Source of the DNA: Candidatus Tanganyikabacteria bacterium
Lineage (GTDB): Bacteria; Cyanobacteriota; Sericytochromatia; S15B-MN24; VGJW01
DNA: 34,334 bases
Assembly: GCA_016867235.1 (NCBI GenBank)
Contig: VGJY01000026.1
Span: 1 to 34,334, forward strand
Reading direction: 5' to 3'
Shown: positions 1 to 34,334 of the stretch, one piece after another
Layout of the letters: every line of letters starts with the position of its first letter
How positions within the stretch are numbered: position 1 is the stretch's first letter
Made by a program: the position numbers and the translations under genes
Notes under the pieces: model-generated
Database searches by the model: none
The model's input: only the letters and a program-made list of their open reading frames with translations
What the model was told of the DNA's origin: nothing

Positions 1-24
1 GCTCTGATGACTTCGCTCCGGCAT

Positions 25-89
25 CGCGGCCGGCACGGAGGCCGGCCCCACCCGTTGCATCGGTGGCGCAGGCCTCCGTGCCTGCGTCC
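25..89. repeat. Palindromic intergenic repeat element
   Basis: Two arms of about 28 bases (25-52 and 62-89) are imperfect inverted copies around a 9-base loop. The core GGCACGGAGGCC in the left arm pairs with GGCCTCCGTGCC in the right, and CCACC/GGTGG closes the loop end. Transcribed, it would fold into a long GC-rich hairpin. It looks like a REP/MITE-like dispersed element of the kind found between genes in GC-rich genomes. No second copy is visible in this window, so its dispersed nature is inferred. It lies directly upstream of a 5'-truncated transporter gene. Confidence 0.6.
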
Positions 90-122
90 GATAGGCGCCA
101 GGTCATTTGAGCGCCGCTATCA

Positions 123-755
123 GTGCGCTTCGACTGGAGCGAGGTGGATCGGCGCAGGCGCCAGACAGCGCCGTTCTGGCGGTCGGCATCCGAGATGGTG
201 CGCGAGAATCGCGACTTCCGGGCCTACCTGGTCATGCGGATCCTGATGACGGGCGGCACCATGGCCCTCGCCTTCTACGTGCTGGACGCCAAAGATCGCT
301 TCGGCTTGAGCGCGGCGGACAGCAGCCTCCTGGCGATCGCCTTGGCCTACTTGCCGGCACTGTCGGGGGCGCTCTGGGGCTGGGCGGCCGATCACCTCGG
401 CAACAAGCGCACCCTGCTGGTGCTTGCCGCCGTTTCCGCCGCGTCCAGCGCCGGACTTGCCCTTGCCCCGAACCTGCCGGTCTACGCCGCGGCCCTGCTG
501 GGTGTGGGTTGCGGGACGGTCGTCTTGCAGACCCTGGACGTCAAGTGGCTGATGCAGATCGACCAGGTGCGCATGGGTGCGGTCGTGAGCCTGTTCAACC
601 TGGCGCTAGCGCCGTGGTCCATCGGCTTGCCGTTGCTTGCCGGCCTCCTGGCGACGCGTTTCGGCATGGACGCGCTGATCTGGGTGACGGCGGCCTTCTG
701 GGTGTCGGGTGCCGCCGTGCTGGCGCTCTTCGTCCGCGAACCTGCGGCGGGGTGA
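123..755 (+). CDS. C-terminal half of an MFS transporter (5'-truncated, probable remnant)
   Basis: The 210-residue product has six hydrophobic segments, at roughly residues 34-53, 66-90, 97-117, 120-140, 148-170 and 182-203. This is the hydropathy of the second six-helix half of a major facilitator superfamily permease. The basic stretch DHLGNKR after the second helix matches the loop 8-9 signature of the fold. The first 30 residues are polar and look like the central cytoplasmic linker, not an N-terminus. An in-frame TGA at 108-110 blocks extension, and the upstream 100 bases hold a palindromic repeat, so the N-terminal six helices are missing. The GTG at 123 is only the first available start. 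The substrate is unknown. The stop (753-755) abuts the stop of a convergent small ORF. It is probably a decayed gene; a stand-alone half transporter is less likely. Confidence 0.7.
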   Translation: MRFDWSEVDRRRRQTAPFWRSASEMVRENRDFRAYLVMRILMTGGTMALAFYVLDAKDRFGLSAADSSLLAIALAYLPALSGALWGWAADHLGNKRTLLVLAAVSAASSAGLALAPNLPVYAAALLGVGCGTVVLQTLDVKWLMQIDQVRMGAVVSLFNLALAPWSIGLPLLAGLLATRFGMDALIWVTAAFWVSGAAVLALFVREPAAG

Positions 756-908
756 CTACAGGTTGTTCTGCGGCATGAACTGGGCGACGACCAAGGTGGC
801 CGAGCGGTCGGCCGGCGGTGCCTGGTCCAGCGCGGCGAATCCCGCGGCCGCCCAGACGAAGGGCATCGCGGCCAGCATGCCGACCCACCAGTTCTTCCTG
901 CGTTGCAT
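756..908 (-). CDS. Small single-pass membrane peptide (50 aa), unknown function
   Basis: An ATG at 908 opens a 50-codon frame with a basic N-terminus (MQRRKNWW), one hydrophobic stretch at about residues 8-25 and a short polar tail. That suggests a single transmembrane segment or an uncleaved signal anchor. A purine-rich GGGAGGG lies 9 bases upstream of the ATG, a good Shine-Dalgarno that favours this start over an in-frame GTG at 956. It follows the sugar-phosphate transferase on the same strand after about 90 bases and could be co-transcribed as the last gene of the glycan operon. I do not recognise a family. It ends base-to-base against the convergent transporter remnant. Being real is likely but unproven. 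Confidence 0.5.
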   Translation of the reverse strand: MQRRKNWWVGMLAAMPFVWAAAGFAALDQAPPADRSATLVVAQFMPQNNL

Positions 909-941
909 CCTTGCAATCCCTCCCGGCGATTCCTGCAATCC
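903..941. promoter_or_regulatory. Direct repeats TGCAATCC upstream of the small ORF
   Basis: The octamer TGCAATCC occurs at 912-919 and again at 934-941, 22 bases apart (about two helical turns), each preceded by TCC or TCCT. A related TTGCATCC lies at 903-910, overlapping the start codon of the small minus-strand ORF. Two-turn spacing of direct repeats is typical of dimeric or tandem regulator sites. No regulator gene is nearby and the assignment is speculative. Confidence 0.25.
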
Positions 942-996
942 TGTGATACGCCGCACGTGTTGCCTTCTTGTTGCGTTCGGCTCGCCGGAAGATGTC

Positions 997-1620
997 CTAC
1001 TTGATTCCGCGGCCCGACAGGAGCAGGCCCGGGGTGAGCAGGCAGATGCGCAGATCCAGCCAGGGCGACAGTTTCCGCACGTACTCGACGTCGTAAGCGA
1101 GCTTGGTGGGAATGGACAGGTCGTCGCGGCCGTGCACCTGCGCCCACCCGGACAGGCCCGGCCGCACCGTGAGCGCGCCCTTCATCTCCGGCGTGTACTC
1201 GGAGGCCACGATCGAAGGCACTTCCGGCCGCGGGCCGATGAAGCTCATCTCGCCACGCAGGATGTTGAAAAGCTGCGGCAGCTCGTCCAGGCTGGTCCGC
1301 CGCAGGAAGCGCCCGATCCGCGTGATGCGCGGATCGCCGACCTGCGTGAGGACCGGGCCGCCGGCGTCCGAGCGCATCGTCCGGAACTTGCAGATCCTGA
1401 ACAACCTGCCGCCGCGCCCCACCCGATCCTGCGTGAAGAGCGCCGGCCCCGGCGAATCCAGCCTGACGGCGACAGCCACGGCCGCCATGAGCGGCGCCAG
1501 GGCGAGCAACAGCAGGGCGGCTCCCACGAAATCGCACGACGGCTTTAAAGCTGTGGCGTAGAGGCCCCGGGGCCGGTAAGCCTCGGGCGGCGGCGCGAGA
1601 TCGCCGGGCGCGCCGCTCAC
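997..1620 (-). CDS. PglC/WcaJ-type sugar-phosphate transferase (monotopic phosphoglycosyl transferase)
   Basis: This enzyme would transfer a sugar 1-phosphate from a UDP-sugar to undecaprenyl phosphate, starting glycan assembly on the inner face of the membrane. The 207-residue form has one hydrophobic re-entrant segment (about residues 30-53) followed by the bacterial sugar transferase core. Visible signatures are DSPGPALFTQDRVGRGG, FRICKFRTM, the catalytic Asp-Glu dyad at D112-E113 in TSLDELPQL, GEMSFIGPRPE and RPGLSGWAQV. It lacks the extra membrane domain of WcaJ/WbaP, so it is PglC-sized. I chose GTG at 1620 because it forms a GTGA overlap with the aminotransferase stop; a start at 1659 is open but would overlap by 43 bases. 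With the neighbouring dehydratase and aminotransferase, a 4-amino-6-deoxy-HexNAc phosphate is the natural substrate guess. Confidence 0.9.
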   Translation of the reverse strand: MSGAPGDLAPPPEAYRPRGLYATALKPSCDFVGAALLLLALAPLMAAVAVAVRLDSPGPALFTQDRVGRGGRLFRICKFRTMRSDAGGPVLTQVGDPRITRIGRFLRRTSLDELPQLFNILRGEMSFIGPRPEVPSIVASEYTPEMKGALTVRPGLSGWAQVHGRDDLSIPTKLAYDVEYVRKLSPWLDLRICLLTPGLLLSGRGIK

Positions 1621-2789
1621 CGCCGGTACTGGCGGGCCAGGGCGGCGGCCCGGTCGCACACGTAGGCGACGTCTTCATCGGTCATCCGCGGATACAGCGG
1701 CATGCTCACCATGCGCGAGAACGCCTTGTCGGTTACCGGGAAGTCGCCGGGTTTCACGCCCAGTTCCTGCTGGTAGTACGGGTGCATGTGGATCGGGATG
1801 AAGTGGACGGACGTCCCGATGCCGGCCTCCTTGAGCAGGTCGATGAACGTGGCGCGGTCTATGGAAATTCGCAGGGGATCGAGGCGCAGGATGTACAGGT
1901 GCCATGAGTGGCGGTCGCCGGGCCTGTCCGAGTCGGGCGGCAACTCGAAGCCGGCCTCGGCGAACGCCTCGTGGTAGCGGGCCACGTACCGCTCGCGGGT
2001 GCGCTGCATGTCGGCGAAGCGCGCCAGTTGCGCCAGGCCGATGCCGGCCGCCAGATCGGTGAGGTTGTACTTGAAGCCGGCCGCCTCGACCTGGTACCAC
2101 CAGGAACCGGCCGCGGTGTAACGCTTCCACGCGTCCCGGCTCATGCCGTGAAGGCTGAGTCGGCGCAGGCGATCGATCGCCTCCCCATCTTCGGTGGTGA
2201 GCATGCCGCCCTCGCCGGTCGTGAGGTTCTTGGTGGCGTAGAAGCTGAAACAGGTGAAGTCGGAGAGGGCGCCGACCGGCTTGCCGCCTGACCACGTGCC
2301 GATGGCGTGGGCGGCGTCTTCGATGATCTCGAGATGGTGCGCCCGCGCGAGATCCCGGAACGCCGCCAGGTCGGCCGGGCAGCCCGCGTAGTGGACCGGC
2401 AGGATCGCCTTGGTGCGCGGCGTGATCTTCGCCTCGACGGCCCGGGGGGACAGGCACAGGGTCGCGGGATCGACGTCGGCCAGCACGGGGCGGGCGCCGA
2501 CGTGGAGAATGGTGTTGATCGTGGCGCAGAAGGTGAGCGGCGTGGTGATGACCTCGTCGCCCGGCCCCACCCCTGCGCCCAGCAAAGCCAGGTGCAGGGC
2601 CGCCGTGCACGAGTTAAGGCCGAGCGCGTGCGTGGCGCCGACGTACCGGGCGAACTGCTGCTCGAACTCGCCTACCTTGGGTCCGGTGGTGATCCACCCG
2701 CTCTCCAGCGCCGCGACGACCAGGGCTATCTCTTCGGGGCCGATCAGCGGGAGCGCGTACGGGATCTGGCGGGTCGCCTGCGTCGTCAC
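1617..2789 (-). CDS. DegT/DnrJ/EryC1/StrS-family PLP sugar aminotransferase (PglE-like)
   Basis: A 390-residue, full-length fold-type I aminotransferase. The PLP lysine is K187 in SFYATKNLTTGEGG, preceded by the cofactor-binding D158 in EDAAHAIGT. The substrate-loop sequences GLNSCTAALHLAL and GDEVITTPLTF are typical of nucleotide-sugar aminotransferases. The C-terminal VHFIPIHMHPYY is also characteristic. The expected reaction is transfer of an amino group from glutamate to a UDP-4-keto-6-deoxy-HexNAc to give the 4-amino sugar, since the dehydratase that makes the keto sugar ends at its start. The GTG start at 2789 overlaps the dehydratase stop as GTGA, implying translational coupling. PglE, WbpE and WecE types are hard to separate by eye; PglE is favoured by context only. 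Confidence 0.9.
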   Translation of the reverse strand: MTTQATRQIPYALPLIGPEEIALVVAALESGWITTGPKVGEFEQQFARYVGATHALGLNSCTAALHLALLGAGVGPGDEVITTPLTFCATINTILHVGARPVLADVDPATLCLSPRAVEAKITPRTKAILPVHYAGCPADLAAFRDLARAHHLEIIEDAAHAIGTWSGGKPVGALSDFTCFSFYATKNLTTGEGGMLTTEDGEAIDRLRRLSLHGMSRDAWKRYTAAGSWWYQVEAAGFKYNLTDLAAGIGLAQLARFADMQRTRERYVARYHEAFAEAGFELPPDSDRPGDRHSWHLYILRLDPLRISIDRATFIDLLKEAGIGTSVHFIPIHMHPYYQQELGVKPGDFPVTDKAFSRMVSMPLYPRMTDEDVAYVCDRAAALARQYRR

Positions 2790-4642
2790 CTAGCGTCTCC
2801 TCCCGGCGTGGACATGGGCGCCCGGGGCGCACCCGACCCGGGCTGATCCGCGGCGATGGCTTGCTCCAGGAGATCCCGCACCGCGGCGTCATCCTGGGTG
2901 GCAGCCGCGGCGAGCAACCGCGCGAGGAGAGGCGGCCACCAGCGAGGGTCCGGGGGGCCGGCGCGCCGGGCCGCGAAGACCTGCGGATGATCGGTCGGGC
3001 GCGCCGCCTCGTCGGTGACGAGCAGTTCCTCGAACAGCTTCTCGCCGGGCCGGGCGCCGGTGTACACGATCTCGACGTCCTCGGGCCGGAAGCCCGAGAG
3101 CTTGATCAAGTTGCGGGCCAGGTCGACGATGCGCACCGGTTCGCCCATCTCGAGCATCAGGACCTCGCCCTGGCGGCCCACCGCCGCGGCCTGCAGCAGC
3201 AAGGTGACCGCCTCCGGGATGGTCATGAAGTAGCGCCGCATGTCGGGGTGCGTGACCGTCACGGGCCCGCCCGCCGCGATTTGCTGCCGGAACAACGGGA
3301 CGACGCTCCCGCGGCTGCCCAGGACATTCCCGAAGCGCACGGCCACGAAGAGCGACTCCGAGCGCGACGCGAGGTCCTGGATGAGCAGTTCGGCCAGGCG
3401 CTTGGAGCGGCCCATGATGCTGGTCGGGTTGACCGCCTTGTCGGTCGACACCATCACGAAGCGCTCGCACCCGGCGGCGGCGGCGGCCTCCGCCATCACC
3501 CGCGTGCCCAGGACATTGTTGGTGACGGCTTCCGCGGCGTTGTCTTCCATGAGCGGGACGTGCTTGTGGGCGGCCGCGTGGAAGACCACCTCGGGGCGGA
3601 ACTCCTCGAAGATCCGGCCGATGCGCTTGTCGTCCCGCGTATCGGCGATGAGCGAGCGCACGTCAAGCGCACCGAACTTTTCGGTCAGCTCCTGCGCGAT
3701 GAGGTAGATGCTGTTCTCGCCATGGCCCAGCAGCAGCAACTGCGCCGGCTGGAGGTTCGCTATCTGGCGGCAGAGTTCCGCGCCGATGGAGCCGCCGGCA
3801 CCGGACACCAGCACCCGCCGGCCACACAGGTAGCCCAGGAGGGCCGTATCGGTCACGACCTGCTCGCGGCCGAGCAGATCCTCGATGGCCACGTCCCGCA
3901 TCTCGCTGACCGAGACCTTGCCGTCGATGATGTCGTGCATGCTCGGCACCGTCTTCACCTGGGCCGGCGTGGCGGCGGCGAGCTTGGCCAGGGTCCTACG
4001 ATCCTTGAGGGACGCGCCCGGAAGGGCCAGCACCACCAGATCGACCTTGCGCTCCTGCACGATGCGGGGCAGGTCGGCGCGCGTACCCACGACCTCGACG
4101 CCGTGGATGCGGGCGCCCTGCTTGCGCGGATCGTCGTCGATGAAGCCGATGGGCAGCATGTTGCGCTCGGGCCGGCGCACGAGGTCGCGCACGAGCAATT
4201 CGCCCGCGTCGCCGGCGCCTACCACCAGTGTGCGCGTCGCACCCGCGGCCGATCGGGGCCCGCGTTCGGCCCACGACCGCCACCCCAGGCGCGCCCCCAG
4301 GAGCATGACCAGCGAGAGCAGGAACTCGATGCCCACCACCGAGCGGGGAAAACCCTGCTGGCCGGTCATCACCACCAGGAGCGCGAAGATGGCCGATCCG
4401 GTGAAGGTCGCGCCGGCTACCGCCAGGGCATCGCGCGTCCCGACGTAGCGCCAGACGTGCCGGTACAGGCCCCAGGCCGCATTGCATGCCAGGCGGATGA
4501 AGGGGACGATCGCCAGGAAGAGCCAGAACTGGCTGAGGTGCTGCTCCGGGATGTTGCGGACGCTGTCGAACCGCAGCACGAAGGCCAGCGAGTATGCGAC
4601 GGCCACCAGGAGGGCGTCAACGGCTATCGGCGCCGCTTTCAT
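2786..4642 (-). CDS. Membrane-bound UDP-GlcNAc 4,6-dehydratase (WbpM/PglF/CapD family)
   Basis: The 618-residue protein has the full architecture of the long dehydratases: four hydrophobic helices in residues 1-120, a Rossmann-like domain starting at GAGDAG (142-147), and an extended SDR domain starting at GAGGSIG (281-287). In place of the SDR Tyr-x3-Lys it carries Met410-x3-Lys414 with Ser399, the Ser-Met-Lys triad known for WbpM and FlaA1 enzymes. The C-terminus holds the YTGARPGEKLFEEL signature. It would convert UDP-GlcNAc to UDP-4-keto-6-deoxy-GlcNAc (or the AltNAc isomer) at the cytoplasmic face. The aminotransferase overlaps its end. A TATCAT hexamer 7 bases before the ATG, inside the last codons of the upstream gene, may give it its own promoter. 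No Shine-Dalgarno is evident. The last 60 residues are variable and disordered-looking. Confidence 0.93.
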   Translation of the reverse strand: MKAAPIAVDALLVAVAYSLAFVLRFDSVRNIPEQHLSQFWLFLAIVPFIRLACNAAWGLYRHVWRYVGTRDALAVAGATFTGSAIFALLVVMTGQQGFPRSVVGIEFLLSLVMLLGARLGWRSWAERGPRSAAGATRTLVVGAGDAGELLVRDLVRRPERNMLPIGFIDDDPRKQGARIHGVEVVGTRADLPRIVQERKVDLVVLALPGASLKDRRTLAKLAAATPAQVKTVPSMHDIIDGKVSVSEMRDVAIEDLLGREQVVTDTALLGYLCGRRVLVSGAGGSIGAELCRQIANLQPAQLLLLGHGENSIYLIAQELTEKFGALDVRSLIADTRDDKRIGRIFEEFRPEVVFHAAAHKHVPLMEDNAAEAVTNNVLGTRVMAEAAAAAGCERFVMVSTDKAVNPTSIMGRSKRLAELLIQDLASRSESLFVAVRFGNVLGSRGSVVPLFRQQIAAGGPVTVTHPDMRRYFMTIPEAVTLLLQAAAVGRQGEVLMLEMGEPVRIVDLARNLIKLSGFRPEDVEIVYTGARPGEKLFEELLVTDEAARPTDHPQVFAARRAGPPDPRWWPPLLARLLAAAATQDDAAVRDLLEQAIAADQPGSGAPRAPMSTPGGDAR

Positions 4643-4645
4643 GGG

Positions 4646-5875
4646 TTAGATGATACCACCCGGGCTTGCTTCGGGCCCCGTGACGCCGCGCAGCAGAGCC
4701 TCGAAGCGGGCAGCAAGCACGTCCCGATCGAAGTGCTCCGAGACGAAGCGCCGGCCGCTCTCGCCAAGGCGCCGGCACGTCTCCGGATCGGCCGCCAGGG
4801 TGCGGGCGGCTGCGGCGAGGGCGGCCGGATCTTCCGGAGGCACCACGACGCCCGCGGCGGCTCTTTCGAGGAGGGCGGCGACCTCTCCCTTCGCGGCCAG
4901 CAGGACCGGCCTGGCGGCCGCCATCGCCTCGTACGTCTTGCTGGGCACCGCGCCCAGGAAGAGGGGAAGGTCGCGGAGGGCCACGAGGCAAACGTCGGCG
5001 GCGGCCAGCAGATCGGGCATCCGCGCCGCCGGCTGCGAGGGAAGGATCGTCACGTTTGGCCCGGCCTCGCCGACCAGGCGTTCGCGGTCGGCCCCGTCGC
5101 CGGCCAGGACCAGGTGAATGCGGGGATCGTCGGCAAGCAGGCGCGCCGCGGCGAGCACCGAAGAGAGCCCTTGCGCGAGCCCGAACGTGCCCGCGTAGAG
5201 CAGGACGAACTTCCCCGCGAGGCCGAGATCCCGCCGGAGGGACGCGCCGTCGCCGGCCGCGAAGCGGGCGCTATCCACGCCGTTGGGGAACCATGCGACC
5301 TTCGAGGCGTAGCCGCGCTCCCGCATGATCTGCTCGATGCCGGAAGTGACGGCCAGGATGAGGTCCGCCTGGCGGTAGCACCACCTCTCGAGGGCGGTGG
5401 CGGCAGACAGCAGGAAGCCCGGAGAGATCATGCCGAGTTCGACCACGCTCTGCGGCCACAGATCCGCGATGTTGAAGATCATGCGGGCACCCTTGGCCCG
5501 GGCCAGGACCCAGCCCGCGACGCCGTCGAAGAGCGGCGGCGACTCGACGTAGACGGCGTCGCACTCCGCCATCCGCGGCGCCGCCAGGATGGCCGCGGCC
5601 ATGAACGACAGGTGCGCGACCACGCGCCGCACGAACCCCTTGTTGGGCGTCGCATAGATCCACACCCGGTGAACCTGCACGCCGTCGCGCTCCTCCCACG
5701 TGCCCGCCTTGTCCCGGTACTCGGGCGGCACGACCCCCGACGGGTAGTTCGGCAAGGCGGTCAGCACCTGGACCTCGTGGCCGCGCCTGACCAGGCGGAC
5801 CGCCAGTTCGTGGATGCGGGCCTGCGGGGCGCCGACCTCGGGCGGATAGTAAGGAGTCAGGAAGAGGAGGCGCAT
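4646..5875 (-). CDS. GT4-family glycosyltransferase (WbuB/WcaI-like)
   Basis: This 409-residue protein is a complete GT-B fold enzyme. The N-terminal domain opens with MRLLFLTPYYPPEVGAPQAR, including the loop that shapes the acceptor site. The C-terminal nucleotide-sugar domain holds FVLLYAGTFGLAQGL and GAVPSKTYEAMAAARPVL, the latter matching the donor-binding region of amino-sugar transferases such as WbuB. It should add one sugar to the lipid-linked oligosaccharide in the cytoplasm. The ATG at 5875 lies 19 bases inside the end of the upstream methyltransferase gene. A TACAAT on the minus strand at 5895-5890 ends 14 bases before the ATG and could be a -10 box. Donor and acceptor cannot be read from sequence. 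Confidence 0.88.
   Translation of the reverse strand: MRLLFLTPYYPPEVGAPQARIHELAVRLVRRGHEVQVLTALPNYPSGVVPPEYRDKAGTWEERDGVQVHRVWIYATPNKGFVRRVVAHLSFMAAAILAAPRMAECDAVYVESPPLFDGVAGWVLARAKGARMIFNIADLWPQSVVELGMISPGFLLSAATALERWCYRQADLILAVTSGIEQIMRERGYASKVAWFPNGVDSARFAAGDGASLRRDLGLAGKFVLLYAGTFGLAQGLSSVLAAARLLADDPRIHLVLAGDGADRERLVGEAGPNVTILPSQPAARMPDLLAAADVCLVALRDLPLFLGAVPSKTYEAMAAARPVLLAAKGEVAALLERAAAGVVVPPEDPAALAAAARTLAADPETCRRLGESGRRFVSEHFDRDVLAARFEALLRGVTGPEASPGGII
4650..4655 (-). promoter_or_regulatory. Predicted leaderless -10 box for the dehydratase gene
   Basis: On the minus strand TATCAT is preceded by TGG (an extended -10) and followed by 7 bases (CTAACCC) and the ATG at 4642. The hexamer overlaps the last two Ile codons and abuts the stop of the upstream glycosyltransferase. 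A transcript starting 6-8 bases downstream would begin at the ATG. Confidence 0.45.
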
Positions 5876-6567
5876 GTCAGTAAGGCAATATTGTACGTTT
5901 GTAGCAGTGGCAGCTTTGCAAGTATGTCGCATGCCCGTGGCGAAAGGGGCGCCAGCCGGCGAGCCAGCAAGGGATTGAGCACCGCCCGCCGCCAATCCAA
6001 CTTCCAGCCCGGGAACAGACGGCGGATCTCGGCCAGGGGCATCGCCGCCAGCGGGCGATCCGGGCGGACGATCCACATGTCGACCCAGAGCACGTGGCCG
6101 GTCGGTCGCAGCACCCGCCGCACCTCGGCGGCCGCCGCGACGCGGATGGCCGGGTCGAGGATGGACGAGAAGAGCGTGACCTGCATGACCAGGTCGAAAT
6201 GCCCGTCGGGATAGGGGAGGTCTCTTGCGTCCGCCACGCGGACGTCGGCGGCCGGCAGGCGCGCCCGGGCCGCGGCCACTCGGTCCGGCAGCAGGTCGAC
6301 GCCGCCGAGAAGGGCCGGGTCGGCTCCCCACGCGACCAGGCGCTCCAGTTCGCCGCCGTGGCCGCAGCCCACCTCGAGAATGCGCCGCCCGGCGAGATCG
6401 GCCAACCCGGCGGATTCCAGGAGTGCGCGCGTGGCCTCCTCGCGGCGGGCCACCACGTAGCGATTGCCGGGAGTGGGCGAGTACACCCCGGCCAACTCGG
6501 CTTCGCGGCGCGCGTACACCTCTGTGATGCGCGCCTGCTCGGCGGCCAGTGCGTCTGGGTCGGGCAC
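5857..6567 (-). CDS. Class I SAM-dependent methyltransferase
   Basis: A 236-residue protein with a Rossmann methyltransferase core: motif I ILEVGCGHGGELERL at about residues 63-77, an acidic residue ending strand 2 (GGVDLLPDR), a motif II-like VADARDLPYPDGHFDLVM, and the VRRVLRPTGHVLWVD strand. It is a Methyltransf_11-type domain with a C-terminal extension of about 60 residues. Set between glycosyltransferases, it probably O-methylates a sugar of the surface glycan, but this is inferred from position. The start is the GTG at 6567; no other good start lies nearby, and a TAGAAT hexamer ends 5 bases upstream. Its 3' end overlaps the next glycosyltransferase by 19 bases. Confidence 0.82.
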   Translation of the reverse strand: MPDPDALAAEQARITEVYARREAELAGVYSPTPGNRYVVARREEATRALLESAGLADLAGRRILEVGCGHGGELERLVAWGADPALLGGVDLLPDRVAAARARLPAADVRVADARDLPYPDGHFDLVMQVTLFSSILDPAIRVAAAAEVRRVLRPTGHVLWVDMWIVRPDRPLAAMPLAEIRRLFPGWKLDWRRAVLNPLLARRLAPLSPRACDILAKLPLLQTYNIALLTCASSS

Positions 6568-6571
6568 GCCC

Positions 6572-6578
6572 TATTCTA
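6572..6578. promoter_or_regulatory. Overlapping divergent -10 boxes between 6567 and 6585
   Basis: Only 17 bases separate the divergent starts GTG (6567, minus) and ATG (6585, plus). The plus strand reads TATTCT (6572-6577) with 7 bases to the ATG. The minus strand reads TAGAAT (6578-6573) with 5 bases to the GTG. Each gene thus has a TANNNT box at leaderless distance, and the two boxes overlap, so they could not both be used at the same instant. Neither start has a Shine-Dalgarno in the available space. Confidence 0.4.
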
Positions 6579-6584
6579 TAGGCC

Positions 6585-6968
6585 ATGCGAGTCGTCGTGG
6601 TCTGTGCCGATCTCGCCGAGGGCCTCGCGGCCGGCGGCGTCGCGGGCGAGGTCGTCGTCGTGCCGGTCCTGCCGCCGCCTGGCAGCGGTTTTCGAGGCGA
6701 GGCTGCGCCGGTCGGGGTCGAGACATGGCTCGCGCCGCTGATCTCCCCGGGGATCGTGGCGATGGCGCTGTGGACCTTCATCGCCCACCCGCGACGATCC
6801 TGGCCTGCTCTTGCGGGCGCGCCGCCGCTGGAGGTCGCGAAGGGACTCTGGCTGGCCAACCTGGCCGAGTCGTGGGAGGCCGAGACGGTGCACGCCACGT
6901 CGGCGCGGGCGGCGGGCGTCGCGCGGGTGGCCGCGGCCGTCCTGGGCGTGCCGCTTACTGGCCCGTGA
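6585..6968 (+). pseudogene. N-terminal fragment of a GT4 glycosyltransferase
   Basis: The 127-residue frame resembles only the first lobe of colanic-acid/WcaL-like GT4 enzymes. It starts with an MRVVVVCADL strand and has a VVVPVLPPPGSGF segment. It continues with a helical region WTFIAHPRRSWPAL and ends with TVHATSARAAGVARVAAAVL, the place where intact family members continue HAH... into the active-site loop. The stop at 6966-6968 comes right there. The whole donor-binding C-terminal lobe is absent, so catalysis is not expected. It runs opposite to its neighbours and overlaps the end of the next, complete GT4 gene by 14 bases. The start region looks intact, so it is either a remnant cut off by rearrangement or a small protein still expressed. 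The homology is my reading and has not been searched. Confidence 0.5.
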
Positions 6969-8034
6969 GGCGCGCGTAGAGGGCGGCGAAACGGTCGCCG
7001 CAGGCCCGCAACTCGAAGTGCGCGGCGGCCCACTCCCGTGCCCGCCTGCCGTACTCGCTCCTCCGTTCCGGGTGCCCGAGCAGGTCTTCCAGGGCTCGGG
7101 ACAGCGCTTGCGGGTCGCGGGGCGGGACCAGGGTGCCGGTCTCGCCGTCGCGGACGATCTCGGGGTTGCCGCCCACCCGCGTGGCCACGATCGGCAGGCC
7201 GCAGGCCGCGGCCTCCTCGGCCGCCACCGCCAGGCCTTCCGACAGCGACGCGAGCACGAAGCAGTGCAGACCGCGATAGAACGCCGGGACGTCGTCCGCG
7301 GGCAGGCGCCCGAGGAACTCGACCCGGTCGGCGAGTCCCAGGCGGGCGGCCAGCGCTTCCAGGTCGGCGCGCAGGTAGCCGGCGCCCGCCAAGCGCAACC
7401 GGACCGCCAGGTCGGGCCGCCTCCCGCGCAGGGTCGCGAGGGCCGCCAGCAGGTCGCCATGCCCGTAGACCGGTTCCAGCGGCTTGAGACAGCCCACAAC
7501 CAGTTCGGACCCGGCCGGCGGAGCAGGCGCCGGGGAGAAACGATCGAGATCGACCCCGAACGGGATAACGGCGACCTCCCGGCCAGGCGCGAATGGCTCG
7601 GCTGCTGCCGCCAGATCCCGGCAGACGGCCGTCAAGGCATCGGCCCGGGCGAGGCTCCAGCGGAACAGCGCGGCCTGCGCGGGTCCGCGCCTCGGGAACT
7701 CGTAGCCGTCGCTCCCCCACAGGGTGACGACCAGGGGGCGGCGGCCCGCCACGGCGCCGAAGAAGCCGTAACTGGAAGCGTAGTGCGCGTGCACGATGTC
7801 CGGGCGGAGGCGGGCGGCCAGGGCGCGAGCGCGCCCGGCGGCTTCGAGGTAGCGGGCGGGGCCGGCTGGCGATCGTGCGAGTGCGTGGACCGTCGCCCCG
7901 GGAATGTCGACGTCCCGGAGCGAACCCACGTGCACGTCCCAGCCGCGGCGCGCGAACTCGCCCGCCCACTTGGCGGTATGGGCGCTCGGGCCGTCGGACA
8001 GGAGCAGCAGGCGCCGGGCCGGAGTCTCGGTCAT
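6955..8034 (-). CDS. GT4-family glycosyltransferase
   Basis: A 359-residue GT-B enzyme. The N-terminal lobe has LLLLSDGPSAHTAKWAGEFA and the acceptor-side DIVHAHYASSYGFFG. The C-terminal lobe has VVGCLKPLEPVYGHGDLLAA and the EX7E motif as EGLAVAAEE followed by GLPIVATRVGGNPEIV. All hallmark GT4 residues appear present, so it should be an active retaining transferase that adds a hexose-type sugar to the growing glycan. The ATG at 8034 lies 3 bases after the stop of the upstream GT4, with GGTGA about 8 bases before it as a possible ribosome site. It forms an operon with the two upstream transferases. The specific donor is not predictable. Confidence 0.88.
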   Translation of the reverse strand: MTETPARRLLLLSDGPSAHTAKWAGEFARRGWDVHVGSLRDVDIPGATVHALARSPAGPARYLEAAGRARALAARLRPDIVHAHYASSYGFFGAVAGRRPLVVTLWGSDGYEFPRRGPAQAALFRWSLARADALTAVCRDLAAAAEPFAPGREVAVIPFGVDLDRFSPAPAPPAGSELVVGCLKPLEPVYGHGDLLAALATLRGRRPDLAVRLRLAGAGYLRADLEALAARLGLADRVEFLGRLPADDVPAFYRGLHCFVLASLSEGLAVAAEEAAACGLPIVATRVGGNPEIVRDGETGTLVPPRDPQALSRALEDLLGHPERRSEYGRRAREWAAAHFELRACGDRFAALYARLTGQ

Positions 8035-8037
8035 GGT

Positions 8038-9156
8038 TCAGATCACCGCGCCTTCGAGGGCGGCCAGGGTCAGCCGCGCGGTCCGCTCCCAGGTGAACTC
8101 GCGGGCCCGGGCGAGGCCGCGGGCGATGCGCCCGTCGCGCTCCGGTCCCGGGGCGACGGCGGCTTCCAGCCCCGCGGCCAGCGCTCCCACGTCCCGGGGA
8201 TCCACCTGGATGGCCGCGTCGCCGACGACTTCCGGGAGTGCGGCGCTATCCGAGGTGACGACTGGAACTCCGCATGCCAGGGCTTCGAGGACCGGCAGGC
8301 CGAAGCTCTCGTAGAGCGACGGGAATGCGAAGGCCGCGGCTCCCCGGTAGACGAGGGGCAATGTCGCGTGGTCGACGTGCGGGAGCCGCTTGAGCCGGTC
8401 ACCCAGCCCCGCGCGCGTCGCGGCCGCGAGCACATCGGCCTCGCCGCGCCCGACGGGCCCGACCACCGCGAGGTCGTACGGCCAGGCCGGATCGGCGGCC
8501 ATGCAGCGGGCAAAGCCCTCGACCAGCCGCGGCAGGTTCTTGTATGCCACCGTGTAGCCGACGAACAGGAAGTAGGGCCGCGAGAGCCCGAGGCGGGAGT
8601 GACAGGCGGCCACGGCCTCGGCCGGGTAATCGGGGTGGAAGCGGCCGTGGTCGCAAGCCAGGGGCGTGACCACGACCTGCTCGGGCCGGGCGCCGAAGCC
8701 GGCGATCAGGTCGCGGCGAACGAACTCGCTGACGGTCAGCACGCGGGCCGCGCGCGCCACCGCGACGCGCGTCGTCAGTTCGAGACGGATTCGCTCCCGG
8801 GCCGGCCGCGCGTCCGCGACGCGGCAGGAGGTGTCGTGAATGGTGACGACCCCCGGGCAGGGCAAGATCGCGGGCGCCGAAGTGGCCGTGAAGAACGCCA
8901 GGTCGGGCCGGTCGCCGGCAAGCGCGGGCGGAAGCCGCAGGTGGGTCCAGAGATAGGGCAGCGGCCAGCGCAGCATGCGGAGCGATATGCCGGGGCCGGC
9001 CGGCAGCTTCTCGGGGGCTTCGCGGCCGTCCAGGTAGATCAGCAACTCATGGTGCGGGGCGATCTCGGCGATCGCGCCGATCACCTCCCGCGCGTAGACG
9101 CCCATGCCCCCGGGCGAGGCGCGATAGGCGTAGCGGCCGTCAATGGCCAGCTTCAC
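8038..9156 (-). CDS. GT4-family glycosyltransferase (mannosyltransferase-like)
   Basis: The 372-residue protein begins with KLAIDGRYAYRASPGGMGVY, the glycine-rich loop of GT4 enzymes that hold the nucleotide-sugar phosphate. The middle has VVTIHDTS and VLTVSEFVRRDL, and the C-terminal lobe has PYFLFVGYTVAYKNLPRLVE and the EX7E motif ESFGLPVLE followed by ACGVPVVTSDSAALPEVVGDAA. This pattern is common in mannosyl- and rhamnosyltransferases of O-antigen loci, so a role in chain extension is expected. The start is GTG at 9156, 17 bases inside the end of the upstream gene, indicating coupled translation. Exact linkage is unknown. Confidence 0.88.
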   Translation of the reverse strand: MKLAIDGRYAYRASPGGMGVYAREVIGAIAEIAPHHELLIYLDGREAPEKLPAGPGISLRMLRWPLPYLWTHLRLPPALAGDRPDLAFFTATSAPAILPCPGVVTIHDTSCRVADARPARERIRLELTTRVAVARAARVLTVSEFVRRDLIAGFGARPEQVVVTPLACDHGRFHPDYPAEAVAACHSRLGLSRPYFLFVGYTVAYKNLPRLVEGFARCMAADPAWPYDLAVVGPVGRGEADVLAAATRAGLGDRLKRLPHVDHATLPLVYRGAAAFAFPSLYESFGLPVLEALACGVPVVTSDSAALPEVVGDAAIQVDPRDVGALAAGLEAAVAPGPERDGRIARGLARAREFTWERTARLTLAALEGAVI

Positions 9157-10441
9157 GGGTCCTGAGCATCCTGAGGAGCCCGGTGATCGTCGCCACCACG
9201 GGGGCAGGCAGCCGCAGCTTGAGCCAGGCGCGGAAGTTATACCAGTGCGCCAGCGGCGTCACCACGGCCCACGAAAGGATGTCCTCGATCCGGCACCGCA
9301 GTCTCGCCCACTCGTCCCCCGGTGCGATCCGGCGAGACCCGGGCGGCACGACGCCAAGGAGGTGCTCCACGTAGCGCTCGAAGGTGTACTTGCCTGACGC
9401 GATGACGTCTTGCCAGGCCCGCTCCACCATGGCCTCGCGCAGGTCATCCCGCCTCACCTGCTCGAGCACCTCGTCGAGGTTGCCGAAATCCTCGTCGAGC
9501 GGCAGGTAGTGGCGGCCGGCTTCCAGGATGCCGTTGAAGTCGCCGCGGATGAGGATCTGGCAGGATCGCGTGGCGCACGCCTCGAGATGGCGTGGCGACA
9601 GGGCCTTGAGGGCCAAGGTCCCCTCGCGCCCGGGGAAGCACTCGGCCTCTATCGCCTCGAAGGGCGCGCCGGGGTGCGAAGCCAGGTACTCCCGGGTCCG
9701 CGCCGCGAGCGACCCGTCGGGATCGAGGATGCTCGCGCCGCCCTCCACGCCGAGAACGTACTTGCAGCGAAGCAGGAAGCGGTACCAGTCGTCGCCGAAG
9801 AACGTGTCGCCCTGTTCGGTCGAGAGATCCACCTTCAGGCCGAACTCTGGCGCCCGCGCCCTGAAGCGCTGGGTGAGCAGCAGGCGCAGCCAGGCGAAGC
9901 GGCCGAGGTTGGCCTGTGGGTGCCACGACCGGTAGCCGATGTCGACGTCCCGGGTCGGGTTGGCGGCGGACAGGCGAGCGATGCGGCCCAGGGTGAGGGG
10001 ATCCACGTACCCGGTCAGCAGGCGGTCGAACTGGATGCCGGCAGACGAGAGGCGCGGGTAGATCCGTGGCCATTCAGCAGGCGGCGCGACCGAGAACAGG
10101 TGCGTGACACCGAGATCCAGGCAGAACCGCTCGATCAGCTCCCCATGGACGTACTCGTCCTGGGGCATCGCGATCTTGGGGCACGACTGGTCGCGCAGGG
10201 GGGCCAGCGTCTGGATGGCGGCCAGAAAGCGAGGCGGATCCCACTTCAGGTTGAGAAGCGTCGAGTGGATCAGGATCAGGTCGAACTCGACGCCGGCCAG
10301 GTATGCAGGAAAGCCCCTCGTGGCGAAGTTGACGTGGTAGCAGCGGCTGGTGGAATAGTGCTGGGGCGCGTACAGGTTGTCTTTTACCGTGGCCCGCAGA
10401 GGATAGCTCTTATAGTGATAGAGGATGAGGACTTTCAGCAT
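9140..10441 (-). CDS. Glycosyltransferase-like protein of uncharacterised family
   Basis: The 433-residue protein starts LKVLILYHYKSYPLRATV and continues with an acceptor-lobe-like FDLILIHSTLLNLKW and a second domain with DVDIGYRSWHPQANLGRF and KYVLGVEGGASILDPDG. I know this combination from glycan loci, where it is annotated as a family 1-like glycosyltransferase. The C-terminal domain layout (RHLEACATRSCQILI, then DGNF-like loops) resembles CgeB-like GT-B proteins. No EX7E motif is seen, so catalytic details are uncertain. I chose ATG 10441, which has GGGAG 7 bases upstream; a longer frame to 10531 would run into the divergent wzx gene. It heads the minus-strand operon and overlaps the next GT4 by 17 bases. 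Confidence 0.68.
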   Translation of the reverse strand: MLKVLILYHYKSYPLRATVKDNLYAPQHYSTSRCYHVNFATRGFPAYLAGVEFDLILIHSTLLNLKWDPPRFLAAIQTLAPLRDQSCPKIAMPQDEYVHGELIERFCLDLGVTHLFSVAPPAEWPRIYPRLSSAGIQFDRLLTGYVDPLTLGRIARLSAANPTRDVDIGYRSWHPQANLGRFAWLRLLLTQRFRARAPEFGLKVDLSTEQGDTFFGDDWYRFLLRCKYVLGVEGGASILDPDGSLAARTREYLASHPGAPFEAIEAECFPGREGTLALKALSPRHLEACATRSCQILIRGDFNGILEAGRHYLPLDEDFGNLDEVLEQVRRDDLREAMVERAWQDVIASGKYTFERYVEHLLGVVPPGSRRIAPGDEWARLRCRIEDILSWAVVTPLAHWYNFRAWLKLRLPAPVVATITGLLRMLRTREAGH

Positions 10442-10509
10442 CAGGACTCCCGAGCCATCATAGTCGACGAGGATAGGGGGCGCAAACGGCTCCCACGGCG
10501 GTCCGCGCC
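10442..10509. promoter_or_regulatory. Divergent intergenic region with minus-strand -10 box TATGAT
   Basis: This 68-base gap separates two long divergent operons. On the minus strand TATGAT (10462-10457) lies 15 bases before the ATG at 10441 with GGGAG in between, consistent with a very short 5' leader carrying a Shine-Dalgarno. On the plus strand I find no convincing TANNNT hexamer or Shine-Dalgarno before the TTG at 10510. Confidence 0.35.
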
Positions 10510-11958
10510 TTGAAACTTGGGCGGCTCGCAAAGGGCACGCTGATCTACGGCCTGGGCGGGGCGCTCAGCCGCCTGATCACTCTGCTCACGCTGCCGCTCT
10601 TCACCGCCTACCTGACGCCCCACGAGTACGGGGTGAGTTCGCAGTTGACCATCCTCGCCGCGTTCTTGGCGCCGCTCTTCACGCTGGGACTGGGCACGTC
10701 GGTCGCCCAGGTGTACTTCGAACACGAGGCCACTGAGCACCGCTCGCAGACGGTCTGGACAGCGTTCTGGCTTCTCCTGGCCAGCGCGCTCGTGCTGCTC
10801 GCGATCACGTGGTTCGCCGCTCCCTGGGCTGCTCAGGCCCTGCTCGGCGACGCGGCATACGGAAAGCTAGTCTGGCTGACGGCCGGCACGATCGCCCTCT
10901 CGATGGTGACGCAGCCCTTCAACATGGACCTGCAGTTCAAGGAGCGCGCCGCGGCGTTCGTGACCGTCTCGAACGCCGTGGGTATTGCGACGGTCCTGAC
11001 GAATGCAGTGCTGGTCGTGGGGTTCGGGCTTGGGGTCCTGGGTATCGTGCTGGGAAACCTGATCGGGCAATTCCTCGCATTCGTGCTGTTCCTCGCGGCA
11101 TCGGGCGCCGGCGGTTGGCGCACGTTCCGCGGGTCCCAGGCCCGGGAACTGGTCCGCCTGGGAATCCCGATGGTGCCCAGCTTCGGCAGCCTCTATCTCG
11201 TGCAGTTCGCCAACCGCTACATCCTGCAGTGGCAGGCCGACCTCGGGGCGGTGGGCATCTACACGATCGGCTTCTCGCTCGGGATGGCGATGGCGCTGGC
11301 GGTTTCGGCCTTCCAGAGCGCGTGGACGCCGTACTTCATGGCGCAGTTTCAGAGCCCGCGGGATGCCGAGATCCTCTTCGGCCGGGTGATGCGCTACTAC
11401 GTGCTCGGCTTCGGCCTGCTGGCATTCGCCTTCTTCGCGCTCGCCCGCCCCGTCACGTCGCTCCTGACCCAGCCCGCATTCCACTCGGCCTATCAGGTCG
11501 TGGGTCTCACGGCGCTCTCGCAGTTCTTCTGGGGCATGTTCTTGGTGCTCCTGCCCAGTTGCTATTATGCCCGGGACGTGAAGGCGTCCGGTCTGGTCCA
11601 GGCCGTCGCGGCGGCGCTATCGCTCGTTGGCAACTACTTCCTGATCGGCGCGTGGGGCATCGCCGGTGCGGGCCTGGGCCTGGCCGCGGGCTATGGCGCC
11701 ATGGCGCTGGGCATGTACGTCTGGAATCACCTCAGGAGGCGGTCGGCTCTGGACGTGCAGTACCGCTGGCTGCGGGTCCTGCCGTTCGGCCTGGTGGCGG
11801 GGATGCTCGCGGCGGCCTTGACGGCCGGGCCGAGTGCCGGGCTGATCGCCGAAATAGGGCTGGGGGCGGCCGCGCTGATGATCGTGACCCTGGTAGCGTA
11901 TCGCACGCTCGATCCCTGGGAGCGGACCGCACTCAGGGCCCGTCTCTTGGTAAAATAA
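10510..11958 (+). CDS. wzx: Wzx-type lipid-linked oligosaccharide flippase (MOP superfamily)
   Basis: The 482-residue product is almost entirely membrane-embedded, with about 14 hydrophobic helices. Its N-terminus KGTLIYGLGGALSRLITLL and the following LPLFTAYLTPHEYG are the characteristic opening of polysaccharide-biosynthesis flippases (Polysacc_synt and Polysacc_synt_C). It should move undecaprenyl-linked repeat units to the outer face of the inner membrane. The start is TTG at 10510; it fits the family N-terminus exactly, while no ATG or GTG nearby does. The gene heads a plus-strand operon with the amidotransferase and two SDR genes, diverging from a glycosyltransferase operon. Its last Lys codon and stop overlap a possible promoter of the next gene. 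No wzy polymerase is visible in the window. Confidence 0.88.
   Translation: MKLGRLAKGTLIYGLGGALSRLITLLTLPLFTAYLTPHEYGVSSQLTILAAFLAPLFTLGLGTSVAQVYFEHEATEHRSQTVWTAFWLLLASALVLLAITWFAAPWAAQALLGDAAYGKLVWLTAGTIALSMVTQPFNMDLQFKERAAAFVTVSNAVGIATVLTNAVLVVGFGLGVLGIVLGNLIGQFLAFVLFLAASGAGGWRTFRGSQARELVRLGIPMVPSFGSLYLVQFANRYILQWQADLGAVGIYTIGFSLGMAMALAVSAFQSAWTPYFMAQFQSPRDAEILFGRVMRYYVLGFGLLAFAFFALARPVTSLLTQPAFHSAYQVVGLTALSQFFWGMFLVLLPSCYYARDVKASGLVQAVAAALSLVGNYFLIGAWGIAGAGLGLAAGYGAMALGMYVWNHLRRRSALDVQYRWLRVLPFGLVAGMLAAALTAGPSAGLIAEIGLGAAALMIVTLVAYRTLDPWERTALRARLLVK
11951..11956 (+). promoter_or_regulatory. Predicted extended -10 box for the amidotransferase gene
   Basis: TAAAAT is preceded by TGG (extended -10 form) and followed by 7 bases (AAGCCTC) and the ATG at 11964. 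It overlaps the final codon and stop of wzx. No Shine-Dalgarno is present between it and the ATG, so a leaderless transcript is the simplest reading. No -35 element is evident. Confidence 0.5.
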
Positions 11959-11963
11959 GCCTC

Positions 11964-13883
11964 ATGTGCGGAATTGCCGGCATCGTCGAGCTGGAAGGCG
12001 GACAGGTACCTGATCTGCGTCTCCGCCTCCAGGCGATGAACGACCTGCAGGCACACCGCGGACCGGACGGCGAGGGAACCTGGGCGGCAGGCCGGGGAAA
12101 CGCGGGGCTAGGGCACAGGCGCCTGGCCATCATCGACCTGTCCACGGGCGCGCAGCCCATGACCGACGAGTCGGGTGCCCACGTCACGTTCAACGGCGAG
12201 ATCTACAACTATCTTGAACTGCGCTCGGAACTTGGCGGGCGTTTCGCAACCCGGTCGGACACCGAGGTGATCCTCAAGGCTTACCGCCAATGGGGCGACG
12301 AGTGCGTCAACCACTTCCGCGGCATGTTCGCGTTCGCCCTCTGGGACCCGCGGCGCGAGCGCCTGCTCGCGGCTCGCGACCGCTTCGGCATCAAGCCGCT
12401 GTACTACACCGTGGTCGGGCGCACGCTCTACCTGGCATCCGAGATCAAGGCATTGCTGCCTTTCGTCGAGCGGATCGAGACCGATCTCGACGGCTTCAAG
12501 GACTACTTGACGTTCCAGTTCTGCCTGGCCGGCAAGACCCTGTTCGCCGGCATCCGCGAAGTGCCGGCCGGCCACCTGCTGGTCGCCGAGAAGGGCGAGG
12601 TGCGTTTGTCCCGGTACTGGGAGGTCTATTACGACCTCGACTGGGAGCACACCGAGCGCTACTTCGCGCATCGCCTGGAGCAACTGCTGGCCGAGTCGGT
12701 GGACCTGCACCTGCGCAGCGACGTACCCGTGGGGGTGTACGTCAGCGGCGGCCTGGATTCGAGCCTGATCGCCGCGCTGGCCTGCGCCCGCTCGCCCGGC
12801 GGGATGCGCGGCTTCCACGGACGTTTCGCCGCGCCGCCGGGCTACGACGAATCGCCGTACGCGGAGGAGGTCGCGCAGGCGAACGACTTCCCCTTGTCGG
12901 TCGCGGACATCTCGGCCGACGATTTCCGGACGAACCTCGCCCGCATCATCTACCACCTCGATCAGCCGGTGGCGGGCCCGGGATCGTTCCCGCAATTCAT
13001 GGTCTCGGGACTGGCGGCGCGGAGCCACAAGGTGCTCCTGGGCGGGCAAGGAGGCGACGAGATCTTCGGCGGCTACGCCCGCTACCTGATCGCCTACTTC
13101 GAGCAGTGCATCAAGGGCGCGATCGATGGCACGATGCGCTCGGGAAACTTCGTCGTGTCGTACGAGTCGATCATCCCCAACCTCGAGGCGCTCCAGGGCT
13201 ACAAGGCGCTGCTCCAGGAGTTCTGGCGCGACGGGCTCTTCGAGGATCTCGACCGCCGCTACTTCCGGCTGATCAACCGGGCCCCGGCGCTGGGCGACGA
13301 GATTCGCTGGGACACCATCCGCGACTACCAGCCCTTCGAGACCTTCCGCGAGGTCTTCCTGGCCAACAACGTGCAGCGCGAATCATACTTCGACCAGATG
13401 ACCCACTTCGACTTCAAGACGCTTCTGCCGGCGCTGCTCCAGGTCGAGGATCGGGTGAGCATGGCCCACGGGCTGGAATCCCGGGTGCCGATGCTCGATC
13501 ATCGGCTCGTGGAGTTGCTCGCGACGGTGCCGTCGAGCATCAAGTTCCAGGGCGGCACGCTCAAGAAACTACTCAAGGACACGTTTGGCAAGCATCTGCC
13601 CGCGCGGGTCCTGGCCCGCAAGGACAAGATGGGGTTTCCCGTGCCAATCTCGGAATGGTTCAAGGGAGAGCTTCGCGATTTCGTATACGATCTCTTTTCG
13701 TCCCAGGTGGCGCTGGAGCGCGCCCTGATCGACAACCGGGCCGTGCTTGCGAAGATCGACAAGGAGCCGAAATTCGGGCGCAACATCTGGGGCCTCCTCT
13801 GCCTCGAAGTCTGGCAGCGCGAGTTCCATGACAAGGCCGCGCAGTTCCGCAGCGCGGCTACCAGGGAGAAGACCATCGCATGA
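11964..13883 (+). CDS. asnB: Glutamine-dependent asparagine-synthase-like amidotransferase
   Basis: The 639-residue enzyme has both expected domains. The N-terminal class II glutaminase domain carries the nucleophile Cys2 (MCGIAGI), HRGPDGEG at 31-38 and FNGEIYNY at 76-83. The synthetase domain carries the ATP pyrophosphatase loop SGGLDSS (261-267), LLGGQGGDEIFGGY and the late ESRVPMLDHRLVE. Sequence alone says aspartate to asparagine. However, homologues inside O-antigen loci (WbtH in Francisella, WbpS in Pseudomonas) are assigned to convert sugar uronic acids to uronamides. A UDP-HexNAc dehydrogenase lies 3 kb away, so a glycan role is preferred. It lies 5 bases after wzx and overlaps the following SDR as ATGA. 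The gene symbol refers to the family only. Confidence 0.88.
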   Translation: MCGIAGIVELEGGQVPDLRLRLQAMNDLQAHRGPDGEGTWAAGRGNAGLGHRRLAIIDLSTGAQPMTDESGAHVTFNGEIYNYLELRSELGGRFATRSDTEVILKAYRQWGDECVNHFRGMFAFALWDPRRERLLAARDRFGIKPLYYTVVGRTLYLASEIKALLPFVERIETDLDGFKDYLTFQFCLAGKTLFAGIREVPAGHLLVAEKGEVRLSRYWEVYYDLDWEHTERYFAHRLEQLLAESVDLHLRSDVPVGVYVSGGLDSSLIAALACARSPGGMRGFHGRFAAPPGYDESPYAEEVAQANDFPLSVADISADDFRTNLARIIYHLDQPVAGPGSFPQFMVSGLAARSHKVLLGGQGGDEIFGGYARYLIAYFEQCIKGAIDGTMRSGNFVVSYESIIPNLEALQGYKALLQEFWRDGLFEDLDRRYFRLINRAPALGDEIRWDTIRDYQPFETFREVFLANNVQRESYFDQMTHFDFKTLLPALLQVEDRVSMAHGLESRVPMLDHRLVELLATVPSSIKFQGGTLKKLLKDTFGKHLPARVLARKDKMGFPVPISEWFKGELRDFVYDLFSSQVALERALIDNRAVLAKIDKEPKFGRNIWGLLCLEVWQREFHDKAAQFRSAATREKTIA

Positions 13884-14827
13884 ACGTCCTCATCACCGGC
13901 GGCGCCGGATTCATCGGTTCGCACCTCGCAGACCGCCTGCTCGCCCGTGGCGACCGAGTGCGCGTGATCGACAACTATGCCACGGGTCGCCCCGACAATC
14001 TGGCGCCGCATCCACACCTCGAGGTATTCGAAGGCACCATCGCCGATGCTGACCTGGTCGAGCGCGCGTTTTCCGGATTCTACCCGGAGCTGGTAGTCCA
14101 CGCCGCGGCGGCCTACAAGGATCCCCACGCTTTCGTCGAAGACGTGCTGACCAACGTCCTGGGCACCATCCAAGTGGTGCAGGCCGCCGAACGCCACGGC
14201 GCTTCGCGGCTCGTCTACTTCCAGACCGCCCTGTGCTACGGTTTGCACCCGCTGGAGCAGCCGATCACGCTGTCCCATGCCATCCGCCCCGAGGGTAGCA
14301 GCTATGCCTACAGCAAGACCGCAGGCGAACAGTACCTCGATCTTTCCGGCATTCCGCATGTCACCTTCCGGCTGGCCAACGCCTACGGCCCGCGCAACCT
14401 GAGCGGTCCGCTGCCGACGTTCTACCAGCGGCTCACCACCGGCAAGCCGTGCTACGTGTCCGACACGCGCCGGGACTTCATCTTCATCGATGATCTGGTC
14501 GAGACGGTGCTGGCATGCATCGATCGGCCGCACGTCACCGGGGCGTACCACATCTCATCCGGCCGGGATTTCGCGATCAAGGAGCTTTTCGACGCCACCA
14601 TGGCGGCCCTCGGTATCGAGCTTGCCGCCCCGGTCGAGGTCAGGCCGCGCAACCCGGACGATGTCTACACGATCTTGCTGGATCCCTCGAAGACGCACGA
14701 AGCCTTCGGCGGCGATCACGTCAAGACGCCGCTCGAGACGGGGGTCGCCCGCGCCATCGCCTGGTATCGCGACCACGACGTCAACGCCACGTACACGCAC
14801 CTCAAGCTCGAAGCGACGCCCAAGTGA
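13880..14827 (+). CDS. NAD-dependent nucleotide-sugar epimerase/dehydratase (extended SDR)
   Basis: A 315-residue extended SDR. The NAD site is TGGAGFIGSHL (6-16), followed by an acidic residue after strand 2 (VIDNYATG). The catalytic pair is Y142-x3-K146 in SYAYSKTAGE, with T116 at the usual Ser/Thr position in YFQTALCYG. Substrate-domain sequences NAYGPRN and RRDFIFIDDLVE are conserved. Family members are 4-epimerases, 4,6-dehydratases or 4-reductases of UDP- or dTDP-sugars and the sequence does not decide among them. It overlaps asnB by ATGA and the next SDR by GTGA, so all three proteins are likely made together. Confidence 0.85.
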   Translation: MNVLITGGAGFIGSHLADRLLARGDRVRVIDNYATGRPDNLAPHPHLEVFEGTIADADLVERAFSGFYPELVVHAAAAYKDPHAFVEDVLTNVLGTIQVVQAAERHGASRLVYFQTALCYGLHPLEQPITLSHAIRPEGSSYAYSKTAGEQYLDLSGIPHVTFRLANAYGPRNLSGPLPTFYQRLTTGKPCYVSDTRRDFIFIDDLVETVLACIDRPHVTGAYHISSGRDFAIKELFDATMAALGIELAAPVEVRPRNPDDVYTILLDPSKTHEAFGGDHVKTPLETGVARAIAWYRDHDVNATYTHLKLEATPK

Positions 14828-15855
14828 AGACGCTGGTCGTCGGGGGCGCGGGCTTCGTCGGAAGCAACCTGGTGAGGCGATTGCTGGCCGACGGGGCCGG
14901 CGAGATCGTCGTCGTGGACAACCTTCTGTCTTCCGAACGCGAAAGCTTGCCGGCAGATCCGCGCATCCGGCTCATCGAGGGCTCGATAACGGACGACGCG
15001 ATCTTGGGGGAACTGGCCGACGAGTATTCGGTCGCCTACCATCTCGCGACGTTTCACGGCAACCAGAACTCGATGCACGATCCGCTCGCCGACCACGAGA
15101 ACAACACGCTGACCTCCCTGAAGCTGTTCCAGCGCCTCAAGGGCTTCAGGCGGCTCGAAAAGGTGGTGTACGCCTCGGCCGGCTGCACCGTGGCGCTGAA
15201 GACCTACGATGAGGCCAGGCCGACGACCGAGGACGATCCCGTCTCGCTGTATCTCGACAGCCCGTACCAGATCTCGAAGATAATCGGCGAGTTCTACGCC
15301 AACTACTACTGGACGCGCCACGATTTGCCGGTCGTCAAGGCCCGCTTCCAGAACGTCTACGGACCGGGCGAGGTCCTGGGCGCCGGGAAGTGGCGCGGGA
15401 CGCCCGCGACGATCTGGCGCAACGTCATCCCGACCTTCGTGTACCGGTCGCTCAAGGGCATGCCGCTGCACCTGGATAACGCCGGCGAGTCGACCCGCGA
15501 TTTCATATTCGTGGCCGATCTGGTCGAGGGATTGGTCCGCTGCGCCGACCGCGGCGAGAGGGGCGGCGTGTACAACCTGGCGGCCGGTGCAGAGACGCGC
15601 ATTCTCGATCTGGCCCGGATGATAGACGAGCTTACGGGCAACCCGAGTCCCCCCGTGCTCGGCCCGCGGCGCGATTGGGACCATTCGGGCCGGCGCCTGG
15701 GCAGCACGGAGAAGGCCGAGTCGGCGCTCGGCTTCCGGGGGGCGACGTCGCTACCGGACGGCCTCGCGACCACAGTAGCGTGGACGCGCGACAACCTGGC
15801 CTTCATCGAGCGCTGCATGGACAGGCACGCGGCGCGGGCCGTCACCGCAGACTGA
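14824..15855 (+). CDS. Second NAD-dependent nucleotide-sugar epimerase/dehydratase (extended SDR)
   Basis: The 343-residue protein has VVGGAGFVGSNL at 5-16 and VVVDNL after strand 2. It has catalytic Y148-x3-K152 in SPYQISKIIGE with a Ser in YASAGCT, and substrate-domain motifs NVYGPGE and TRDFIFVADLVEG. It is only distantly like the SDR before it and has a longer substrate domain (WRGTPATIWRNVIPTFVYR). The pair probably performs successive steps on one nucleotide sugar. The GTG start at 14824 forms a GTGA overlap with the previous stop. Its 3' end overlaps the convergent 2-epimerase gene by 14 bases. Precise reaction unknown. Confidence 0.84.
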   Translation: MKTLVVGGAGFVGSNLVRRLLADGAGEIVVVDNLLSSERESLPADPRIRLIEGSITDDAILGELADEYSVAYHLATFHGNQNSMHDPLADHENNTLTSLKLFQRLKGFRRLEKVVYASAGCTVALKTYDEARPTTEDDPVSLYLDSPYQISKIIGEFYANYYWTRHDLPVVKARFQNVYGPGEVLGAGKWRGTPATIWRNVIPTFVYRSLKGMPLHLDNAGESTRDFIFVADLVEGLVRCADRGERGGVYNLAAGAETRILDLARMIDELTGNPSPPVLGPRRDWDHSGRRLGSTEKAESALGFRGATSLPDGLATTVAWTRDNLAFIERCMDRHAARAVTAD

Positions 15856-16906
15856 GCGCGTCGACGATCCGGCCGGAGGCCCTGGCGCCGCCGAAGTAGG
15901 TACGGAGGTCGGCCGAGCCGTTCGGGCCGCGCAGATCGGCGACCGCCGAGAGAATCCGCTCGCGGTCCGCCCCCGCCAGGCGATTGCAGCCATGCTCGAC
16001 GGTCTCGGGCCATTCGGTCTGCTCGCGCAAGGTCACGCACGGCACGCCCAGGAACGCGGCTTCCTTCTGCAGGCCGCCCGAGTCCGTGAGGACGCCCGCC
16101 GACTGCCTGACCAGGGCAAGCATGTCGAAGTAGCCCAGAGGCGAAATCCAGTTAGGCGTGGCGTAGCGCTCCAGGCCGAACTCCGAAATGCGCCTCCTTG
16201 TGCGCGGGTGGAGGGGAAGCACCACCGGGCGATCCAGGTCGCGCATGGCCGCAAGGATGGCTTCCAGGGAGGCTGGCTCGTCCACGTTCTCGGCCCTGTG
16301 CAGCGTGGCGGCGTAGTACTCGCCAGGCCTGAAGCCCAGGCGATCGCGAACGGCGGAATTGCGCTCCAGCGCCGGGGCCGCGCCGTCGAGGACGTCGAGC
16401 ATCACGTCGCCGACCCACGCGATGCGGCCATGGACGCCCTCCCTGGACAGGTGCGCCAGGGCGGTCTGCGTGGGGGCCAGGAGGAGGTCGGCGGCCGCGT
16501 CGGTGAGCACCCGGTTGATCTCCTCGGGCATCCGCCAGTTGAAGCTCCGGACGCCAGCCTCGACATGCGCGACCGGGATGTGCAGCTTGGCGGCGGCCAG
16601 GGCGCCGGCCAGGGTCGAGTTGGTGTCGCCGTACACCAGGACCCAGTCCGGCTTCCGGGCGACCATGATGTCCTCGAGGGCCGCTAGCATCGCGCCGGTC
16701 TGCGCCCCGTGCGCTCCCGAGCCGATCTCGAGGTTGACGTCCGGAGCGGGGATGCCGAGTTCGCGGAAGAAGACGTCGGACATGTCGGCGTCGTAGTGCT
16801 GGCCGGTGTGGACCAGGTACTCTTCGTGGACGTGGCGGAGCGGCCGGCTGACAGCAGCCGCCTTGACGAACTGGGGGCGAGCTCCGACGACGGTGAGGAC
16901 GAGCAT
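15842..16906 (-). CDS. wecB: UDP-N-acetylglucosamine 2-epimerase (non-hydrolysing, WecB-like)
   Basis: The 354-residue enzyme shows the full set of family signatures: GARPQFVKAA (8-17), HTGQHYD (33-39), D94 in YGDTNS, E116 in VEAGVRSF, PEEINR at 127-132, HRAENVD and SGGLQKEA. It interconverts UDP-GlcNAc and UDP-ManNAc in the cytoplasm. Length and residues match active WecB/MnaA enzymes. The ATG at 16906 follows the dehydrogenase stop with no gap, so the two work as a unit: 2-epimerisation plus C6 oxidation gives UDP-ManNAcA. A WbpI-like role on the oxidised sugar is the main alternative. The end overlaps the convergent SDR gene by 14 bases. Confidence 0.93.
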   Translation of the reverse strand: MLVLTVVGARPQFVKAAAVSRPLRHVHEEYLVHTGQHYDADMSDVFFRELGIPAPDVNLEIGSGAHGAQTGAMLAALEDIMVARKPDWVLVYGDTNSTLAGALAAAKLHIPVAHVEAGVRSFNWRMPEEINRVLTDAAADLLLAPTQTALAHLSREGVHGRIAWVGDVMLDVLDGAAPALERNSAVRDRLGFRPGEYYAATLHRAENVDEPASLEAILAAMRDLDRPVVLPLHPRTRRRISEFGLERYATPNWISPLGYFDMLALVRQSAGVLTDSGGLQKEAAFLGVPCVTLREQTEWPETVEHGCNRLAGADRERILSAVADLRGPNGSADLRTYFGGARASGRIVDALSLR

Positions 16907-18238
16907 CTAGAGCTTGAGGATCTTGTCGCGGCCGCCGCTGACTCCCCTCGTGGCGTTGCGGGTGTCGACCACGCGCTTCGAGCCCGCGACCACGGCCTCC
17001 CAGTCGATGCCCGAATGGTTGGTCATGACGACCGTGCAGTCGGCCCACGCGAGGGCTTCGGCCAGCGGGCGCGATCGCAGCTCCAGGCCCGCCACCCGGC
17101 ATGCCCCGACATGCGGATCGTGATAGCCCATATCCACGTCGTCGCGGCGCAGCAACTCGGCCAGCTTGACCGACGGCGACTCGCGCCAGTCGTCGACGTC
17201 GCGCTTGTAGGCCATTCCCAGGAGCAGGATGCGCGCCCCGCCCAGGCTGCGGCGATCCATGGCGAGCGCCCGGATGATCTTCTCGCGGACGAAGTAGGGC
17301 ATCTGCAAGTTGATTTCACCGGCCAGTTCGATGAAGCGGGTGTGGAAGTCGTACTCGCGGGCCTTCCATGCCAGGTAGAAGGGATCTATCGGGATGCAAT
17401 GGCCGCCGACGCCGGGCCCGGGCTCGAACTTCATCATGCCGAACGGCTTGGTCGCGGCCGCTTCGACGACCTCCCACACGTCGATGCCCATGCGGTCGCA
17501 TAGCAGCGCCAGTTCGTTGACCAGAGCGATGTTGACCGCCCGGAAGGTGTTTTCGAAGACCTTGGTCATCTCGGCCACGCCGGGGCTCGAAACCGGCACG
17601 ACCGTCAGGATGGTCTGGGAGTAGAACGCCTCGGCGACTTCCAGGCATGCCGGCGTCATGCCGCCCACGATCTTGTTGGTGTTCTTGGTCGTGTAGCGGG
17701 CATTGCCCGGATCGACACGCTCGGGCGAATGAGCCAGGAAGAAATCCTCGCCGACCTTCAAGCCGCCGCGAGCAAAGCGCGGCAGGAGCTCCTCGGCGGT
17801 CGTGCCCGGGTACGTGGTGCTCTCCAGGCTGATGAGCTGCCCGGGGCGGATGACGACGGCGATCTGGTCGCCCACCGCCCGGATGTACGAGATATCGGGG
17901 TCGCGATTGACGGTCAGGGGCGTGGGCACGCAGATCACCACGACGTCGCATTCGGCCAGGCGGGCGAAATCGGTCGTGGCGCTCAAGTGCCCGTCCCGGA
18001 CGCACGCGGCCAATTCGGCGTCCGACACGTCGCCGATGTAGTTGTCGCCGGCGTTGACCTTGGCGACCCGCTCCGCGTTGCGATCGAAGGCCAGGACGCG
18101 GAATCCCACCTTGGCCTTCTCGACGGCCAGGGGCAGGCCCACGTAGCCGATGCCCACGACGCCGACCACGGCGGTGCGGGAACGGATGGCGGAGAGAAGG
18201 CGGGTTTTCAGGTTGGAAGCTAGTTCCGATGCAGGCAT
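16907..18238 (-). CDS. wbpA: UDP-N-acetylhexosamine 6-dehydrogenase (WbpA/WecC family)
   Basis: A 443-residue member of the UDP-sugar dehydrogenase family that oxidises C6 of a UDP-HexNAc to the carboxylate in two NAD-dependent steps. It has the N-terminal NAD site VVGIGYVGLPLA (27-38), CVPTPLTVNRDPDISYI, the central-helix ENTFRAVNIALVNELA, and catalytic Cys281 in GPGVGGHCIPIDPFYLAWKA. The C-terminal domain has LLGMAYKRDVDDWRESP. The NRDPDISYI and CIPIDPFYL forms are closer to the UDP-GlcNAc dehydrogenase WbpA than to WecC. The adjacent 2-epimerase allows either UDP-ManNAcA or UDP-GlcNAcA as product. A TATGAT hexamer ends 5 bases before the ATG and no Shine-Dalgarno is seen. Confidence 0.92.
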   Translation of the reverse strand: MPASELASNLKTRLLSAIRSRTAVVGVVGIGYVGLPLAVEKAKVGFRVLAFDRNAERVAKVNAGDNYIGDVSDAELAACVRDGHLSATTDFARLAECDVVVICVPTPLTVNRDPDISYIRAVGDQIAVVIRPGQLISLESTTYPGTTAEELLPRFARGGLKVGEDFFLAHSPERVDPGNARYTTKNTNKIVGGMTPACLEVAEAFYSQTILTVVPVSSPGVAEMTKVFENTFRAVNIALVNELALLCDRMGIDVWEVVEAAATKPFGMMKFEPGPGVGGHCIPIDPFYLAWKAREYDFHTRFIELAGEINLQMPYFVREKIIRALAMDRRSLGGARILLLGMAYKRDVDDWRESPSVKLAELLRRDDVDMGYHDPHVGACRVAGLELRSRPLAEALAWADCTVVMTNHSGIDWEAVVAGSKRVVDTRNATRGVSGGRDKILKL

Positions 18239-18243
18239 ATCCC

Positions 18244-18249
18244 ATCATA
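18244..18249 (-). promoter_or_regulatory. Predicted -10 box for the dehydrogenase-epimerase operon
   Basis: The minus strand reads TATGAT, then GGGAT (5 bases), then the ATG at 18238. This is the -10 consensus with one change at leaderless distance. It lies in the 95-base divergent gap before the first lipoprotein gene. Confidence 0.42.
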
Positions 18250-18333
18250 CCGGTTGCGGGCGCAGGGAGTTTCGCCCCGTCGGAGCCGGGGAATGGAGAT
18301 CTCGGCGAACGCAGTCGTTTCCGGGGGGTCGCG

Positions 18334-20589
18334 ATGCGGGACGTCGGGCGCGCAGGCGCCGCTCTCTTGCCGGTTATCCTCGCCGGGTGTGCGGCTTTGT
18401 TGCCGAACCTGGCCGGAGCGCCGCAGGTTCCCCCAGGCGAGGCACTTGGCCACGCGCCGGCAAACGCCACGCCGGCGCCGACCCCGAGCGTGGCACCGCC
18501 CGCACCGGGCAGCGCCGAGGCACGGCGGGGGCCGCTCTTCGGCGTCGTACTCAAGGAGCCCGGAGTACCGGCGGCGGGCGTGCCGGTGACCGCCTTCCTG
18601 GCCAATGCCAATCCGCTGGCGGGCAACTCCGGCGGTGGTCTGGTGGGAAACGCCGGCAGTGGCCTGGCCGGCAACAGCGGGGGCGGCTACCGGATCCTGG
18701 CGCTGGAGACGACCACCGATGCGTCGGGGGCATTCGTGCTCAGCCCCGACCTGGCCGGCGCCTACAACCTGGAAGCCGCGGCCGATCCCGGCGCGAAGGC
18801 CTGGCGGGCGGAGGTCCTCTACACGGGATCCGGGACGAAGACCGACGTCGGCGAACTTACGCTCGCGCCCACGGGAAAGCTATCCGGCCAGGTGCTCCCG
18901 CCGGATCCGAGCGTCAAGGATCTCTCGAACACGCAAGTGTTCATCCCCGGGTCGGGTTACGGAGCCGTAACCGGTGAAGACGGCCAGTTCACGCTGCCGA
19001 ACGTGCCGGCGGGCAAGTTCCGGCTGCGGGCCTACCATCCGGATCTCGGCGAGGCCATTGCCTCCGAGGCGGTTGCAGTGACGGCCAACGAGACGAAAGC
19101 GGCCGCGCCCCTCCGGCTGGCGGTCAGCGTGCCGAAACTGGACACGATCACGCTCGCCGCCGCGAGCCAATCCACGGACAACGGTGCCCCCGGGGCCGAA
19201 GTCGACCTGCATGGCAGCAACTTCGGCAAGACAAAGGGAACCCGTTTCACCGTCGACTTCAACGGCGCACCGGTCGAGGAGCCCAACCGCATCTCGGACG
19301 GGTTGCTCCGCGTGAAGATCCCGCCCGGTGCGGCCAACGGCAACGTCACGGTGCGCGTGGGCGGCATAGGGTCGAACCAGCGGCCGTTCCGGGTCATCAA
19401 GACACTGGATCTGAGGATCTCCTCGCTCAGGCTGCCGCCGGGCGCCAGCTACGACCTGGGAGCCGCGGTCGTCGCCAAGGATACCGACGGGGCGCGAATG
19501 CAAGAGGTGGTGGAAGACGGCCAGACCAAGGTGCCGGGGCCGAACGTGCGCTGGGAGACCTCCTCGGCCGCCGGGCAGATCAATGCCAGGGGCGTCCTCC
19601 AGGCGGTGAGCGAGGGAGAGGTCGTCGTGGTCCTGCGGGGGGGCGAGAAGTTCACGCGGACGACGACCGTGACCATCCAGGCCGGCGTCCGGTTGCCCGA
19701 ACCCTACGTCGAACCGGTCGAGGGGCCCACCCCGCCGCCCAGGCCCGCGCCGCGCATCACGGGCGTCGACCCGGGAAGCGGTGGCTCCGGCCGCATGGTG
19801 ACGCTCCGCGGCGAGAATTTCGGCGACGGCGGCGAACCGGCGAAGCTCCTGTGCGGCGACGCGGCTCTGCCGATCGATCCGTCCGTGCTGGATGCCGGCA
19901 AGGCGCAGTTCGCCGTGCCGCTCGGGATGGGTAACTGCAATCTCGCCCTGCAGATCGGTGATCGCAAGAGCAACGGCGTGGTGTTCCGGACTTTGCGGGC
20001 GCTGGTGATCGACCCGGCCGATCAGCTCGACGTGCCGCTCGGCGCCACCGCGTCCTTCGAGGTGACCGGCATCGACGCAGAGGGCACGGCGGTCGTCGCG
20101 CCGGTCGTCGACTGGACCAGCGCCTCTCCCGAAGTGGTAGCGGTCGATGCGAGGACCGGCGTTCTTACCGGGGCGAAGCTGGGCAGCGCCAAGCTCCTGG
20201 CTTCGAGCGGTTCTGTTCTGGCCGTGTCCCGGGCGCTGGTCTTCCAGATCGCGGGCATCGAACTCGATCTCAAGACGCTCAGGCTGAACGCCATGCCCGA
20301 AGCGGGCAACGCCGAGGCGGGCTTCGTGACGGCCGGGGTCGTCACCGCGACGGTGCTGACCTCCGACAGCAAGGTGCGAGACGTCGCCTGGAGCGTGCCG
20401 GCCGGAAACGGCCGCGTGGCCCTGCTGGTCGATCCGCGCAACCCCAACGTCGTGACCGTGAGGACCCTGCGGGGCGCTACAGCGGGCACGGTCCTGCTCA
20501 CGGCGCGGGCCAAGGACGATCCCGGAAAGGCCGCGACGGCCAGCATCGAGGTGACGACCGCCTCCGCGCTGGAGGTGGACGTTCGATGA
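18334..20589 (+). CDS. Large lipoprotein with carboxypeptidase-regulatory-like, IPT/TIG and Big-type domains
   Basis: The 751-residue product begins with a signal sequence ending in a lipobox, LAGC with Cys19, so it should be lipidated and anchored in a membrane. A proline/alanine-rich linker follows. Next come a glycine-rich stretch with three L-x-G-N octapeptides (about 95-118) and beta-sandwich segments like carboxypeptidase regulatory domains (GKLSGQVLPP, GAVTGEDGQFTLPNVPAGKF). There are two IPT/TIG-like repeats (GAEVDLHGSNFGKTKGT; ITGVDPGSGGSGRMVTLRG) and Big_2-like repeats (VDWTSASPEVVAVDARTG). No catalytic motif is visible. The ATG at 18334, preceded by a run of G, places the lipobox correctly; an upstream ATG at 18229 would bury it. 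It overlaps the second lipoprotein by ATGA. A structural or adhesive surface role is inferred. Confidence 0.8.
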   Translation: MRDVGRAGAALLPVILAGCAALLPNLAGAPQVPPGEALGHAPANATPAPTPSVAPPAPGSAEARRGPLFGVVLKEPGVPAAGVPVTAFLANANPLAGNSGGGLVGNAGSGLAGNSGGGYRILALETTTDASGAFVLSPDLAGAYNLEAAADPGAKAWRAEVLYTGSGTKTDVGELTLAPTGKLSGQVLPPDPSVKDLSNTQVFIPGSGYGAVTGEDGQFTLPNVPAGKFRLRAYHPDLGEAIASEAVAVTANETKAAAPLRLAVSVPKLDTITLAAASQSTDNGAPGAEVDLHGSNFGKTKGTRFTVDFNGAPVEEPNRISDGLLRVKIPPGAANGNVTVRVGGIGSNQRPFRVIKTLDLRISSLRLPPGASYDLGAAVVAKDTDGARMQEVVEDGQTKVPGPNVRWETSSAAGQINARGVLQAVSEGEVVVVLRGGEKFTRTTTVTIQAGVRLPEPYVEPVEGPTPPPRPAPRITGVDPGSGGSGRMVTLRGENFGDGGEPAKLLCGDAALPIDPSVLDAGKAQFAVPLGMGNCNLALQIGDRKSNGVVFRTLRALVIDPADQLDVPLGATASFEVTGIDAEGTAVVAPVVDWTSASPEVVAVDARTGVLTGAKLGSAKLLASSGSVLAVSRALVFQIAGIELDLKTLRLNAMPEAGNAEAGFVTAGVVTATVLTSDSKVRDVAWSVPAGNGRVALLVDPRNPNVVTVRTLRGATAGTVLLTARAKDDPGKAATASIEVTTASALEVDVR
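18616..18687 (+). repeat. Three tandem 24-base units coding an L-x-G-N octapeptide
   Basis: Units at 18616-18639, 18640-18663 and 18664-18687 encode LAGNSGGG, LVGNAGSG and LAGNSGGG. Leu, Gly3, Asn4, Gly6 and Gly8 are invariant while the DNA has diverged at silent positions, so the peptide pattern is conserved beyond recent duplication. Confidence 0.8.
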
Positions 20590-22856
20590 CGGGGCGGGCT
20601 TGGGGGCTGCTCGCGGGCCTGATCCTGGCGGCGGGCTGCCAGCGTGGCGGCGCGCCCGGACTCGCCCGTCACCAAGCGTTCCACGCCGTACCGCCGCGGT
20701 CCGAGGCCGAGGTCGCGGCCCGCCCGGTCGAGGGGCACGCCAGGCTGCTCCTTACCCTGCACTGGCCGGAGCGCGCTCCCTACCGCCCGGCATTGATCCC
20801 TTCGGATACCGAGACGCTGCGCGTCGTCGTATCGACCGGCACCGAGACCCTGGCGGCCGAGGAGTTCGGCCGGCCCGTCGAGAACGACACGCAGGTAGTC
20901 GACCTCGCGCTGAGAGCAGCCAGCAACGTCACCGTGGAGATCTTCGCCTACCGCGAGGCGCGGCCGTTGCCGGCCGGAGCCAGGCACATCGCCAAGGGCA
21001 CTGCGAGCGGCCTCAACCTGGTGGTGAGCCGAACGACCCAGGCCCGGATCACGCTGGTCTCGCTCTCGACGCCCATCATCACGCGGTTCGACGTAAACGC
21101 CGCACGGATCGGGGAGACCGTCAAGCTCACGGGCGACAACTTCCAGCCCGGTGACCCGATCTTGACGTTCAACGGCGCGACGGCCTCCGACGTGGTGGTC
21201 GAATCGGCGACGGCGCTCCGAGCGACCATCCCCGATGGCGCCACGGTGGGACCCGTTCGCGTCCGGGTGGGCAACCAGCTTTCGCCGAGCGCCAACTTCT
21301 GGGTGGCGTCGGACCTCGCGATCGGCGCCCCCAAGTCCTCCTGGGATCCGACCGCGGCGGCGACGCGTATCGTGCTCGTGGGCAAGGAACTGCAGTTCTC
21401 GGCCACTCCCTCCTTCGTATTGAAGTCCGGAGACAAGCTCTCGAACCACGGCCAGTCCCCGATGGTCCAGTGGAGTCATTCGGCTGCGGCGGCCGGCACG
21501 ATCGACTCGGCCGGCCTCCTTTCGGCCAGCGGCAGCATTGCGGCGACCACCGTGAGGGGGACGCTGGGCACGCTGTCGCGCTCCCTGGCCGTATCGGTCG
21601 AGGACGTCAGCGTCAAGGTGTCCCCCGCTTCGGCCTGGCTGGGGGCACTGGGCAATCCGACCGTGCAGTATCGGGCGATGGCGACCCTTTCAGGGGGCGC
21701 GACCAACGACCTGGTCGTCTGGTCCAGCGGCGAGGCGGCGAGCGTGTCGGTGAGCGCCACGGGCCTCGTCAGCCCGGAAGACCTCGTCGCAAATGGCAAG
21801 GTGGACGTCCGGGCCGCATCGAGTCTGCTCCCGCTGCGGACGGCCACTGCGTCGGTCCTGCTTCGCAACAAGGCACGAATCGTCAGCATGGCCGGGTCGG
21901 TCGAGCAGGGCTACGCGGACGGCATGGGCTCGGCCGCCAGGTTCTGGCATCCCAATCGAATCGTCGTCGCGCCGGGCGGTAACCTGCTGGTCGCGGACGT
22001 CGCCAACCACCGCATCCGGCAGGTGACCCCGGCGGGCGTGGTGACGACCTGGGCCGGAACCGGATCGACCGTCGTCCTGCAAACCGGGGGGGGCTACCAG
22101 AGCAGCGGCGCTTCCTGGGACCAGCCGAAGGCACATCGTTTGTCCTACGTTCTCGATCGCCCCAATGCCATGACCTTCGACCTGGAGGGCAACCTCCTGG
22201 TCGCCGAGACGCCGCGGAACCGCCTTCGCAAGATCGACAAGGACGGCGTGGTCGATGGCCTGAGCCGAAACTGGGAGTCCATTCCCTACCAGCCGCGATC
22301 GCTCGCGGTCGACAAGACCGGCACCCTCTTCGTGGCTTTCAGGAAGGGCTGCTCGGTGCCCGATCGCCCCGAGTACTGCGACTCGACCATCATCCTGAAA
22401 GAGACGATCCAGGGGACGCGGACATGGCTGGCTCCGGGGGGAGGCCCGGATCCGATGCTCTACGATCCGGTCAGGGACGTCCTGCTAGGCAATCACCACG
22501 GCCTCAAGCAGATGACAAAGGACGGCGTCGTCTCATGGATCGCGGGCGTGAAGGACACCACCGACCCGCCCACAGACGGCTCGTATGCCGCGGCCCGCTT
22601 CAACGGCGGAGGGGCCCTGGCGCTGACGCCGGATCGAGTCGTGGTCCTCTGGAACATGGGCGACAACGCCAGCGGCGGCTACGATAACCGATCGCTGCGG
22701 TTCCTCACGCCCGAGGGCTACGTCCGGACGCTCCCGCTCCCCCCGACGTTCCTCGTCAGGGACATGGTGGCCGCCCCGGACGGAACCATCTACTTGCTCA
22801 CCACTGGCTGGCCAAGTGGGGCCCATCCGCTCGGCGTCTCGAAGGTCGTTTTCTAG
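20586..22856 (+). CDS. Large lipoprotein with IPT/TIG, Big-type and NHL-repeat domains
   Basis: A 756-residue protein with a signal peptide and lipobox LAAGC (Cys18). Domains in order are: a beta-rich N-terminal region (50-165), an IPT/TIG-like segment (ITRFDVNAARIGETVKLTG, about 176-240), Big_2-like repeats (VQWSHSAAAAGTIDSAGLL; VVWSSGEAASVSVSATGLV), and NHL-type beta-propeller repeats from about 430. The last include GSAARFWHPNRIVVAPGGN, LLVADVANHRIRQV and NLLVAETPRNRLRKID. Such proteins bind polymers or other proteins and enzymatic residues are not evident. The ATGA overlap with the previous lipoprotein implies co-expression and probably a joint complex. The start at 20586 is fixed by the lipobox. 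Its TAG shares a CTAG with the stop of the convergent ligase gene. Confidence 0.82.
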   Translation: MTGRAWGLLAGLILAAGCQRGGAPGLARHQAFHAVPPRSEAEVAARPVEGHARLLLTLHWPERAPYRPALIPSDTETLRVVVSTGTETLAAEEFGRPVENDTQVVDLALRAASNVTVEIFAYREARPLPAGARHIAKGTASGLNLVVSRTTQARITLVSLSTPIITRFDVNAARIGETVKLTGDNFQPGDPILTFNGATASDVVVESATALRATIPDGATVGPVRVRVGNQLSPSANFWVASDLAIGAPKSSWDPTAAATRIVLVGKELQFSATPSFVLKSGDKLSNHGQSPMVQWSHSAAAAGTIDSAGLLSASGSIAATTVRGTLGTLSRSLAVSVEDVSVKVSPASAWLGALGNPTVQYRAMATLSGGATNDLVVWSSGEAASVSVSATGLVSPEDLVANGKVDVRAASSLLPLRTATASVLLRNKARIVSMAGSVEQGYADGMGSAARFWHPNRIVVAPGGNLLVADVANHRIRQVTPAGVVTTWAGTGSTVVLQTGGGYQSSGASWDQPKAHRLSYVLDRPNAMTFDLEGNLLVAETPRNRLRKIDKDGVVDGLSRNWESIPYQPRSLAVDKTGTLFVAFRKGCSVPDRPEYCDSTIILKETIQGTRTWLAPGGGPDPMLYDPVRDVLLGNHHGLKQMTKDGVVSWIAGVKDTTDPPTDGSYAAARFNGGGALALTPDRVVVLWNMGDNASGGYDNRSLRFLTPEGYVRTLPLPPTFLVRDMVAAPDGTIYLLTTGWPSGAHPLGVSKVVF

Positions 22857-24199
22857 TCGCGCCGGAGCTTCTTGAACCGGGCGTTGTAGGGATCCTGCTC
22901 GGCCACCTCGATCCTGACTGGAATCTTGTATGCGGCCAGGCGGTCCTGGCAGTGGGCGCGGACTCGCCTCCTGAGTTCGGCCGGCGGTTCGGGTTCCAGG
23001 AGGTTCAGCCGGGCCGCGACCACCTGGCCCAGGAGCGCGTTCGGTTCGCCGTGGACCGTCGCGTCGCGGACGTTGGCGAGTTCCAGCAGGACGCTCTCGA
23101 CCTCACCTGGATAGACCTTCTGCCCGCCCACATTGATGATGTCGGTGGTGCGCCCGAGGATGCGCAGGAACTCGCCTTCCTGCTCCACGGCGTCCTGCGT
23201 GCAGAACCAGCCGTCGGCGTCGAAGGGGCTGGGCGCGTTGAGGTAGCCGAGCATTGCCGACCGCGCCTTGACCCACAGGATCCCGTCGACGACCTTCGTC
23301 TGGTAGCCCTCGCCGCCCACCCGCACCAGTAGCGAACCGGCTTCCTTGCTCTTGCTGCGCAGAATGCCCACCTCGGTGAGGCCGTACGTCTGGAGCAGGT
23401 CGACGCCGGGGAGCCGCTCGCGTAGGCGTTCCAGCGTCCGCGCCGGCATCACCTCGGTCCCGTAGGTGATGCGCACCAGGCTCGAGACGTCGTGGCGGTC
23501 GAAGGCGCCCGAGAGCAGCGCGAGGTTCAGGAAGCTGGGCGTGGTCGGCAAGAGTTGCACGCGGTGCCTCGCGACGGCCGCGAGGATTTCGTCGGGATCG
23601 CGGCCTGCGACGCTCACCACCGTGCCGCCGTTGGCCAGCGTGTAGAAGAGCGTGTTGAGGCCGCCGATGTGGTCGAGCAGCAGGAACGTCAGGGTGCACA
23701 TGCGGCTTCGCGGGCTCTCGAATTTCTCGAGCAAGACGTGGAGGTCGTGCAGGGCCGCCTTGTTCCGGCCGGTCGACCCCGACGTGAAGAGGATGAGCCC
23801 GGGATGTCCCCGCTCGCGAAGCGTGGCCAGCAGGGGATGGTCCCGGCCTGCGCCGGGCCGCCGCTCCATGGCCCATGCATCGTCTTCCGAGATGGTGACG
23901 GTGGCCGCGACCTGCGCGATCTCCAGGAACTCCTCGCGCTGCGCGCCGCCGAACGCCGCCGTCAAGGGCACGACGACGGCGCCGCGGTCCATGGCGGCCA
24001 GGAGGCAGCCGATTGCCGTCGACGTGAAATCGCCATCGATGGCGAGCACCTGGCCCCGGCCCACGCCGGCGCGGTCGAACTCGGTTCCCCAGGCGGCGAC
24101 GCGGTCGAGCAGCCCACCGTACGTGAGTACGCCGCCGCCGCGCACCAGCGCGGGCCGATCGGCATTCGCGACCATGCGGTCGAGCAACCAGCGCGGCAT
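22853..24199 (-). CDS. ANL-superfamily acyl-activating ligase (AMP-binding)
   Basis: This 448-residue adenylate-forming enzyme would activate a carboxylic acid with ATP and load it on a carrier. It has the P-loop ILFTSGSTGRNKAAL (136-150), LLQTYGLTEVG (A5), GYLNAPSPFDADGWFCTQDAV (split over A7) and ILGRTTDIINVGGQKVYP (hinge A8). A C-terminal FKKLRRD holds the likely catalytic Lys444. At under 450 residues it is shorter than acyl-CoA synthetases and similar in size to stand-alone ligases that load acyl carrier proteins. The start overlaps the SDR stop as TGATG, and an ACP gene begins the operon, so the ACP here is the probable acceptor. Substrate acid unknown. Confidence 0.85.
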   Translation of the reverse strand: MPRWLLDRMVANADRPALVRGGGVLTYGGLLDRVAAWGTEFDRAGVGRGQVLAIDGDFTSTAIGCLLAAMDRGAVVVPLTAAFGGAQREEFLEIAQVAATVTISEDDAWAMERRPGAGRDHPLLATLRERGHPGLILFTSGSTGRNKAALHDLHVLLEKFESPRSRMCTLTFLLLDHIGGLNTLFYTLANGGTVVSVAGRDPDEILAAVARHRVQLLPTTPSFLNLALLSGAFDRHDVSSLVRITYGTEVMPARTLERLRERLPGVDLLQTYGLTEVGILRSKSKEAGSLLVRVGGEGYQTKVVDGILWVKARSAMLGYLNAPSPFDADGWFCTQDAVEQEGEFLRILGRTTDIINVGGQKVYPGEVESVLLELANVRDATVHGEPNALLGQVVAARLNLLEPEPPAELRRRVRAHCQDRLAAYKIPVRIEVAEQDPYNARFKKLRRD

Positions 24200-24900
24200 C
24201 AGATTCCTCCCAGGTATACCACCTGGCCGGTCACGAAACCGCTGCGCGGGCTGGTGAAGAAGTCCACCACGTTTGCCACGTCCTCGAACGTCCCCTTGCG
24301 CGTGATGGCCTGGCGGGCGACCAGTGCGGCGATCTTTCCCTCCGGCACCCCGCGGATGAGGTCGGTATCGGTGGGCGCCGGTCCCACGACATTCACGGTG
24401 ATGCCCATGGGGCCGAGTTCCCGCGCCAGGATCCGTGTGAACGCCTCCACGGCGCTCTTTGACGCCGCGTAGACCGCCTCCCCTTCCAGCTTGAGCGGCA
24501 CGGCGACGGAGCCCAGGTTGACGATGCGGCCGTACTTGCGGCGCTGCATCACCTTCGCCGCTTCGCGACAGACCAGGAACGTACCGGTGAAGTTCGTGGC
24601 CATGACCCTCTCGACCTGGGCCAGGGGGGTCAGCAGGGTGTGGTTCATCGCGGCGAGTCCGGCGTTGTTGACCAGGATGTCCAGGCGGCGGTGCCGCCGT
24701 GCGATGGCCGCCAGCATCGCCCTGACGGCCGGCTCGTCCGTGACGTCTGCGAGATGGTGGGTGTACCGCGGATGGTCCCAGCCGGCGGGCTCCCGGGAGC
24801 AGCCTTCGACCAGCGCGCCGCGCTCCAGGAAATGCTCGGCCAGGTGCCGGCCGATACCCTTGCGAGAGCCGGTGATCAGGACGATTTCCGGATCAGCCAA
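24199..24900 (-). CDS. FabG-like short-chain dehydrogenase/reductase (probable 3-oxoacyl-ACP reductase)
   Basis: The 233-residue classical SDR has a cofactor loop TGSRKGIGRHLAE, LVNNAGLA, catalytic Ser in NLGSVAVPL and the pair Tyr-x3-Lys in YAASKSAVEAF. The C-terminal GFVTGQVVYLGG is standard for FabG-type reductases. The basic residues after the first glycine of the loop suggest NADPH. Between an ACP and an acyl-ACP ligase, reduction of a 3-ketoacyl-ACP, or of a keto acid bound to it, is the best guess. It overlaps the ACP gene by 8 bases and the ligase by one. A sugar or free alcohol substrate is the alternative. Confidence 0.86.
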   Translation of the reverse strand: MADPEIVLITGSRKGIGRHLAEHFLERGALVEGCSREPAGWDHPRYTHHLADVTDEPAVRAMLAAIARRHRRLDILVNNAGLAAMNHTLLTPLAQVERVMATNFTGTFLVCREAAKVMQRRKYGRIVNLGSVAVPLKLEGEAVYAASKSAVEAFTRILARELGPMGITVNVVGPAPTDTDLIRGVPEGKIAALVARQAITRKGTFEDVANVVDFFTSPRSGFVTGQVVYLGGI

Positions 24901-25192
24901 CCTGCGTTTTTTCGCTGACCCGTTCCCAGGCGTGCTCGGCCAGGCTGGAAACCGTCCGGAACGGGCTGCTTGCGGCCGACAGCGCGCGCCCGTCGGCGAG
25001 CGTCACATTGATGCCAAGGTCGGCCAGGCGCTGCTCGACGTCCACGATCAGCGTAACCAGAGCCAGGGAATCGAGTAGCGCTCCGGGCCCCAGGAGTACC
25101 GACTCCCGGTCCGCCACGTCCCCGCCGCCCCGCAAGTCCGAGAGGCAGGCATGCACGATGTCGAGAATCTTCGCCCGGTCCACGCCGGGCAT
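24893..25192 (-). CDS. Acyl carrier protein-like (phosphopantetheine attachment domain)
   Basis: The 99-residue protein is all helical by appearance and has the attachment motif LLDSLALVTLIVDVEQRL, in which Ser42 would carry 4'-phosphopantetheine. It is longer at both ends than FabC-type AcpP (about 78) and less acidic, resembling specialised carrier proteins of glycan or natural-product loci. It leads the operon with the ketoreductase and the acyl-activating ligase. ATG 25192 is annotated, with GGAG four bases upstream (short spacing). GTG 25183 is an alternative start lying 7 bases after a TATCAT box and would remove only three residues. Confidence 0.8.
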   Translation of the reverse strand: MPGVDRAKILDIVHACLSDLRGGGDVADRESVLLGPGALLDSLALVTLIVDVEQRLADLGINVTLADGRALSAASSPFRTVSSLAEHAWERVSEKTQVG

Positions 25193-25230
25193 GATACTCC
25201 ACGGGCGGGCCGGTCCGGCGGAGTATCATG
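25190..25230. promoter_or_regulatory. Perfect 11-bp inverted repeat forming a mirror-image divergent promoter
   Basis: CATGATACTCC (25190-25200) and GGAGTATCATG (25220-25230) are exact inverse copies around a 19-base centre. Each arm contains TATCAT reading outward. To the right, TATCAT (25224-25229) is followed by 6 bases and the ATG of the methyltransferase (25236). To the left, TATCAT (25196-25191) is followed by 7 bases and the GTG at 25183, codon 4 of the ACP gene. Each arm also contains GGAG next to an ATG. The whole 43-base divergent gap is occupied by this element. It could act as paired promoters, an operator, or both. Confidence 0.6.
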
Positions 25231-25235
25231 GCGCG

Positions 25236-26075
25236 ATGCAGGAAACCATTGTCGATTACTGGAACGTCCAGCCGCCCTTCAAGGCTTCCGTGGGCGACGA
25301 GGGCTCCCCGGAGTGGTACCGGAGCATCACCGATCATCGCCATCGCGTGGTGCCGTACCTGGCAGACTGGGCGCGGTTCAACGCGTATCGCGGAAAGCGC
25401 GTCCTCGAGATCGGCTGCGGGGCCGGGACCGACCTGGCCGAGTTCGCCCGCCACGGGGCCGACGTGACCGGCGTGGACATCACCGACGCCGCCGTCGAAC
25501 TGGCCAAGCGCCGCCTGGCGGTCGAGGGTCTATCCGGAAGAGTGCTCAAGTATCCCGGGAACCGGCTGCCCTTCGAGGCCGGCTCCTTCGACCTGGTGTA
25601 TTCGTGCGGCGTCCTGCACCACACGCCGTTCATGGACGATCTCCTGGCAGAGGCGCACCGCGTCCTGGTGCCGGGTGGCCAGCTGCGAATGATGCTTTAT
25701 CATCGCCGATCGCTGCTGTACTACTACTCGATCCTGTACCTGCGGCAGCACCGCGCCGGACGCCCCGACCTCGATCGCGAGGCGGTCCTGTCGAGGTACT
25801 CCGAGTTTCGGACTGGCTGCCCGTATACCCGGGTCTTCGCGCCAGAGGAGATGAGCGCCCGCCTCTGGTACTTCGACCGAGTCGAGACCGCGATCGACTA
25901 CCCGGTGTACGACACCGAAACCGACCGCAAGCTGCCGGCGACCGATCGGCCCGCGGTGGAGCCTACGGGCGTCCCGGACGTGGACGCCTTCTTCGCCGAA
26001 TTCGCTGCCGCGGCAGCGGCTGGCGAGGACCTGAGGCGCTTCGGGTGGCACCTGCTGGTGACCGCGACCCGGTAA
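25236..26075 (+). CDS. Class I SAM-dependent methyltransferase
   Basis: A 279-residue protein with a clear Methyltransf_11-type core: motif I RVLEIGCGAGTDLAEFARHG (55-74), acidic end of strand 2 in VTGVDITDAAVELAK, LPFEAGSFDLVYSCGVLHHT and EAHRVLVPGGQLRMMLYHR. About 100 residues follow the core, with tyrosine-rich sequence (LLYYYSILYLRQH) typical of methyltransferases found in surface-glycan loci. A sugar or lipid-linked acceptor is plausible but inferred. The ATG at 25236 fits the family N-terminus; an ATG at 25228 is in another frame. It is transcribed away from the ACP cassette through the inverted-repeat element. The stop is 8 bases from the convergent ferredoxin gene. Confidence 0.82.
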   Translation: MQETIVDYWNVQPPFKASVGDEGSPEWYRSITDHRHRVVPYLADWARFNAYRGKRVLEIGCGAGTDLAEFARHGADVTGVDITDAAVELAKRRLAVEGLSGRVLKYPGNRLPFEAGSFDLVYSCGVLHHTPFMDDLLAEAHRVLVPGGQLRMMLYHRRSLLYYYSILYLRQHRAGRPDLDREAVLSRYSEFRTGCPYTRVFAPEEMSARLWYFDRVETAIDYPVYDTETDRKLPATDRPAVEPTGVPDVDAFFAEFAAAAAAGEDLRRFGWHLLVTATR

Positions 26076-26083
26076 CGGTTGCG

Positions 26084-26413
26084 TCAATACTGGCCGATCT
26101 CGCCTTCGGGAACTAGCCAGTCAGCCACGATCTCGCCGCGCTCCACGCTATCGAGCAGAGCGTCGACGCGATCCGGCGTCATGCCGCCGTAGATCGCGCC
26201 TTCGGGCCAGACCGCCACCGTCGGGCCGAACGGGCAGGACCGCAGGCAACTGGCTTGATTGACCCAGACTTCCTTGCGGATGCCGCGCGCGTGGACCGCT
26301 TCCTTGAGCTTCTGGAACAGGTCGAGGGCCCCTTTGGGCTTGCAGGAGCCCTTGGGGTTTTCGGGCGGGCGTTCGTTCGTGCATACCAGGATCTGATGAT
26401 GCGGTCGCGGCAT
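26084..26413 (-). CDS. Thioredoxin-like [2Fe-2S] ferredoxin
   Basis: The 109-residue protein opens HHQILVCTNERPP, the hallmark of thioredoxin-fold [2Fe-2S] ferredoxins related to NuoE and the Aquifex/Azotobacter Fd type. Cysteines C11, C24, C56 and C60 give the C-x12-C...C-x3-C ligand pattern, with SCLRSCPFGPTVAVWPEG around the second pair. It should be a soluble electron carrier; the partner is not shown. A ferredoxin-NADP reductase gene lies 5.6 kb downstream. The ATG at 26413 is preceded by TATCAT with 6 bases between, and a GAGGG directly touching the ATG is too close to serve as a normal ribosome site. Confidence 0.88.
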   Translation of the reverse strand: MPRPHHQILVCTNERPPENPKGSCKPKGALDLFQKLKEAVHARGIRKEVWVNQASCLRSCPFGPTVAVWPEGAIYGGMTPDRVDALLDSVERGEIVADWLVPEGEIGQY

Positions 26414-26419
26414 CCCTCG

Positions 26420-26425
26420 ATGATA
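26420..26425 (-). promoter_or_regulatory. Predicted leaderless -10 box for the ferredoxin gene
   Basis: TATCAT on the minus strand is followed by CGAGGG (6 bases) and the ATG at 26413. It is the same hexamer found before the genes at 4642 and 25236. Confidence 0.45.
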
Positions 26426-26426
26426 A

Positions 26427-26456
26427 GCCAGGCGGCGGCGTAAGTCGCCCCGCCCG
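26427..26456 (-). terminator. Possible GC-rich hairpin after the GT4 gene
   Basis: Between the GT4 stop (26472) and the ferredoxin promoter, the minus strand can fold GGCGGGGCG with CGCCGCCGCC around an ACTTA loop, with one bulge. There is no following T-tract, so intrinsic termination is doubtful. Confidence 0.25.
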
Positions 26457-26471
26457 CCAAGGTGACACCTT

Positions 26472-27695
26472 TCAGGCGCGCCAGGCTCGGTTCGCGATCT
26501 CGTAAGCCTCGGTCGCCCGGCACGCCTGCCTGCGGGCGCTGAAAGCGCCGATCGCCTGTGCCCGGCCTGCCTCGCCCATCTTGATGCGCATCAGGTCGTT
26601 GCCGAGCAGGCGCGCCAGGGCGGCCGCCAGGGCGTCGGCGTCGCCATGCGGGACCAGGAAGCCGTGGACGCCGTCATCCACGATCTCGGGGATGCCCCCC
26701 GAAGCGGCCGCCACCACGGGGCGGCCAGTGGCGAGAGCTTCCAGGACGACGATGCCGAAGGGTTCGCCGGCCGATGGTGCGGCGAGGACGTCCACGGCCC
26801 GGTGGAAGTCGGGCATTCGCGCGTGGTCCAGGTTCCCGAGGTATTTGAGGTGGCCTGGCGGGAGGGCCAGGCGCAAGTTCCGCAGCGCCGCGCTCTCCGC
26901 ACCGTCGCGACCGCCCGCGGCCGCCCCGGCGACGGCCAGGACCGCCAGGGGATGCTCCCGCATGACGTGCCTCCAGGCCGCCATGACGGCCGGCAGGCCC
27001 TTGCGGGGTTCGAGGCGCCCGGCGAAGCCGACGATCGGCACGCCTTGCGGGAGGCCGAGGGCCGCCCGGGCGCCGGCCCCGTCGCCTGGCCGGAAGCGCG
27101 TGACGTCCACACCCAGCGGCAGGACCGCGATCCGGTCGCCCGGGATGCCATGGTCGGCGGCGCCGCGGCGGGCGAGATAGGTGCTGTTGGCGGCGCATAG
27201 GGTCGCTCGCCGGATGGTCTCGCGCTCCAGCGCCGCCAGGAGCCGGTCTTCGATGCTCAGCCGCTCGCCGTTGAGAAGGCGCACGAGCCTCAAGTGGCCG
27301 TGAAGTCGGGTCACCACCGGGAGTCTGCCGCTCGCGGCTACAAGCAGGCCCGGAGCATCCCACTCCGGGGCCTCCAGCACGTCGAAGCTTCCCGCGAGCG
27401 ACCGGCCGGCTTCGGCGACGGCCCGGGCGAAGCCGAGGACGCGCCCGAGGTTGGCGTACCAGCGCCGGCCGAAGCGCGGGGCGCCGACCGTCAGCCTCCG
27501 GAGGAGACACTGGCCGGGTTCGGGCAGCGGCGGCGGCGGAGCGGGGCGGGGGCGAGTAGATCCGGCATCGGGCCCGGATCCGGGAGCGAGCACGAGGACG
27601 GCGTGGCCGATCTCGGCGAGTCCGGCCGCCAGGGTCGCGGTATAGGTCGCGATGCCGCCGCCGGCAAGTTGGGGGGTGACCAGTGCGACGCGCAT
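26472..27695 (-). CDS. GT4-family glycosyltransferase
   Basis: A 407-residue GT-B enzyme. It starts MRVALVTPQLAGGGIATYTA with the glycine-rich donor-phosphate loop, then VVTRLHGHLRL and a C-terminal lobe with PIVGFAGRLEPRKGLPAVMA. The EX7E motif is EPFGIVVLE, followed by RPVVAAASGGIPEIVDDGVHG. It resembles glycogen-synthase-like/PimB-like transferases that extend glycans or glycolipids. I chose ATG 27695 over in-frame TTG codons at 27704 and 27698 because it matches the family start. TACGCT lies 8 bases upstream. A proline-rich insert (about residues 48-65) is unusual. It is separated from the main glycan cluster by the lipoprotein and ACP regions, so its product may differ. Confidence 0.88.
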   Translation of the reverse strand: MRVALVTPQLAGGGIATYTATLAAGLAEIGHAVLVLAPGSGPDAGSTRPRPAPPPPLPEPGQCLLRRLTVGAPRFGRRWYANLGRVLGFARAVAEAGRSLAGSFDVLEAPEWDAPGLLVAASGRLPVVTRLHGHLRLVRLLNGERLSIEDRLLAALERETIRRATLCAANSTYLARRGAADHGIPGDRIAVLPLGVDVTRFRPGDGAGARAALGLPQGVPIVGFAGRLEPRKGLPAVMAAWRHVMREHPLAVLAVAGAAAGGRDGAESAALRNLRLALPPGHLKYLGNLDHARMPDFHRAVDVLAAPSAGEPFGIVVLEALATGRPVVAAASGGIPEIVDDGVHGFLVPHGDADALAAALARLLGNDLMRIKMGEAGRAQAIGAFSARRQACRATEAYEIANRAWRA

Positions 27696-27703
27696 CAATG
27701 GCA

Positions 27704-27762
27704 AGCGTAGGCCGGGGCCCCGCCACCTTCCCTGGCCAGGAGGGACAAGGGAGATCTAGACT
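27704..27762. promoter_or_regulatory. Divergent -10 boxes between GT4 and thrB
   Basis: The minus strand carries TACGCT (27709-27704), 8 bases before the GT4 ATG. The plus strand carries TAGACT (27757-27762), 7 bases (TCCAACG) before the thrB ATG at 27770. Both fit TANNNT at leaderless distance. An AGGGAG run lies farther upstream of thrB than a ribosome site should. Confidence 0.38.
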
Positions 27763-27769
27763 TCCAACG

Positions 27770-28675
27770 ATGCATGGAGCATTCGTCAGCGTGCCCGCGA
27801 CGTCGGCCAACCTGGGCCCGGGCTTCGACGCCCTGGGCATGGCGCTGGACATGGCGCTCGAGATCGAGATGCTGGTGGCCGACGCCGACCGTGTCGCCGA
27901 CGCCGTGCCGGAAACCCCGCCGCCCGGCCGCAACCTGATTTTCCAGGCCGCCGAGGCGGCGTTTGCGGCGGCCGGCCGCGAGAGGCCCCCGATTTCGATC
28001 GCGACGCGTGCGTCCGTGCCCCTGGCGCGCGGCCTGGGGAGCAGCGCGGCTGCCGTCGTGGCGGGCCTGGTCGGCGCCAACGTCCTGCTTGGCGAGGCCC
28101 TGGGCGCCGACACGCTGCTGAGCCTGGCCACCCAGATCGAGGGCCACCCGGACAACGTCGCGCCGGCGCTGCTGGGCGGCCTGACGGCTGCCGCTTCCGG
28201 CCCCGGTGGGCAGATCTCGGCGGCGCGCGTTCCGTTGCATCCCGCCATCCGGGAAGCGGTCGGCCTGGTGGCCATCGTCCCGCGGGTCAAGCTGGCGACG
28301 GCCGCCGCCCGCGCCGCCCTGCCGGCTTCGGTGCCATTCGGGGACGCGACCTTCAACGTGGCCCGCACCGGCCTCCTGGTGGCCGCCCTGGCGGGCGGCC
28401 GGCCGGATCTCCTGGCCGGCGCGCTGCGGGATCGCCTCCACCAGCCGTACCGGGCGCCGCTCGTGCCCGGAATGGCGCGAATGCTCGAGCTGGGGACCGA
28501 ACTGGGCGCGTTGGCCGTGACGATTTCCGGGGCGGGCCCCACCTTGCTGGCCTGGTGCCCGCGGGCGCGCCGCGCCGAGATCGGCAACGCGCTGGCCGCC
28601 GCCTGGGAGGTGGGAGCCGAAGCCCGCCTGGTCGAGATCGCCGAAAGCGGCGCCACGGCCCGGCCGTTGATCTGA
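27770..28675 (+). CDS. thrB: Homoserine kinase
   Basis: The 301-residue protein is a GHMP kinase that phosphorylates L-homoserine to O-phospho-homoserine on the threonine pathway. Family motifs are VPATSANLGPGFDALGMAL (8-26), the ATP loop PLARGLGSSAAAVVAGLVGAN (84-104) and the C-terminal VTISGAGPTLLAW. EGHPDNVAPALLGGL is also characteristic of ThrB. Length matches ThrB (about 300). The ATG at 27770 starts right at the conserved N-terminus; longer frames add unrelated residues. It heads a plus-strand run with aspartokinase and tryptophan synthase, separated from lysC by 32 bases. No thrC or hom gene is in the window. Confidence 0.93.
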   Translation: MHGAFVSVPATSANLGPGFDALGMALDMALEIEMLVADADRVADAVPETPPPGRNLIFQAAEAAFAAAGRERPPISIATRASVPLARGLGSSAAAVVAGLVGANVLLGEALGADTLLSLATQIEGHPDNVAPALLGGLTAAASGPGGQISAARVPLHPAIREAVGLVAIVPRVKLATAAARAALPASVPFGDATFNVARTGLLVAALAGGRPDLLAGALRDRLHQPYRAPLVPGMARMLELGTELGALAVTISGAGPTLLAWCPRARRAEIGNALAAAWEVGAEARLVEIAESGATARPLI

Positions 28676-28689
28676 TGCCGGCCGGATGC

Positions 28690-28695
28690 TAGCGT
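28690..28695 (+). promoter_or_regulatory. Possible extended -10 box before lysC
   Basis: TAGCGT preceded by TGC forms an extended -10 motif 12 bases before the lysC ATG. No Shine-Dalgarno is seen in between, so any leader would be about 5 bases. It is weaker than the other boxes. Confidence 0.25.
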
Positions 28696-28707
28696 AGCCC
28701 AGATCCC

Positions 28708-29955
28708 ATGTCCCTCATCGTCCAGAAATTCGGCGGCACCTCGGTCGGCTCGGTCGACCGCATCAAGCGCGTGGCGCAGCGCATCAGCGCCGCCCGCGCC
28801 GAAGGGCACGGGGTCGTGGTGATCGTGTCGGCGATGGGCCACACCACCGACGAACTCCTCGAGTTGCTGGGCCAGGTCAGCGTCAAGGCTCCGCCCCGCG
28901 AAGTCGACATGCTGCTGACGACCGGCGAGCAGGTGTCGGTGGCCCTGGTGGCCACCGCCCTGGAAGAACTGGGCTGCCCGGCGCGATCGATACTCGGATT
29001 CCAGGCCGGCATCGAGACGGAGCCCAATCACACCAGGGCGGCGATCACGCAGATCCGGCCAACCCGGCTCGAGCAACTGGTGGGCCAGGGTGTCGTGCCG
29101 GTCGTGGCCGGCTTCCAGGGCATCACGCCCGAAGGCGAGATCACGACGCTGGGCCGTGGCGGCTCGGACACCACCGCCGTCGCCCTCGCGGCGGCGCTCG
29201 AGGCCGACATGTGCGAGATCTACACCGACGTGGACGGAGTCTACACCACCGACCCGCGCATCGTCCCGGAGGCCCGCCTGCTGCGCGAGATCTCGTACGA
29301 GGAGATGCTAGAATTGGCGAGCCTGGGCGCCAAGGTGCTGCACCCGCGATCGGTCGAGTACGCCAAGCGGGCGAGCATCTTCCTCAAGGTCCGGTCGAGC
29401 TTCTCCGAGCATCCCGGCACCGTCGTCAAGGGGGTCGAACAGTTGGAGATCCGCAATCCGGTCAACGGCGTCACCGCCGACCTCAACCAGGCCAAGGTGG
29501 CATTGCTCGAAGTGCCCGACAAGCCCGGCGTCGCGGCCGAGATCTTCGGCCGTCTGGCCGAGAAGGGCATAAACGTGGACGTCATCAGCCAGTCGGTCCA
29601 CGGCGGCACCATCCAGGACGTCGCGTTCACCATCGCCCTGGACGATCTGGCGGCGGCGCGCGAACTGGCCGAGGCGGTCAGCTCGGAGATCGGCGCCAAG
29701 GGCGTGGTCACCGACGACAAGGTGGCCAAGGTCTCCATTGTCGGGGCCGGGATGATCAACCATCCGGGCACGGCGGCCCAGATGTTCGGCGCCCTGGCCC
29801 AGGCCGGCATCAACATCCAGATGATCTCGACCAGCGAAATTAAGGTCTCGTGTGTCATCGAGCGCTCCCGCGCGCTCGAGGCCATCCAGATCGTGCACCG
29901 GAAGTTCGCCCTGCACGAAGAGGCGTCGCAGCCCGTCGTGCTCGGCAGTCGCTAG
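28708..29955 (+). CDS. lysC: Aspartokinase (monofunctional, two ACT domains)
   Basis: The 415-residue enzyme phosphorylates aspartate, the first step to lysine, threonine and methionine. It has [17 protein letters not shown] at 7-23, [10 protein letters not shown], the ATP-side [18 protein letters not shown] and [14 protein letters not shown] in the kinase domain. Two ACT domains follow at about 265-415 ([40 protein letters not shown]), indicating feedback control by lysine and/or threonine. Family members of this type often carry an internal start that makes a separate beta subunit of ACT domains; I did not find a decisive one. It lacks the four-ACT layout known in photosynthetic cyanobacteria. 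The ATG at 28708 sits at the conserved N-terminus. Confidence 0.95.
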
Positions 29956-29963
29956 GACGCCCC

Positions 29964-31166
29964 GTGCTGGCCGCGGTCCCAGACGCGCTAGGCCGGTTCG
30001 GCCCGTTCGGCGGGCGCTACGTGCCCGAGACGCTGATGGCGGCGCTCGAGGAACTGGAGGGGGCGTGGCGCGATCTCGGCGCCGACGCGGAGTTCCAGTC
30101 GGAGTTCACGCGGTTGCTCGAGCATTATGTCGGGCGGCCGTCGCCGGTCACCGAAGGGCGGCGCCTGGCGGCCCACTTCGGCCGCGGGCGCATCGCGTTC
30201 AAGCGCGAGGATCTCAACCACACCGGTTCCCACAAGATCAACAACGCCCTGGGCCAGGTGCTGCTGGCCAGGCGCATGGGCAAGCAGCGCATCATCGCCG
30301 AGACGGGCGCCGGGCAGCACGGCGTCGCCACGGCCACCGCCTGTGCGCTGCTGGGCCTGCCGTGCGTGGTCTACCAGGGCACCGAGGACATGGAGCGCCA
30401 GAAACTCAACGTCTTCCGGATGCGCCTGCTGGGCGCGGAGGTGCGGGGGGTGGACTCGGGGACCCGCACCCTCAAGGACGCCCTCAACGAGGCGTTGCGC
30501 GACTGGGTCGCCAACGTCGAGACGACGCACTACGTGATCGGCTCTGTTGCGGGCCCGCACCCGTTTCCGGCGCTGGTGCGCGACTTGCAGGCCGTCATCG
30601 GCCGCGAGGCCAGGCAGCAATGCCTCGACCTCTTCGGGCGCCTTCCCAGCCACGTCGTCGCCTGCGTGGGCGGCGGCTCGAACGCCATGGGGACGTTTCA
30701 CGCCTTCCGCGACGATCCCGGGGTGTGGCTGGTGGGCGTCGAGGCGGCGGGCCACGGCCTGGACACGTCGCAGCACTCGGCTACCCTGGCCAGGGGGAGC
30801 GTGGGCGTGCTCCACGGCAGCCGCAGTTACGTGCTGCAGGACGATGACGGCCAGATACTGGGCGCTCACTCGATCGCGCCTGGGCTCGACTATCCGGGGG
30901 TGGGGCCCGAGCACGCCTTTCTGAAAGAGAGCGGCCGGGCGACCTACGCCACCGTCACGGACTCCCAGGCCCTGGACGCGTTCGTGCGCCTCTCTCGGCT
31001 GGAAGGCATTATCCCGGCGCTCGAGTCGGCGCACGCGGTCGCCTACCTGGAGCATCTGATGCACGGCACGAATGCTGGCGATCTGGTGCTGGTGTGCCTC
31101 TCGGGCCGGGGCGACAAGGATCTGCTGTCGGTGATGCCCGAACTCGAGAGGCGCGGGGACCTGTGA
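29964..31166 (+). CDS. trpB: Tryptophan synthase beta chain
   Basis: The 400-residue PLP enzyme condenses indole with serine. It has the N-terminal [16 protein letters not shown], the PLP lysine K91 in [14 protein letters not shown], the conserved [11 protein letters not shown], the phosphate-binding [12 protein letters not shown] and the C-terminal LSGRGDKD. The sequence is the main TrpB1 type. The GTG start at 29964 lies 8 bases after lysC, with AGGA 6 bases upstream as a ribosome site, so it is read through from lysC. TrpA follows after 10 bases, and both proteins should form the alpha2-beta2 complex. Confidence 0.96.
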
Positions 31167-31176
31167 GGCCGGGCAG

Positions 31177-31983
31177 ATGAGTAGACTGGCGGGGGCGTTC
31201 GAGCCCGGCCGGCCGGCGCTGATCCCGTTCGTCACGGTGGGCGATCCGTCGCTGGACGCCACGGTCGAGTGCGTGATTGCGATGGCGGCGGCAGGGGCCG
31301 CGGTCGTCGAACTGGGCATCCCGTTCTCGGACCCCATCGCCGACGGGCCCACGATCGCGTCGGCGTCCTTCCGGGCTCTGTCGCGGGGAGTGCGCATCGA
31401 CGACGTGTTCGACGTGGTGGCGCGCATCCGCGAGCGCACCGCGGTGCCGCTCGTGCTGTTCACCTACTGCAACCCGGTCTTCAAGTACGGCGCGGCGGAG
31501 TTCATGGCGCGGGCGGCGAATTGCGGGGCCGACGCCGTACTGCTGCCCGATCTGCCGTTCGACGAGTCCGCGGAGATGCGGCAGATCGCGCAGCGCAACG
31601 GGTTGGACGTGATCCACCTGGTCGCGCCCACCACGACGCCCGACCGCCTGGCGCGCATCGGTGCCGGCGCCACGGGCTTCCTCTACCTCGTCGCGGCGCT
31701 TGGCGTGACCGGCGCGCGGGCCGAGCTGAAGAGCGGCCTCGCGGAGCAGATCCGGCGCGCCCGCGCCGCCTCCCGCGCTCCTGTGGCCGTGGGCTTCGGC
31801 GTCTCTACGCCCGAGCAGGCGGCGCAACTGGCCGCCTGGGGAGCGGACGGCGTGATCGTCGGGAGCGCCCTGGTACAGCGCCTGCACGAGTGGCGCGAGG
31901 CGCCGGACCTGGCGCAGCGTGCCGGAGCGTTCGTGGCGGGCTTCGCATCCGCACCTGCTGCGGGTTCCGTCCACCAGCCTTAA
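31177..31983 (+). CDS. trpA: Tryptophan synthase alpha chain
   Basis: A 268-residue TIM-barrel protein that cleaves indole-3-glycerol phosphate to indole for TrpB. Catalytic residues are Glu45 (VVELGIPFSDP) and Asp56 (DPIADGP), corresponding to Glu49 and Asp60 of Salmonella TrpA. The phosphate-site GFLYLVAALGVTGAR and VGFGVSTPEQA are intact. The ATG at 31177 has GAGG 8 bases upstream and lies 10 bases after trpB. No other trp genes are nearby, so trpBA is separated from the rest of the pathway. The stop is followed within 5 bases by a promoter-like CATAAT. Confidence 0.95.
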   Translation: MSRLAGAFEPGRPALIPFVTVGDPSLDATVECVIAMAAAGAAVVELGIPFSDPIADGPTIASASFRALSRGVRIDDVFDVVARIRERTAVPLVLFTYCNPVFKYGAAEFMARAANCGADAVLLPDLPFDESAEMRQIAQRNGLDVIHLVAPTTTPDRLARIGAGATGFLYLVAALGVTGARAELKSGLAEQIRRARAASRAPVAVGFGVSTPEQAAQLAAWGADGVIVGSALVQRLHEWREAPDLAQRAGAFVAGFASAPAAGSVHQP

Positions 31984-31987
31984 CTGG

Positions 31988-31993
31988 CATAAT
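31988..31993 (+). promoter_or_regulatory. Predicted extended -10 box for the reductase gene
   Basis: CATAAT preceded by TGG matches the extended -10 form, and 6 bases (CATCCA) separate it from the ATG at 32000. The gap after trpA is only 16 bases and has no Shine-Dalgarno, so a leaderless transcript is likely. TTCCGT 17 bases upstream is a poor -35 match. Confidence 0.5.
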
Positions 31994-31999
31994 CATCCA

Positions 32000-33409
32000 A
32001 TGAAGATTGGCAGTTCCGCGCGTCCCCTCAAAGTCGCAGTCATCGGGTCCGGCCCCTCGGGCTTCTACGCCGCCGAGGCCCTGCTCAAGCAAAGCGACGT
32101 GGTCGTCAAGGTCGACATGTTCGATCGGCTGCCCACGCCCTACGGCCTGGTCCGGGGCGGCGTCGCGCCCGACCACCAGAAGATCAAGAACGTCACGGCG
32201 GTCTACGAGCGCGTCGCCCTCAACCCGGCGTTCCGCTTCTTCGGCAACGTCAAGCTCGGCCGCGACATCGCCGTCGAAGACCTCAAGCGGTGCTACGACC
32301 AGATCGTGTACGCCGTGGGCAACGAAAGCGACCGCCGGCTGGGCATCCCGGGCGAAGACCTCGCCGGCAACCACTCGGCCACGGCCTTCGTCGGCTGGTA
32401 CAACGGCCACCCGGACTTCCGCGACGAAGCGTTCGACCTTTCGCAGGAGAGCGCCGCCGTCATCGGCATCGGCAACGTCGCCATCGACGTCACGCGGATC
32501 CTGGCGCGCGATCCCGATGAGCTCCAGGAGACCGACATCGCATCGCACGCGCTGGACGCCCTGCGCGCCAGCAGCGTGAAGACCGTCTGGCTCCTCGGGC
32601 GCCGCGGGCCGGCCCAGGCCGCGTACTCGCCCGTCGAGATCAAGGAGATTGGCGAGCTGGAATCGGCCGATCTGGTGATCGACCCCGGGGAAGTCGCCAT
32701 CGGTCCCGAATCCGAGAAAGACTACGCCGATCCCCAGAATCGCAAGAACGTGGATTACGTGACCGAGCGCGCCGCGCTGGGCGAGGGAGGCCGGGCCAAG
32801 AAGGTGCGGCTCCGCTTCTGCATCTCGCCGGTGGAAGTCATCGGGGCCGACGGCCGCATCGTCGCCCTCAAGCTCGAGCGCAACAAGCTCGTCGCCGACG
32901 CTTCCGGCAACGTCAAGGCCGTGGGCACCGGCGAGTTCGAGACCATCCCGGTCGGGCTGGTCTTCCGCTCGGTGGGGTACCGCGGCATTCCCATCCCCGG
33001 CGTGCCCTTCGACGATCGGGCCGGGAAGATCCCCAATGCGGAGGGCCGGGTGCTCGCGGCGCCGGGCGGCGAAGTCGTTCCCGCCCAGTACGTCGTGGGC
33101 TGGGCAAAGCGCGGACCTTCGGGCCTGGTGGGCACCAACCGCGCCTGCTCGGTGGCCACGGTGAAGCTGATGCTCGAGGACGTCGCGGCCGGCTCCCTCG
33201 CGGGCGACGACGTGGACCCGTCCGACGAAGCCGTGCCGGCCATGCTGCACGGCCGGTCCGTGCGCTACGTGAGCTTCGCCGACTGGAAGGCGCTTGACGA
33301 GATCGAGCGCCAGACGGGCGCGGCCAAGGGCAAGATCCGCGAGAAGCTCACCCGCATCGAGGAGATGCTCGCGGCGCTGGAATCGCGCACCGCGCCGCTG
33401 TCTGTCTGA
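32000..33409 (+). CDS. Ferredoxin/adrenodoxin-NADP+ reductase (FprA-type flavoprotein)
   Basis: This 469-residue flavoprotein belongs to the adrenodoxin-reductase/FprA family that passes electrons between NADPH and a ferredoxin through FAD. It has the FAD loop VAVIGSGPSGFYAAEALL (12-29), LPTPYGLVRGGVAPDHQKIK (44-63), the NADPH loop IGIGNVAIDVTRILAR (155-170) and FAD-site GWAKRGPSGLVGTNR. Length is typical. A likely partner is the small [2Fe-2S] ferredoxin encoded at 26084-26413, but this is inferred. The start ATG matches the family N-terminus; earlier in-frame codons lie inside trpA. Confidence 0.92.
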   Translation: MKIGSSARPLKVAVIGSGPSGFYAAEALLKQSDVVVKVDMFDRLPTPYGLVRGGVAPDHQKIKNVTAVYERVALNPAFRFFGNVKLGRDIAVEDLKRCYDQIVYAVGNESDRRLGIPGEDLAGNHSATAFVGWYNGHPDFRDEAFDLSQESAAVIGIGNVAIDVTRILARDPDELQETDIASHALDALRASSVKTVWLLGRRGPAQAAYSPVEIKEIGELESADLVIDPGEVAIGPESEKDYADPQNRKNVDYVTERAALGEGGRAKKVRLRFCISPVEVIGADGRIVALKLERNKLVADASGNVKAVGTGEFETIPVGLVFRSVGYRGIPIPGVPFDDRAGKIPNAEGRVLAAPGGEVVPAQYVVGWAKRGPSGLVGTNRACSVATVKLMLEDVAAGSLAGDDVDPSDEAVPAMLHGRSVRYVSFADWKALDEIERQTGAAKGKIREKLTRIEEMLAALESRTAPLSV

Positions 33410-33449
33410 TTTCCGGGGAACGATCCGGCCGACGGGGTAATTGATCGGC

Positions 33450-34334
33450 ATGTCCGCCCGCGCGGCACGCCGCTTGCTCGCACTCGCTTTGTCGGCCACT
33501 CTTGCCCTCGCCGGGCAGGAGGCCGTGCTGGCCGGGACCTTCAAGAAGGCGCAGGACGCGGCCAGGCGGGGAGACTGCGGTGCCGCCGTCGGCGCCCTGG
33601 AGGAGTACGCGGCGCGGTTTCCCCACGATCCCCGCCCCTGGAAGTTGCTCGAGGGCTGCTATGCCCAGACCGTGCAGCCGCTCAAGACGCAGGGGGCCAT
33701 CGAGAACGGCGAACGGGCCGAACGCGAAGCCATCGAGATCCTCACGCTCCTTCGCCTGCCCGAGGACGTGTCCCTCTACCGGGAGTGGGTGGCCGAAGAG
33801 CCCGAGGATCCGCTCGCCCGCCTGTTCCTGGCGATAGCACTCTTCCAGCGGCGGGAAGTGGCCGAGACCGAGCGCCTGCTCGGGGAGCTGAACCCGAAAG
33901 GTCTGTCACCGCGTCAGAGGATGGCCATGCACAACCTGCGCGGGCTGATCACGCTGGGGCGCAAGGAGTATGGCGACGCCAAGCGAGAGTTCGTGGCCGC
34001 TTCCGGAATCGTGCCGGGCAATCCGGTCGCCGCGAGGCAACTGCGGGGCCTCAAGCAGATGCTGGAGGCCGAGGCGGTGGCCCTGCAGGCACCGGACGAC
34101 AAGATCGCCGCCCAGAGGCTTGCGGCCGAGGCCGAGAATCAGCTGCGCGCCCGGCGTTTCGAGCGGGCCCTCGACCTGTATCAGAAGGCCGTGGCGCTGG
34201 ATCTCACCGACAAGGCGATCGCCGAGGGACTCGCTCGCGCGAAGGCCAAAGCCGAGGAGGCGCGCCTGGCGGCCGCCGCCGCTCCGGCCGCCGTCGCTCC
34301 GGCCGCCGTCGCTCCGGCCGCCGTCGCTCCGGCC
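33450..34334 (+). CDS. Secreted TPR-like protein with C-terminal APAAV repeats (partial, runs off the window)
   Basis: From ATG 33450 the frame stays open to the last base (295 codons). It begins with a signal peptide (basic MSARAARR, hydrophobic core to about residue 22, likely cleavage near residue 29). Helical repeats follow, such as AQDAARRGDCGAAVGALEEY, and near residues 225-255 a canonical tetratricopeptide unit RARRFERALDLYQKAVALD. A charged, coiled-coil-like stretch is followed at 278-295 by a run of APAAV pentapeptides. It is probably a periplasmic or surface scaffold. No enzymatic motif is visible. The C-terminus lies beyond the window. Confidence 0.72.
   Translation, partial: MSARAARRLLALALSATLALAGQEAVLAGTFKKAQDAARRGDCGAAVGALEEYAARFPHDPRPWKLLEGCYAQTVQPLKTQGAIENGERAEREAIEILTLLRLPEDVSLYREWVAEEPEDPLARLFLAIALFQRREVAETERLLGELNPKGLSPRQRMAMHNLRGLITLGRKEYGDAKREFVAASGIVPGNPVAARQLRGLKQMLEAEAVALQAPDDKIAAQRLAAEAENQLRARRFERALDLYQKAVALDLTDKAIAEGLARAKAKAEEARLAAAAAPAAVAPAAVAPAAVAPA
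34281..34334 (+). repeat. 15-base tandem repeat coding APAAV
   Basis: The unit GCTCCGGCCGCCGTC occurs three times exactly (34281-34325), plus a 9-base partial copy at the window end. Perfect identity suggests recent slippage and length variation. The array may continue past the window. Confidence 0.85.

What the first reader, a model, noticed from the sequence alone, without database searches (positions are those of the whole stretch)
25190..25230. Mirror-image divergent promoter in a perfect inverted repeat
The 11-base arms GGAGTATCATG face outward, each with a TATCAT box at the right distance to start an oppositely directed gene (ATG 25236 to the right, GTG 25183 to the left), and they fill the whole gap. 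Duplication of one promoter half, or selection for a symmetric operator, would explain the exact match. It would couple the acyl-carrier cassette to the methyltransferase.
Basis: partly seen in the sequence, partly recalled or inferred. Interest (0 to 1): 0.6.

Follow-up and report, generated by a model that had tools for sequence, protein, structure and literature searches.

The report
Divergent pair of leaderless promoters
Two neighbouring genes that point away from each other each seem to start at a tiny promoter box placed right before the start codon, and these two boxes happen to sit in an exact 11-base mirror repeat; the promoters are of an ordinary kind for this bacterium, and the exact mirror match is the only mildly unusual part.

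Summary
CATGATACTCC (25190-25200) and GGAGTATCATG (25220-25230) are perfect 11-base inverted arms, 19 bases apart, centred within half a base of the midpoint between GTG 25183 (acyl-carrier-like protein, left) and ATG 25236 (methyltransferase, right). GGAGTATCATG occurs nowhere else in the 6.12-Mb genome. In about 2 Mb of that genome TANNNT boxes pile up at -12/-13 before start codons, the signature of leaderless genes; both TATCAT boxes sit there, and homologous proteins support both start codons. Two back-to-back, -10-only leaderless promoters are the best reading. The arm identity exceeds what two unrelated promoters of this genome usually share (about 0.1% of pairs), but it is one post hoc case. 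Nothing shows a symmetric operator: no second copy in the genome or in 17 class relatives, no regulator recognised nearby. It is not a bidirectional promoter in the published sense: predicted starts are 53 bp apart, each with its own -10 box. The proposed comparative test cannot be run, because no searched genome carries both genes side by side. Coupling of the two genes is untested. Low interest; the excess symmetry is a modest curiosity.

The parts
25190..25200 (-). left arm, reads GGAGTATCATG on the minus strand; contains the -10 box for the leftward gene
25191..25196 (-). TATCAT, predicted -10 box, -13 relative to GTG 25183
   Evidence: position matches the TANNNT peak of this genome; 9 versus 4 control for TATCATN{6,7}GTG in this genome
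25201..25219 (.). 19-base G+C-rich spacer shared by both promoters; no -35-like hexamer in either direction, not itself symmetric
   Evidence: the leaderless set of this genome shows no -35 consensus either
25220..25230 (+). right arm GGAGTATCATG; contains the -10 box for the rightward gene
25224..25229 (+). TATCAT, predicted -10 box, -12 relative to ATG 25236
   Evidence: exactly at the genome's TANNNT peak; 15 versus 2 control for TATCATN{6,7}ATG in this genome
24893..25183 (-). acyl-carrier-like protein with an LDSLALVTLIVDVE motif, GTG start, predicted leaderless
   Evidence: homologue L021 and homologues from the same phylum align at this start; no Pfam or NCBIfam match
24199..24900 (-). 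short-chain dehydrogenase of the FabG kind
   Evidence: Pfam PF13561, PF00106
22853..24199 (-). AMP-binding acyl ligase
   Evidence: Pfam PF00501, PF13193; homologous cassettes in G063, G148, G154
25236..26075 (+). class I SAM-dependent methyltransferase, ATG start, predicted leaderless
   Evidence: Pfam PF08241; a homologue aligns from residue 2

Best explanation
The gap holds two separate divergent promoters placed back to back, each reduced to a -10 box (TATCAT) 6-7 bases before the start codon, so that transcription starts at or next to the GTG (25183) and the ATG (25236) and gives leaderless mRNAs. Their start points are about 53 bp apart, so two RNA polymerases would overlap upstream and probably could not load together: expected is mild mutual exclusion, not joint activation. 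The arms match beyond the -10 consensus (GGAG before, G after). That excess is most simply coincidence on top of shared promoter constraints, or past homogenisation of two similar facing promoters by template switching. Shown: the sequence, the positions of the boxes, the leaderless signature of the genome, support for the start codons. Inferred: promoter activity, start points, polymerase interference, origin of the symmetry.
For: TANNNT peaks at -12 (45 of 884 non-operon gene starts) and -13 (26), against roughly 5-12 at distant positions, in about 2 Mb of the same genome. The logo shows TAnnMT without a -35 element. TATCATN{6,7}ATG: 15 sites against 2 reversed controls in this genome, and enriched in most of the class. 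Both boxes sit at the right distance from start codons supported by homologues. TANNNT at about -12 as the mark of leaderless genes is published (PMC3160421) and was validated experimentally in Deinococcus (PMC12340547). GGAG at -16/-17 falls outside the main Shine-Dalgarno range of this genome (-15 to -9), so it is unlikely to be a ribosome site.
Against: No transcript data. The GTG-side pattern is only weakly enriched (9 against 4). Positions -4 to -1 relative to the box (GGAG) include an A at -2, rare among this genome's leaderless promoters (12%), yet both arms share it, which coincidence explains poorly: about 0.1% of promoter pairs match this long.
Confidence: 0.6

Rival explanations
1. 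A symmetric operator: a dimeric regulator, or two monomers, binds the two arms 30 bp apart, covers both -10 boxes and controls both genes together.
For: Exact identity over 11 bases, dyad centred within 0.5 base of the midpoint between the start codons; inverted repeats of 11 or more are in excess in noncoding DNA of this genome (118 in about 249 kb), so some are probably operators.
Against: No second copy of the spaced element, even with 3 mismatches, in the genome; none in 17 class relatives; the arm alone occurs only here; no regulator recognised among the window proteins scanned. A one-site regulon remains possible.
Confidence: 0.15
2. The arms became identical by a mutational route (template switching between two similar facing promoters, or inverted duplication of one half), with no function for the symmetry itself. 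This can be true together with the best explanation.
For: Arms end abruptly at both sides; homogenisation of imperfect inverted repeats by template switching is established, including in E. coli (PMC7202029, PMC8604942; titles and abstracts); the region can fold into a hairpin as single strand (-18.9 kcal/mol, z -2.7).
Against: No orthologous intergenic sequence is available to show the earlier state.
Confidence: 0.2
3. The repeat acts as an RNA hairpin in a longer leader that hides a start region, rather than as DNA.
For: A hairpin forms in the fold (DNA parameters); L037 of the same genome has a similar repeat that pairs over GGAGG and the ATG.
Against: It would need promoters further upstream on both strands, inside the opposite genes; GGAG is poorly placed for either start codon; the leaderless reading explains both sides more simply.
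Confidence: 0.05
4. The repeat is pure chance and at least one of the two promoters is not real.
For: Repeats of this size occur about once per 11 kb in this genome; the GTG-side pattern has a high background; the site was picked after the fact.
Against: Both boxes sit at the peak positions for start codons supported by homologues.
Confidence: 0.15

Closest known systems
Leaderless genes with a TANNNT box at about -12 (Deinococcus-Thermus, Actinobacteria; PMC12340547, PMC3160421)
   Same: -10 box 6-7 bases before the start codon, no -35 element, no leader for a ribosome site
   Different: here two such promoters face apart within a 52-base gap and sit in identical arms; activity not tested
Bidirectional promoters with a shared, symmetric -10 region (Warman, Grainger and co-workers; PMC12825309)
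   Same: divergent transcription predicted from one short region, likely polymerase clash
   Different: separate -10 boxes and start points about 53 bp apart, not 10, 18 or 23 bp either side of one shared box
Divergent genes controlled through a palindromic operator
   Same: inverted repeat between divergent genes, covering both promoters
   Different: no recognised regulator nearby, no other site in the genome, half-sites 30 bp apart

Membership tests
Leaderless (TANNNT) promoter | TANNNT starting about 12 bases before the start codon | tested here: met
   -12 for ATG 25236, -13 for GTG 25183; genome peak at -12/-13
Leaderless (TANNNT) promoter | mRNA 5' end at the start codon | not testable with these tools
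   needs 5'-end mapping
Leaderless (TANNNT) promoter | no properly spaced Shine-Dalgarno site | tested here: met
   GGAG at -16/-17; main genome range -15 to -9
Bidirectional promoter (shared -10 element) | start points on opposite strands either side of or within one shared -10 element, 10-23 bp apart | tested here: not met
   two separate TATCAT boxes 27 bp apart, predicted starts about 53 bp apart; definition from PMC12825309
Symmetric operator of a divergent regulator | regulator gene next to the site | tested here: not met
   neighbours are carrier protein, dehydrogenase, ligase, methyltransferase, ferredoxin, glycosyltransferase; a regulator elsewhere in the genome is not excluded
Symmetric operator of a divergent regulator | conserved site in orthologous loci | tested here: inconclusive
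   no genome searched has both genes together; the element is absent from 17 class relatives
Symmetric operator of a divergent regulator | protein binds the repeat | not testable with these tools
   needs a binding assay

The most novel reading that the evidence does not exclude
The exact mirror is under selection: two leaderless -10 promoters are built into one symmetric element that a single regulator, or mutually exclusive polymerases, reads as a switch between the carrier-protein cassette and the methyltransferase.
Probability: 0.08. Interest if true: 0.45.

Novelty: new member of a known kind. Interest (0 to 1): 0.2.

Why it matters
If the symmetry proved to be selected, it would be an economical divergent switch; as it stands it is one unreplicated example.

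Tried and rejected
Carrier-protein homologue from genome contigs: one hit only, without the methyltransferase. DNA similarity to plasmids: only short chance matches. Regulon search with the spaced arms: the first attempt used 21 instead of 19 spacer bases and missed the site itself; repeated correctly, only this site was found. Facing TATCAT pairs elsewhere in the class: few in the G+C-rich genomes; the seven inspected include a likely terminator, sites inside or between ordinary reading frames and a leadered gene, none clearly another mirror promoter pair. Sigma-70 scan: no -35/-10 pair at the site. Rfam: no match in the window.

Full report
What is there. The two arms are exact: CATGATACTCC at 25190-25200 and GGAGTATCATG at 25220-25230, with 19 bases between them. 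The centre of symmetry, 25210, lies half a base from the midpoint between GTG 25183 and ATG 25236. The repeat covers 41 of the 52 bases between the start codons. Outside the 11 bases identity stops at once on both sides; inside, the G+C-rich spacer is not symmetric.

Start codons. For the leftward gene an ATG at 25192 lies inside the left arm, but a homologue in L021 starts MNREKI and two from the same phylum (L154, L155) read MKREEV, matching MDRAKI from GTG 25183. For the rightward gene a homologue aligns from residue 2 of the product of ATG 25236.

Leaderless promoters. About 2 Mb of the same genome were read and genes were called with a simple codon model. TANNNT peaks sharply at -12 (45 of 884 gene starts not inside operons) and -13 (26), with roughly 5-12 at distant positions. 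The aligned set shows T-A-n-n-M-T and no -35 element. Over the whole genome TATCATN{6,7}ATG occurs 15 times against 2 for the reversed control, and most of the class shows the same excess; with GTG the figures are 9 against 4. The published mark of leaderless genes is a TANNNT box about 12 bases before the start codon (PMC3160421), validated experimentally in Deinococcus (PMC12340547). The boxes here sit at -12 and -13. GGAG lies at -16 and -17, outside the main Shine-Dalgarno range of this genome. That these are two leaderless promoters is an inference from position; no transcript was seen.

Is the symmetry more than chance? GGAGTATCATG occurs twice in 6.12 Mb, both here. A Markov model of the region gives a repeat this long in 0.2% of trials. 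Among putative leaderless promoters, 0.12% of pairs share 11 or more bases across the box. Only two other close divergent pairs with leaderless boxes on both sides were found in the sampled 2 Mb, so roughly nine are expected in the genome, and about 0.01 of them would match this well by coincidence. Against this, inverted repeats of 11 or more bases with a loop of 3-30 occur about once per 11 kb (177 in 1.95 Mb), and the site was chosen after inspection. The excess is suggestive, not established.

Operator or coupling. No second copy of the spaced element exists in the genome with up to 3 mismatches nor, exactly and with the outermost base pair left free, in 17 class relatives. No regulator was recognised among the window proteins scanned. 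The carrier protein, dehydrogenase and ligase form a cassette found in other genomes of the phylum (G063, G148, G154) without this methyltransferase within the stretches read, and no methyltransferase orthologue was found in the class.

How it most likely works. Two RNA polymerases would each use their own -10 box and start at the respective start codon. Because the start points are only about 53 bp apart, their upstream footprints overlap, so simultaneous loading is unlikely; this is expected to give mild mutual exclusion (inference). Bidirectional promoters as defined by Warman and co-workers share one -10 region with starts 10-23 bp apart, which is not the case here. The origin of the identical arms remains open: coincidence, template-switch homogenisation (a known process) or selection for symmetry.

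Verdict. Real feature, ordinary promoter type, mildly unusual symmetry, coupling unproven.

Noticed in passing
L042:4364-4391 (same genome): Two divergent genes with predicted leaderless boxes overlapping in GTGTATATAAT, start codons 27 bp apart: looks closer to a true shared-box bidirectional promoter than the finding itself.
   Followed up: partly
L037:3243-3281 (same genome): Inverted repeat ATGACACCTCC / GGAGGTGTCAT whose right arm holds the ribosome site and start of a gene; could hide the start in an RNA hairpin.
   Followed up: partly
L134:11440-11477 (same genome): 15-base perfect inverted repeat TGTAATACGAAAATC between divergent genes, A+T-rich in a G+C-rich genome; operator-like.
   Followed up: no
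window 4642 and 26413 (minus strand): Two further genes of this window have TATCAT at the leaderless position; four such genes within 34 kb is more than the genome-wide rate (24 sites in 6.12 Mb) would suggest.
   Followed up: no
window 24893-25183: Acyl-carrier-like protein with a clear DSL motif but no Pfam or NCBIfam match, in a cassette with a dehydrogenase and a ligase that recurs in other genomes of the phylum.
   Followed up: partly
window 32-82: 12-base inverted repeat with arm GGCACGGAGGCC near the contig end; the same arm occurs in L074 around 6594, so it may belong to a repeated element.
   Followed up: no
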